This document shows positions 1 to 45,386 of a stretch of DNA of 45,386 nucleotides, piece after piece. Origin of the DNA: Elusimicrobiota bacterium. GTDB taxonomy: Bacteria > Elusimicrobiota > Elusimicrobia > Elusimicrobiales > UBA9959. The notes beneath the pieces are model-generated. The model did not search any database. It was not told the DNA's origin and was given only the letters and a program-made list of their open reading frames with translations. The stretch covers positions 1 to 45,386 of the forward strand of contig JACQPH010000036.1 in the NCBI GenBank assembly GCA_016207645.1, written 5' to 3'. The position numbers and the translations under genes are program-made. The first letter of the stretch is position 1, and each line of letters opens with the position of its first letter.

Positions 1-1545
1 CTCCAGGCCTGCGGTATCGTTGTCCTTCAGGTATTTCTCCACCTTTTTTATGACCTGCGCGTCGTGGGCGCGGTCCTTGTCCAGCCAGAACACGGCGGGG
101 GCGCCGGTGGCGCGGGCGCGCTTCACGGCCAGCTTCACCCAGTCCTGTATCGGTATGTCCTTCGCCCTGGACATGCGCCAGATGTCGCCTGCCTCCACCT
201 TGTGCTCTATCAGCACTTTCCCGCCGGAGTCCGTCACGCGCACGACGCCGTCGGCGGGGAGCTCGAAAGTGGTGGGGTGGGAGCCGTATTCCTCGGCTTT
301 CTGCGCCATCAGGCCGACATTGGGGACGGAGCCCATCGTGGCGGGGTCGAAAGCGCCGTTCTGGCGGCAGTCGTCTAAGATGGCGCTGTAGACGGTGGCG
401 TAACAGCGGTCGGGGATCAGGGCCTTAGTGTCCTGGAGCTTCCCCTCCGGGTTCCACATCTTCCCGCCGTCGCGGACCACCACGGGCATGGAGGCGTCCA
501 CTATAATATCGCTGGAAACATGCAGGTTGGTGATGCCCCTGGCCGAGTCCACCATGGCCAGGGCCGGGCGCTTCGCGTAGACGGCCTTGATATCCGCCTC
601 TATCTCCGCCCGCTTGTCGGCGGGGAGGGCCTGGATCTTCTTATAGAGGTCCCCGAGGCCCATATTGGGGCTGACGCCCAACTGCCTGAAAGTATCGGCG
701 TGCTTCCCGAACAAGTCCTCGAAGAACACCGAGACGGCATGGCCGAACATGACGGGGTCCGAGACCTTCATCATGGTGGCTTTCAGGTGAAGAGAAAGCA
801 GCAGGCCGGTTTTTTTGGCGTCCTCCATCTGTTCGGCGTAGAACTTCCTGAGGGCTTTTTTGCTCATGAAAGTGCCGTCCAGGATCTCGCCGGCCGCGGC
901 TTTAAGGCCTGCCTTCAGCGGCACGGTCTTCCCGTCGGCGCCGGTGAATTCTATACTGAACCCGCCGCCTTCCTCCAGGCAGACGGATCTTTCGTTGCCG
1001 TAGAAATCCCCGGCTTCCATATGGGCCACATGCGCTTTCGAGTCCGGGCTCCAGGCCGCCAGCTTATGCGGGTTCTTCCTGGAGAAATTCTTTACCGAGA
1101 GCGGCGCGCGGCGGTCCGAATTGCCTTCGCGCAGCACCGGGTTCACGGCGCTGCCCAGCACTCTGGCGTAGCGCTCCTTCAGCTCCTTCTCGGCGGGGGT
1201 GGCCGGGGCCTCGGGGTAGTCCGGGACCTTGTAGCCCTGGGACTGCAATTCCTTTATAGCCTCTTTAAGCTGCGGCACCGAGGCGCTGATATTGGGCAGC
1301 TTGATGATATTCGCCTCGGGCTTCAGCGCAAGCTCTCCCAGCAGGGCCAGGTTGTCCGGCAGGCGCTGCGCTTCGGACAAGTTTTCCGGGAAGTTCGCGA
1401 TGATCCTGCCCGCCAGGGAGATGTCGCGCGTCTCCACCTCCACGCCGCTGCCTTTCAGGAAGGAGTTGACTATAGGCAGCAGGGAACAGGTCGCCAGAGC
1501 GGGAGCTTCGTCTATCTTAGTCCAGACTATCTTCTGTGCGGGCAT
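1..1545 (-). CDS. icd: Monomeric NADP-dependent isocitrate dehydrogenase, N-terminal 515 residues (runs off the window)
   Basis: The frame is open from an ATG at 1545 to the window edge, so the stop and roughly the last 220 residues of a family usually about 740 aa long are missing. AAGGAG lies 5 nt before the ATG. The protein matches the monomeric IDH family closely: [13 protein letters not shown] near the N-terminus, [37 protein letters not shown], then [16 protein letters not shown], which carries the substrate-binding Asn/Ser/Arg residues, then [10 protein letters not shown] and [20 protein letters not shown]. By family knowledge it is the cytosolic TCA-cycle enzyme that decarboxylates isocitrate to 2-oxoglutarate with NADP+ and Mg2+/Mn2+. 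It is unrelated in fold details to the common dimeric IDH. The WD40 gene lies just upstream on the same strand, 49 bp away. Confidence 0.95.
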
Positions 1546-1594
1546 GGTTTCTCCTTAGCGCGGCTCGTCGGCGGATCCGGTTCATGTGCGGCTC

Positions 1595-3550
1595 TCAACC
1601 GGCCGTAACCGCCTTGAAATGGGCCCTGGGATGGCCGCAGGTCGGGCAGGTCTCCGGCGCTTCCTGCGCGCCGTGTATATAGCCGCAGTTGATGCAGTGC
1701 CATCTGACCTCGGGCTTTTTGTTCCCCGCCGCCGCCGGCTCTTCGGCGCGCTTCAGGCAGAGCGACAGCAGCTCCGCGTCCCTGGCGGAGAGTTTTGCCG
1801 CGTGGAACTGTTTTTTCCGTTCGCACATCTTTTTGCAGGCGTCTAAATTCCCGGCCTTGAAGAACGCCTCGGCGAGGCCGGAATAAGTGCCGGGGCCGAA
1901 CTTCACCATCAGCAGGTTCTCCGGCCTGCGGGCCTCCTCGTACAGCCCGGCGAAGGCCTCGAAATCCGCGGCCGTCCTGAACTGGTCCAGCAGCCGCCCC
2001 GAGCGCAGCATGCTCTGCGCCAGCGCGAGATTGCCTTCTTTTACGGACTTTACGGCGTAGGCCAGGAAGAAAGAATAGGGCAGGTCTTCCTTCGGCAGCT
2101 CTTCGAGGGTCCTCATTCCGCGGTAAAGCTCCAGCAGCTCCTCGCGGGGCAGGTCCTCTTTTTTTCCGCCTATGGCCTTGTACTTGGAATACGACCTGAA
2201 AGCGGAGTCATAGTTGCCGGACATCGTCTCCCTTTTGATCTCCGTGGGCAGGGTTTCCCTCAGCCAGGCGTTCTTCTTCGAGCGGACGACGGCCCGCCAG
2301 GCCGCCAGGATGACCGAAACGACGAGCAGCGCCGCCAGGCCGGCGAGCGCCAGCCTCCCTGTCTCCCGCTCCTTCCGGACAAGGGCGGCGGAAGCCTCGG
2401 CTAATTTCTCCTCGCAGGCGGGTTCCCGTTTATAGGTAAGCGCCAGCCTGAACTCCTCCGGGGCTTTTCTCAGCTTCAGCAGGCTGGACGAAGCGAGCAG
2501 CCGCAGGCCCTCCTCATAATGGAGGCTGTAATTCTTCTTCTTTTCGTCCTCGAGCGCGGCGGCTTTTTTGTTCTCATTGTTGCGCGCCTCGGCTTCCCAG
2601 GGCGTCAGCCAGAGCCTGACCGTCCTGTCGAAGCTGCCCGTCGCCAGGTATCTCCCGTCCGGCGAGAAGGCTATGGACTTTACCGAATTGCCGTGCCCCT
2701 GGAAGGCCCGGACCAGGCCGCCCTGCTGGACGCTCCAGGCATAGACCTCGCGGTCGCCGCCGCCGCCGAAGACGTAGGCGCCGTCCGGGGAATAGGCCAC
2801 GGACAGGAACGGCCGCCGGCCGGCGCCGAAGGTCTTCTCGCACACGCCGTCGCCGACCCGCCAGACCTTTACGGAGCCGTCGTCGCTGCCCGAAACGAGG
2901 TAGTCCCCGGCCCGCGAGAAGGCCACCGAATTGACCGCCCCGCGATGCCCCTGCAGGGTCAGCCTGCGGGCGCCGGTCCCGGCGTCCCAGACCTTCACGG
3001 CGGAGCCGGCGCCGCCGGCGGCGACGTATTTCCCGTCGGGGGAGACCGAGACCGAATAGACGTAGCCCAGGGCCGGGCGGATGATCCTTTCCAGCTTCCC
3101 GGCCGGGACCTTCCAGATCCTGACGGTGCCGTCGGTGCTGCCGGTGGCCAGCCGCTTCCCGTCGGGGAAGAAAGCGACCGAAGAGACCGAATCCCCGTGC
3201 CCTTTCAGCGTGTTCAGGCAGGAGCCGCCCTCCACGCTCCAGAGCTTCACCGCGCCTTCCTCGCCGCCGGTGGCCAGCGTCTTCCCGTCGGGGGAGAAGG
3301 CCGCCGCGTTCACGGAATTCTTATGCCCTTTGAACGTTCCGGCCACGGAGCCGTCTTCCCGGCTCCAGAGCCGCGGGGTCTTGTCCACGCCGCCGGAGGC
3401 TATATACTTACCGTCCGGGGAAAAGGCGACGGCGTAGATTATCGCCGGGCTCGCCAGCGTTCTCGTGAGCAGGCTTTCCTGCCCGCGCAGCCCGCGCGGA
3501 GAATACAGGCAGGCGCAGGCTAACAATACGGGGAATAGCGTCTTTTTCAT
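1595..3550 (-). CDS. Exported WD40 beta-propeller / transmembrane / helical-repeat protein with C-terminal rubredoxin-like zinc ribbon
   Basis: The protein has 651 aa. An N-terminal signal sequence (residues 1-23, MKK then hydrophobic, possible lipobox Cys at 12) is followed by seven WD40 repeats at about 35-315, many with AFSPDGKxLATG..D.TVRLW. That is enough for one closed propeller. A charged helical stretch leads to one membrane segment at about 399-418, then helical TPR-like sequence at about 430-600. The end carries a four-Cys site, C619-x2-C622 and C635-x2-C638, in a WHCINCGYIHG / CPTCGHP context typical of rubredoxin-like domains of rubrerythrins. With the propeller outside, the C-terminal half would be cytoplasmic. 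The function is unknown, and a scaffold or sensor joining both sides of the membrane is inference. It has its own promoter at 3569-3598. Confidence 0.85.
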   Translation of the reverse strand: MKKTLFPVLLACACLYSPRGLRGQESLLTRTLASPAIIYAVAFSPDGKYIASGGVDKTPRLWSREDGSVAGTFKGHKNSVNAAAFSPDGKTLATGGEEGAVKLWSVEGGSCLNTLKGHGDSVSSVAFFPDGKRLATGSTDGTVRIWKVPAGKLERIIRPALGYVYSVSVSPDGKYVAAGGAGSAVKVWDAGTGARRLTLQGHRGAVNSVAFSRAGDYLVSGSDDGSVKVWRVGDGVCEKTFGAGRRPFLSVAYSPDGAYVFGGGGDREVYAWSVQQGGLVRAFQGHGNSVKSIAFSPDGRYLATGSFDRTVRLWLTPWEAEARNNENKKAAALEDEKKKNYSLHYEEGLRLLASSSLLKLRKAPEEFRLALTYKREPACEEKLAEASAALVRKERETGRLALAGLAALLVVSVILAAWRAVVRSKKNAWLRETLPTEIKRETMSGNYDSAFRSYSKYKAIGGKKEDLPREELLELYRGMRTLEELPKEDLPYSFFLAYAVKSVKEGNLALAQSMLRSGRLLDQFRTAADFEAFAGLYEEARRPENLLMVKFGPGTYSGLAEAFFKAGNLDACKKMCERKKQFHAAKLSARDAELLSLCLKRAEEPAAAGNKKPEVRWHCINCGYIHGAQEAPETCPTCGHPRAHFKAVTAG

Positions 3551-3568
3551 TTCGGGCCCTGAAACATA

Positions 3569-3598
3569 ATAATACTATCCTTAAGGGAAGGACGTCAA
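3569..3598 (-). promoter_or_regulatory. Sigma70-like promoter for the WD40 gene
   Basis: On the minus strand TTGACG (3598-3593), an 18-nt spacer and TATTAT (3574-3569) lie so that transcription would start about 10-12 nt before the ATG at 3550. The -35 box and most of the spacer lie inside the 3' end of the upstream gene (stop at 3581). The leader would be very short and has no clear Shine-Dalgarno. Confidence 0.55.
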
Positions 3599-4288
3599 AG
3601 CCCGCGGCCCGGCTCGGTCTTCCCAAGGAGGCGCGACCGCGGCGCGGCCGCCGGCCAGCAGGCAGATATGAGTGGCGGAAGGGCTTTTCTTGCGCTCATA
3701 AAGGCCGCGGGCCAGGCCGGCCAGCAGTTCATCCTGTTCGAAACCGGAAAAAGACAGCGGCCCCGCTATCAGCACAAGGCCGACCCGGCGCAGGCCGCGC
3801 TTCCTGCCGGAGGCTTTAGCCTGCCCGATCTTCTTGTCGTATTTCCGCTCGAGGAGATCCACCGTAAGGCCGGCGGCCTTCGTGCGCGCGGAACAGACCT
3901 CGAAAGCGTACTCCAGTCCGCCGCGCGAGGCGGAGATATCCGCCGTCTTCCCGGCGCCGCGCCCGATAAAGCCCGTCCCGGAAAAGCCCTCGGAGCGCAG
4001 GAAGACCACGGCCAGCAGTTCGGCCAGGGCCGCTTCCAGCCTGTCCGGCGCCAGGTTGTTCCCGTCGAAGCCGCCAAGGCGCAGCGCCTCCGCCGCCGGG
4101 CGGCCGAGCGCCAGGCCGGCTTCGCGCAGCAGGCCGCGGATCCCGGCCAGGAAACCCTCGGGGTCTTTTTTGAGCGCCGCGCCCAGCGAGAAGGGCCGGT
4201 TCCCGGCCAGGACGCCGAGCAGATAGGTCTTCAGCCCGGCCGGCAGGTCCGAACCGGCTATTAGCTTTAAGCGTTCCTCTTTTCTCAT
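3581..4288 (-). CDS. Uncharacterised protein, possible restriction-endonuclease-like fold
   Basis: The protein has 235 aa, no signal peptide and no membrane segment, so it is probably cytosolic. I do not recognise the family. Residues about 95-160 read as alternating strand and helix: FLRSEGFSGTGFIGRG, then ADIS (D117), then LEYAFEVCS (E126, E130), then a basic helix with YDKKIGQAKASGRKR. The D-x12-E-x-C order with a following Lys/Gln-rich helix resembles PD-(D/E)xK nucleases, except that the usual Lys is replaced by Cys132. A hydrophobic strand, VGLVLIAG, follows. The nuclease idea is weak. The start has no Shine-Dalgarno and could be further downstream. The nearest genes are unrelated in function. 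Confidence 0.65.
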   Translation of the reverse strand: MRKEERLKLIAGSDLPAGLKTYLLGVLAGNRPFSLGAALKKDPEGFLAGIRGLLREAGLALGRPAAEALRLGGFDGNNLAPDRLEAALAELLAVVFLRSEGFSGTGFIGRGAGKTADISASRGGLEYAFEVCSARTKAAGLTVDLLERKYDKKIGQAKASGRKRGLRRVGLVLIAGPLSFSGFEQDELLAGLARGLYERKKSPSATHICLLAGGRAAVAPPWEDRAGPRALTSFP

Positions 4289-4320
4289 CAGAACAGGCCC
4301 GGGAGGAGCTTCAGGAATTT

Positions 4321-4480
4321 AGGGCTCGCGACAAAATAAGATGACTATTTGGAGGCCCAATCGTGCGCCGGAGGCGCGGCGCGACGAACGAGCATACCGG
4401 TGGTATGTGAGTGAGGAGCAACGCAACAGCCGGTTCAAAGATGGGTCTACAAATGGTCATATTATTTTGTCGCGAGCCCT
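4321..4480. repeat. About 160-bp palindromic MITE-like element (copy 1)
   Basis: The outer arms, 4321-4351 and 4450-4480, are inverted repeats with about 28 of 31 positions matching, beginning AGGGCTCGCGACAAAATAA. A second weaker pairing continues inward (GGAGGCCCAATC against GATGGGTCTAC). The centre holds a small hairpin, CATACC-GGT-GGTATG, followed by TGTGAGTGAGGAGC. Overall plan, length and centre resemble the element at 20036-20206, though the arms differ. It fills most of the 295-bp gap before the glycerophosphodiesterase gene. There is no open frame that looks real in it. Confidence 0.75.
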
Positions 4481-4583
4481 TAAGCATCAGGCAGATTTTA
4501 CTATTTTCAGGCCGGGGCCCGGGCCGGCCGTTTTGCGCGCGGGACGGCAATATCCTATCATTCAGGTAGACCACGGAGGTATC

Positions 4584-5453
4584 ATGAACGGAACTCTCTT
4601 ACTTCTCCTTTTCTGCTGCGCGCCGCTGCGGGCGGGGACCATAGCCGTGCACGGCCACCGCGGCAGCCGCGGCACCGTGCCGGAGAACACCCTGCCTGCC
4701 TTCGAGTCGGCGCTGCTGGCGGAAGCCGACGTGCTGGAAATGGATCTGGGCGTCACGAAGGACGACGTAGTGGTGGTTTCGCACGAGCCGAAGGTCACCC
4801 CGGAGCGCTGCCTGGGCCCGGAAGGGGAGAAGCTGGAGCGGGCCATGCCTATACGCTCGCTCACCCTGGCCGAGCTGAAGAAATACGACTGCGGCACCCT
4901 GCTCAACCCGAAATTCCCCCAGCAGCTCCCTGTCCCCGGAGAGCGCATGCCTACGCTCAACGAGGTTTTCACGATGGTGAAGGCTTCCGGCTACGCGGCG
5001 GGGGCGAAAGCCGAATTCAATATAGAAACGAAGATCTTCCCGTACGAGCCGGAGCTTACGCCCGCCCCCGCCGACTTCGCCAGGCTGGTGGTCGAAGCGG
5101 TAAAGAAGCATGAGCTGGAGAAGCGCGTGATAGTGCAGTCCTTCGACGTGCGCACCCTGAAGGAAGTAAAGAACCTGGCGCCCGCCATCCGCACCGCGCA
5201 GCTTACCTGCGAAGAGCTGGTCGACATAGTCCCGGCCCTGAAAAGCGCCAAGGTAGACGTCTGGAGCCCGAATTACAAGTGGCTGACCCCCGAAGCCGTG
5301 AAGGAAGCCCATGAGGCCGGGATAAAAGTGGCCCCCTGGACCATCAACGCCTCCAAGGACTGGGACGCCGCGATAGCCGCCGGCGTGGACGCGATAATAA
5401 CCGATTACCCGGCCGCGCTGGTGGAGTACCTGCAGACCAGGAAGCTCCGCTAG
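4584..5453 (+). CDS. Secreted glycerophosphodiester phosphodiesterase
   Basis: The protein has 289 aa. The ATG at 4584 is chosen because GGAGGT ends 3 nt before it and a signal peptide (NGTLLLLLFCCAPLRAG) starts there; the open frame extends upstream only into the palindromic element. The mature protein opens with the GDPD signature HGHRGSRGTVPENTLPAF (about 23-40; catalytic His25, Arg26, Glu34), then EMDLGVTKDDVVVVSHEP with the metal-binding Glu/Asp and second His, and ends with PWTINASKDWDAAIAAGVDAIITDYP, the usual TIM-barrel end. It should hydrolyse glycerophosphodiesters to glycerol-3-phosphate and an alcohol in the periplasm (GlpQ/UgpQ family). Its last 110 bp overlap the convergent TPR gene. 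Confidence 0.92.
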   Translation: MNGTLLLLLFCCAPLRAGTIAVHGHRGSRGTVPENTLPAFESALLAEADVLEMDLGVTKDDVVVVSHEPKVTPERCLGPEGEKLERAMPIRSLTLAELKKYDCGTLLNPKFPQQLPVPGERMPTLNEVFTMVKASGYAAGAKAEFNIETKIFPYEPELTPAPADFARLVVEAVKKHELEKRVIVQSFDVRTLKEVKNLAPAIRTAQLTCEELVDIVPALKSAKVDVWSPNYKWLTPEAVKEAHEAGIKVAPWTINASKDWDAAIAAGVDAIITDYPAALVEYLQTRKLR

Positions 5454-6939
5454 CGTGGAACTTCTTCCACAGAGGTTCCAGGTAGGGGTCCTGGCGGCGG
5501 CAGCCTTTGGAGAGTTTCAGGAACTCGATAAGGATCTTTTCTTTATCCCCCGAGGAAACGCTCTTAAGTTTCGTTCTCGAGCGGACGAACCGGATGAGAT
5601 CCTCGCCTATCTTTGAAAAAGCCGCCAGGGCGGCCGCTGTTTCCTTTTTTTTGAACTTTACCAGGGCCATATTCGCGTAGACCCAGGGGGAGCGGGCGGC
5701 GGGCGCAAAGCCGCTCAACTCCGCGTCCGCCCGGTCATAGGCCCCGCTCGCCCTGAGCGCTTCGGCGAGGAATATTCTGGCCTCCAGGTCGGCTGGATCG
5801 GCCTTGCGCGCCGACACCAGGTCGCTGACGGCTCCGGCCGTATCGCCCAGCAGCAGGCGCGCGGCCCCGCGCCAGCAGGCGGCGTATTTAGCTCCGAGGG
5901 CAGCCCCATGGTCCAGGTCCTCAAGCGCCTCGCGGGAATGTCCGCTCAATAAAAGGAATTCGCCGCGCCAGGTCCGTATCTCCCCTACGCGGCCGGGGCA
6001 GCTCCTGACGGCTTTTTCAAAATATTCCAGCCCGGTCTTTTTCCGGCCCCGGCAGAAGGCTATTTCCGCCAGCCGGCATAAGGCGGGCCAATATCCGGGG
6101 CAGGCCTCGAGCACGGCGCCGAAATCGCTTTCCGCCCTGGAATACAAGGGAGGCCTGGAATTTAAATGCAGCTTTCCCCGGTTAAACAGCATCCAACCGT
6201 GCTTCCCGGCGCCAAGTTTCTCGTAATGCCCGAGCGCACTTGCCCGGAACTCTTCCCTTTTTTCCAGCAGGAACAGCTCCTCGCACAGCCTGCCCATGTA
6301 AAAGCGCCGCCACCGCTCAAGTGCAGGCCCGGCGCGCATGGCGGACAGCGCCCCAAGGCGCCGTCCGCTTTCCCTGGCGGAGAGCGCGCCGCGCATGGTA
6401 AAGAGGTTATAAAGGAAGAATTGATTTTCCGGCGCCGCGCCCGCGTCGCTCAACCGTTCCAACTCCCGGAAGGCCTCTTCATATTTTCCCGCCGCCGCGA
6501 ATTTCAAGGCGTTTTTTTTCAGCCGTGAAGTTTCTTCGGGCCCGGCTTTCCCGGCCCTGGCCGCGTAGGCCGGGGCCTTCGCCCCTTCTTCGGATATTTT
6601 AGCCGCTATTTTCAGCGCGGGACCGGGATCTAAGACCCGCAGGACCCGGAGGAGGCCGGCTCGGGCGCCGGAGTCTTCCGGCTTAAGGGCGACGGCCCTG
6701 CGGGCGTGGAGCAACGACTCCCCGAACCGGCCTCGCTTAAAAAGCAGGTCCGCCAGGACCGCGTGGGAATGATAGACCCCGGGGTTAAGCCTTATCGATT
6801 CCAGCAGCGCCCTTTCGGCCTCGGCAAAGAAACCGTCCTTTTTCCGCATAAGCGCGAAGTCCAGCCATTGCTGATACGCCGCGCTCCCGGGCGGGAAGAG
6901 TTTTTTCCAATTTGCGCCGGAGCCGCCCTTTATCCCCAT
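5344..6939 (-). CDS. TPR-repeat protein
   Basis: The protein has 531 aa, starting MGIKGGSGANWKKLF, with no signal peptide. TPR-like units are visible at about 35-105 (FAEAERALLESIRLNPG, FGESLLHARRAVALKPED) and 260-440 (RAESDFGAVLEACPGYWPALCRLAEIAFCRGRKKTGLEYFEKAVRSCPG, then further units ending in GAYDRADAELSGFAP). The function is unknown; such proteins scaffold others. The last 36 residues or so, rich in Arg, Pro and Ser, are encoded antisense to the 3' end of the phosphodiesterase gene and look non-native. The original stop may have been lost by a frameshift, so the natural end may lie near 5450. It follows the aminotransferase gene on the same strand after a hairpin. Confidence 0.8.
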   Translation of the reverse strand: MGIKGGSGANWKKLFPPGSAAYQQWLDFALMRKKDGFFAEAERALLESIRLNPGVYHSHAVLADLLFKRGRFGESLLHARRAVALKPEDSGARAGLLRVLRVLDPGPALKIAAKISEEGAKAPAYAARAGKAGPEETSRLKKNALKFAAAGKYEEAFRELERLSDAGAAPENQFFLYNLFTMRGALSARESGRRLGALSAMRAGPALERWRRFYMGRLCEELFLLEKREEFRASALGHYEKLGAGKHGWMLFNRGKLHLNSRPPLYSRAESDFGAVLEACPGYWPALCRLAEIAFCRGRKKTGLEYFEKAVRSCPGRVGEIRTWRGEFLLLSGHSREALEDLDHGAALGAKYAACWRGAARLLLGDTAGAVSDLVSARKADPADLEARIFLAEALRASGAYDRADAELSGFAPAARSPWVYANMALVKFKKKETAAALAAFSKIGEDLIRFVRSRTKLKSVSSGDKEKILIEFLKLSKGCRRQDPYLEPLWKKFHASGASWSAGTPPARPGNRLLSRPRRRLSRRPSPWRR

Positions 6940-6958
6940 AGAGTTATGCTAAAACAGT

Positions 6959-7000
6959 GACACACAACTAAATTCTCCGCAACCGGATAAGTTGTGTGTC
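6959..7000 (-). terminator. Hairpin between the aminotransferase and TPR genes
   Basis: A perfect 11-bp inverted repeat, GACACACAACT / AGTTGTGTGTC, has a 20-nt loop. It sits 21 bp after the aminotransferase stop and 19 bp before the TPR start on the minus strand. Read on that strand it is followed by CACTGTTTTAGC, a short T stretch, so it may be a weak terminator. An operator is equally possible. Confidence 0.4.
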
Positions 7001-7021
7001 GCCTTCTCCACCTTCTCACGG

Positions 7022-8452
7022 TCAGTTTTCCAGCAGTTTGGCGACGTAGGCGGCGTGGAACTTCTTCAGCTTTTCCACCAGCGCCAGGATATCCTCTTTA
7101 GGGGGCAGGAAGGTGGTGCGGAAATGCAGGGTGCCCGGGTGCTGGCCGAAGCCGGAGCCGGGAACCACGCAGATGCCGGTGCCTTCGAGGAGGCGCAGGC
7201 AGTACTTGGCGTCCCGCGCGGCCTCATACTTATGCCGCTCTTCGGGGGACATGGCCTCCGGGTCCATCCCTTTCGGGTGCGGCAGGTCGAATTTGACGAA
7301 AGCGTACATCGCCCCCTCGGGGATATCCACCGTCATCCCCTCTATCTCGTTGAGGCCCTTTCCGAGTATTTCCGCTTTTTCCTTCAGGTCGCCGAGTATC
7401 GCGCCGCGCTCTTTGGCGTAAAGTTCATAACTCTCTTCGCCGGGCTTAGGGGGGTCCACCATAAGATAGGTCACCAGCTGGCCGTCCACATTGGCGCAGA
7501 GGCCGATGGACAGCAGCTTTATCACCTCGGCGTAAACGTCGTCGGGCATGTTGCGGATCTCCAGGTAGCCGCCGCGGTGGCCGCATTCTCCCATGAAGCC
7601 CTTGGAGACGGAGTGCAGGCTGAACAGCGTGACGTCCTTCTCGCCCAGGTCGTGCATCACCCTGGCGAAGGAGAAGAATTCCAGCCCCTCGCCGTAGATA
7701 TTGTCCTGGTAGACCTCGTCGGCGATGACGGCCAGGCCGTGCTTCTTGGCGAAGCGGATGACCATGCCGATGTTCTTCCTGGAAAGTACCGCGCCGGTGG
7801 GGTTGCCGGGGTTGATGACGGCTATGGCCACCGGGTTTATGCCGGATCTCACGGCGCCGGCTATGCTGCGCTCCAGCTCCGCCTCGTCCAGGCTCCAGCG
7901 GTTCTTCTCGTCCAGGAAATAGTTTATCTGCCGGGCCCCGTAGAGCTCTATCGCGGCGCTGTAAAGGGGGTACTGCGGTATCGGTATCAGATAGCCGTCG
8001 TTCGGCTTATTGGTCAGCAGCGAGAAAGCGGTATGCACGCCCTTGCTCGCGCCCTCGGTGAGCATGATCCGGTTCGCGTCCGCGGGGATGCCGTCGCGCT
8101 TTTCTATGAATTCCGCTATCGCTTTGCGGATGAAAGGGATGCCGGCGCTCTGCGTATACGCCCCGGTGCCGGCGGGGTTCTTCTCCAGGATCATGCGCGC
8201 CCGCTTTATGGCGTCGGCGGGGTAGAGCTTCGCGGCTTCCGGGCTGTCCAGCAGCGCGGGATATTCCAGCAGGCTCAGCACCTGCCGCACGAAGGTGATC
8301 GGCTTCTGCTTCAGCGCCTGCGGGTTGCCGATATTGCAGTAAATGATCTTCCTGCCCTGCTCTTCCAGCTCCTGGGCGCGTATCACTATCTTGCCGCGCA
8401 CGGCGTAGTGCGCTTTCAGCAGCTTCGAGTTCACGTCGTTGAGTTTTACCAT
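7022..8452 (-). CDS. Alanine aminotransferase, eukaryote-like GPT/ALT family
   Basis: The protein has 476 aa and a GAGGA 7 nt before the ATG. It follows the glutamate-pyruvate transaminase family rather than the shorter E. coli AlaA type. It has NIGNPQALKQKPITFVRQVL near 40, YTQSAGIPFIRKAIAEFIEKRDG near 100, LTEGASKG, INPGNPTGAVLS near 214, IADEVYQDNIY near 243, and SVSKGFMGECGHRGGY with PLP-binding Lys284, the exact site pattern of ALT. The C-terminus has VPGSGFGQHPGTLHFRTTFLP with the carboxylate-binding Arg. By family it interconverts alanine and 2-oxoglutarate with pyruvate and glutamate in the cytosol. The neighbouring genes do not suggest a dedicated pathway. Confidence 0.9.
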   Translation of the reverse strand: MVKLNDVNSKLLKAHYAVRGKIVIRAQELEEQGRKIIYCNIGNPQALKQKPITFVRQVLSLLEYPALLDSPEAAKLYPADAIKRARMILEKNPAGTGAYTQSAGIPFIRKAIAEFIEKRDGIPADANRIMLTEGASKGVHTAFSLLTNKPNDGYLIPIPQYPLYSAAIELYGARQINYFLDEKNRWSLDEAELERSIAGAVRSGINPVAIAVINPGNPTGAVLSRKNIGMVIRFAKKHGLAVIADEVYQDNIYGEGLEFFSFARVMHDLGEKDVTLFSLHSVSKGFMGECGHRGGYLEIRNMPDDVYAEVIKLLSIGLCANVDGQLVTYLMVDPPKPGEESYELYAKERGAILGDLKEKAEILGKGLNEIEGMTVDIPEGAMYAFVKFDLPHPKGMDPEAMSPEERHKYEAARDAKYCLRLLEGTGICVVPGSGFGQHPGTLHFRTTFLPPKEDILALVEKLKKFHAAYVAKLLEN

Positions 8453-8482
8453 AGATCGGTCCTCTGGAAAGCGGCGCGCCTT

Positions 8483-9316
8483 TCAGCGGGTCTCGGCGCC
8501 GGGCGAGAAATCCTTCCGCTTCAGGTGGGACGCTTCAGCCTCTTTGTCGCCGGCTTCGGTCACGTGTTTCAGCAGTTTCTTCAGCCGGTGCTTCACTTTC
8601 CCCACCAGCGTCCGTTTGAAATCCCGCACGTCCTCCAGCTCGTAGGGGGCGGAGTCCAGCCTGGCGCAGCGCGTCAGCTGGAATTCCACGATATCCGCGA
8701 AGAAATTCTTCTGGAATCCCTTCAGCCCCTGGAGCTTCGCCAGGTGGGCCCGGGCCTCGTCGAACCGGCCCAGCCGGCGCAGCAGTTCCCCCGCCAGCAG
8801 CAGGGAATTTTCCTTCTCCTCGGCGGCGGCGCAGGTCCGCGCGCAGGAGGTGAAATATTTCAGGGCCAGTTCCTGGTCCTCACTGAGCTTCGCCGGCTCG
8901 TTCTCCTCCTGCCAGGAAGCCTTCAGGAAAGAATTCGCCGCGTCGTAATCGGAAAGGCCGAGCCGCCCGTAAAGCAGCCCGACGCGGTAATAGGAACTGC
9001 GCGCCCGCGCTTTTTTGTATTCCTCCGAAGCCGTAATCGCCCTGCACTTGGCGAGCTCGGCCGGCGGAACAGGGAGCCTGTAAACCACGAAACCGCACTT
9101 GGGACAATCCGGCAGCAGCCAGGGCCAGGAGATCTCGCCCACCGGCTTCAGGTCCAGGCGCATCTCGGCGGACTGCTCGCCGCTCAGGTCCAGCCTGGCG
9201 TAGAAAGTCTTTCCGCAGACCGGGCAGGGCATTTCCCTGTCCACGAACCTGGCCTCGGCGCCGGCGGGCGCCGGCGCGAACACGAGTACTGAAAGTATTG
9301 CCAGTTTTTTGGTCAT
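8483..9316 (-). CDS. Exported DUF2225-like protein with two CxxC pairs
   Basis: The protein has 277 aa. A signal peptide (MTKKLAILSVLVFAPAPAGAEA) precedes MPCPVCGKTFYARLDLSG (Cys31, Cys34) and LLPDCPKCGFVVYRLP (Cys71, Cys74), a zinc-ribbon-like arrangement I associate with DUF2225 proteins. The remainder, about 100-240, is helical and TPR-like (YYRVGLLYGRLGLSDYDAANSFLKASWQ, ELLRRLGRFDEARAHLAKLQ), with a basic C-terminus. DUF2225 proteins are usually cytosolic, so the signal peptide is a variation. The function is unknown. It sits 30 bp upstream of the aminotransferase gene on the same strand and may be co-transcribed with it. Confidence 0.75.
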   Translation of the reverse strand: MTKKLAILSVLVFAPAPAGAEARFVDREMPCPVCGKTFYARLDLSGEQSAEMRLDLKPVGEISWPWLLPDCPKCGFVVYRLPVPPAELAKCRAITASEEYKKARARSSYYRVGLLYGRLGLSDYDAANSFLKASWQEENEPAKLSEDQELALKYFTSCARTCAAAEEKENSLLLAGELLRRLGRFDEARAHLAKLQGLKGFQKNFFADIVEFQLTRCARLDSAPYELEDVRDFKRTLVGKVKHRLKKLLKHVTEAGDKEAEASHLKRKDFSPGAETR

Positions 9317-9347
9317 TTTCTCTAAGCCGCTATCCTGCCGCCGCCTG

Positions 9348-9974
9348 TCAGTAGGGGCGGGCCCTTAATGCCTTAACGCCGGCTTCCAGCTCTTCCACTC
9401 TCTTCTCCAGCAGGGCGAGGCGGTCCGGGGCGGCGGGAGCCGCGGCCGGGGCTTCGGCCGGCGCGGCCGGGGCGGCGCCGGAGAAAAGCTGCCGGTAGCG
9501 CGCTTCTTTCTGCCCGGCCTGGCGGGGCAGGCGGACCACCATGGGATCCCCGGGCCTGGCGCAGAGAGCCTGGAGCAGGCCTTCCACCTCGGCGGTGCCG
9601 GAGAATTCGCAAAGGCGGTCGGTGCGGCCTTTTATTTCGCCGGGGGTCTGGGGACCCCGCAGCAGCAGCACGGTCATGACGCCTATGAGCTTGGGGTCCG
9701 CGCTGTTCAGCAGCCTGTCCATGTTATGGCGGAATTTGGGGACGCGGTCGCCGGGGGCCTGCAGGCGCTCCACCAGGCCTTTTTCTATCAGGGTCTGCAC
9801 GGCCCCGCCCAGGGCGTCGGTGTCCAGGTTCATCACCGGCTCGCGGCTGGTCTTCTGGTTGCAGGCGTTCAGCAGGGCGTTGAAAGTAAGCGGGTACTGT
9901 TCGCGCGTGGTAAGGGATTTCTCCGCCAGCGAACCGAGCAACCGGGCTTCAACGGGACTTAATTCGATAAGCAT
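9348..9974 (-). CDS. yceH: YceH-family (DUF480/UPF0502) protein
   Basis: The protein has 208 aa. It starts MLIELSPVEARLLGSLAEKSLTTREQYPLTFNALLNACNQKTSREPV, the conserved YceH opening, and continues with two winged-helix-like halves (FRHNMDRLL; GVMTVLLLRGPQTPGEIKGRTDRLCEFSGTAEVE; DPMVVRLPRQAGQKEARYRQLFSG). The C-terminus has an Ala/Pro linker and a short coiled-coil (LALLEKRVEELEAGVKALRARP), as in other YceH proteins. The cellular role is not established. It is a single gene, with its 5' end facing the divergent HEAT-repeat gene across a 188-bp intergenic region. Confidence 0.9.
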   Translation of the reverse strand: MLIELSPVEARLLGSLAEKSLTTREQYPLTFNALLNACNQKTSREPVMNLDTDALGGAVQTLIEKGLVERLQAPGDRVPKFRHNMDRLLNSADPKLIGVMTVLLLRGPQTPGEIKGRTDRLCEFSGTAEVEGLLQALCARPGDPMVVRLPRQAGQKEARYRQLFSGAAPAAPAEAPAAAPAAPDRLALLEKRVEELEAGVKALRARPY

Positions 9975-10055
9975 GATGATATTTTACCCTAAAATTGCCC
10001 GGCTTTGGAAAACCGCGGCGGCCGGCCTTCCGGGGGCCGCGGCCTTGACGCTTAT

Positions 10056-10099
10056 CATAGGCCTAAAGACCGCAAAACTCAAGGCCGTTAGGCCCAAGG
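10056..10099. promoter_or_regulatory. Cluster of short GGCC/CATAGG words upstream of the HEAT-repeat gene
   Basis: This AT/GGCC-patterned stretch holds CATAGGCCTAAAGACC at 10056-10071 and then CAAGGCCGTTAGGCCCAAGG. Read on the other strand, the first word gives GTCTTTAGGCCTAT, which matches GTCTTTGGACCTAT at 40013-40026 at 12 of 14 positions. That second site lies upstream of the related exported-protein gene. A possible -35 (TTGACG) lies just before it at 10045. The role is unknown; the shared words suggest a common regulatory or repeat element. Confidence 0.4.
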
Positions 10100-10162
10100 A
10101 GCCGCCGCCCGCTTTTGATAGTATTTAACGGTAAGCCGACAGGTTCAGGAGGGTTCATTACA

Positions 10163-11278
10163 ATGAAGATATTATCAGCCGTATTACTGCTGGCCGGCCT
10201 CAGCCCGGTTCAGGCCGCGGAAGCGGATACTTTCAGGGTGCCGCCCATGCCGCCGATCGACGCCGGCGCCATACTCAGCCAGATACAGAACCAGCACCAG
10301 TTCCCCCAGCCCCCGCTGACCACGCTGGACATGTGCGTGTTCTACGAGTTCAAGAACAATAAGTGCCTGTTCAAATGCCAGAGCGGCGCCATACTGACCG
10401 AGCCGGCCGTGAAACCGGACTTCAGCGCCGGCGAACCGGCCGGGGCCTGCGCTACCCATATCCTGCGCCCCGTCACCCAGCCGGCCGTCCTCAACAAGAA
10501 CATCACCTCCAGCCAGCTGGAGGACCTGCTCGAGGATCCCAACCCCGAGATACGCAAGGCCGCCGTCAAGAGCGCGAAGAGATATATACTCAACAGCTTC
10601 GCCAACGAGCCGGTGCTGGAGATCTACAAGAACAGGAGCGAGCGCCTGGACATCCGCGTGGAAGCCGCCAGGACCCTGTCCTATGCCTCGGGCTATTATA
10701 AGGTGCAGGACGCCTTCACCGAGCTGCTCAAGTACGGCAGCGACCCGCGCGAGCTGCGCGTGATGACCTACAAGGCCCTCTACGGCGCCGCCGCGCAGAA
10801 CTCCCGCTACCAGGACTTCCTCGTCGACGCCGTAAAGTACAACGAGAAGGACGGCGCCGGCAGGCGGGCCGCTATCTGGGGCCTGTTCGCCAGCGTGCAG
10901 AACTCCAGGCCGCAGGAACTCCTGACCGACCTGCTGAAGTACGGCAACGAGGAAGAAGCCACGAAGATAGAGGCGATAAAGAGCCTTTACGGCGCCGTGG
11001 GCAATTACCGGGTGAAGGACCTCCTGCAGGACCTGGCCAAGAGCTCCAACGAGCGCAAGCCCGTGCGCCTGGCCGCCGTCAAGGCCCTTTCCGGCGCCAC
11101 CGGCGATTCCTCGGTGCAGCGCTTCCTCGACGACATGATGCGCTACGAGAACGACACGGAATTGCGGGCCGCCGCCATAGAGGCCGCCTCGCCGGACATC
11201 GCCGACTTAAGGGAATATTTCCACCTGGGCTACAGGCTGGAGAACGGCGGCTACGTCAGCCCCATAGAGAAAGAGTAA
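10163..11278 (+). CDS. Exported HEAT-repeat protein with N-terminal four-cysteine module
   Basis: The protein has 371 aa. The ATG at 10163 follows AGGAGGG by 9 nt and begins a signal peptide (MKILSAVLLLAGLSPVQAA); an in-frame upstream start at 10115 has neither. The mature N-terminus has PPMPPIDAGAILSQIQNQH (about 27-45) and then a Cys module with C58-x9-C68-x3-C72-x23-C96. Residues about 120-365 are HEAT-like repeats of about 37 aa (LLEDPNPEIRKAAVKSAKRYI; then repeated LLKYG.D...RVMTYKALYGA / EEATKIEAIKSLYGA / KPVRLAAVKALSGA). It is a periplasmic or extracellular scaffold by inference. The PP(I/V)DAG motif and the Cys module both recur in the protein at 40284-41264. A strong terminator follows. 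Confidence 0.85.
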   Translation: MKILSAVLLLAGLSPVQAAEADTFRVPPMPPIDAGAILSQIQNQHQFPQPPLTTLDMCVFYEFKNNKCLFKCQSGAILTEPAVKPDFSAGEPAGACATHILRPVTQPAVLNKNITSSQLEDLLEDPNPEIRKAAVKSAKRYILNSFANEPVLEIYKNRSERLDIRVEAARTLSYASGYYKVQDAFTELLKYGSDPRELRVMTYKALYGAAAQNSRYQDFLVDAVKYNEKDGAGRRAAIWGLFASVQNSRPQELLTDLLKYGNEEEATKIEAIKSLYGAVGNYRVKDLLQDLAKSSNERKPVRLAAVKALSGATGDSSVQRFLDDMMRYENDTELRAAAIEAASPDIADLREYFHLGYRLENGGYVSPIEKE

Positions 11279-11292
11279 ATACGTATGAAGCG

Positions 11293-11324
11293 AAAAAAAC
11301 CCCGGGTCTCCCCGGGGTTTTTTA
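11293..11324. terminator. Bidirectional rho-independent terminator
   Basis: A symmetric AAAAAACCCCGG / CCGGGGTTTTTT stem with a 6-nt loop sits between convergent genes. It can end the HEAT-repeat transcript (plus) and the aminotransferase transcript (minus, stop at 11342). Confidence 0.92.
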
Positions 11325-11341
11325 TTGGCGGGAAAAGCCCC

Positions 11342-12478
11342 CTATTTCCAGGCGGCCAGCCGCCGCAGCGCCTCGGCCAGCGTGGCTTCTTTCTTGGCGA
11401 AGCAGAAGCGCACTATGGAGCGCTGGTGGTCCACGGCGTAGAAAGCGCTCACCGGTATGGCGGCCACCCGCGCCTCCCTCACCAGGCGCTCGCAAAAAGC
11501 GGCGTCGTCCGCGCCGGGACCGAGGTCCACGCTCAGGAAATACGTGGCCTGGCTGGGCAGCACCTTGTAGCCCAGCCCCTCCAGCCCCTTAGCGAGCCGG
11601 TCATGCGAGGCCCGCAGGGAATCCTTCAGTCCCCGGTAATAGCCGTCGCCCAGCGCCAGGCCGCAGGCCACGGCGGCCTGCAGGTTCGGCGGGGTGGAAA
11701 AGGTCAGGTACTGGTGCGCCTTCGAGAGCGCCTTCATAAGTTCCGGCGCGGCGCAGACCAGCCCCACTTTCCAGCCGGTCAGCGAGAAGATCTTCCCGGC
11801 CGAGCCTATCTTGACGCAGCGGTCCCGCAGGCCGGGCAGGGCCATGAGCGGAACATGGGCGGGCCCTTCGAAGACCGAGTGCTCCCAGACCTCGTCGCAG
11901 ATGGCCACAGCCTTATATTTCAGGATATAGCGCCCCAGCAGCTCCAGGTCCTCGCGCGGGAAAGCGCTGCCGGCCGGGTTCAGGGGATCGTTGAAGAGCA
12001 CCGCCTTCGTCTTCGGCCCGAAAGCGCGCTTCAGGTCCTCTTCGTTCATCCGCCAGCCCGGCTGCCGCAGGTTCACGAAGCGCGGCACGCCGCCCGCCCT
12101 CAGCACCAACGGCAGGTAGGCGTCGTACATAGGCTGGAAAAGCACCACTTCGTCGCCGGGCTCCAGCAGGGCCAGCAGCGCCCCGGCCAGGGCCTCGGTA
12201 GCGCCGGAGGTGACCAGCACTTCCTTCTCCCAGTCCAGCTCCAGGCCCTGCATGCGCCCGTAATGAGCGGCTATGGCCCGGCGCAGCTCGGGCAGGCCCA
12301 GCATCGGCGGATACTGGTTCCAGCCGCTCAGCACGCTTTCGGCGGCGGCGCGCCGCACTTCCTCCGGGCCGGGGTCGTCGGGAAAGCCCTGGCCGAGGTT
12401 CACCGCGTCGTTAGCCTTGGCCAGCCGCGACATGGTCTCGAAAACAGTGGTGGCCGAACCTGAAAAAACGGAGTTCAT
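11342..12478 (-). CDS. Class I/II PLP-dependent aminotransferase, methionine/kynurenine transaminase-like
   Basis: The protein has 378 aa. It reads VNLGQGFPDDPGPEEV, WNQYPPMLGLPELRRAIAAHY, VTSGATEALAGALLALL, FQPMYDAYLP, NDPLNPAGSAF, ICDEVWEHSVFEG and KIGSAGKIFSLTGWKVGL with PLP Lys229, and IVRFCFAKKEATLAEALRRL with the substrate-carboxylate Arg. This is the pattern of the YbdL/KAT branch (methionine or kynurenine with 2-oxo acids, sometimes cysteine-conjugate lyase). The exact substrate cannot be read from sequence. It starts 10 bp after the FKBP stop on the same strand, so the two are probably co-transcribed. Confidence 0.88.
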   Translation of the reverse strand: MNSVFSGSATTVFETMSRLAKANDAVNLGQGFPDDPGPEEVRRAAAESVLSGWNQYPPMLGLPELRRAIAAHYGRMQGLELDWEKEVLVTSGATEALAGALLALLEPGDEVVLFQPMYDAYLPLVLRAGGVPRFVNLRQPGWRMNEEDLKRAFGPKTKAVLFNDPLNPAGSAFPREDLELLGRYILKYKAVAICDEVWEHSVFEGPAHVPLMALPGLRDRCVKIGSAGKIFSLTGWKVGLVCAAPELMKALSKAHQYLTFSTPPNLQAAVACGLALGDGYYRGLKDSLRASHDRLAKGLEGLGYKVLPSQATYFLSVDLGPGADDAAFCERLVREARVAAIPVSAFYAVDHQRSIVRFCFAKKEATLAEALRRLAAWK

Positions 12479-12488
12479 ATTCCGGGCC

Positions 12489-12839
12489 TCACTCCACGCC
12501 GAGCAGCTCCACCTCGAAACAGAGGTCGGCGTCCGGGGGGATCACGCTCCCGGCCCCCCTTTTGCCGTAACCGAGGGCGGGCGGGATGAAGAGCTTGCGC
12601 CTGCCGCCTATGCGCATGCCGGCCACGCCCTCGTCCCAGCCCTTTATGACCTGGCCCGCGCCCAGCCTGAAGGCGAAGGGCTCGTTGCGGTCCACGGAGC
12701 TGTCGAATTTCTTCCCGTCGGGGAAAGTGCCGGTATAATGCACGGTCACCTCCCTGCCGCTGACGGCGGCCGGACCTTCGCCCGTTTCCAGGTCTATGTA
12801 TTTTAAACCCGACTTCAGAACTATTTCTTCCTGGGCCAT
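12489..12839 (-). CDS. FKBP-type peptidyl-prolyl cis-trans isomerase
   Basis: The protein has 116 aa, one FKBP domain and no signal peptide, so it is cytosolic. It has [57 protein letters not shown] with the active-site Val-Ile-x-Gly-Trp, [18 protein letters not shown] and [14 protein letters not shown], the full signature of a minimal FKBP12-like enzyme without the SlyD insert. It should catalyse prolyl isomerisation during protein folding. AAGGAG lies 7 nt before the ATG. It is followed within 10 bp by the aminotransferase gene. Upstream lies a partial repeat element. Confidence 0.95.
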
Positions 12840-12856
12840 GATAGTCTCCTTTTATT

Positions 12857-12897
12857 GTTAACCGCTCGGCTCGTTATACGGGGTTCGGGTCGGCCGG
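12857..12897. repeat. Truncated copy of the GTAAC-ended small repeat (copy C)
   Basis: The stretch GTTAACCG...TATACGGGGTTCGGG...CCGGGGTT aligns with one half of the 88-bp element at 42214-42301, read on its other strand. Only about 41 bp remain and the second inverted terminus is missing. It abuts the nitroreductase stop codon, so the element was cut off there or was inserted at the gene end and then deleted. Confidence 0.6.
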
Positions 12898-12900
12898 GGT

Positions 12901-13479
12901 TCAATGCGCCGCTTTCACGGCCAGTTTCTCGTCGTAGGCGTCCACGCTGTAAATGTTCTCCAGCGGCAGGCGCGGCGGGCGGGCGGTCTCCGAAGCCGCC
13001 TGCTGGGGCGTGAGAGCGGCCAGGTCCTCTATCTTCTTCCCCACGTTGACGAGAGTGAGCACCATGTTCCCCTCCGGTATGCCCAGGGCGAGGCGGACCT
13101 TCTCGTTGTCGAAGCCGGCTATGGGGTGCGCCACCAGCCCCAGCTCGGTGGCGCGCAGGGCCAGGGCCGAAACCGCCTGGCCCAGGTCGAAGAGGTAATA
13201 TTCCCGCTCTTTTATCACGCAGTCGCTCTCTTTCCTGGCGAAGGCGGCGATAATAAGCGAGGCGCTCTTCACCCAGTCATTGTGCCTGCTCAGGCAGCCG
13301 TGCACCTTCGCCAGGGAGTCCTTCGACCGGACAAAGACGAATTTCCACGGCTGGTTGTTGAAGCAGGAGGCGGTCAGCCGGGCGGCCGAAGCCAGCTCCC
13401 TCATCAGCCCATCCGTTATCTCCACCGGCCCCAGCGCCCTGTAAGCCCGTCTTTTCTCTATAGCTTGTATAACATCCAT
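12901..13479 (-). CDS. Nitroreductase-family flavoprotein
   Basis: The protein has 192 aa. It starts MDVIQAIEKRRAYRALGPVEI, the FMN-phosphate-binding (R-R-x-x-R-like) opening of the family, followed by LARLTASCFNNQPWKFVFV-type sequence (ASCFNNQPWKFVFVRS), a short variable middle, LGQAVSALALRATELGLVAHPIAGFD, and VRLALGIPEGNMVLTLVNVGK. This length is typical of the small nitroreductases that use FMN and NAD(P)H. The substrate is unknown. It is possibly the first gene of a minus-strand set with FKBP and the aminotransferase, although a repeat remnant separates them. It diverges from gsk. Confidence 0.9.
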   Translation of the reverse strand: MDVIQAIEKRRAYRALGPVEITDGLMRELASAARLTASCFNNQPWKFVFVRSKDSLAKVHGCLSRHNDWVKSASLIIAAFARKESDCVIKEREYYLFDLGQAVSALALRATELGLVAHPIAGFDNEKVRLALGIPEGNMVLTLVNVGKKIEDLAALTPQQAASETARPPRLPLENIYSVDAYDEKLAVKAAH

Positions 13480-13507
13480 ATCGGCCTCCCTCAGGCTCCC
13501 AGCCGTT

Positions 13508-13568
13508 ATTATACCGATTTATAAAGCCCCCGGTCCCGGGAACGGGCCGGCTCCCGATTTCCTATAAT
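13508..13568. promoter_or_regulatory. Divergent -10 boxes between nitroreductase and gsk
   Basis: On the minus strand TATAAT at 13513-13508 sits 29 nt before the nitroreductase ATG. On the plus strand TATAAT at 13563-13568 sits 25 nt before the gsk ATG. I see no good -35 hexamer at 16-18 bp for either. Confidence 0.4.
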
Positions 13569-13592
13569 ATAGCGGCGGAACGAACGAAGGCC

Positions 13593-14891
13593 ATGAAATT
13601 CCCCGGAAAAAGAAAAAACAGGCATTACTTCCCCGTCGCCGAGAAAGGGCGGGAAAGCGCCGACCCGCATTCCCTCCGGACCGAGCCGTTCTGCCTGGTG
13701 GGCATAGACCAGCTGCTGGTGGACATAGAATGCGGGGTGGAGCAGGATTTCCTGCCCAGGCACGGCCTGAAAAAAGGCGAATCCCAGCTCCTGGACGACC
13801 GGGCCGCCGAGGAGATATACCGCGGGCTGAAGGCGAAGGGGAAGGTGCTCGGCGAATACGCCGGGGGCTCGGTGGGGAACACCCTGCATAATTATTCCAT
13901 CCTGTCCGAGGAGCGCTCCGTGGCCCTGGGGGCGATAGCCAAGAACATCACCCTGGGCGACTACGCTTTCAAGTACGTCCGCAACACCAGCTCCAAGGTG
14001 GACCTTTCCTACCTGCAGCCCTCGGAGAACCCGCTGGGCCGGGCCATGTGCTTCGTGACCCCCGACGGGGAAAGGACGTTCGGCATCAGCAAAGGCTGCA
14101 TGAACGACCTCTCCCCGGAATTCATACCCGGCGAGGTCATAGAGAAAGCCTCGGCGCTGCTTATCTCCGCCTACCTCCTGCGCGGGGAAAAGGACCCGAT
14201 CTTCGGCTCGACGGTAAAGGCCTGCGAAATAGCCCTGGCCGCCGGGGTGCCGGTGGTGATAACGCTGGGCACCAGTTCCCTGATAGGGTCGAAAAAGGAT
14301 TTCTTCCGGGACTTCATAAAGAAATACGTCGCCTGCGTGGCCATGAACGGCCGGGAGGCGCTGGCCCTGACCGGCCTGGGCGACCCGCTCCTGGCCGCCG
14401 AGAACGCGCTGGAGCTGGCCGACCTCGTCCTGCTGACCGTGGGGGCGCACGGCCTGTACCTGGGCGGCTACGTGGACGAGCGGTACGCCAGGAGGACCAC
14501 CCACAAGCTGCACACCAAGTCCCTGGTGGACTACAATATGTACGAATTCAGCCGCCCGATGCGCAAAAGCGACTGCGCCAGGCCGCTGAAGATCTACACC
14601 CATATCAGCCCTTTCCTGGGCGGCCCGATGGTCATCAAGAACACCAACGGCGCCGGGGACGGCGCCCTCGCGGCGCTGCTGCACGACCTGGGCGCGAGGA
14701 AGTACCACCAGGCCAAAGTGCCGAACTCGCCGAAGAACCTGGTGAATTCCCTGAGCTATTCCTCCCTGTCCCAGATCTCCAAGTACGCCAACCGCGTGAG
14801 CTTCGAGGTCCTGGCCCAGAACTCGCCGCGCCTGGCGCGCGCCCTGCCGGAAAAAGAGGACAGCCTGCAGGAAGCCTACTGGGACGCGTAG
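13593..14891 (+). CDS. gsk: Inosine/guanosine kinase
   Basis: The protein has 432 aa, nearly the length of E. coli Gsk (434 aa), and is colinear with it as I remember that sequence. It shares MKFPGKRK...HYFPV at the start, VGIDQLLVDIE, GGSVGNTLHNYSIL, NTSSKVDLSYLQ, YEFSRPMR, NTNGAGDGALAALLHD (PfkB-family anion hole and catalytic Asp), KYANRVSFEVL and LPEKEDSLQEAYWD at the end. It is a ribokinase/PfkB-fold enzyme that phosphorylates inosine and guanosine with ATP in purine salvage. The likeness to the gammaproteobacterial enzyme is striking for a genome that otherwise does not look proteobacterial, so lateral transfer is possible. It is a single-gene unit. Confidence 0.93.
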   Translation: MKFPGKRKNRHYFPVAEKGRESADPHSLRTEPFCLVGIDQLLVDIECGVEQDFLPRHGLKKGESQLLDDRAAEEIYRGLKAKGKVLGEYAGGSVGNTLHNYSILSEERSVALGAIAKNITLGDYAFKYVRNTSSKVDLSYLQPSENPLGRAMCFVTPDGERTFGISKGCMNDLSPEFIPGEVIEKASALLISAYLLRGEKDPIFGSTVKACEIALAAGVPVVITLGTSSLIGSKKDFFRDFIKKYVACVAMNGREALALTGLGDPLLAAENALELADLVLLTVGAHGLYLGGYVDERYARRTTHKLHTKSLVDYNMYEFSRPMRKSDCARPLKIYTHISPFLGGPMVIKNTNGAGDGALAALLHDLGARKYHQAKVPNSPKNLVNSLSYSSLSQISKYANRVSFEVLAQNSPRLARALPEKEDSLQEAYWDA

Positions 14892-14959
14892 TTTTTTTGT
14901 ATTATCTTTCATTGATCCCGCGGAAAGCCGCTTACCGGCTGCGGGGGGAGGGACGCGTA

Positions 14960-15484
14960 ATGAAATGCCCTAAATGCGGGTACGAGAACGAAGAAGGCGC
15001 GGCCTTCTGCAATATGTGCTACGAGGTGCTGAACAAGGCCGTCAAGCCGGACGAGCCCGCCCTTGCCGCCGGGTCGGCCCTTTCCCCCGAGCCCTTCAAA
15101 AAAGCCGTCCTGCCGGGAGAGCCGCAGAAAGAGGCGGACCCGGAAACGCTGAAAAAGATACATGAAGGCTGGGTCGCGGCGCTGGTCTGCGCCGGGTTCA
15201 CGCTTTTAGCCGTGATAGTGGCGAGCATGGTGCCCTCCATGGCCTCGCTCATAGACGCCTGGGCCCTGGTGGACGTGGCCCTCATCTTCGTCCTGGCTTT
15301 CGGCATACGCGCCAGGAGCAGGACGGCCGCCACCCTGATGTTCCTGTATTACCTGGCCTCTAAACTATATATGTTCAAGGTAACCGGCAAGTTTTCCGGG
15401 ATCTTCGTGACCGCGGTCCTGGCCTACTATTTCTTCAGGGCCATGGTAGCCACCTTCGATTACCACAAGGAAACGGCCTCCTGA
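14960..15484 (+). CDS. Zinc-ribbon membrane protein
   Basis: The protein has 174 aa, starting at ATG 14960 (GGGGGGAGGG 9 nt upstream). The first 22 residues are a zinc ribbon, MKCPKCGYENEEGAAFCNMCYE with CxxC...CxxC. A linker of about 45 residues rich in Pro and Ala leads to three or four hydrophobic segments (about 72-92, 97-116, 119-135, 145-165). The combination of a short cytosolic zinc ribbon with a small membrane domain is common in bacteria, and the function is unknown. There is no sign that the much longer open frame upstream of 14960 is used, since it runs inside gsk in another phase. Confidence 0.75.
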   Translation: MKCPKCGYENEEGAAFCNMCYEVLNKAVKPDEPALAAGSALSPEPFKKAVLPGEPQKEADPETLKKIHEGWVAALVCAGFTLLAVIVASMVPSMASLIDAWALVDVALIFVLAFGIRARSRTAATLMFLYYLASKLYMFKVTGKFSGIFVTAVLAYYFFRAMVATFDYHKETAS

Positions 15485-15500
15485 AAAACCGCTCCGACCG

Positions 15501-15530
15501 CCTCTCTATTATGTAAAATACATATAGAGG
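15501..15530. repeat. Imperfect inverted repeat in an AT-rich pocket
   Basis: CCTCTCTATTATGTA pairs with TACATATAGAGG, with a few unpaired bases. It lies 37 bp before the next gene and contains TAAAAT. It could be an operator or promoter element; there is no U-tract for a terminator. Confidence 0.35.
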
Positions 15531-15566
15531 TCCGCGGGCGGGCCCGTTCCCGGAACTTTAACGGCT

Positions 15567-16244
15567 ATGCTTTACAAATACATCATCAAGTTCGACAGCG
15601 GGGAAGAGAAGATAGTAGATATCGAGTTCGACCCCACTACCCTGAACATCCTGCCGAAGCTGAAGGCGGAGATCCCGGACTGGGCCCTTCTCGACTGCTG
15701 CAAATGCAGCGTCTGTCCCCATGACAGTTCTTCCCACAGGTACTGCCCCATAGCCGTGAACCTGGCCGAGGTGACGCAGATGTTCAGCGACAGAGCCTCC
15801 ACCGAGACCGTGGACGCGCGGGTCGTCTCCAGGGAGCGGGAGTATTTCAAGAGGACCAGCCTGCAGAGCGTGCTGAGCTCGGTGATAGGCCTGTACATGG
15901 TGACCAGCGGCTGCCCCGTGATGAACATCCTCAAGCCCATGGCCAGGCATCACCTGCCTTTCTCGTCGATGGACGAGACCATCTACAGGTCCATGTCCTC
16001 CTACCTGCTGCAGCAGTATTTCAGGAAGCGGCTGGGCATGGAGCCCGATTGGGATTTCAAGAAGCTGAGCAAGGCCTACGAAAATATAGGGGTACTGAAC
16101 CAGGCCATAGTGAGCAGGCTCAGCAAGACCTACATCAAGGACGCGAACAATAACGCGGTCATCATCCTGGACGTTTTCGCCAAAATGGTCACCCTGACCA
16201 TAGACCAGTCCAGGCCCACTAAAGAATACATTTCCCAGGAATAG
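15567..16244 (+). CDS. Conserved uncharacterised protein (resembles DUF6901 family)
   Basis: The protein has 225 aa and no signal peptide. It opens MLYKYIIKFDSGEEKIVDIEFDPTTL, a beta-rich start, then has a cysteine cluster CCKCSVCPHDSSSHRYCPIAVNLAEV (about 44-69) that probably binds metal, then ERSKRTSLQS-like EREYFKRTSLQSVLSSVIGLYMVTSGCPVMNILKPMARHHLPF and a helical C-terminal half with NNNAVIILDVFAKMVTLTIDQS. I associate this order with the uncharacterised family DUF6901, from memory. The highly conserved TSGCP...KPMARHHLPF segment with Cys and two His might form a second metal or catalytic site. The role is unknown. It stands alone between a membrane-protein gene and a convergent gene. Confidence 0.75.
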   Translation: MLYKYIIKFDSGEEKIVDIEFDPTTLNILPKLKAEIPDWALLDCCKCSVCPHDSSSHRYCPIAVNLAEVTQMFSDRASTETVDARVVSREREYFKRTSLQSVLSSVIGLYMVTSGCPVMNILKPMARHHLPFSSMDETIYRSMSSYLLQQYFRKRLGMEPDWDFKKLSKAYENIGVLNQAIVSRLSKTYIKDANNNAVIILDVFAKMVTLTIDQSRPTKEYISQE

Positions 16245-16265
16245 CCCGGCGGAAAAAAGCCGGGC
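16244..16265. terminator. Possible weak convergent terminator
   Basis: GCCCGGC / GCCGGGC is a 7-bp stem with an A-rich 8-nt loop, starting at the last base of the DUF6901-like stop codon. No T-run follows on the plus strand, so it may act poorly or only with rho. Confidence 0.3.
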
Positions 16266-16302
16266 CGCGCCTCCTGCCTGCACATCGCCGGCCGGCGGCG
16301 CC

Positions 16303-17385
16303 TCAGCCTTTCTCCCGGCGGGACAGCCGCCCGGTACGGCTCTCCGGTCCGCTGCAGGCGGCGCAGACGCGCCTGAGCGCGCTGAAAGCCTTCAGCTCCA
16401 CGTCGGGGAACAGCAGGCCGTCCTTGAGCGGCTGCTCCTTCAGCAGGTCGGTGCTGAGGTATTTCTTATTGTCGTCCGGGAAAACCGTCACCACTACCGC
16501 GTTTTTGCCCAGCCTGTTCTGCAGCAGGAGCGCCCCGAGAAAATTGGCGCCGCTGGAGATGCCCACCCCCAGGCCCAGTTCGGCGGCCAGCCTGCCCGCC
16601 ATGCCGATGGCGTCCCCGTCGTCCACGCTTACCACGGAGTCCAGCTCGGTCAGCCGCACTATGGCCGGGATGAACTCGTCCGAAATGCCCTGGATGCGGT
16701 GCTTGCCGATCTTGCAGCCGGTGCTTAAGGTCGGGGAATTGGCCGGCTCCAGGGGATGTATTTCCACGGCGGGATGGACGCGCTTAAGGTAGCGCCCCAC
16801 CCCCATGATAGTGCCGCCGGTACCCACCCCGGCGACGAAGGCGTCCGGCCTCAGCCCCTGGAAAGCGAGCTGGGACCAGATCTCGGGGCCGGTAGTGAGC
16901 TCGTGCGCGGCCACATTGTCCTCGTTGGAGAACTGGCGGGGCAGGAAGCAGCCGGGTTCGGAGGCGGCGTATTCCTCGGACAGCTTTATGCTCCCCAGGA
17001 AGCCTCCCTCCCGCGCACTTACCAGGCGTATCTTCGCGCCCAGGCTCCTTATGAGGTCCTTGCGCTCCCGGCTCATCCAGTCCGGCATGAAAATGGTGAC
17101 CGGGTGGCCCAGCGCCCGCCCGATGGCGGCGAAAGAGATGCCCGTATTGCCGCTGGTGGCCTCCGCTATCGGCGCTCCCGGTTCCAGCGTCCCGCATTCG
17201 CTGGCCTTGCTCAGGATATAAAGCGCCATCCTGTCCTTTATGCTGCCGGTCAGGTTGAAGTTCTCGGCTTTGGCGTAGATGCGCCGGGGTTCCCCTTTAT
17301 AGGTACAGTCTATAGCCATGAGCGGGGTATTCCCCACCAAATGCTTCAGTTCCAGGAAACGGGCGCGGCTGTCCATCTTTTGCAT
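16303..17385 (-). CDS. Cysteine synthase / cystathionine beta-synthase family PLP enzyme
   Basis: The protein has 360 aa from the ATG at 17385, chosen because AAAAGGA lies 6 nt before it; an alternative ATG at 17406 would add seven residues. It has [28 protein letters not shown] with PLP Lys50, [49 protein letters not shown] and [14 protein letters not shown], the type II PLP fold of CysK. It should make cysteine or a related thioether amino acid by beta-replacement on an activated serine. The C-terminal 50 residues or so extend past the standard CysK core with [10 protein letters not shown], which could bind metal but lacks a CBS domain. The precise acceptor is undetermined. Confidence 0.88.
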
Positions 17386-17434
17386 GAGCGGTCCTTTTGA
17401 GGTCATTCCCTTTATTCTACCAAAACCGCAAAAG

Positions 17435-17459
17435 TAAAAACCGCCGGCCGGCGGCGGTT
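17435..17459 (-). terminator. Terminator of the papain-like gene
   Basis: On the minus strand the stem AACCGCCG / CGGCGGTT with a 5-nt loop is followed by TTTTTAC. It lies 40 bp after the stop at 17499 and in front of the cysteine-synthase-like gene start. Confidence 0.7.
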
Positions 17460-17498
17460 AAAGACGGGGCGGGAAAGGCGGCCCGGACGGGTCAAGGC

Positions 17499-18863
17499 CT
17501 ACTTAACGAAGATCCAGGGGTTGGCTTTTACGAGCGGGATCGGGGTCTCCACGTTTTCGGTAACCACCTGCGTCCTGCCGCCCGGCAGCTTTATCTCTTT
17601 TTTCACCTGCCTGTCATAATACACGGTGGGCGTCAGGTCCTTGGGGTCGAAGCTGTACTCGTAGGTATAGTCCTTTATGGGCCCGCGCTTGGTGTCCTTG
17701 GCCCAGGAATCCACGTAGATGGCCGTGTCGTTGGGGTCGGTGCCTTTCGGCCAGACCACGGCCACGAAGTGCGGGAGCGGGAGCGGCACGCTGGGCGGCC
17801 ACTTCGTGACCGCGCCGATGGGGTTGCGCAGGCCGCGCACGTAGCCGACCTCGTATTTCTCGCCGAGCACCGGATCGTTCTTGATGGCGCTTATAGTGGC
17901 CTCGGACCAGCTGCTGCAGCCGGAGTCCGCCTTGGAAAGGCCCACGCTCTGCCTGAAATTGCCGAGCCAGCCGTTCTCCGAACCGGCGGCCTGGCGCTTC
18001 TGTTTCATGTCCGCCACCACGGAATCTATGCGCTTCAGGTCTTCCGGCGCGAAGCCGGGCTGTTTTTTCGCGGCCTGGACCGTCCCGGCCGCGATCCCCG
18101 GCACCGCGCCGCCGGCGACGGTGGCGGCGTAGCTCTGCCGGTAATTGCCGGAGACCTTGACCGCCTCCCCGCCCGCGCCCCTGGGGAGGCCCGGGGACGG
18201 GTCTTGCGGCTCCCCGGAGTACTGCCCCGTGCCGTCGAAGAATTTCTCTCCGCCGCCGCCGGAGCCGATAGCCTTGCCGTAAGCGGCCTTGACGCCGTTC
18301 ACCTTGCCGGAGAGCTCCTCCTGGCGCTTCTTTTCTTTCTCCGCCAGCTGCGGCGGGACGGGGCCGCCCAGCCTGGCCGCTTTCAGTTGGGAAACGGCCC
18401 CGGGGTCGAGGTATTGCGCGGCGGCTTTCAGACTCTCTTCGGTAATAGGGACGGAGGCGGGATCGCGCAGGGGCGCGAGAGCGGAGCGCTTCCGCTCCAG
18501 GTAGGCGGCATGGTCCCGGCCCAGCCAGATCCCGACGGCCCTTATGCCGCCGGCGTCGAGCAGGGCGTGCTTCTCCGAAACCTCTTCCAGCGTCCAGCGC
18601 TTCGTCATTTCCGCGTAGTATGCGCGCACTTCTTCCCGGCGCGCCGCGGCCCGGTCCCCGGCCCCGGCATTATCCAGCTCATGCTTTCTCGCTCCGGCCG
18701 ACAGCGCTGCCCAGGACCCGGCGTCATAGCGTCCCTCTTCCTCTATAAGGCTGAATTCGGCCGCGTAGGAGCCGTCCTTCCATTCGACGGCGGAGCCGTC
18801 GCCGGCCGCCCCGGAGGGACCGGCCGCCAAGATAAGGAAAGAAAGCAGGAACAGGCTCTTCAT
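17499..18863 (-). CDS. Exported protein with candidate papain-like Cys-His-Asp site
   Basis: The protein has 454 aa. A signal peptide (MKSLFLLSFLILAAGPSGAA) is followed by a helical, charged region (about 40-200), a Gly/Pro-rich linker (200-260) and a C-terminal domain. There DSGCSSWSEATISAI (Cys316), LPLPHFVAVVWP (His365) and DTAIYVDSWAKD (Asp385) fall in the order and spacing of a papain-fold or transglutaminase-like triad, with a small residue and Trp after the Cys and the His at a strand start. I do not recognise a named family. A secreted cysteine peptidase or amidase is inference. It diverges from the trypsin-like gene, and the two share an inverted sequence at their promoters. Confidence 0.75.
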   Translation of the reverse strand: MKSLFLLSFLILAAGPSGAAGDGSAVEWKDGSYAAEFSLIEEEGRYDAGSWAALSAGARKHELDNAGAGDRAAARREEVRAYYAEMTKRWTLEEVSEKHALLDAGGIRAVGIWLGRDHAAYLERKRSALAPLRDPASVPITEESLKAAAQYLDPGAVSQLKAARLGGPVPPQLAEKEKKRQEELSGKVNGVKAAYGKAIGSGGGGEKFFDGTGQYSGEPQDPSPGLPRGAGGEAVKVSGNYRQSYAATVAGGAVPGIAAGTVQAAKKQPGFAPEDLKRIDSVVADMKQKRQAAGSENGWLGNFRQSVGLSKADSGCSSWSEATISAIKNDPVLGEKYEVGYVRGLRNPIGAVTKWPPSVPLPLPHFVAVVWPKGTDPNDTAIYVDSWAKDTKRGPIKDYTYEYSFDPKDLTPTVYYDRQVKKEIKLPGGRTQVVTENVETPIPLVKANPWIFVK

Positions 18864-18897
18864 ATACGCGGCTCCGCGCCCGCCGGCGCATCAATAT

Positions 18898-18986
18898 AGT
18901 CTTGCAGACAGAACCGGTATTGTCAATCCTCAGTAACCGCCGGTCGCCGGGGGGGGCTGGCGCGGACCGGTTTTGTCTGCTAGGAT
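18898..18986. promoter_or_regulatory. Divergent control region with shared inverted operator-like arms
   Basis: The 15-bp arms ACCGGTTYTGTCTGC occur inverted, at 18904-18918 (minus sense) and 18966-18980 (plus sense). Each arm ends directly against a -10-like hexamer: AAGACT (18903-18898, minus) and TAGGAT (18981-18986, plus). The minus promoter has a perfect TTGACA at 18926-18921, 17 bp from its -10. The plus side has no recognisable -35, as expected for an activator-dependent promoter. The starts are at 18863 and 19014. Confidence 0.6.
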
Positions 18987-19013
18987 ATGTCTACGGCGTT
19001 TCACGGAGGAACT

Positions 19014-20039
19014 ATGAAGATAAAACATTCGGCTTTGCTGCTGGCCTCTCTGGTCCCGGCCTACCTGCTCCTGGCGCCCGGCGCCGCGCCTGTCCCCTCC
19101 GACCTGCGCGACGCGGTCTCGGACGGCGCTTACAGCGAGCTGTCCGGCTCCTCCTCCCCGAACCCGGCCCCGGAAGCGCCCATCCCCGCGCCGCCGGCGG
19201 CGTCCGGCGGGACCAAGTCCATTTACGGCGACGACGACCGCCTGGACTACTACGCCGCGGACGCGGACATGCGGGCGCTGTCCGACTCGGTAGTTTCTCT
19301 CTGGGAAGCGAAGAACCTCAGGACGGCGGACGGCAGGACCGCCCTGGGCACCGTGAATTTCGGCCAGGCCGCCGGCCTGTGCCCCGGCCAGCGGTTCGCC
19401 GAACAGCCCGTAGGCGCCTTCTGCTCCGGCACGCTGGTGGGCGAGGACATTGTAATGACCGCCGGCCATTGCGTGCTGGACGAGGCCAAATGCGCCGCCA
19501 CCAGGTTCGTGTTCGGCTACTCTCTTAAACAAGCCGGCGATTATCCCCGGTCGGTGCCCGCGGAGGACGTGTACGGCTGCTCCGGCATCATCAAGCGCGA
19601 CCTGGACATGAACCCCGGCTTCTTCGCCAGCGTGTTCAACGGCGGGCCCGGGCCGGACTTCGCGCTCGTCAGGCTGGACCGGAAAGTGCCCGGCCGCAAA
19701 CCGCTGCCGATACACAGGAAGGCCAGACCGGCCAAGGGCGACAAGCTGTTCGTGATAGGCCACCCGGTGGGCCTGCCCGTGAAAGTAGCGGGCGCCGCTA
19801 AAGTGCGCGACGCCGGCCCGAAGTATTTCTTCAAGGCCGATCTGGACACCTTCGGCGGCAATTCGGGCAGCGCGGTCTTCAACGCGGACACCGGGCTGAT
19901 AGAGGGCATACTGGTGCGCGGCGACGTGGACTTCGTCAACTCCCCGGCCGGCTGCCGGATGGCCTCCGTGGTGGCGCAGGAAGGCGGCAAGGGCGAGGCG
20001 GTGACCAAGATCTCCGTGCTGGAGAAGTTCATACCCTAG
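19014..20039 (+). CDS. Secreted trypsin-like serine protease
   Basis: The protein has 341 aa. The ATG at 19014 is preceded by GGAGGA and starts a signal peptide (KIKHSALLLASLVPAYLLLAPGAA). A Pro-rich stretch (about 45-65) precedes the protease domain: FCSGTLVGEDIVMTAGHCVLD with catalytic His152, GPDFALVRLDR with Asp215, and DTFGGNSGSAVFN with Ser284. This is chymotrypsin-fold family S1, V8/glutamyl-endopeptidase-like in its GGNSGSAV motif and in VIGHPVGLPVK. Paired cysteines (C137/C153 region, C160, C189) suggest disulfides. It is probably released or periplasmic. Its stop codon lies in the left arm of a palindromic repeat that probably ends the transcript together with the terminator at 20224. 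Confidence 0.93.
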   Translation: MKIKHSALLLASLVPAYLLLAPGAAPVPSDLRDAVSDGAYSELSGSSSPNPAPEAPIPAPPAASGGTKSIYGDDDRLDYYAADADMRALSDSVVSLWEAKNLRTADGRTALGTVNFGQAAGLCPGQRFAEQPVGAFCSGTLVGEDIVMTAGHCVLDEAKCAATRFVFGYSLKQAGDYPRSVPAEDVYGCSGIIKRDLDMNPGFFASVFNGGPGPDFALVRLDRKVPGRKPLPIHRKARPAKGDKLFVIGHPVGLPVKVAGAAKVRDAGPKYFFKADLDTFGGNSGSAVFNADTGLIEGILVRGDVDFVNSPAGCRMASVVAQEGGKGEAVTKISVLEKFIP

Positions 20040-20206
20040 GAGCCTGTCCGACATAAGGCTTTCAAGGCGAAATTGCCGGTTTTGAGGCCGAGCCGAAGCG
20101 CCGCGAAACAAGCACCCTCGACGGAGGTTGTGAGTTGAGCGGCGCAAAGGCGCAGGCAAAAAACGGCAATTGCAGCCGAAATTGCTTATGTCGGACAGGC
20201 TCCTAG
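20036..20206. repeat. About 171-bp palindromic MITE-like element (copy 2)
   Basis: The two ends, 20036-20057 and 20185-20206, are a perfect 22-bp inverted repeat beginning CTAGGAGCCTGTCCGACATA. A second stem pairs AATTGCCG near 20071 with CGGCAATT near 20165, and a third small hairpin lies at the centre (ACCCTC-GACG-GAGGTT, then GTGAGTTGAG). The left arm contains the stop codon of the protease. Size, nested-stem plan and centre resemble the element at 4321-4480. Confidence 0.8.
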
Positions 20207-20223
20207 CGCGCCGCCGGACAGGA

Positions 20224-20256
20224 GCCGCCGGGAACTATCCCGGCGGCCTTGTTTTT
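20224..20256 (+). terminator. Rho-independent terminator
   Basis: GCCGCCGGGA / TCCCGGCGGC is a perfect 10-bp stem with the loop ACTA, followed by CTTGTTTTT. It ends transcription from the protease side before the CheY-like promoter. Confidence 0.85.
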
Positions 20257-20284
20257 CCCGGCGCCGCCGGAGAGCCGCCCGAAC

Positions 20285-20313
20285 TTGACAAACCGGGGCG
20301 GGCCTGTTAGGCT
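20285..20313 (+). promoter_or_regulatory. Sigma70-like promoter for the CheY/CheC-like pair
   Basis: TTGACA at 20285-20290, a 17-bp spacer and TAGGCT at 20308-20313 lie 63 nt before the ATG at 20376. The -35 is perfect; the -10 is a TAGNNT form seen before several other genes here. Confidence 0.6.
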
Positions 20314-20375
20314 ATGCGTATGCCGCGGCTCTTTTTCCCGGCGTATCGCGAGCCCGGTTCATTCACGGGGGAACC

Positions 20376-20729
20376 ATGAAAGTGCTTATAGTGGACGACA
20401 ACGACAGCACGAGGGAACTGCTGAAGATAAGCCTGGCAAGGGCCGGGCACGAGATCGTCGGCGAAGCCGACGACGGCAAGAGCGCGCTGAAAGCCTTCGT
20501 GGAACTGCGCCCCGAGGCGGTGCTGCTGGATATAATCATGCCGGGCATCTCCGGCATAGCGGTGCTGGAGGAGATGCGCAGGCTCTCGCCGGCGGCCAAG
20601 GTGATAATGCTGACCGCGGTGGACCAGGACGCCGTGACGGCGGAGCTCAAGCGCAAGGGCGCCGCGGCGGTGATCTTCAAGCCCTTCTCCCAGACGGACC
20701 TGAGGAACGCCTTCGAACTGATCAAATAG
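20376..20729 (+). CDS. Single-domain response regulator (CheY-like)
   Basis: The protein has 117 aa, a receiver domain only. It has MKVLIVDDNDSTRELL (acidic pair), VLLDIIMPGISG with phospho-acceptor Asp52, VIMLTAVDQD (switch Thr), and AVIFKPFSQTDL with the conserved Lys. Output must be through protein contact. It is followed 13 bp later by a CheC-like gene, which suggests the partner is a phosphatase acting on this regulator. No chemoreceptor, CheA or CheW gene lies in the window. Confidence 0.95.
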   Translation: MKVLIVDDNDSTRELLKISLARAGHEIVGEADDGKSALKAFVELRPEAVLLDIIMPGISGIAVLEEMRRLSPAAKVIMLTAVDQDAVTAELKRKGAAAVIFKPFSQTDLRNAFELIK

Positions 20730-20742
20730 CGGGCGCGCACGG

Positions 20743-21309
20743 ATGGACAACATGAACGAAGACGAACTCGCGCGGGTGGTCACGGCCGGCCTTGAAAAAA
20801 GCATGAACAGGATGACCGAGGTCTCTCCCGGCGCCTGGAAGCTGGCCGGCGTGCGCGTTTACGGCGGCGAGGCCCGCGGCACTATCAGGTGCGCCGAGCG
20901 GGCGGGCAGGCCCGCCGCCGCCATACGGATCAAGATAAAGGGCGCCGTCCCTTTCGTCACCGCCATCCTCTTCGACCCCGGGGACATAAAGCATATTTCC
21001 AGGTGCTTCGCGGAGGAGCTGTATTACGGGCCGATATGCGAGGAACAGCCGGACGTCACCGTCATAGAGATAGGCAATATCCTGCTCAACGCCCTGGCCA
21101 ACGCCCTGCTCAGGGCTTTCGGCAAGAGCGCCGTTCCCTCCGTGCCGGCGCATTTCCAGGGGGACTGCGCCGCCGTGGAGCGGTGGCTGGGCGCCGGCCC
21201 CGGCCTTTTCACCATAGTTTCAGCCAGGTTCACCATGGAGCGCGAGGGCCGCAGCGCCGGCGCCGAGATCCTCGGCTTCCTCCCCCCCGCTCTCCGCTCC
21301 CCGGAATAG
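20743..21309 (+). CDS. CheC/CheX-like phosphatase
   Basis: The protein has 188 aa. The centre reads VTVIEIGNILLNALANALLRAFGKSAVPSVP (about 104-133), which has the E-x2-N with repeated Asn of the CheC/CheX/FliY phosphatase helix. That family dephosphorylates CheY-P. N-terminally, ELARVVTAGLEKSMNRMTEVSPGAWKL also fits CheC. A typical CheC has two such helices; I see one clear copy, so it may be a CheX-like or reduced form. It is encoded in the same transcript as the CheY-like gene. It has a weak Shine-Dalgarno, so translation may be coupled. Confidence 0.75.
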   Translation: MDNMNEDELARVVTAGLEKSMNRMTEVSPGAWKLAGVRVYGGEARGTIRCAERAGRPAAAIRIKIKGAVPFVTAILFDPGDIKHISRCFAEELYYGPICEEQPDVTVIEIGNILLNALANALLRAFGKSAVPSVPAHFQGDCAAVERWLGAGPGLFTIVSARFTMEREGRSAGAEILGFLPPALRSPE

Positions 21310-21388
21310 GGCCGCCGGCCTTCCCCGTTTTCTCCCCGCCGCTTCCTCCCGGGCTTCTATCTGGTATATAATACCGGTAGGAGGGTTC

Positions 21389-22132
21389 ATGAAAAGATCA
21401 TTTTCGGCGGCCGCCCTGGCCGTGGCTTTATTTTCCGCGCCGGCGCTCGCTTTTACCCACCTGGCCGGAGAGGACACGATATTCCTGGGGAAGGAGGGGA
21501 AGCAGTTGGAAGGCTGGCTGGATTACTCGGTCTCGAAAGAGGGAGCGGACCGCTACTCCACCGGGGCCTCGGCGAGACTCAGCTACGGCTTCCTGGACGG
21601 CGTGGACCTGATGGTCACGGTACCCTGGCACGGCTGGAATTCGCGCGGCATCTCGGAAAGCGGCCTCGGCGACGCCTCTATAGAAGCCAAATTCCGGACG
21701 GCCAGGAGCGCGGAGTGGACCCTGGCCCTCCGGCCCGGCTTCTCCCTGCCGGCCGGGGACGAGGCCAGGAGCCTCGGCGCCGGCAAAGGCGGGGTCTGGC
21801 TTTACGGGATAGCCGGCACGGCGCGGGGGCCCTGGGAGTTCTACCTGAACGCCGGCTTCCTGCTGAACAGCAATTCCATAGACGAGAATAAGAACATACT
21901 TAAGGCCTCCGCCGCGGCCGTCCGGGAAATATTCCCCGAGCTGCGGGCCACGGCCGAACTCTCAGCCGCCACCGGCACGATCAAGGATCCTCCGTCCAAC
22001 CCGGTCGCTTCCATCTTCGGCCTGGTCTGGTCGCCTTACCCCGCGCTGGACCTGGACGCCGGGCTGAAACTGGGCCTCACCCGCGCGGCCGAGAACTTCG
22101 CCCTGGCCGCGGGCGTCACGCTCCGGATCTGA
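21389..22132 (+). CDS. Outer-membrane beta-barrel protein
   Basis: The protein has 247 aa. A clear signal peptide (MKRSFSAAALAVALFSAPALA) is followed by alternating amphipathic strands with frequent aromatic girdle residues (LEGWLDYSVSKE, ARLSYGFLDGVDLMVTVPWHGW, SIEAKFRTA, WTLALRPGFSLP, WEFYLNAGFLLN, LDLDAGLKLGLTRA) and a C-terminus ending in an aliphatic residue after FALAAGVTLRI. It resembles the small porin-like / phenol-degradation-associated (MetA-pathway) OMPs. The substrate is unknown. AGGAGGG lies 4 nt before the ATG, and TATAAT at 21367-21372 is a probable -10. Confidence 0.78.
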   Translation: MKRSFSAAALAVALFSAPALAFTHLAGEDTIFLGKEGKQLEGWLDYSVSKEGADRYSTGASARLSYGFLDGVDLMVTVPWHGWNSRGISESGLGDASIEAKFRTARSAEWTLALRPGFSLPAGDEARSLGAGKGGVWLYGIAGTARGPWEFYLNAGFLLNSNSIDENKNILKASAAAVREIFPELRATAELSAATGTIKDPPSNPVASIFGLVWSPYPALDLDAGLKLGLTRAAENFALAAGVTLRI

Positions 22133-22143
22133 CGGAAAAAAAT

Positions 22144-22229
22144 AAGCCGCGAAAGGTTACTGTTCAGGTCCCCCGCGGGGTCCGGCGTGCCGAACAGTTG
22201 CCGCGAATATTTTATTTCGCGGCTTTTTT
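22144..22229. terminator. Convergent terminator complex carrying a repeat insertion
   Basis: For the plus strand, GCCGCGAA (22200-22207) pairs with TTCGCGGC (22216-22223) over an 8-nt loop and is followed by TTTTTT. For the minus strand, the last bases of the lipoprotein gene pair with TTTCGCGGC, the complement of 22146-22154, over a long loop followed by TTATTTTTTT. The region ends both the OMP and lipoprotein transcripts. Confidence 0.75.
22155..22202. repeat. Short GTTACTGTTCAGG-ended palindromic element (copy D)
   Basis: GGTTACTGTTCAGG at the left end and CCGAACAGTTGCC at the right end form an inverted repeat around CCCCGCGGGG. The termini match those of the 88-bp element at 42214-42301. 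The flanking GCCGCGAA occurs on both sides (22146-22153 and 22200-22207), like a target duplication, though it slightly overlaps the right terminus. Confidence 0.6.
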
Positions 22230-22937
22230 CAGGTCGTTTATGGTCCTGGAGATCCGGGCCCTGGCCTTTTTGCCGGAGGCGAGCCTCCTGGCCTTTTCAT
22301 AGCTGCCGATGGCGTCCTTCACTTTGTGCGCTTTTTCCAGGCAGTAGCCGAGGCCGAGGTAGGCGTTGGAGAGGTCTTTCCCCGAAGTGCCGAGTTCCCC
22401 GGCCCTGCTGATGGCGGAAAGGAAATACTCCTTCGCCCCAGGCTCGTCCCCCGCCCTCAGCAGCATCGCGCCCTGCCGCTCAAGCGCGTGCACCGCGCGG
22501 GCGTCCCCGGCGGGAATGAAACCCAGAGCGGCGCCGTATTCGGCGGCCGCCGAGCGGTATTTCTTCTTTACGGAATACTTTCCGGCGGCGGCCAGGTGGA
22601 AATCCAGGTCCCCCGAAGCCGCCGCGGGGGCGGGTGGGGCCGCTTCGGCCGGCTTGTCTTCGGCGGGCCTGGCTTCGGCGACGGGCTCGGCGGGCGCAGC
22701 CTGCTCCGGGGCCGCCGCAGCGGCTGACGACGCCGGCGCTTCCGGCTCCTTTTCCGCGGCTGCGGGCTGCGCGTCCTCCCTCAGAGGGACGCCGGGGAGA
22801 GCGAAAGCCGGCCTGGCCCCGGCGACCGCCCTGGCCGGCAGATCGCTCCCGCCGCCGGCCGCGCTGTCGGACTTCCTGTTCCCGGAGCAGCCGGCCAGCA
22901 GCGCCAGGGCGAAGAAAAAAGCTGTCGCGTTCCGCAT
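22212..22937 (-). CDS. TPR lipoprotein
   Basis: The protein has 241 aa. MRNATAFFFALALLAGCSGN has a consensus lipobox (LAGC, Cys17). Residues 20-110 are disordered and rich in Ala, Pro and Glu. The C-terminal half (about 112-235) carries three TPR units (YSVKKKYRSAAAEYGAALGFIPAG, LLRAGDEPGAKEYFLSAISRAGE, AYLGLGYCLEKAHKVKDAIGSYEKARRLA). It is anchored in a membrane facing the periplasm, with lipidation completed by Lnt encoded in this window. The function is unknown. The stop codon lies in the terminator stem. Confidence 0.85.
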   Translation of the reverse strand: MRNATAFFFALALLAGCSGNRKSDSAAGGGSDLPARAVAGARPAFALPGVPLREDAQPAAAEKEPEAPASSAAAAAPEQAAPAEPVAEARPAEDKPAEAAPPAPAAASGDLDFHLAAAGKYSVKKKYRSAAAEYGAALGFIPAGDARAVHALERQGAMLLRAGDEPGAKEYFLSAISRAGELGTSGKDLSNAYLGLGYCLEKAHKVKDAIGSYEKARRLASGKKARARISRTINDLKKAAK

Positions 22938-22976
22938 GAACCTAATGATACAAAAAGACGCCGCCCCCTGTAACCG

Positions 22977-24113
22977 TCAGAGCACGGCGTACAGCACCAG
23001 CTCGCAGGAAACCGGCTGATGCTGGCGCAGGAAAAGCCTGTACTCCGGCACCAGGGACTTGATGAACAGCGGTATTTCGAAAAGGTCCCCGGGCTTATGG
23101 TACAGGCAGACGGCCAGCTTGGGGCGGTTTTTCTTTATGGTGCCCGCGGCGCCCTTTAAAGCCTCGAGTTCCGCGCCTTCCACGTCCAGTTTTATATAGG
23201 TGGCGTCGGGGGCCGCATTATCTATGGCCTCCGTCTCTATGGAGACGGCCCCTGTTTCCGATATCGCCGAACCGGCCGGCCCTTCCGAGGCGGTAAAGCG
23301 CAGCGTATCCGCTTTGCTCCATAACCCCTTGCCTATCACGCTGACAGCGCGGAACCGCTGCCTGCCGGCCAGCTCTTTCAACTTGCTAATATTCTCCGGC
23401 TCAGGCTCGAAAGCGTAGCAGCGGCCGTACTTATTCCCCGCTTTCCGTATGAAAGTAAGCAGGGTATCCCCGGTGTAAGCCCCGCCGTCCACGAACACTT
23501 CGCGGTCCGAAAGCTTTATTATGTCTTCCGGGAAATATTGGTCCTTGCGCAGCACCTCGTACAGCGGCCCGGCGCCGCCGCCCAGTTTCGCGCCGAGGAA
23601 AGCGGCGTAGGTTTTCCGGGACAGCTCGTCCCCGAGCATTCCGTGTACCCGGCGGAAGCTCTCTTCATGCCGCTCGAGATAGGCGCGGTCCAGCTTATAA
23701 TCGAGCAGCGTGCCTATCACGTCGAAAGAATAGACGCCCGCTAGACGCCCGCTGTCCTTCCGCCGGAGCTTCTCTTCGGCCAGCCTGGAATTAGCGAAGG
23801 CTATAACGACGTTGAACCTTTCGAAGCGCCGCTCTATCTCGCCGAAGGAGACGGTCCCGGCGGAAGCGGCGCAGCCGTCGTCCGCGAAGCAGGCCGCGGG
23901 GCTCAGCCCGGAACGGGCCAGGTATTCCCGCACATAGGGCGCGTACCAGCCGTCCCCGTAAAGCACGATCGGAAAGCCGGAGGCCCTGAGAGCTTCGAGG
24001 TCCGCCCCCGCCCTCCCGGGCGCGGGTGTCAGTTCGTCGAGGAAATTTTTCACGTCCGTTCTTTCGGCAGCGCCCGGATTTTCTCCCGCCGTCCATATTC
24101 TATTATTTTCCAT
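22977..24113 (-). CDS. FkbM-family SAM-dependent methyltransferase
   Basis: The protein has 378 aa from the ATG at 24113. An in-frame ATG at 24140 would add nine residues, but it has no usable Shine-Dalgarno, and the interval contains an ECF-type promoter on the other strand. The N-terminal half (about 30-130) is Rossmann-like (FPIVLYGDGWYAPYVREYL), as in sugar-modifying proteins with an N-terminal nucleotide-binding segment. The C-terminal half is the FkbM domain: EVFVDGGAYTGDTLLTFI (SAM-binding loop), CYAFEPEPENISKL, TYIKLDVEGAELEALKGA and KLAVCLYHKPGDLFEIPLFI. FkbM enzymes O-methylate sugars or polyketides. The substrate here is unknown. Confidence 0.85.
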   Translation of the reverse strand: MENNRIWTAGENPGAAERTDVKNFLDELTPAPGRAGADLEALRASGFPIVLYGDGWYAPYVREYLARSGLSPAACFADDGCAASAGTVSFGEIERRFERFNVVIAFANSRLAEEKLRRKDSGRLAGVYSFDVIGTLLDYKLDRAYLERHEESFRRVHGMLGDELSRKTYAAFLGAKLGGGAGPLYEVLRKDQYFPEDIIKLSDREVFVDGGAYTGDTLLTFIRKAGNKYGRCYAFEPEPENISKLKELAGRQRFRAVSVIGKGLWSKADTLRFTASEGPAGSAISETGAVSIETEAIDNAAPDATYIKLDVEGAELEALKGAAGTIKKNRPKLAVCLYHKPGDLFEIPLFIKSLVPEYRLFLRQHQPVSCELVLYAVL

Positions 24114-24139
24114 GAAACATTTTCCGCGCGGGCGTGTCA
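24113..24139 (+). promoter_or_regulatory. ECF-type promoter upstream of the sigma-factor gene
   Basis: TGAAAC (24113-24118), 14 nt and CGTGTCA (24133-24139). The same two boxes with the same spacing occur at 24870-24896. Transcription would start near 24146 and cover the small ORF at 24179 and the ECF sigma gene at 24326. The first box overlaps the start codon of the divergent FkbM gene. Confidence 0.7.
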
Positions 24140-24178
24140 TATCCTGTGCGGGGAGGAACCCGCGGACGAGGGAGGAAT

Positions 24179-24310
24179 ATGATGAAAAGACTTATCGAAC
24201 TGGCGGGCGCGGCTTTCGGGCGGGAGACGGCTCCCGCCAAAGAGCTACAATACAGGTATGTTTTCGCGCCGCGCGCCTGCGGCGCTGGTTTCAGCGCGCT
24301 CTGGTTCTGA
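24179..24310 (+). CDS. Possible 43-aa leader ORF before the ECF sigma gene
   Basis: The ORF starts MMKRLIELAGAAFGRE and ends SALWF before TGA at 24308. A strong GGAGGA lies 3 nt before the first ATG (24179; a second ATG at 24182 gives better spacing). It lies between the predicted ECF promoter and the sigma gene, whose ATG is 15 bp past its stop. The product is short and basic with one Cys and has no family that I know. Its nucleotide sequence contains a hairpin, GGCGGGAG / CTCCCGCC, so it may be a regulatory leader rather than a protein with its own job. Confidence 0.4.
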   Translation: MMKRLIELAGAAFGRETAPAKELQYRYVFAPRACGAGFSALWF

Positions 24311-24325
24311 CGGTAAGCCCCGAAC

Positions 24326-24862
24326 ATGGAAAATGAAGAAGGCCTCCTGAAAAGGATAGCCGGCGGCGAAAAGGAATTTTTCGGCGAACTGGTGCTCAAG
24401 CACCAGGACTTCATTTTCAACGTGGTGAAAGGCTTCGTCAGGCTGGAAGAGGAGGCACGCGACCTCACCCAGGAGGTCTTCCTGAAAGCCTACGAGAACA
24501 TCGGGAAGTTCAGGGGCGACTCCAGGTTCTCCTCCTGGCTCTACCGCATAGCCTACAACCACAGCATGAACTGGTCGGAACGCAAGGCCGGCCGCGAAAC
24601 CCAGCTGGACGACGCCCTCGCGGAGACCATACCCGAAGAGCCGGGCGCGGCCGACGAAATGTTCGACAGGGAGCTGGTCCTTTCCAGGATAAAGGAGATA
24701 ATAGAGGACCTCCCGGTGAAATACAAGGTGGTCCTGAAGCTCCATTATTTCGAGGACAGGTCCTACCAGGAGATAGCCGACGCCCTCGGCATCCCCCTCA
24801 ACACGGTAAAGATACAGCTCCTGCGCGCCAAGGAGCAGGTCAGGAAAGAACTGGATTTTTAA
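24326..24862 (+). CDS. ECF (sigma-70 family group 4) RNA polymerase sigma factor
   Basis: The protein has 178 aa and no extra domain. Region 2 is clear (about 20-80: VLKHQDFIFNVVKGFVRLEEEARDLTQEVFLKAYENIGKFRGDSRFSSWLYRIAYNHSMNW), and region 4 is clear at about 120-175 (LPVKYKVVLKLHYFEDRSYQEIADALGIPLNTVKIQLLRAKEQVRKEL). It directs RNA polymerase to promoters of the TGAAAC/CGTGTC kind, by inference from the two matching sites around it. No ZAS-type anti-sigma gene (H-x3-C-x2-C) follows. The next gene is a membrane DUF4097-like protein, which could take that role or simply be a target. Confidence 0.95.
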   Translation: MENEEGLLKRIAGGEKEFFGELVLKHQDFIFNVVKGFVRLEEEARDLTQEVFLKAYENIGKFRGDSRFSSWLYRIAYNHSMNWSERKAGRETQLDDALAETIPEEPGAADEMFDRELVLSRIKEIIEDLPVKYKVVLKLHYFEDRSYQEIADALGIPLNTVKIQLLRAKEQVRKELDF

Positions 24863-24869
24863 AATAGTC

Positions 24870-24896
24870 TGAAACAATTCAGCGCTCAGCGTGTCA
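24870..24896 (+). promoter_or_regulatory. Second ECF-type promoter, upstream of the DUF4097-like gene
   Basis: TGAAAC (24870-24875), 14 nt and CGTGTCA (24890-24896), identical in boxes and spacing to 24113-24139 while the 14-nt spacer differs. It lies 48 bp before the ATG at 24944. GTCAAA at the -10 also resembles the E. coli RpoE -10 box. Confidence 0.7.
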
Positions 24897-24943
24897 AATA
24901 TAGGGAAGGGACGGCAAAGCCGCCCGGAGAAACAGGAGAGAAT

Positions 24944-25846
24944 ATGATAAAGGGACTGATACAACTTACGGTGCTCGCCATCCTCGTGACCTGCCTGGCC
25001 TACCTGCTGAACAATGTGGGGCCGCTGGGGGCGGATACGAAGATCATGCTGAAATACCTCGGCTTCGGGGTGCTGGGGCTGGCCGCCCTCGGCATAGTGT
25101 CGGTGACCATCCTGGGCCTGACGGCGATAATCCTGGGGATCTCTTTCGCCAAGGGCGCCGGCTTCTGGTCCGGCCGCAGGGAAAGGGCCTGCGGCACGGT
25201 CGGCGAGACCGTGGGCGCCGCGCTGAAAGGCGCCCTGGGCGGGATGAACGGGGCCGGCTCCGCCTGTTCGCGCAAGGTGGAGCTCTCGGCCGAGAAGTAC
25301 GGCTGGACCACCTTCAGGATAAAGACCCTGAGCGGCGACCTGACCGTGGCCGGCCACGACCAGCCCGGCGCGAAGGCCACCGTGGAACTCCTGGAGAAGT
25401 CGGAGGGCGACGCCGAAGCCTGCTTCGAGGACGGGGAGATAAAGATAAAGACCAAAAGCGGCGGGAAAGCCCTGATAGGCGACGCCACCGTCTTCCTCCC
25501 CTCCAGCCTGGCCGCGCTGTCCGTGGAAAGCGTGAACGGGGATATCGTGGTCAGCGGCTTCGTGACCGAGGGCGCCTCGGCCTTCAAGGGCGTGAACGGG
25601 GACATCTCCGTCTCCAGCCTGAAGAACGGCAGCGAGGTCGCGGTCAAAACGGTCAGCGGGGACGTGGAAGTGAAGGAATCGCAGTTCAATTCGCTGCTGA
25701 CGCAGAGCATCAGCGGCGACGTGCTGATAACCGATTCGGCCGCCGAAAGCGCCGTCATAAAGACGGTCAGCGGCGACATAGACTATTCCGGCAGCGACAT
25801 CAAGAACCCCTCGGTCAAAACCGTCAGCGGTTCGGTGAAGAAATAA
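24944..25846 (+). CDS. Membrane-anchored DUF4097-like beta-helix protein
   Basis: The protein has 300 aa. Two hydrophobic segments (about 4-24 and 38-70) anchor it in the membrane. Residues 120-300 are a right-handed beta-repeat of DUF4097 type: repeated (T/V)(V/S)(N/S)GDIxV units, for example TLSGDLTVAG, SVNGDIVVSG, GVNGDISVSS, TVSGDVEVKE, SISGDVLITD, TVSGDIDYSG and TVSGSVKK. Such domains are often encoded near ECF sigma factors and zinc-finger or membrane proteins in envelope-stress clusters. AGGAGAG lies 4 nt before the ATG. With its own ECF-type promoter it is a probable target of the sigma factor upstream. Confidence 0.85.
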   Translation: MIKGLIQLTVLAILVTCLAYLLNNVGPLGADTKIMLKYLGFGVLGLAALGIVSVTILGLTAIILGISFAKGAGFWSGRRERACGTVGETVGAALKGALGGMNGAGSACSRKVELSAEKYGWTTFRIKTLSGDLTVAGHDQPGAKATVELLEKSEGDAEACFEDGEIKIKTKSGGKALIGDATVFLPSSLAALSVESVNGDIVVSGFVTEGASAFKGVNGDISVSSLKNGSEVAVKTVSGDVEVKESQFNSLLTQSISGDVLITDSAAESAVIKTVSGDIDYSGSDIKNPSVKTVSGSVKK

Positions 25847-25904
25847 GCCTTCCTTATTTCCTAGAATATCAGCAGCGGTGGATATCGGGTTTCAAGGATA
25901 TATC

Positions 25905-27461
25905 ATGGCCGGAAAAAAAGTGCTCCTTATCGTGCGGGACGGGTGGGGGATAGCCAAGCCGGACAAGTTCAACGCCGTCGCCAATGCTAAGAAGCCCAAT
26001 ATGGACAGGTATCTTAAAACCTATCCCAACACCGTGCTCGAACCCGCCGGGGAAGCCGTCGGCCTGCCTAAGGGGTACCAGGGCTCCTCCGAAGTGGGCC
26101 ACCTCAACATGGGGGCCGGCCGCATTGTCATACAGGAACTCAAGCGCATCATGGACATGATAGAGGACGGGACCTTCTTCAGCTGCCCCGCCCTCGCCGC
26201 CGCGCTGAACAACGCGGTAAAGAAAGGCTCCGCCCTCCACCTCATGGGCCTGGTCCAGGACGAAGGCGTGCACGCCCACCAGGACCATCTGTACGCCATC
26301 ATGCGCGAAGCCGGAAAGCGCGGCATTAAGAAAGTCTATATCCACTTCTTCGCCGACGGCCGCGACACGCCCCCGCGCAGCGCCCTCTCTTTCCTCAAAA
26401 TGCTCGAAGAGGTCGTAAAGGAGACCGGCAATGCCCAGGTCGGCACCATCATGGGCCGCTACTACGCCATGGACCGCGGCGAGAAATGGAAGCTCACCGA
26501 TGCTGCCTATAACGCCATAACCAAAGCCGAAGGCGCCAGATCCCCCGCGGCCGAAAAAACCCTCAACGACGCCTATGCGGCGCTGAAGAACCCCAACGGC
26601 CAGCCCATAGTGGACGAATACATCCCCCCCACCGTAGTCGGGGATTATCCCGGCATGAAGGACGGCGACTCGGTAGTGCACTTCAACTTCCGCCAGGACC
26701 GCGCCATCCAGCTCACCAAGGCCTTCGTGGAGGACAATTACCCCGGGAACCGCTGGAAGAAAATGGACATCGTATACTGCGGCCTCACCCGTTATTACGA
26801 CCAGTTCAGGTTCAGCGCCCTGCCGCCGATGGACGAAGGCGGCGCCATGGACGACCTGCTCGGCCAGGTCCTCTCGCAGCACGGCCTGAGGCAGCTGCGC
26901 CTGGCGGAGACCCAGAAATTCAAGCACGTCACCTCCTTCTTCGACGGCAAGCGCACCGAGCCCTACAAGAACGAGGACCAGGAGGAGCTGAAAGGCCACT
27001 GGGACCCCTCCAGCTTCGGCGAGCATCCCGAGATGGACGCCCCCGAAGTGCGGGAGGAGGCGGTGAAGGAAATAGCCTCGGAGAAATACGACTTCATCCT
27101 GGTCAATTTCGCCAACTGCGACATGGTCGGCCATACCGGCATCTACGAAGCCGCGGTGAAGGCCGTGGAGATCGTGGACGAAAGCGTAGGCATGCTGGTG
27201 GACGCGGCCCTCAAGCACGATTACACCGTAATGGTCACCTCCGACCACGGCAACGCCGAGGAGATGTGGGACTACAAAATAAACATGCCTAAGACCTCCC
27301 ACACCACCAACCCGGTGGAGTTCATCTATATCGCCGGGGACGCCGACAAAGTGAAGCTGCGCCCGCACGGCATCCTTTCCGACATAGCCCCCACCGTGCT
27401 GGAGGTCATGGGCCTGGAACAGCCGGAGGACATGACTTCGGAATCCCTGCTATGTTCATAA
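25905..27461 (+). CDS. gpmI: 2,3-bisphosphoglycerate-independent phosphoglycerate mutase
   Basis: The protein has 518 aa from the ATG at 25905, with AAGGA 7 nt upstream; an in-frame GTG at 25878 lacks a ribosome site. It has the alkaline-phosphatase-fold pattern: VLLIVRDGWG (metal Asp, with Arg in place of the common Leu/Met), QGSSEVGHLNMGAGR with nucleophile Ser62, DGRDTPPRSA, MGRYYAMDR, FNFRQDRAIQLTKAF, LVNFANCDMVGHTG and VTSDHGNAEEMWD with metal Asp and His. It is a two-Mn2+ enzyme interconverting 3- and 2-phosphoglycerate in glycolysis. Its last 10 bp overlap yggU, and it begins a tightly packed five-gene operon. Confidence 0.95.
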   Translation: MAGKKVLLIVRDGWGIAKPDKFNAVANAKKPNMDRYLKTYPNTVLEPAGEAVGLPKGYQGSSEVGHLNMGAGRIVIQELKRIMDMIEDGTFFSCPALAAALNNAVKKGSALHLMGLVQDEGVHAHQDHLYAIMREAGKRGIKKVYIHFFADGRDTPPRSALSFLKMLEEVVKETGNAQVGTIMGRYYAMDRGEKWKLTDAAYNAITKAEGARSPAAEKTLNDAYAALKNPNGQPIVDEYIPPTVVGDYPGMKDGDSVVHFNFRQDRAIQLTKAFVEDNYPGNRWKKMDIVYCGLTRYYDQFRFSALPPMDEGGAMDDLLGQVLSQHGLRQLRLAETQKFKHVTSFFDGKRTEPYKNEDQEELKGHWDPSSFGEHPEMDAPEVREEAVKEIASEKYDFILVNFANCDMVGHTGIYEAAVKAVEIVDESVGMLVDAALKHDYTVMVTSDHGNAEEMWDYKINMPKTSHTTNPVEFIYIAGDADKVKLRPHGILSDIAPTVLEVMGLEQPEDMTSESLLCS

Positions 27462-27670
27462 AGCTCAAGGTCCACCCGGACTCGCGGCGGGACAAGGTCT
27501 TCAGGAAAGCCCCCGACGCCTATGAGATCTGGACCAAGGCCCCGGCCGAGCGCGGCCTGGCCAATGCCTCGGCCATCCGCCAGCTCTCGGTGGAGCTGGG
27601 TATAAATGCCAGGAAAATACTTTTAATAAAAGGCGCAGCCTCCCCCGCGAAAATAGTAAAAGTGATATAA
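27452..27670 (+). CDS. yggU: YggU-family (DUF167) protein
   Basis: The protein has 72 aa. MFIKLKVHPDSRRDKVFR, YEIWTKAPAERGLANASAIRQLSVELGI and LLIKGAASPAKIVKV is the complete small DUF167 fold (V-x-P-x-S/A ... P-A-E-x-G-x-A-N ... G-x-x-S-x-x-K). It overlaps the end of gpmI by 10 bp. The biochemical role of this widespread family is not settled. Confidence 0.93.
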   Translation: MFIKLKVHPDSRRDKVFRKAPDAYEIWTKAPAERGLANASAIRQLSVELGINARKILLIKGAASPAKIVKVI

Positions 27671-27677
27671 TTTCACG

Positions 27678-28316
27678 ATGATAGACCGCACTAAAGCGCG
27701 CCTGCTGGCCCTGGCCGGCATAATAATTTTCGTCTCCACCATAGCCGTGCTGCTGGCGCGCCAGTTCAATATGGGCCCCGAGCGCCCCGCGCCGGCCTTC
27801 CGCACCTTCGGCCCCGGGAGCGCCCCGGTGCAGATCTACGAATATACCGACTTCGCCTGCCCGGCCTGCCGCTACGCCGCGGTGAAGGTGGACGAGATGA
27901 TCAAGATCTACGGCCCCGGCCTGCGGGTCAGCTTCAAGCATTACCCGCTGGTGAACATCCACCCCTGGTCTTTCCACGCCGCCGCCTACGCCGACTGCGC
28001 CGGCGAGCAGGGGAAATTCAAGGAATACAGCGAACTCCTTTTCGAGAACCAGGAAAAATGGGGGACGGCCAAGGTGAAGCCGGGAGAATTCGAAGCCTTC
28101 GCCGTCCGGCTCAAGCTGGACTGGCCAAAAATGGCGGCCTGCGCCGACTCCCCCGAGGTCCTCAACCGCCTGAAGCTGGACATAGCCGAGGGCGACATGA
28201 AAGGCGTGGACGCCACCCCCACCTTCTTCGTCAACGGCAAACGCGCCGTGGGCGCCGGCCAGCTGGTGGAACAGGCCAGGAAATTCGACAATATCCTGAG
28301 GGCCGCTAAACCATGA
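27678..28316 (+). CDS. Membrane-anchored DsbA-like thioredoxin-fold protein
   Basis: The protein has 212 aa. An N-terminal signal anchor (about 9-27) is followed by a thioredoxin-fold domain with a DsbA-type site, YEYTDFACPACRYAA (Cys61, Cys64), FKHYPLVNIHPWSFHAAAYADCAGEQGKF and the cis-Pro loop GVDATPTFFVNGKRA. It is similar to the DsbA/BdbD/SCO1-like "thioredoxin_4" family. It should oxidise or isomerise cysteines in periplasmic proteins. It overlaps the next gene by 4 bp, ATGA. The next gene encodes a MauE/DoxX-like membrane protein, a plausible redox partner. Confidence 0.92.
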   Translation: MIDRTKARLLALAGIIIFVSTIAVLLARQFNMGPERPAPAFRTFGPGSAPVQIYEYTDFACPACRYAAVKVDEMIKIYGPGLRVSFKHYPLVNIHPWSFHAAAYADCAGEQGKFKEYSELLFENQEKWGTAKVKPGEFEAFAVRLKLDWPKMAACADSPEVLNRLKLDIAEGDMKGVDATPTFFVNGKRAVGAGQLVEQARKFDNILRAAKP

Positions 28317-28765
28317 ACGAGAAGACCAGGGACATCCTCGGCCTGCTGGCGCGGCTGGCGCTCGGCGGCCTGTTCATCTACTCCGGCCTGGTCAAGGCCC
28401 TTTCCCCGGCCGAGGAATTCGGCTTCGCCATAGAGGGCTACAAGGTCCTGAACGCGGAGCTGTCGCTCTGGGCCGCCTATGCGGTGCCCTGGCTGGAGCT
28501 GTACGCCGGGCTGCTGCTGGCCGCCGGGGTATTCACCCGCTGCAACGCCCTGTTCATCGGCGCCGCGCTGCTGGGCTTCGAAGCGCTGCTGGGCCAGGCC
28601 TGGCTGCGCGGGCTGCCCATCACCTCCTGCGGCTGCTTCGGCAGCGGCGGCGGCAATTCAATAGGCCGGGAATTCGCGCAGAACCTGGTTTTCCTCGCCC
28701 TCGCCTGGGTCTCCTGGAAGTACGGCCGGGCCTGGTCGGCGGACAGGGCGGTAGAGACGCCATGA
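28313..28765 (+). CDS. MauE/DoxX-like membrane protein
   Basis: The protein has 150 aa and four membrane segments (about 9-26, 50-70, 72-92, 118-136). It has LLARLALGGLFIYSGLVKALSPAEEF at the start and SCGCFGSGGGNSIGREFAQNLVFLALA, the Cys-Gly-Cys-Phe-Gly motif of MauE and DoxX-type proteins that pair with extracytoplasmic thioredoxin-like proteins. It probably passes electrons to or from the DsbA-like product. It overlaps both neighbours by 4 bp. Confidence 0.88.
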   Translation: MNEKTRDILGLLARLALGGLFIYSGLVKALSPAEEFGFAIEGYKVLNAELSLWAAYAVPWLELYAGLLLAAGVFTRCNALFIGAALLGFEALLGQAWLRGLPITSCGCFGSGGGNSIGREFAQNLVFLALAWVSWKYGRAWSADRAVETP

Positions 28766-29586
28766 AACGCCTCCTGCTGATAGCGGCCCTGGCCGCGGCA
28801 GCGGCGGCCCTCGCGGCTTTCCGGCCCTACAGCCAGGGAGCGCGCTCGAAGGCCGCCTGGATGACCATTTCAGCCATCGAGACCGGCCGGGAATATTACC
28901 TGGAGGTGGCTCAGGACGGCCAGGCCGTCATGCGCGAAGAGACCTCCAAAAGCGTGCTGACCCGGCGCGGCGCCATAAAGCCGCAGCTGGTGAAGGATTT
29001 CTTCCGCGAGATCGAGAACTCGGAGATCATCAATTCCCAGAACGTGAAACGCAGCAAGATGGTGTTCTACCGCGGCGACATGCTCAAGATCTCCGCCTAT
29101 ATCAGCGGCGAGCTCACCCGCACCGAGGCCCCGCTCAATAATTTCGGCGAGGCCTTTTCCTACGCCTTCAACGAGGTCAAAAAGGCGGTGGCCGTGCTGC
29201 CGCGGGAAAAAAAGGCGCTCTCCTTCCTGCGCGCCGAAACGGTGGAAGGCGAGGCCCTCGACTCTTTCAGGGCGAAGGCCGGGGTGAACGGCGAAGTGAA
29301 GAACATCGAGACCGACGACCTGAAGACGATAAAGCCGCTGATGACCGCCATCAAGGAACCCCACCGCCTGGTGCCCATAGAGACCGGGGAAGCGCTCAAG
29401 GAGCTGCAGGAATATATTTCCAGCCGGCGCCTTTACGGCCTGCGCACGCTTTTTTACGTCCCCAGCACCCGCGGCACCTTCAAATGCCAGCTGCTGGAGG
29501 CCGAGAGGAAAGCCTCCCCCCTGGCCGCGCCGGCGCAGAAGAAGGTCCCCAAAAAGCCGGCCGCGGCGGACAAGACCGGGCGCTGA
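28762..29586 (+). CDS. Exported protein of unknown function
   Basis: The protein has 274 aa. A signal peptide (MKRLLLIAALAAAAAALAAFRP) is followed by a mixed alpha/beta domain with no motif I recognise: WMTISAIETGREYYLEVAQDGQ, KMVFYRGDMLKISAYISGELTRTE, LKTIKPLMTAIKEPHRLVPIETGEALKELQEYI. It ends in a Lys/Pro/Ala-rich tail. It contains a single Cys late in the chain, so it is not an obvious disulfide substrate. It is the last gene of the gpmI operon, and its position after dsbA-mauE suggests an envelope role, by inference only. Confidence 0.8.
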   Translation: MKRLLLIAALAAAAAALAAFRPYSQGARSKAAWMTISAIETGREYYLEVAQDGQAVMREETSKSVLTRRGAIKPQLVKDFFREIENSEIINSQNVKRSKMVFYRGDMLKISAYISGELTRTEAPLNNFGEAFSYAFNEVKKAVAVLPREKKALSFLRAETVEGEALDSFRAKAGVNGEVKNIETDDLKTIKPLMTAIKEPHRLVPIETGEALKELQEYISSRRLYGLRTLFYVPSTRGTFKCQLLEAERKASPLAAPAQKKVPKKPAAADKTGR

Positions 29587-29644
29587 ACGCCCGGCTTTCC
29601 CGCGCTGACGGCCGGAGCGGGATAAAAAAGAGCGGATTTTTTGT

Positions 29645-29650
29645 TAGAAT
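29645..29650 (+). promoter_or_regulatory. -10-like TAGAAT just before a response-regulator ATG
   Basis: TAGAAT ends 6 nt before the ATG at 29657. If it is the -10 box, transcription would start at or next to the start codon and the mRNA would be leaderless. There is also no Shine-Dalgarno in front of this ATG. No clear -35 is seen upstream (AT-rich stretch). Confidence 0.35.
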
Positions 29651-29656
29651 AAACCT

Positions 29657-30073
29657 ATGGCGGAAGAATCCCGGATAAAAGTAACGGCGGTGGACGACGA
29701 CGAAACCATCCTCGAGATCTACGAGACGGGGCTGGCCGCGGCCGGCTGCGAGGTGCGCACTTTCGTCGACCCGAAAAAAGCCAGGGATTTCTTCTCTTCG
29801 GCCCGGCCGGAAGAGCTGCCCGAAGTGATCCTCATGGACATCATGATGCCGGGCGTGGACGGCATAAGCCTCATGGGCGACATCCGCGCCAAGGACGCCG
29901 CGGCCCATATACCCATAATCGCCGTCAGCGGCCTGAACGACGCCGCCACCCTCAACGACGCCCTGCTCTTCGGCGCCATGGACTATCTGGTCAAGCCTTT
30001 CGAGATGGAGGCGCTGGTGGCCAAGATAAAGAAGGCCGCCGAACTCTCGCGCAGGCGGGCGCCCAAAGCCTGA
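29657..30073 (+). CDS. Single-domain response regulator
   Basis: The protein has 138 aa, a receiver domain with acidic residues VTAVDDDETIL, phospho-acceptor Asp61 in VILMDIMMPGVDG, switch Ser in IIAVSGLND and conserved Lys in DYLVKPFEMEAL, with a short basic tail. It has no output domain. It is not next to a histidine kinase; the two kinases of the window are 5 kb away. It probably has its own transcript, given the hairpin downstream. Confidence 0.93.
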   Translation: MAEESRIKVTAVDDDETILEIYETGLAAAGCEVRTFVDPKKARDFFSSARPEELPEVILMDIMMPGVDGISLMGDIRAKDAAAHIPIIAVSGLNDAATLNDALLFGAMDYLVKPFEMEALVAKIKKAAELSRRRAPKA

Positions 30074-30092
30074 CCTGGCTTCGACCGGTTCC

Positions 30093-30130
30093 AGGGCCGC
30101 CCGATTTGCAGGCGGCCCTTCTTATTTATA
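30093..30130 (+). terminator. Rho-independent terminator
   Basis: AGGGCCGCC / GGCGGCCCT is a 9-bp stem with a 9-nt loop followed by TCTTATTTAT. It ends the response-regulator transcript. Confidence 0.75.
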
Positions 30131-30196
30131 ATAATAAATGGATATCCGGCAGCGCGGCTTGAACCCTGCCGGGGACCGGAATAAGGAACTGGAGTT

Positions 30197-31381
30197 ATGT
30201 TAAGAACATTGCACACCGTTTTCACGCAGAAGACCCGCGAGGGCACCACGGAAAGGCTGCTGCAGTACGCTTTCAGCTATTTCGTCCTCTACGCGATCAC
30301 CGGCTACCTCGCCAAGTATTTCGCCAAAACGCTCGGCATGGGCGGGAATACCTATACGGTCTACAACACCATCGGCGGCCTGCTCATCTGCAACCTGGTA
30401 GTGATCGTCTGGGGCTGGTACAAGTTCCAGTCCACGGACCGCGTAAATTTCCTGGGCCTGAACATGCCGCGCGAGTTCTTCTACATCATCCCCTCCGGCA
30501 TCTGCACCGCCGTCATCATCCCGACCACGACGCTGATGTACGTGCTGCCCATCTCGGTGATGGTGGCCATGATCATCATGCGGGCCAGCGTCATCGTCAT
30601 CAGCCGCCTCATCGACACGATCCAGATCAAGCAGGGCCTGCTCAAGAAGACCGTCTACTGGGAAGAGAACCTGGCCGTGGTCTTCGCGCTGGCCGCGGTC
30701 AGCATCAAGTTCATCTACGTCAAGTCCGGCGACTTCGACTTCCTGCATAACGCGGCGGCGATGACGATACTCGGCGCCTACCTGACGGCCTACTCCATCC
30801 GCATCTACATCTTCAACTACTACAAGAACACCCGCAAGAAAGACGCCGTCTACGACACCAAGGGCTTTTTCGCCGTGGAGCAGATAGCCTCCACCATAGC
30901 CCTCCTGACAGCCGGCGCCATACTGTTCTACTCGGTGGACCTGGCCGCGGCCGACCCCAAGACCTTCAACTTCCAGTTCAAGGACGCGCTGGTCAATACC
31001 CCGGCCCTTTGGAAGGAAGGAATACTCTCGGGCGTGCCGTTCGGCTTCGTGGCCTTCTTCTCGGTGTTCCTGTTCATGTTCAAGGGCCGCACCGCCACCT
31101 TCGCCGGCCTGGTGAACCGCGTCACCTCCCTGGTGGCCGGCACCGTGGCCACCCTGGTGGTCTGGTGGCTGATAGCCGGCCAGAAGCCGCCGGCCATGGA
31201 GGACTGGTTCGGCCTGGCCGCCATCCTCATAGCCATCTACTTCATGGGCATGGCGGAGAAGAAGCGCGCCTGCGAGCTGGCCAGGGCCCATGAGATCGAA
31301 GCCGAGAAGGACAGCGAGGTCGCCTGCGACCCCGCCGACGGGGCCGCCGCGGCCGGGGCGGACTTCAAAGAGCGGAATTAG
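30197..31381 (+). CDS. Ten-TM DMT/EamA-like membrane protein
   Basis: The protein has 394 aa with about ten membrane segments between residues 22 and 375 in two groups of five, like EamA-type drug/metabolite transporters, followed by a 35-residue charged cytosolic tail. Landmarks are YAITGYLAKYFAKTLG, YNTIGGLLICNLVVIVWGW, IIPTTTLMYVLPISVMVAMIIMRASVIVISR, GILSGVPFGFVAFFSVFLFMF and VNRVTSLVAGTVATLVVWWLIAG. The EamA assignment rests on topology, not on a signature. The substrate is unknown. It is 13 bp upstream of ugd and probably co-transcribed, so a role in sugar-nucleotide or lipid-linked sugar transport is possible, but that is inference from position. GGAG lies 3 nt before the ATG. Confidence 0.75.
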   Translation: MLRTLHTVFTQKTREGTTERLLQYAFSYFVLYAITGYLAKYFAKTLGMGGNTYTVYNTIGGLLICNLVVIVWGWYKFQSTDRVNFLGLNMPREFFYIIPSGICTAVIIPTTTLMYVLPISVMVAMIIMRASVIVISRLIDTIQIKQGLLKKTVYWEENLAVVFALAAVSIKFIYVKSGDFDFLHNAAAMTILGAYLTAYSIRIYIFNYYKNTRKKDAVYDTKGFFAVEQIASTIALLTAGAILFYSVDLAAADPKTFNFQFKDALVNTPALWKEGILSGVPFGFVAFFSVFLFMFKGRTATFAGLVNRVTSLVAGTVATLVVWWLIAGQKPPAMEDWFGLAAILIAIYFMGMAEKKRACELARAHEIEAEKDSEVACDPADGAAAAGADFKERN

Positions 31382-31394
31382 CTCCGGAGCCTCC

Positions 31395-32723
31395 ATGAAA
31401 AAGACCAGGAACGACAAAGTGAATATCTGCGTGGTGGGAGCGGGCTACGTGGGCCTGGTCAGCGGGGCCTGCCTGGCCGAGGTAGGCCACCGCGTGGTCT
31501 GCGTGGACAGCGACCCGGCCAAGATAAAGCTGCTCGAGAAAGGCGTGATGCCCATCTTCGAGGACGACCTGGAGCGCGTGGTAAAAAAGAACGTGAAGGC
31601 CGGGCGGCTGCACTTCGCCAATTCCATCAAGGAAGGCATGCACCACGGCGGCCGCCGCGCCGAGGCCGTCTTCATAGCGGTGGGCACCCCGCCCCGCGAG
31701 GACGGCTCCGCCGACCTCTCCGCCATAGAGAAAGTTTCGGAGGAAGTCGCGAAGAACATGACCGATTACACGGTGATAGTGGAGAAATCCACCGTGCCCG
31801 TGGCCACCTGCGACTGGATCATCAAGACGGTAAAGCGCCACAACAAGAAGAACATCCCTTTCGACGTGGCCTCCAACCCGGAATTCCTGCGCGAGGGCAC
31901 GGCCGTCTGGGACTTCCTGGAGCCGGACCGCGTGGTGGTGGGCGTCTCTTCCAGGCAGGCCGAAGAGTTGATGCGCCGCGTTTACAAGCCCATAAAGGGC
32001 CCCCTGGTGGTCACCAGCGTGAAGAGCGCGGAGCTCATCAAGCACGCTTCCAATTCCTTCCTCTCCACCAAGATCTCCTTCATCAACGCCGTGTCGAACG
32101 TCTGCGAGAAGACCGGCGCCAACGTCGAGGACGTGGCCCGGGGCATGGGCCTGGACAAGCGCATAGGCCCCGCCTTCCTGAAGGCCGGCATAGGCTTCGG
32201 CGGCTTCTGCTTTCCCAAGGACCTGGAAGCCTTCTACTGGCTGAGCGCTCAGGTGGGCTACGACTTCGCCCTGCTCAAGACCGTGAAGGAGATCAACGAG
32301 GGCCAGAAGCTGTGGCTGCTCAGGAAGATAGAAGAGGAACTCTGGAACATCGAGGGCAAGACCGTGGCGCTGCTGGGCCTGGCCTTCAAGCCGGAGACGG
32401 ACGACATGCGCTTCGCGCCGTCCATAGACATAATCCGCGAGCTGCTCAGGCGCGGCGCCAAGGTGCGCGGCTACGACCCCGTCTCGCAGGAGAACGCCAA
32501 AAAGTGCATCAAGGACATCTATTTCGCGAAGGACGCCTACGACTGCGCCAGGGGCGCCGACTGCGTCTGCCTGGTCACCGAGTGGAAGGAGTTCGCCGGA
32601 CTCGACCAGAAGAAGCTCCAGGCCGCGGCTAAGCACCCCATCATGGTGGACGGCCGCAACCTCTACGACCCCGCCGAAATGCGGGAGCTCGGCTGGACGT
32701 ACAAATCGGTCGGTCGCCCATAG
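31395..32723 (+). CDS. ugd: UDP-glucose 6-dehydrogenase
   Basis: The protein has 442 aa from the ATG at 31395. It has VNICVVGAGYVGLVSGACLAEVGH (NAD-binding), FIAVGTPPREDGSADLSAI, STVPVAT, SNPEFLREGTAVWDF, ELIKHASNSFLSTKISFINAVSNVCE, GIGFGGFCFPKDLEAF with catalytic Cys272, and VALLGLAFKPETDDMRFAPS near 360. It oxidises UDP-glucose twice to UDP-glucuronate, using NAD+. The next gene makes UDP-xylose from that product. The stop TAG lies at the edge of a repeat remnant that fills the gap to the next gene. Confidence 0.95.
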   Translation: MKKTRNDKVNICVVGAGYVGLVSGACLAEVGHRVVCVDSDPAKIKLLEKGVMPIFEDDLERVVKKNVKAGRLHFANSIKEGMHHGGRRAEAVFIAVGTPPREDGSADLSAIEKVSEEVAKNMTDYTVIVEKSTVPVATCDWIIKTVKRHNKKNIPFDVASNPEFLREGTAVWDFLEPDRVVVGVSSRQAEELMRRVYKPIKGPLVVTSVKSAELIKHASNSFLSTKISFINAVSNVCEKTGANVEDVARGMGLDKRIGPAFLKAGIGFGGFCFPKDLEAFYWLSAQVGYDFALLKTVKEINEGQKLWLLRKIEEELWNIEGKTVALLGLAFKPETDDMRFAPSIDIIRELLRRGAKVRGYDPVSQENAKKCIKDIYFAKDAYDCARGADCVCLVTEWKEFAGLDQKKLQAAAKHPIMVDGRNLYDPAEMRELGWTYKSVGRP

Positions 32724-32850
32724 GTCGCTACATGGGGTTCGGGTCAGCCGGGGTTTTGGCCGTCTGATGAGCATAGCTCTTGATACGGCACTGGCATAGC
32801 CTTGCCCCGCGAACCCCGTCCAACCCTCCAGCAGCATCTGAGCAGTTACG
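32722..32850. repeat. Diverged copy of the GTAAC-ended repeat (copy B)
   Basis: The left part (GGTCGCTACATGGGGTTCGGG...CCGGGGTTTTGG) and the right part (CCCCGCGAACCCCG...CAACCCTCCAGCAG...CTGAGCAGTTACG) match the two halves of the 42214-42301 element read in reverse, with about 40 extra bases between them. The outer left terminus is missing or diverged. It spans nearly the whole intergenic gap between ugd and the decarboxylase gene. Confidence 0.65.
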
Positions 32851-32868
32851 ATAGATAAGGATATATCC

Positions 32869-33813
32869 ATGAGAATATTAGTCACCGGCGCGGCCGGGTT
32901 CCTGGGCAGCCACCTTTCACGCTACCTGCTGGGCAAGGGGCATGCCGTAATAGGCATAGACAATTTCATAACCGGAAATATCGCCAACATAGAGGACCTG
33001 CTGAAGGACCCGGAATTCGAGTTCACGAAGTACGACGTCACCAACTACCTGCACGTGCCCGGCAAACTGGACGCCGTACTGCACTTCGCCAGCCCGGCTT
33101 CGCCGATAGACTATCTTAAATTCCCCATACCGACCCTGAAGGTAGGCGCGCTGGGCACCCACAAGGCGCTGGGCCTGGCGAAAGAGAAGAAGGCCGTCTT
33201 CATGATAGCCTCCACCTCCGAGGTCTACGGCGACCCGCTCATAAACCCGCAGCACGAGGCCTACTGGGGCAATGTGAACCCCATCGGCCCCCGCGGCGTC
33301 TACGACGAAGCCAAGCGCTACGCCGAGGCCATGACCATGGCCTACCACCGCTACCATAAGATGCAGGTACGCCTGCTGCGCATCTTCAACACCTACGGGC
33401 CGAATATGCGCCTGGAGGACGGCCGCGCCGTCCCCAATTTCATGACCCAGGCCCTGAAAGGAAAACCTATCACGGTTTACGGGGACGGCTCGCAGACCCG
33501 CAGCCTCTGCTACGTGTCCGACCTGATAGACGGGATCTACCGCCTGCTGATGAGCAAGGAGAACGAGCCGGTGAACCTGGGCAACCCGCACGAGATCTCG
33601 CTGCTCGAACTGGCCGAGACGATAAAGCGCCTCGCGCGCAGCAGGTCCAGAATAGTTTTCCGCCCCCTCCCGGAGGACGATCCCAAGGTCCGCCGCCCCG
33701 ACATAGCCAGGGCGAAGAAACTGCTGAAATGGGAACCCAGGGTGGGCCTCGAAGAGGGCCTGAAGAGGACCATAGCCTACTTCAGGACCAAGACTCCGCT
33801 GACCCGCCGATAA
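32869..33813 (+). CDS. UDP-glucuronate decarboxylase (UDP-xylose synthase)
   Basis: The protein has 314 aa, an extended [16 protein letters not shown] (7-16), [68 protein letters not shown] with Tyr145-x3-Lys149, [21 protein letters not shown] and [19 protein letters not shown]. The ASPASP and [11 protein letters not shown] segments are specific to UXS rather than to dehydratases or epimerases. It converts UDP-glucuronate from the upstream dehydrogenase to UDP-xylose for surface glycans. AAGGA lies 9 nt before the ATG. A terminator on the opposite strand lies at its stop. Confidence 0.93.
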
Positions 33814-33837
33814 AAAAAGCCCCGCCGGCGGCGGGGC
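33812..33837 (-). terminator. Terminator of the two-receiver gene
   Basis: On the minus strand GCCCCGCC / GGCGGGGC with a 3-nt loop is followed by TTTTTTT. The T-run overlaps the stop codon region of the convergent decarboxylase gene. Confidence 0.85.
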
Positions 33838-33859
33838 CCGACCTCGCATAAACAAGCCC

Positions 33860-34660
33860 TTACTCCTGCAGCAGCAGCCTGGCTTTTATTATTCCGCCCA
33901 GGGCCTCTATATTTATCGGCTTCGCTATATAATCGAAGGCGCCCATTTCCAGGCACTGGCGCGCGAGCTCCTCGTTGTCGTTGCCGGTGATCATCATGAA
34001 GCCGGTACGCGGCATTTCGGGGAGCAGTTCCTTAAGCACCTCCAGCCCGTCCTTCTTCGGCATGGAAATATCCAGCAGCAGTATATCGGGTCTGCGCGAG
34101 CGCGCCAGGGCGAGCGCCCCGGCCCCGTCCCCGGCCTCGATGACCTCATAGGACAGGGAGGACAGGAAACGGCGCAGGATAGCGCGCGTTTCGGGGTCGT
34201 CGTCGGCGACAAGAATAAGCCCGGCGGACGGCGCCGGCGGGGCGGCCGGCGCGGGAGCGGGGGCCGGGGCGGGCCTGGCGGCGGGGGCTTCCGCCGCGGC
34301 GGGCGCGCCCAGAAGACGCTCCACCTCGGAGAGCACCTGGGAAAGCCCGTCGCCTTTTGAAAGGAAAGCGGCGGCGCCGCTGCGGAGATAAGCCCCCACC
34401 TCCTCTGGATCGGAGTAACCGCTCAGGATAAGTATCGGAACGGTCCTGGAAACTTCCCTGATCTTGTCGAAAACGCCGGAACCGGAAAGAATAGGGAGGT
34501 CCCGGTCCAGCACCACCAGGTCGGGCAGGACGCTTTTGAAGACCTGCACGCCGTTGGCCCCGTCGGCCGCGGTAAAGACCTCGTGGCCGGCGCGCGAGAG
34601 GAAAACGGTGAGCGCGTCCCTCACTATCCCGTCGTCGTCTATGATCAGTATCTTGGCCAT
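33860..34660 (-). CDS. Tandem receiver-domain response regulator
   Basis: The protein has 266 aa. Receiver 1 (about 1-117) has LIIDDDG and Asp52 in VVLDRDLPILSG. An Ala/Pro linker of about 28 residues (about 118-146) follows. Receiver 2 (about 147-266) has ILVADDDPE, Asp197 in ILLLDISMPKKDG and KPINIEALGG. It has no output domain. It lies 17 bp after the stop of a sensorless histidine kinase on the same strand, so the kinase and this protein are probably partners in a phosphorelay, with two phosphorylation sites for integration or as a phosphate sink. Confidence 0.92.
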   Translation of the reverse strand: MAKILIIDDDGIVRDALTVFLSRAGHEVFTAADGANGVQVFKSVLPDLVVLDRDLPILSGSGVFDKIREVSRTVPILILSGYSDPEEVGAYLRSGAAAFLSKGDGLSQVLSEVERLLGAPAAAEAPAARPAPAPAPAPAAPPAPSAGLILVADDDPETRAILRRFLSSLSYEVIEAGDGAGALALARSRRPDILLLDISMPKKDGLEVLKELLPEMPRTGFMMITGNDNEELARQCLEMGAFDYIAKPINIEALGGIIKARLLLQE

Positions 34661-34677
34661 GTTCGGGAAGTAGTATA

Positions 34678-35436
34678 TTATCGGCGCGCGGCGGGTATCA
34701 GCAGCGAGAACTCGGCTCCCTGGCCGGGAAGGCTTTTCACCTCGACCCAGCCGTTATGCTGCTTAGCCGTGCCGTAAACGAAAGCCAGGCCCAGCCCGGC
34801 GCCCACGCCCTTTTTCCTGGAGGAGAAAAAGGGTTCGAAGAGCTGCTCGAAGAAGTCCTCGCTTATCCCGGGACCGCCGTCCCTTACGGAAACCCTGAGG
34901 AACAGGTTCCCGGCCGCGGCCGGATCGGCCGAATTGACGGCTTCGCTCTCCAGCCGCTCGGCCGTCGAGCTTATGAAAGCCGTCCCCCCGCCCGGCATGG
35001 CTTCGCGCGCGTTAAGCAGCAGGTTGGCTAAAGCCTGCTCCAGCAGCGCCGCGTCGGCCGTCAGACCCGGCAGGTCCGGCTCCAGCCGCGTTTCCACCCT
35101 GAAACCGCCGCCCGGGGCCAGTTCCGGCCTTCTAAGCGCTTTCCCTATAATATCGTCGATCGAACAGGGCGCTTTATGGGACATCTGCCTTCCGCCGAAA
35201 GCGGTGAGCTGTCTCCCGAGAGCGGCGGCCCTGGCCACGGAGCCGCGTATTTCCTGCAGGTCCTGCCTCAGCGGGTCGTCCGCCTTCAGCGAGGACATGG
35301 CCAGGGTGGCGTAGCCCTCTATGGCTCCCAGGATATTATTGAAATTATGGGCCGCCTTGCAGGAGAGCCTGCCAAGCGCTTCCATTTTTTTCTTCTCCGG
35401 CAGGCGGAAACCGTTCTTCTGGGTTTGCTGGTCCAT
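34678..35436 (-). CDS. Sensorless histidine kinase
   Basis: The protein has 252 aa from the ATG at 35436; the open frame continues upstream, but there it runs antisense to the next kinase gene. There is no PAS, TM or other sensor: a short N-terminus leads straight to the H-box LSCKAAHNFNNILGAIEGYATLA (His30), N-box LANLLLNAREAMPGG, VRDGGPGISEDFFEQLFEPFFS and KGVGAGLGLAFVYG. It is a cytosolic NtrB-like kinase core. A -10-like TATAAT lies at 35458-35453. It is divergent from the hybrid kinase gene and upstream of the tandem-receiver gene. Confidence 0.9.
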   Translation of the reverse strand: MDQQTQKNGFRLPEKKKMEALGRLSCKAAHNFNNILGAIEGYATLAMSSLKADDPLRQDLQEIRGSVARAAALGRQLTAFGGRQMSHKAPCSIDDIIGKALRRPELAPGGGFRVETRLEPDLPGLTADAALLEQALANLLLNAREAMPGGGTAFISSTAERLESEAVNSADPAAAGNLFLRVSVRDGGPGISEDFFEQLFEPFFSSRKKGVGAGLGLAFVYGTAKQHNGWVEVKSLPGQGAEFSLLIPAARR

Positions 35437-35538
35437 ATTCTCGCTTTTTTTGATTATACAAAAGATGTACGATATGTGCCGTGGGGCGCGCGGGCCGGCA
35501 GGCCGGCGCGGGAGATAGTTCGCGGCCGCGGAGAAACC

Positions 35539-37056
35539 ATGAACCAGGAAAATAACAGCGGGAGCGCCGGGGAAGCGGACAAATATTTCCGGCTGATAGC
35601 GGAAAACCTGACCGACATGATAGCGCTGGTGGACACCACCGGGCGCAGGCTTTACTGCACCCCTAACTACAGTTTCCTGGGGGATCCGGAGATACTGGCA
35701 GGCACCGACTCCTTCAACAACATCCATCCCGAGGACAAGGAAAGGATAAAGAGCATTTTCTTCAACACCGTAAGCACCGGCGTCGGCCAGAGCACCCAGT
35801 ACCGGCTCGTCCTTCAGGACGGCAGCGTCCGGCACATACAGTCCCAGGGGATAGCCGTCAGGTCCGCCGACGGCGTGGTGGAGAAGGTCATAGTCGTTTC
35901 CCGGGACGTGACCGAGGCGAAGGACGCGGCCGAGAAACAGCGGGCGCTGGAGCTGCAGTTGTTCCAGGCCGACAAGCTGAACTCCCTGGGCAAGACCGTT
36001 TCAGGGGTAGCCCACGAGCTTAACAACCCGCTTACCGGCATCATGGGCTTCTGCCAGCTGCTGCTGCGCGACGAGGCCATACAGGAGAACTCCCGCCACC
36101 GCGAGGACATCAACACCATCTTCCGCGAAGCGGAGCGCTGCCAGAAAATAGTACGCAACCTCACCACTTTCGCGAGGAAGCACAAACCGGAAAAGACCTT
36201 CCTCGGCCTGAACGGCCTGCTGGAGGATTCCCTGCGCCTGCAGGAGCACCAGCTCAGCCTGCATAACATAGCCGTCGCCAGGGAACTGGAGCCGGCCCTG
36301 CCGAAAACGATGGCGGATTTCCACCAGCTCCAGCAGGTGTTCATGAACCTGCTAGGCAACGCCCAGGACGCCATGGCGCGGCAGAAAGGGGCCAAGTCCC
36401 TGTCCGTAAGAACGAGGCGGATAGGCGCCTTCATCCGCGCGGAGATAGCCGACAGCGGCCCGGGAATACCGCCAGACTGCCTGGAGCATATCTTCGAACC
36501 CTTCTTCACCACCAAGGAGCCCGGCAAAGGCACCGGGCTGGGCCTGTCCATCTCCTTCGGCATCATAGCCGGGCACGGCGGCAGGATCTGGGCCGAGAAT
36601 CTCCCCGGCGGGGGCGCCCGTTTCTCCGTGGAACTGCCCATCACGGAAGACGCGTCCCCCGGAGAGAAGAAAGCGGCCGGCGCCGAGACCCTCCCTCTGA
36701 AAGGCCAGCGCGTGCTCATAATAGACGACGAGCAATGCGTGATGGACGTGACGGTGCGCATACTCCGCCTGCTGAACCTCTCCCCGGACACGGCCAGGGA
36801 TCCCGCCACCGGGAAAGCGAAACTGGAGGCGGGGAACTACGACGCCGTACTGTGCGACTACAGGCTGCCGGGGCTGAGCGGCCTGGAGCTGTTCAAATGG
36901 GCGAAGGCGCTGAAACCGGAGCTGGAAAAGCGCTGGATCTTCATCTCGGGTTCCAGCGGGGGAGAGGAGCTGCTGAAGACCGGCCGGCCGGTGCTGGCGA
37001 AACCGTTCACTTTCGAGGCCCTGCAGGAGATGCTGGGGGCGGTGCTGAAGAAATAG
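35539..37056 (+). CDS. Hybrid histidine kinase (PAS-HisKA-HATPase-REC)
   Basis: The protein has 505 aa from the ATG at 35539, GGAGA 4 nt upstream. A PAS domain at about 15-128 (YFRLIAENLTDMIALVDTTGRRLYCTPNYSFLG; GSVRHIQSQGIAV) is followed by the H-box GVAHELNNPLTGIMGFCQLLL (His159), N-box MNLLGNAQDAMA, DSGPGIPPDC, GKGTGLGLSISFGIIAGHGG, and a C-terminal receiver at about 390-505 with IIDDEQ and Asp440 in VLCDYRLPGLSG. There are no membrane segments, so it is a cytosolic sensor. The receiver with no output domain suggests relay to another protein, perhaps the nearby tandem receiver. A terminator follows. Confidence 0.95.
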   Translation: MNQENNSGSAGEADKYFRLIAENLTDMIALVDTTGRRLYCTPNYSFLGDPEILAGTDSFNNIHPEDKERIKSIFFNTVSTGVGQSTQYRLVLQDGSVRHIQSQGIAVRSADGVVEKVIVVSRDVTEAKDAAEKQRALELQLFQADKLNSLGKTVSGVAHELNNPLTGIMGFCQLLLRDEAIQENSRHREDINTIFREAERCQKIVRNLTTFARKHKPEKTFLGLNGLLEDSLRLQEHQLSLHNIAVARELEPALPKTMADFHQLQQVFMNLLGNAQDAMARQKGAKSLSVRTRRIGAFIRAEIADSGPGIPPDCLEHIFEPFFTTKEPGKGTGLGLSISFGIIAGHGGRIWAENLPGGGARFSVELPITEDASPGEKKAAGAETLPLKGQRVLIIDDEQCVMDVTVRILRLLNLSPDTARDPATGKAKLEAGNYDAVLCDYRLPGLSGLELFKWAKALKPELEKRWIFISGSSGGEELLKTGRPVLAKPFTFEALQEMLGAVLKK

Positions 37057-37072
37057 AGCGGCGGAACCGGAA

Positions 37073-37105
37073 GAAAAAGGGCCGGCTCCGAGCCGGCCCT
37101 TTTTC
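37073..37105. terminator. Bidirectional terminator
   Basis: AAAAAGGGCCGGCT / AGCCGGCCCTTTTT with a 3-nt loop lies between the hybrid kinase gene (plus) and the C11 peptidase gene (minus, stop at 37135). Confidence 0.9.
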
Positions 37106-37134
37106 TTTGCGCCCCTGCGCGCCTAAACGAGCCC

Positions 37135-38463
37135 TTAAGGCTGGTTGATCCAGGTGACGAACTCGTCCCACTTCGAGGCTTTGGCCCAGGCCAGGTCCCC
37201 GTAGCCGGCGCCCAGGGCGTAGTTCGGGAAGTAGGCCGCCATGCCCCTGGAGAGAGTGTATTCCTTGGGGCCGCTCCAGTAGCCGCCCTTGTCGTTGCGG
37301 CTGCGGCTGAGCGGCACCAGGTCGCCGGTGATGAAGTTCATCAAGGCCTGCCCCTTGAGCTTCACGTCGGCGTTCGCGCTGCCTTCCGCCACGCGGCGGG
37401 CGAAGTCGTAGAGGTCGCGGTTCTCGTCCATCGCGTAGTTGATGGCGGCGCCGCGGGCGCTCCTGGCCAGGGTCTTTTCTCCGGCGGCCATAACGGCTTC
37501 CGCGAAAGCGTTGGTCTCGGCCAGCAGTTTGTCGATGGAAGAAGCCTTCGCCAGGCTCTGGGTGTAGCCCTGGTCTATGCCGTCGTAGTGGTCGGCGTAG
37601 GCGTTCACGGTCTGCTTGCCCACTTCCAGCGGGCTCATCGCGGGGTTCTTGACCACGGGGCCCAGGAAGTCGTTGTAGGTGTAGCCGTCGCCGGGTTCGG
37701 TCTCTTCGGAACCCACTATATAATCCACGGAATCCTTGATCTCGTAGACCACTTCGGCCATCTGCATCAGGCAGGCGTCGGTGCCGAACACGTCCAGCTT
37801 GCCTATTTCCTTCAGAGCCAGGCCCAGCTGCGGGGTGTTGATATGGTTGCCGCTCTGCTCGTCGTAGGAAATGCCTTTGCTCTCGATCAGGGTCTGGATG
37901 CCTTTCTCCCAGCCGGAGCCGTGGTTGGAGACTATCAGCATATATTTCTTGGCGGGGTAGGCGGCCTTGGCCCATTTGCCGAAGGCGGCCAGGGTGCGGT
38001 AGTCGCCCTGGTCCAGCATGCCCAGGTCCTGCAGCAGCTTGGAGCCCATCCTGGTCTTATCGGAGTCTTTGGTGATCAGGTAGCGGCGCACGCCCGTCCA
38101 GTCGCCGTCGGAAGAATCGTAGCCCTCTATGCGGCCCACTTCGGCCACTATGTTCACCTTGGCGCTGGAACCGACCAGCTCCATCTCGTTGAGGTCGGCG
38201 AGCAGGTATTTTTCCAGGTCGTTCTTGGCGCTGGAATAGACCATGATGGTCCATTCGGCGGGGACTTTCTCTTCCGGCTTGTCCTCCTTGCCGAAGATCC
38301 AGCTGAAAAAGCCTTTGTCCTGGGCGGCTTCCGGCACGGCCGCTTCCCTGGCGGCTATCTCTTCCTTTATATTGACGCCGCCCTTATCGAAGTTGACCTC
38401 GGCCGAAGCTAGAGAGGCGAACAGGGAGAGCGCCACGGCCGACAGGGATATTTTGCGTATCAT
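37135..38463 (-). CDS. Secreted clostripain-like (C11) cysteine peptidase, copy 1
   Basis: The protein has 442 aa from the ATG at 38463, chosen for its GGAGGA and signal peptide (MIRKISLSAVALSLFASLASA). The clostripain-like domain has WTIMVYSSAKNDLEKYLLADLNEME (about 71-95), the catalytic His181 in MLIVSNHGSGWEKG and Cys231 in VFGTDACLMQMAEV, and the ExExPGDGYTYNDF loop. Family C11 enzymes cut after Arg or Lys and often self-process. It is a neighbour and paralogue of the gene at 38631. The N-terminal region after the signal (about 22-68) is variable between the two. A secreted protease is by far the most likely role. Confidence 0.93.
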   Translation of the reverse strand: MIRKISLSAVALSLFASLASAEVNFDKGGVNIKEEIAAREAAVPEAAQDKGFFSWIFGKEDKPEEKVPAEWTIMVYSSAKNDLEKYLLADLNEMELVGSSAKVNIVAEVGRIEGYDSSDGDWTGVRRYLITKDSDKTRMGSKLLQDLGMLDQGDYRTLAAFGKWAKAAYPAKKYMLIVSNHGSGWEKGIQTLIESKGISYDEQSGNHINTPQLGLALKEIGKLDVFGTDACLMQMAEVVYEIKDSVDYIVGSEETEPGDGYTYNDFLGPVVKNPAMSPLEVGKQTVNAYADHYDGIDQGYTQSLAKASSIDKLLAETNAFAEAVMAAGEKTLARSARGAAINYAMDENRDLYDFARRVAEGSANADVKLKGQALMNFITGDLVPLSRSRNDKGGYWSGPKEYTLSRGMAAYFPNYALGAGYGDLAWAKASKWDEFVTWINQP

Positions 38464-38574
38464 GGATTCCTCCGGGCTGCTGCGGGTAACCGTTTCATAG
38501 ATACAGTTTAGCCCGGCCGCGGCGCCTCCACAAGGGACCGCGGGCCCAGGCCGCTCTGGGCCCGATGGTCCGGA

Positions 38575-38606
38575 AGAAAAAGAAGGGCCGGCGGTTAAGC
38601 CGGCCC
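38575..38606 (-). terminator. Terminator of C11 peptidase copy 2
   Basis: On the minus strand GGGCCGGC / GCCGGCCC with a 6-nt loop is followed by TTCTTTTTCTT. It separates the two peptidase transcripts. Confidence 0.8.
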
Positions 38607-38630
38607 TCCTGGCTCCAGTGATCCGACTTC

Positions 38631-39908
38631 TTACTGAGCCTGGTACCACTTGATGAGCTCGTCCCACTGGGCGGCTTTGGCCCAGGCGAGCTCGTTGTAG
38701 TCGCTGTTGAAGGAATACCCGGGCAGGTACACGGCCAGGCCCATGGTATTGCCGTTGGCGTACTCGCGGGTCACGCGGTTATGCGCTATCAGCGTGCCGG
38801 TCAGGTAGGCCTTGAGGGCCAGCGCTTTCGCTTTCGCGTCCGCGTTCCCGGTGGAGTCGGCGTAAAGCGTCAGGAAGTGCCCCAGGTCCTTGTTGTCGTA
38901 CACGGCGTAGCTCTGCGCGGCGCCGGCCGCGGCCTTGACCGCGGCTTTCTCTCCGGAGGCCATGGCGGCGGTAACGAAGGCGTTCACCAGGGGCACGAAG
39001 GCGTCCTGGGCGTCCGACTTCAGCAGGCTCTGGGTGGAGCCCTGGCCGACGCTCTGGTAATGGTCGCTGTAACCGTCCACGGCGGTCTTGCCGAGCTGCA
39101 GCGCGGACATAGCGGGGTTGGCCACCACGGGGCCGACGAACAGGTCGTAGGTGTAGCCGTCGCCGGGCTCGGTCTCTTCGGAACCTACTATATATTCGGT
39201 GTAGTTCTTTATTTCGTAGGTGACTTCGGGCATCTGCATCAGGCAGGCGTCCGAGCCGTACACGTTCACGCCGCCCATCTCCTTGAGCGCGAGGCCCAGT
39301 TGGGGGGTGCTGATGTGGTTGCCGGTCTCGTCGTCATAGGAAATGCCCTTGGTGACGTCGAAAGCGCGGGCTTTGTCCCAGCCGGAGCCGTGGTTCCACA
39401 CTATCAGGGCGTATTTCCTGGCCGGGTAGGCGGCCTTGGCCCACTTTACGAAGGCCACGAGGCTCCTGTAGTCGCCCATGTCGGTCTTGCCGAGGTCGGC
39501 GAGCACGGGGGAGGTTATCTTGGAGAAGTCGCCGTCTTTCTTTACCAGGTAGCGGCGGGTGGTCTTCCAGTCGCCGTCGGCGCTGGTGTAGCCGGCTATG
39601 CGGCCCATTTCCACCACTATGTTCACTTTGTCGCTGGAACCTATCTTCTCCATCTCGTTCACGTCCAGGAGACCGTATCTTTCCAGGTTGTTCTTGGCGT
39701 TGATGAAGACCAGGATGCTCCATTCTTTCTCGGCTTTAGGGGAAAGGCCGGTCTCTTCGGCGGGGGCGGGCGCGGGCACGCTCAGGTCGAGGGCGGCTAT
39801 TTCCTGCTGCAGGGTGGCTTTGCTGGGAGTGTCAAAAGATATTTCGGCTGACACCAGGGTGGACAAGGCTGCGATTATCGCGAACGCTGCGGTTGCTTTC
39901 CTGAACAT
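38631..39908 (-). CDS. Secreted clostripain-like (C11) cysteine peptidase, copy 2
   Basis: The protein has 425 aa. A signal peptide (MFRKATAAFAIIAALSTLVSA) is followed by the same domain order as copy 1: WSILVFINAKNNLERYGLLDVNEME, ALIVWNHGSGWDKA with His173, VYGSDACLMQMPEV with Cys222, and EETEPGDGYTYDLF. Long stretches are identical between the two copies (for example TPQLGLALKE, IVGSEETEPGDGYTY), so this is a tandem duplication, followed by divergence of the N-terminal segment and the C-terminal half. GGGAGG lies 6 nt before the ATG. It has a good sigma70 promoter and three stacked palindromes upstream. Confidence 0.93.
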   Translation of the reverse strand: MFRKATAAFAIIAALSTLVSAEISFDTPSKATLQQEIAALDLSVPAPAPAEETGLSPKAEKEWSILVFINAKNNLERYGLLDVNEMEKIGSSDKVNIVVEMGRIAGYTSADGDWKTTRRYLVKKDGDFSKITSPVLADLGKTDMGDYRSLVAFVKWAKAAYPARKYALIVWNHGSGWDKARAFDVTKGISYDDETGNHISTPQLGLALKEMGGVNVYGSDACLMQMPEVTYEIKNYTEYIVGSEETEPGDGYTYDLFVGPVVANPAMSALQLGKTAVDGYSDHYQSVGQGSTQSLLKSDAQDAFVPLVNAFVTAAMASGEKAAVKAAAGAAQSYAVYDNKDLGHFLTLYADSTGNADAKAKALALKAYLTGTLIAHNRVTREYANGNTMGLAVYLPGYSFNSDYNELAWAKAAQWDELIKWYQAQ

Positions 39909-39935
39909 TACTACCTCCCGTACTGCGGTTTGGTC

Positions 39936-39987
39936 TTGTAGTGTGCGCTACAATTAGAGTTTAAGCTCTATCTTGATTATAATCAAG
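39936..39987. repeat. Three palindromes in a row upstream of peptidase copy 2
   Basis: TTGTAG-TGTGCG-CTACAA (39936-39953), TAGAG-TTTAAG-CTCTA (39955-39970) and the perfect CTTGATTATAATCAAG (39972-39987), each separated from the next by one base. They lie between the peptidase start (39908) and its -35 box. The last one contains the -10 box; the other two fall at the transcription start and early leader. They could be operator sites or leader hairpins. Confidence 0.6.
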
Positions 39988-40005
39988 ACCATAGGGCCCA
40001 GTCAA
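39976..40005 (-). promoter_or_regulatory. Sigma70-like promoter for peptidase copy 2
   Basis: On the minus strand TTGACT (40005-40000), an 18-bp spacer and TATAAT (39981-39976). Transcription would start near 39969, giving a leader of about 60 nt before the ATG at 39908. The spacer contains the word GGGCCCTATG. Confidence 0.65.
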
Positions 40006-40158
40006 GTTAAAGTCTTTGGACCTATTGCTTTTTGGGCCCAAAGACCTATGGACCTGTCAAGGCCTCATAGGAGAAGGGCCTACCGCCGCGGCAAAGCCGG
40101 GTTTTTTCTTTTTCCCGGCGCCTTCATCCTTTGGACTATAGGGCCTACGCCATAGGCC
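39990..40158. promoter_or_regulatory. Array of CATAGG/GGCC words between peptidase and exported-protein genes
   Basis: Within about 170 bp lie CATAGGGCCC (39990), GTCTTTGGACCTAT (40013), GGGCCCAAAGACCTATGG (40034), CAAGGCCTCATAGG (40058), AGGGCC (40075), CTATAGGGCCTA (40136) and CATAGGCC (40151), in both orientations. Similar words occur at 10056-10099. Base composition differs from the rest of the window, which is seldom this patterned. In this 375-bp intergenic region I see no gene; the remainder (40160-40283) contains TAGACT at 40249 and the Shine-Dalgarno of the next gene. Confidence 0.5.
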
Positions 40159-40283
40159 TTCTGGCCGAGCCAACCGGTACCCGCCGGCGGGCCATTTACC
40201 TTCATTCAGGGGGACTTTGGTCTCTAAAGGGCAGGCGCGCTTTTTTCCTAGACTTATGGTTAGTCAAGCATGGAGGTTCAAAT

Positions 40284-41264
40284 ATGAAGATAGCTTCAGC
40301 TTTCCTGGTCCTTTTCTCCGCGGCGGCGCCCCTGGCGGCCCAGGACCGCGCCCCGCAGCTGCCCCCTGTGGATGCCGGCTCCATCCTGGCGCAGATAAAC
40401 CAGCAGCACAATATCCCCGCCCCCCAGCCCATCATCTCGGCCGAGCTGCAGTTCGCCCTCGAAGCCGCTTCCGAGCTCCGCAAGGAGCTCAAGGGCTACG
40501 GCATCAAGGCCAAGGTAGGACTGCTCAACGAGCCTGACGGCTCCTACGGCCTCTGGGCCGAGTTCAGCAACTGGGCGGACTACGAAGAGGTAAAAGATCT
40601 TTTTTACCAGGACCCCGGCTATAACCCAAGCTATATGGGCCACAAGGTCTACCCGCGTGTGCCCAAGTCGGCCGAAAAGGCGGACCTGAACTGGAAGCAC
40701 GTTGGCCTGCAGGCCGCGGACGGGACTAAGATAGCCATAGATTATTCCCCGCTCTCGCTCGGCGGCGAGGTCATAGCGGCCCCCCTCTGGGTGACCGTGG
40801 CGGACAAGCGCCTCACCGGCTCGGAAAAAGTGCGCGCCGTGATAATGACCTATTACGATTCCTCCAATATGGCGGCCATCACCCCCAAGGAAATCCAGAA
40901 CCTGGACCTGAAGTTCAACGGCCAGGCCTTCCAGGCCGAGGGCCGGCGGGTGCAGATCTCCGAGTCGCATATAGGCTACGGCTACAATTTCCGCCAGGAG
41001 ATAGCGGTAGTGGTGGACGGGAAATGGCTGACCGACCCCGTGAACGGCTCGCACAACTTCAGGTTCAAGCTGGGCTGGCGCTCGGCCGGCGACGACAGGT
41101 CCGCCGAGGAAAAGATAAAGGCCTGCCGCCTGACCGGCTACGAAAAGGACCTCTGCGTCTACAAATGCAATGACGGCTCCGTCCTCAAACAGCCGATGCA
41201 GCGCCCCGACCCGTGGGAGCAGTGGCCCGTGATCCTCTGCCCCCAGTTCGTCTTCCCGTTCTGA
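40284..41264 (+). CDS. Exported protein with C-terminal four-cysteine module
   Basis: The protein has 326 aa. The ATG at 40284 is chosen because GGAGG lies 7 nt upstream and a signal peptide (MKIASAFLVLFSAAAPLAAQ) begins there. The mature N-terminus has LPPVDAGSILAQINQQHNIP (27-46), matching the HEAT-repeat protein at 10163. The middle (about 55-270) is a mixed alpha/beta and beta-rich region that I do not recognise, with ELRKELKGYGIKAKVGLLNEPDGSYGLWAEF and VHWVTVADKRL-like strands. The C-terminus carries C281-x9-C291-x3-C295-x23-C319 with DLCVYKCNDGSVLKQP, the same spacing as in the HEAT protein. The function is unknown; it is secreted and probably disulfide-bonded. Confidence 0.85.
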   Translation: MKIASAFLVLFSAAAPLAAQDRAPQLPPVDAGSILAQINQQHNIPAPQPIISAELQFALEAASELRKELKGYGIKAKVGLLNEPDGSYGLWAEFSNWADYEEVKDLFYQDPGYNPSYMGHKVYPRVPKSAEKADLNWKHVGLQAADGTKIAIDYSPLSLGGEVIAAPLWVTVADKRLTGSEKVRAVIMTYYDSSNMAAITPKEIQNLDLKFNGQAFQAEGRRVQISESHIGYGYNFRQEIAVVVDGKWLTDPVNGSHNFRFKLGWRSAGDDRSAEEKIKACRLTGYEKDLCVYKCNDGSVLKQPMQRPDPWEQWPVILCPQFVFPF

Positions 41265-41284
41265 ACGGACGAAGCGCGGGAACG

Positions 41285-41319
41285 GAACAGCCGGCCAAAA
41301 GCCGGCTGTTCTATTTTAT
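41285..41319. terminator. Bidirectional terminator
   Basis: GAACAGCCGGC / GCCGGCTGTTC is an 11-bp stem with a 5-nt loop, followed by TATTTTAT on the plus strand. It lies between the exported-protein gene and the convergent deacetylase gene, whose stop codon (41311-41313) overlaps it. Confidence 0.8.
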
Positions 41320-42204
41320 ACCGAGGGCGGCTTTTATGGTGTTGGAATGTATGCGGACGGTGTCTGAGAATCTTCCGGCGTAGCCGCCGGAAAGGACCAG
41401 CGCCACGGGGAGCCCGCGGCGGCGGCATTCCCGGAACACGAAAGCGTCCCGCTCACGGATCCCGCCCATGGTGAGCCTGAACCCGCCCAGCAGGTCGCCC
41501 CGATAAACGTCAGCCCCGGCCACGTAAACGGCGAAGTCCGGCCCGAACCTGCCCAGGGCGCGGGGCAGCTCCCGCTTCTGCGCGGATAAATAAGATTTAT
41601 CGCCGACTCCGGGCCGCAGCCCGATATCCAGCGAGCTTTTTTCCTTTTTCTCCGGGTAAATTTCCGCGCCATGCATGGAAAAAGTGAAAACGCGCCTGTC
41701 GCCGCGGAAGATGGCCGCCGTGCCGTTGCCCTGGTGCGCGTCCAGGTCTATCACCATGGCTTTCTTTATCAGCCGCTCTTTGAGCAGTTTTTTTATCGCC
41801 ACGGCGATATCGTTCACCAGGCAGAAACCCTCGCCATGGTCCCTGAAGGCGTGGTGGGAGCCGCCGCCGCAGTTTATCCCCACGCCGTTCTCCAGGGCCA
41901 GCCGGGCGGCCAATATGGTGCCGCCGGCGTTCATGAGGTGCGCCCGGACCAGGGCGCGGGTTATCCTTATCCCGGCCCGGTCGCTGTCTTCCGGAGTGAA
42001 ACCGAATTCCAGGTTCTTCCTCACCCAGCCCGGGCTATGAACCAGCAGCAGGTCGGACTTTGAAGGCGCGGCCGGCTCCACCACGTCTTTTTTCGAGACC
42101 ACACCTTCCGTCAGAAGCAGCTTCAGAGCGGCCTCGAACTTATCCGCCCTGAAAACGTGGCCCGGCGTCCTGGCCGAATAGTATCTGGAAAAAACCACTT
42201 TCAT
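41311..42204 (-). CDS. Histone-deacetylase-family zinc deacetylase (class IV-like)
   Basis: The protein has 297 aa and no signal peptide. It has the arginase/deacetylase signature: INCGGGSHHAFRDHGEGFCLVND with the His117-His118 pair, MVIDLDAHQGNGTAAIF with zinc ligands Asp155 and His157, FSMHG, and YVAGADVYRGDLLGGF with Asp233, then LVLSGGYAG. The short length and this spacing resemble HDAC11-like bacterial deacetylases and acetylpolyamine amidohydrolase relatives. The substrate is unknown. The start now has no Shine-Dalgarno: a repeat insertion separates the ATG from AAGGAG at 42314-42309, so expression may be low unless the insertion supplies one. Confidence 0.9.
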   Translation of the reverse strand: MKVVFSRYYSARTPGHVFRADKFEAALKLLLTEGVVSKKDVVEPAAPSKSDLLLVHSPGWVRKNLEFGFTPEDSDRAGIRITRALVRAHLMNAGGTILAARLALENGVGINCGGGSHHAFRDHGEGFCLVNDIAVAIKKLLKERLIKKAMVIDLDAHQGNGTAAIFRGDRRVFTFSMHGAEIYPEKKEKSSLDIGLRPGVGDKSYLSAQKRELPRALGRFGPDFAVYVAGADVYRGDLLGGFRLTMGGIRERDAFVFRECRRRGLPVALVLSGGYAGRFSDTVRIHSNTIKAALGIK

Positions 42205-42205
42205 A

Positions 42206-42309
42206 AAAAAGTCGTAACTGTTCAGGCAGTGGAGGGTTGGCCGGGGTTTTGTTTCGCGAACCCCGCCAGCCCGAACCCCGTATAGCGACCTGAATAGTTA
42301 CAAAAAGTC
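42206..42309. mobile_element. 88-bp MITE-like element with 8-bp target duplication (copy A)
   Basis: The element at 42214-42301 has ends GTAACTGTTCAGG and CCTGAATAGTTAC as imperfect inverted repeats, an inner CGGGGTT...AACCCCG pair and no open frame. It is flanked by a perfect direct repeat AAAAAGTC (42206-42213 and 42302-42309), the mark of transposition. The family has relatives at 12857, 22155 and 32722. No transposase is present in the window; mobilisation must be in trans. Confidence 0.8.
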
Positions 42310-42314
42310 TCCTT

Positions 42315-43817
42315 TCATAGGAAGAGCACGGCCAGCAGGAAAGCGGAGACCACCAGCAGGGCGGCTACCGCGAACCAGTGCCCGTAGAGCGGGAAGAAAG
42401 CCCGTTCGGCGCAGAGCGGCGCCCGGGCCCGGAGCACCGTGCGCTCGTTCAAAGCGGTTTTAGCGAGCACCCTGCCCCAGGGGTCTATCACGGCGGAGAT
42501 GCCGTTGTTAGCGGCGCGCACCACCGCCCGCCGGTTCTCCGCCGCCCTGAAAATATTCGCCACAAAATGCTGGTAGGGCGCGGCGGTGTCCAGGTACCAG
42601 CCGTCGTTAGTGATATTCACGAATACATCGGCCCCGTCGCGGGTATCGCCGGCGAAGAGGTACGGGAAGATGGATTCGTAGCAGATGGCCACCCCTATCT
42701 TCGTACCTTTCAGGTTCAGCAGCCTCTGCTCCGCGTCGCCGGGCTCGAATTCCCCCAGCGCGGCCACCGGCCGGACGAACCCGCCGAGAAAGTCCCTGAA
42801 CGGCACATATTCGCCGAAAGGCACCAGCCGGCGCTTGTTATAGGAGGCGGTGATTTCACCTTTGCCGTCGAGCAGGAAGGCCGCCACGTGCCGGCCGCCG
42901 CCCCGGGAGACCGAACCCACTATGCTGCCGGCGGCGCTCCCCGAGGAGACCCCGGTAAGCCAGGCAGCGCAATCGGCCTCGTCCAGCCAGCAGGGCAGGG
43001 CGTTCTCCGGCCAGACCGCCAGGTCCGCGCCCTTCGCCCCGGCCAGCAGCCCTTCTATCCGGCTTTTTATATTCCCCGCCTCGGCCGCGTCCCACTTGGC
43101 GTAAAGGTCCACGGAAGGCTGCAGCAGCGCCGCATTTAAAGAGCCGCCCGGCGCGATCCCGCCGGACCGCTCCAGTTCCTGCTTCCCGAAAGCCCAGAGG
43201 CCGGCGAACAGAAGTACGGCGGGCGAGAAACGCAGGGCTTTCTTATACAAAGGAGCGTCCGCGGGAAAAAGCGAGCCGAGGAGCGCCCCGCTGAAACATA
43301 AAGCCGCGCCAAGGCCGTAAACCCCGGTGACGGAAACTATCTGTATCAGCTTCGTATGCTCCCATTGTGTATAGCCCAGCATGAACCACGGGAACCAGAC
43401 CGCCTTCTGGCTCAGATAGATCTTGCCGTACTCCAGCAGGAACCAGCCGAGGGCGAACAGGTAGGGCCAGATCTTCAGGCCTGTCCTTTTAACCCGGAAA
43501 CCGTAGGCCGCCGCCAGAACGAATTCGGCGGAAAGGATGAGGCTCAGGAGGACCAGCCCCAGCGCCGAAACTACCGGGCCCACGCCGCCGGCGCGCATGG
43601 TGGGATAGAGCCAGTAAAGCGCCCCGAGGTAGAACAGGAAGCCGCAGGCCAGCCCGCCGGCCGCCGCTTCTTTCAGGGTCCTGCTCTTAAGTATATGGCA
43701 GGAGAGCGGCGCCAGCGCGAACCAGGCCAGCCACCCCTGGCTGAACCTGGGATAGCTGAGAACGAGCAGCAGCGCCGTCAGTACGGGCAAAAACGCGGGA
43801 GCAAATTTCTTCAACAT
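42315..43817 (-). CDS. lnt: Apolipoprotein N-acyltransferase
   Basis: The protein has 500 aa. The first 210 residues are six or so membrane segments; the rest is the nitrilase-fold domain: LAVWPENALPCW with Glu271, YNKRRLVPFGEYVPFRDFLGG with Lys328, and VAICYESIFPYLFAG with Cys379, the Glu-Lys-Cys triad. It ends in one more membrane segment. By family it transfers an acyl chain from phospholipid to the N-terminus of diacylglyceryl lipoproteins in the inner membrane, the last maturation step in diderm bacteria. It lies 51 bp after secA on the same strand. Before the repeat insertion its stop overlapped the Shine-Dalgarno of the deacetylase gene. Confidence 0.95.
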   Translation of the reverse strand: MLKKFAPAFLPVLTALLLVLSYPRFSQGWLAWFALAPLSCHILKSRTLKEAAAGGLACGFLFYLGALYWLYPTMRAGGVGPVVSALGLVLLSLILSAEFVLAAAYGFRVKRTGLKIWPYLFALGWFLLEYGKIYLSQKAVWFPWFMLGYTQWEHTKLIQIVSVTGVYGLGAALCFSGALLGSLFPADAPLYKKALRFSPAVLLFAGLWAFGKQELERSGGIAPGGSLNAALLQPSVDLYAKWDAAEAGNIKSRIEGLLAGAKGADLAVWPENALPCWLDEADCAAWLTGVSSGSAAGSIVGSVSRGGGRHVAAFLLDGKGEITASYNKRRLVPFGEYVPFRDFLGGFVRPVAALGEFEPGDAEQRLLNLKGTKIGVAICYESIFPYLFAGDTRDGADVFVNITNDGWYLDTAAPYQHFVANIFRAAENRRAVVRAANNGISAVIDPWGRVLAKTALNERTVLRARAPLCAERAFFPLYGHWFAVAALLVVSAFLLAVLFL

Positions 43818-43868
43818 CCTTTATTCTTCCCGGCATTTATGGGCAATTCCGCGGCCTGCCGGGGGAGC

Positions 43869-45386
43869 CTACCCGTTAACCCCGTGGCATTTCTTGTATT
43901 TCTTCCCCGAACCGCAGGGACAGGGGTCGTTGCGGCCCGTCTTGGAATCGGCGAATTTAGCTGCCGGCCTGGGCGCCGCGGCCTGCGGCCTGGGCCTGGC
44001 TTCCTCCGCGGAAACCTCGGCCGCCGCCGGCCTGGCCGCCGGGCGCGGGGGGAGCTGGATGCGGAAAACATATTCCACCATCTGGTCGCGCACGCGGGCC
44101 AGCATGGCCTCGAACAGGGAATAGGACTCCTTCTGGTACTCTATCAGCGGGTCCTTCTGGCCGTAGGCGCGCAGCCCCACGCCCTTCTTGAGGTGGTCCA
44201 GCTCGAACAGGTGGTTCTTCCAGATATGGTCCATGATCTGCAGCAGCAGCACCCGCTGCAGCTCGGCGAAATCCACGTTGCGCTCGGCGAAAGCGGCGAA
44301 GCGCGCCGCGTAGGCCGCGTCCACGCGCTTCATCGCCTCGTCGTAAAGCGCCGGCCGGGTAAGGACGTGCACCTCGTCCGGAGTGTAGACCAGGTCGAAG
44401 CCGGCGGTCTTCTTCAGGTAAATATTGAGCGCCTCCAGGTTCCAGAGCTGCGAGGCCTGGTCCTGCGGGGCGTTGAGGTCCAGCTGCTCCTCCACCGCCT
44501 CGTGGACCATGCTCTTCACGCGCTCCGGCACGCCAACCCCGTCCAGGATGGCGTTGCGCAGCTCGTAGACGGCCAGGCGCTGCTTGTTCATCACGTTGTC
44601 GTAATCCAGCAGCTGCTTGCGGGCGTCGAAGTTCATGCCCTCCACGCGCTTCTGCGCCCCCTCTATCTGGCGGCTGACCAGGGCGGATTCTATCACCTCC
44701 CCCTCCTCCATCCCGAGCTTCTCCATGATGGCGGAGATGCGCTCGGAACCGAACAGGCGCATCAGCTCGTCCTCCAGGGAGACGTAGAAAACGGAGGAGC
44801 CGGGGTCGCCCTGGCGGGAGCAGCGGCCGCGGAGCTGGTTGTCTATACGGCGGCTCTCGTGGCGCTCGGTGCCCATCACGTGCAGGCCGCCGATCCCGGT
44901 CACGTAATTATGCTCGCCCTCTTCCGGCGGGGCGCCGCCCAGCACGATGTCGGTGCCGCGGCCGGCCATGTTGGTGGCTATGGTCACCTGGCCCTTGCGG
45001 CCGGCCTGGGCGATGATCTGGGCTTCCATCTCGTGGTACTTGGCGTTCAGCACCTGGTGCGGGATGCCCTTGGTGCGCAGCATCGCGGCGAGCTTCTCGG
45101 ACTTCTCGATGGAGCGGGTGCCCACCAGCATCGGCTGGCCCTTGCGCCACCTTTCGTCTATCTCCTCCACGATGGCGTTGTTCTTCTCGCGCTCGGTGCG
45201 GTAGATGCGGTCGGGCGAGTCCTTGCGGATCATCGGCCGGTTGGGCGGGATCTCCACCACGTCCAGCTTGTAGATCTCCCAGAATTCGTCCGCCTCGGTC
45301 ATCGCCGTGCCGGTCATGCCGGACAGCTTGTTGTAGAGCTTGAAATAGTTCTGGAAGGTGATGGTGGCCAGCGTCTGGTTCTCCTC
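43869..45386 (-). CDS. secA: SecA preprotein translocase ATPase, C-terminal part (runs off the window)
   Basis: 506 codons including the stop; the frame is open to the window edge, and the ATG-initiated part starts inside the protein. Visible motifs are YNKLSGMTGTAMTEADEF, PPNRPMIRKDSPDRIY, VGTRSIEKSE, LNAKYHEMEAQIIAQAGRKGQVTIATNMAGRGTDIVLGG, QLRGRCSRQGDPGSSVFYVSLEDELMRLF, DFDARKQLLDYDNVMN-like NFDARKQLLDYDNVMNKQR, and a C-terminal Ala/Pro linker ending in the SEC-C zinc motif NDPCPCGSGKKYKKCHG. The N-terminal half (Walker A/B, PPXD) is missing. SecA drives Sec export of the many signal-peptide proteins of this region. lnt follows on the same strand. Confidence 0.96.
   Translation of the reverse strand, partial: EENQTLATITFQNYFKLYNKLSGMTGTAMTEADEFWEIYKLDVVEIPPNRPMIRKDSPDRIYRTEREKNNAIVEEIDERWRKGQPMLVGTRSIEKSEKLAAMLRTKGIPHQVLNAKYHEMEAQIIAQAGRKGQVTIATNMAGRGTDIVLGGAPPEEGEHNYVTGIGGLHVMGTERHESRRIDNQLRGRCSRQGDPGSSVFYVSLEDELMRLFGSERISAIMEKLGMEEGEVIESALVSRQIEGAQKRVEGMNFDARKQLLDYDNVMNKQRLAVYELRNAILDGVGVPERVKSMVHEAVEEQLDLNAPQDQASQLWNLEALNIYLKKTAGFDLVYTPDEVHVLTRPALYDEAMKRVDAAYAARFAAFAERNVDFAELQRVLLLQIMDHIWKNHLFELDHLKKGVGLRAYGQKDPLIEYQKESYSLFEAMLARVRDQMVEYVFRIQLPPRPAARPAAAEVSAEEARPRPQAAAPRPAAKFADSKTGRNDPCPCGSGKKYKKCHGVNG

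Follow-up and report, generated by a model that had tools for sequence, protein, structure and literature searches.

The locus studied here, from a group of uncultured Elusimicrobiota bacteria, raises the question of whether two identical copies of a promoter-like motif, one ahead of a small ORF and an ECF sigma factor gene and the other ahead of a gene for a DUF4097 membrane protein, are read by that sigma factor, and what part the membrane protein plays. The whole stretch of DNA analysed, referred to as the window, is 45,386 nucleotides long. A preliminary description of the window had proposed a local ECF circuit in which the sigma operon and the DUF4097 gene each have their own promoter. 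The window was compared with 61 close genomes and with 341 genomes of the phylum Elusimicrobiota, and the sites, the sigma gene and the DUF4097 gene were found to co-occur, in agreement with this proposal.

Promoter-like sites around an ECF sigma gene

The window scan revealed TGAAAC-N14-CGTGTCA at 24113-24139 and 24870-24896, both on the + strand with 0 mismatches, as had been described, and no further site with up to two mismatches in the window. Base composition by itself predicts 0.0007 exact copies in the window and 0.04 in 2.8 Mb. The 2.8-Mb assembly to which the window belongs contained two copies at up to one mismatch and nothing more, and an extended 19-base motif at up to three mismatches matched P1 and P2 alone in this genome. 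A random distribution of the motif, which by the preliminary description would have spoken against a local circuit, was not seen: in the scans the motif kept to these loci and was not spread over the genome. The features of the locus are listed in Table 1.

Table 1. Positions of the features of the sigma-DUF4097 locus in the window.
Feature	Position	Strand	Basis or detail
Promoter P1 (microprotein-sigma operon), predicted	24113..24142	+	-35 TGAAACATTT 24113-24122; -10 GTGTCATAT 24134-24142
Microprotein, 43 aa, probable; leader of sigma gene	24179..24310	+	12 genomes with homologues; length differences keep the frame
ECF sigma factor, 178 aa, RpoE/AlgU/SigW-like	24326..24862	+	PF04542 and PF08281 above cut-off, TIGR02937
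Promoter P2 (DUF4097 gene), predicted	24870..24899	+	-35 TGAAACAATT 24870-24879; -10 GTGTCAAAT 24891-24899
GC-rich hairpin, predicted 5' end of DUF4097 mRNA	24908..24925	+	folding z -2.2
DUF4097/Toastrack membrane protein, 300 aa	24944..25846	+	Pfam PF13349, AlphaFold2, Foldseek, hydropathy

Alignment of 35 sites gave the consensus TGAAACATTT-N11-GTGTC(A/T)TAT, with GTGA-n-GGG further on, at about the predicted start. Conservation also extended to ATTT, the first four bases of the supposed spacer, and to the TAT that follows the -10 box, so the boxes are longer than the preliminary description gave. The base preceding GTGTC(A/T) was variable, and AAC-N17-GTC corresponds to the normal ECF spacing; therefore, the -10 core is GTC and not CGTG. 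The earlier box definition thus held for the location of the sites and their resemblance to ECF boxes, but not for the extent of the boxes or for the CGTG core. The hallmark boxes of ECF promoters are AAC and CGT (PMC8103513), and a -35 AAC, a -10 CGT or GTC and a rigid spacer were all found here, with AAC-N17-GTC in the 35 sites and one additional base in the G029 site; this arrangement is consistent with ECF promoters (PMC8103513, PMC6411747). The predicted transcription starts lie near 24146-24149 for P1 and near 24903-24906 for P2, which begins 7 nt past the sigma stop codon. Upstream of P1, a gene for an FkbM-type methyltransferase runs on the - strand (22977-24113), and its likely start codon overlaps the P1 -35 box, so that two divergent genes share sequence. 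The hairpin predicted at the 5' end of the DUF4097 mRNA was present in most but not all relatives, with different stem sequences; its z reached -3 to -4 in several relatives, and it was missing in G021, G032 and G147. It is a possible mRNA stabiliser.

The sigma protein contained the sigma2 and sigma4 domains alone, as in ECF (group IV) factors, and its nearest solved structures in the PDB were sigma-H (AlgU), E. coli sigma-E and SigW. In the SigW crystal structure, the -35 site is ATTGAAACCTTT (PMC6713349). Among the SigW residues that contact this DNA (T168, K170, T171, R172 and R175), three, the DNA-reading T, K and R of helix 9, were retained as T160, K162 and R167, invariant in the family, and the other two were changed to I163 and Q164. 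A scan for housekeeping promoters near the sigma gene revealed nothing relevant. Taken with the conservation described below, these features make it very probable that both copies of the motif are promoters recognised by the ECF sigma factor encoded next to them.

Conservation of the sites and size of the regulon

DUF4097 orthologues with an identity of at least 53% were found in 17 of the 61 close genomes (an 18th match, partial and with 25% identity, was left out of the count), and exactly those 17 genomes contained a sigma orthologue. Across the phylum, 22 of the 341 genomes, all of one family, carried a DUF4097 orthologue, and a P2-type site preceded every one of the 22 at about 57-190 bp from the start codon, with two mismatches in G147 and G002. 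The extended motif at up to one mismatch occurred in 24 of the 341 genomes, and the reversed-pattern control gave 0 matches in the same set. At the orthologous loci, the sites were always oriented toward the gene. A weight matrix built from 30 sites and run over 293 kb assigned those 30 scores of 31.8-46.2 and everything else scores of 10 or less. In the five distant members, the DUF4097 identity fell to 29-44%, and the sigma gene was present in all five; it was divergent in G142 and G144 and about 23 kb off in G140, with P2 kept. As judged from these comparisons, the sigma gene, the DUF4097 gene and the sites are gained and lost together.

P1 was less widely conserved. The motif preceded 14 of the 16 testable sigma genes of close relatives, which is the arrangement anticipated for positive autoregulation, a property of around 55% of ECFs (PMC8103513); the G029 copy had one extra spacer base. 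G006 and G014 lacked P1, and a search of the distant genera did not reveal it. Autoregulation, which the preliminary description had presumed as common among ECFs, is therefore supported for most close relatives but is not universal. As P2 was kept at all DUF4097 genes while P1 was not, the link between sigma and DUF4097 appears older or more constrained than autoregulation. In G014 (L063), a palindromic insert, GGGGACGTTCTTAACTATCGGA ... TCCGATAGTTAAGAACGTCCCC, was present upstream of the sigma gene in place of P1.

A search of 31 genomes with the exact 11-base core found, within the family, only these loci, a site at a contig end in G004 and one further G002 site, and the extra matches were about equal in number to those of the reversed control, which ruled against a larger regulon. 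Together with the 19-base search of the window's own genome, this suggests that the regulon consists of two promoters at the stringency used; weaker targets may exist. The G004 site (L042:257-286) matched the extended motif perfectly and had a DUF4097-like leader, but only a short ORF lay between it and the end of the contig, and no sigma orthologue was found in the G004 genome. In G027 (L193:4445-4474), we found a similar site, TGGAACATTTTTAGCTTTCCGGTGTCTAAT, directly before a distinct ECF sigma gene, with 28% identity.

These observations also bear on two ways of explaining the motif without the sigma factor. That the copies are chance repeats without function is next to impossible: only 0.04 copies are expected where the assembly has two, the reversed control was empty in 341 genomes, and the motif was conserved across 22 genomes in spite of a variable central spacer. 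That they are the site of an unrelated dimeric transcription factor is very improbable. TGAAAC...GTGTCA forms an imperfect inverted repeat (TGAaAC / TGAcAC) whose half sites agree at five of six bases at a fixed spacing, as a dimer site might; however, the halves were never swapped in the 35 sites, with TGAAAC always upstream and GTGTC always downstream, ATTT and TAT each flanked one side, and the last base of GTGTCA varied. The fixed orientation to the gene, the promoter-like distance and the fact that the sites track the sigma gene likewise disfavour this explanation and fit promoters read by the sigma factor.

The probable leader microprotein and the Toastrack membrane protein

The small ORF between P1 and the sigma gene deserves greater weight than it was first given, as the sequence comparison indicates that it is probably a real, conserved and translated microprotein. 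Twelve genomes, the window's among them, contained homologues; in each, the ORF lay between P1 and sigma, and no match of comparable score was found away from this sigma. They shared a conserved C-terminal core, K[DE][IV][EQ]Y.Y[IV][FY]...G.GF.AVC.G, and the stretch ahead of the conserved K varied in length between genomes with the frame kept. The microprotein had a strong ribosome-binding site of its own, that of sigma was poor, and the sigma ATG lay 5-15 nt past the microprotein stop in 11 of the 12 genomes; the short gap and the poor sigma site suggest that translation of sigma is coupled to that of the microprotein. In position, the microprotein is comparable to E. coli RseD, and RseD-like leader features (position, ribosome site and in-frame conservation) were present. 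The constraint was weak: pN/pS ranged from 0.55 to 0.78, with about 0.68 overall and 0.48 in the central core, compared with 0.24 for sigma. A Pfam search gave no match, and the AlphaFold2 model showed no confident fold (pLDDT 52) and was unusable. The ORF was absent in G005, G006, G014 and G029, some of which retain sigma and DUF4097. A motif within the ORF, AAAGA-nn-TA-n-AATAC (24239-24254 in the window), was kept just upstream of sigma also in three genomes without the ORF, G005, G014 and G006 (L062, L063 and L052), so part of the conservation of this region may be that of DNA or RNA; the motif may represent a housekeeping -10 element, or else what is left of the coding sequence.

The DUF4097 protein matched PF13349 (4.4e-12; 46.3 bits against a cut-off of 22.9). 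In the AlphaFold2 model, two long helices (residues 2-25 and 30-69) were joined by a disordered linker to a beta-helix modelled with confidence at residues 108-296, and Foldseek matches of the model included 4qrk and 4opw, which Ravi et al. cited as Toastrack examples (PMC11237479). With the PF13349 match and a predicted right-handed beta-helix fold, the protein has both characteristics of the Toastrack group. The hydropathy agreed with two N-terminal membrane helices. If both predicted helices cross the membrane, the Toastrack domain would be cytoplasmic and could encounter the sigma factor there; this probable placement is in line with the view in PMC11237479.

The preliminary description had noted that no classical anti-sigma gene follows. 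This was borne out by Pfam and TIGR profile searches of the neighbouring genes, which revealed none near the locus, and neither the DUF4097 protein nor the microprotein showed a recognisable anti-sigma motif. A conserved third gene was rejected as the anti-sigma gene, as none of at least 70 aa was found within 5 kb, a coarse test because the ORF calls in this GC-rich DNA include antisense frames. The literature searched gave no account of a DUF4097 protein paired with an ECF sigma factor; one match, on PadR repressors, did not concern such a pair in the part available.

The proposed circuit and its relation to known systems

It is highly likely that the locus is a self-contained ECF circuit in which this stress-type sigma factor directs RNA polymerase to P1 and P2, the two promoters of the consensus TGAAACATTT-N11-GTGTC(A/T)TAT in the genome. 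P1 would transcribe the leader microprotein and the sigma gene, by which the sigma factor would raise its own level, and P2 would add transcription of the membrane-anchored Toastrack protein. That protein would be the dedicated output of the circuit and possibly a membrane-bound feedback regulator, in the slot taken by RseA in E. coli. Weighing against the circuit are the lack of P1 in some members, the G004 site in a genome where no sigma orthologue was found, the two changed SigW contacts and the absence of a recognisable anti-sigma motif.

The role of the Toastrack protein can be read in two ways, which leave the sigma dependence of the promoters untouched. It may merely be an effector that protects the membrane or envelope, with the sigma factor controlled otherwise, for example through its own transcription or the microprotein; we give this an even chance. 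Toastrack proteins are associated with membrane-stress systems (PMC11237479), the core sigma-W regulon of B. subtilis includes yvlABCD, a Toastrack operon, as a simple target (PMC3498285), ECFs without an anti-sigma factor exist (PMC8999054), and the sigma-DUF4097 loci of Idiomarina and Woeseiaceae have a separate small membrane protein between the genes. Against a pure effector stand the lack of any other conserved nearby gene as candidate regulator, the predicted two-helix topology, which would bring the Toastrack domain within reach of sigma, and the members that lack the microprotein yet retain sigma and DUF4097. As an anti-sigma factor, the Toastrack protein is a fair candidate, if a tentative one: the layout resembles rseD-rpoE-rseA, no other conserved gene offers itself, P2 occurs at every DUF4097 gene, and the domain is probably cytoplasmic. 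The fuller proposal is that the two-helix Toastrack proteins form a new class of membrane-bound anti-sigma factors that tether sigma and release it on envelope stress, in a two-promoter regulon where the leader microprotein sets sigma translation, and we hold it to be possible but somewhat improbable. Control of sigma by the microprotein, as a small anti-sigma factor or as an arrest peptide acting on sigma translation, would be compatible with the circuit and is rather unlikely. The core conserved only ahead of this sigma and the close spacing to its weak ribosome site speak for such control; the modest constraint relative to sigma, the four genomes without the ORF, the lack of a confident fold and a conserved stretch that may partly be a DNA or RNA element speak against it.

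The closest parallel to the proposed circuit is the E. coli operon rseD-rpoE-rseA-rseB-rseC, in which sigma-E promoters precede rseD-rpoE and rseA, the second one making more anti-sigma factor (PMC8595263). Both loci have a sigma-dependent promoter, a short leader peptide, an ECF sigma gene, an internal sigma-dependent promoter and a membrane protein gene (promoters and leader as predicted here), although there are differences: the E. coli partner is RseA rather than a Toastrack protein, neither rseB nor rseC is present at the Elusimicrobiota locus, the rseA promoter P3 lies inside rpoE whereas P2 lies past the sigma stop, and the sigma-E regulon is wider and includes small RNAs. The B. subtilis SigW system shares the -35 sequence TGAAAC(C/A)TTT, the ECF geometry and a Toastrack protein, YvlB, in its regulon (PMC3498285, PMC11237479, PMC6713349). 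The SigW regulon is large, with RsiW as the anti-sigma factor; here, the Toastrack gene was the sole target found besides the sigma operon. SigW sites read TGAAAC-N16-CGTA, with the same geometry as the sites described here, and yvlB, a member of the SigW regulon, is not known to adjoin sigW.

The gammaproteobacterial loci of Idiomarina and Woeseiaceae (L138 and L141) also have an ECF sigma gene near a DUF4097 gene, but with an apparently single-helix membrane protein between them and a DUF4097 protein that, as read from the sequence, seems to start with a signal peptide and not with two helices. Their middle protein has no Pfam family and is a candidate for an unnamed anti-sigma factor. In the PSP/Lia systems, a membrane-anchored, PspA-free Toastrack protein likewise stands next to a transcription regulator (PMC11237479); the regulator here is an ECF sigma factor with dedicated promoters, and no PspA, PspC, LiaI-LiaF-TM or two-component genes were conserved at this locus. 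The autoregulated ECF circuit is thus of a known kind, and the tiny regulon, the leader microprotein and the Toastrack partner appear to be what distinguishes it.

Regulation in Elusimicrobiota has been little explored. The comparison supplies a full promoter consensus, including the -10 box and the region of the predicted start, for an ECF that seems to control only itself and a single Toastrack protein. The layout of rseD-rpoE-rseA would thereby be found again, with another membrane partner, in a phylum far removed from that of E. coli, and so minimal a circuit would make the role of Toastrack proteins in membrane-stress signalling directly testable.
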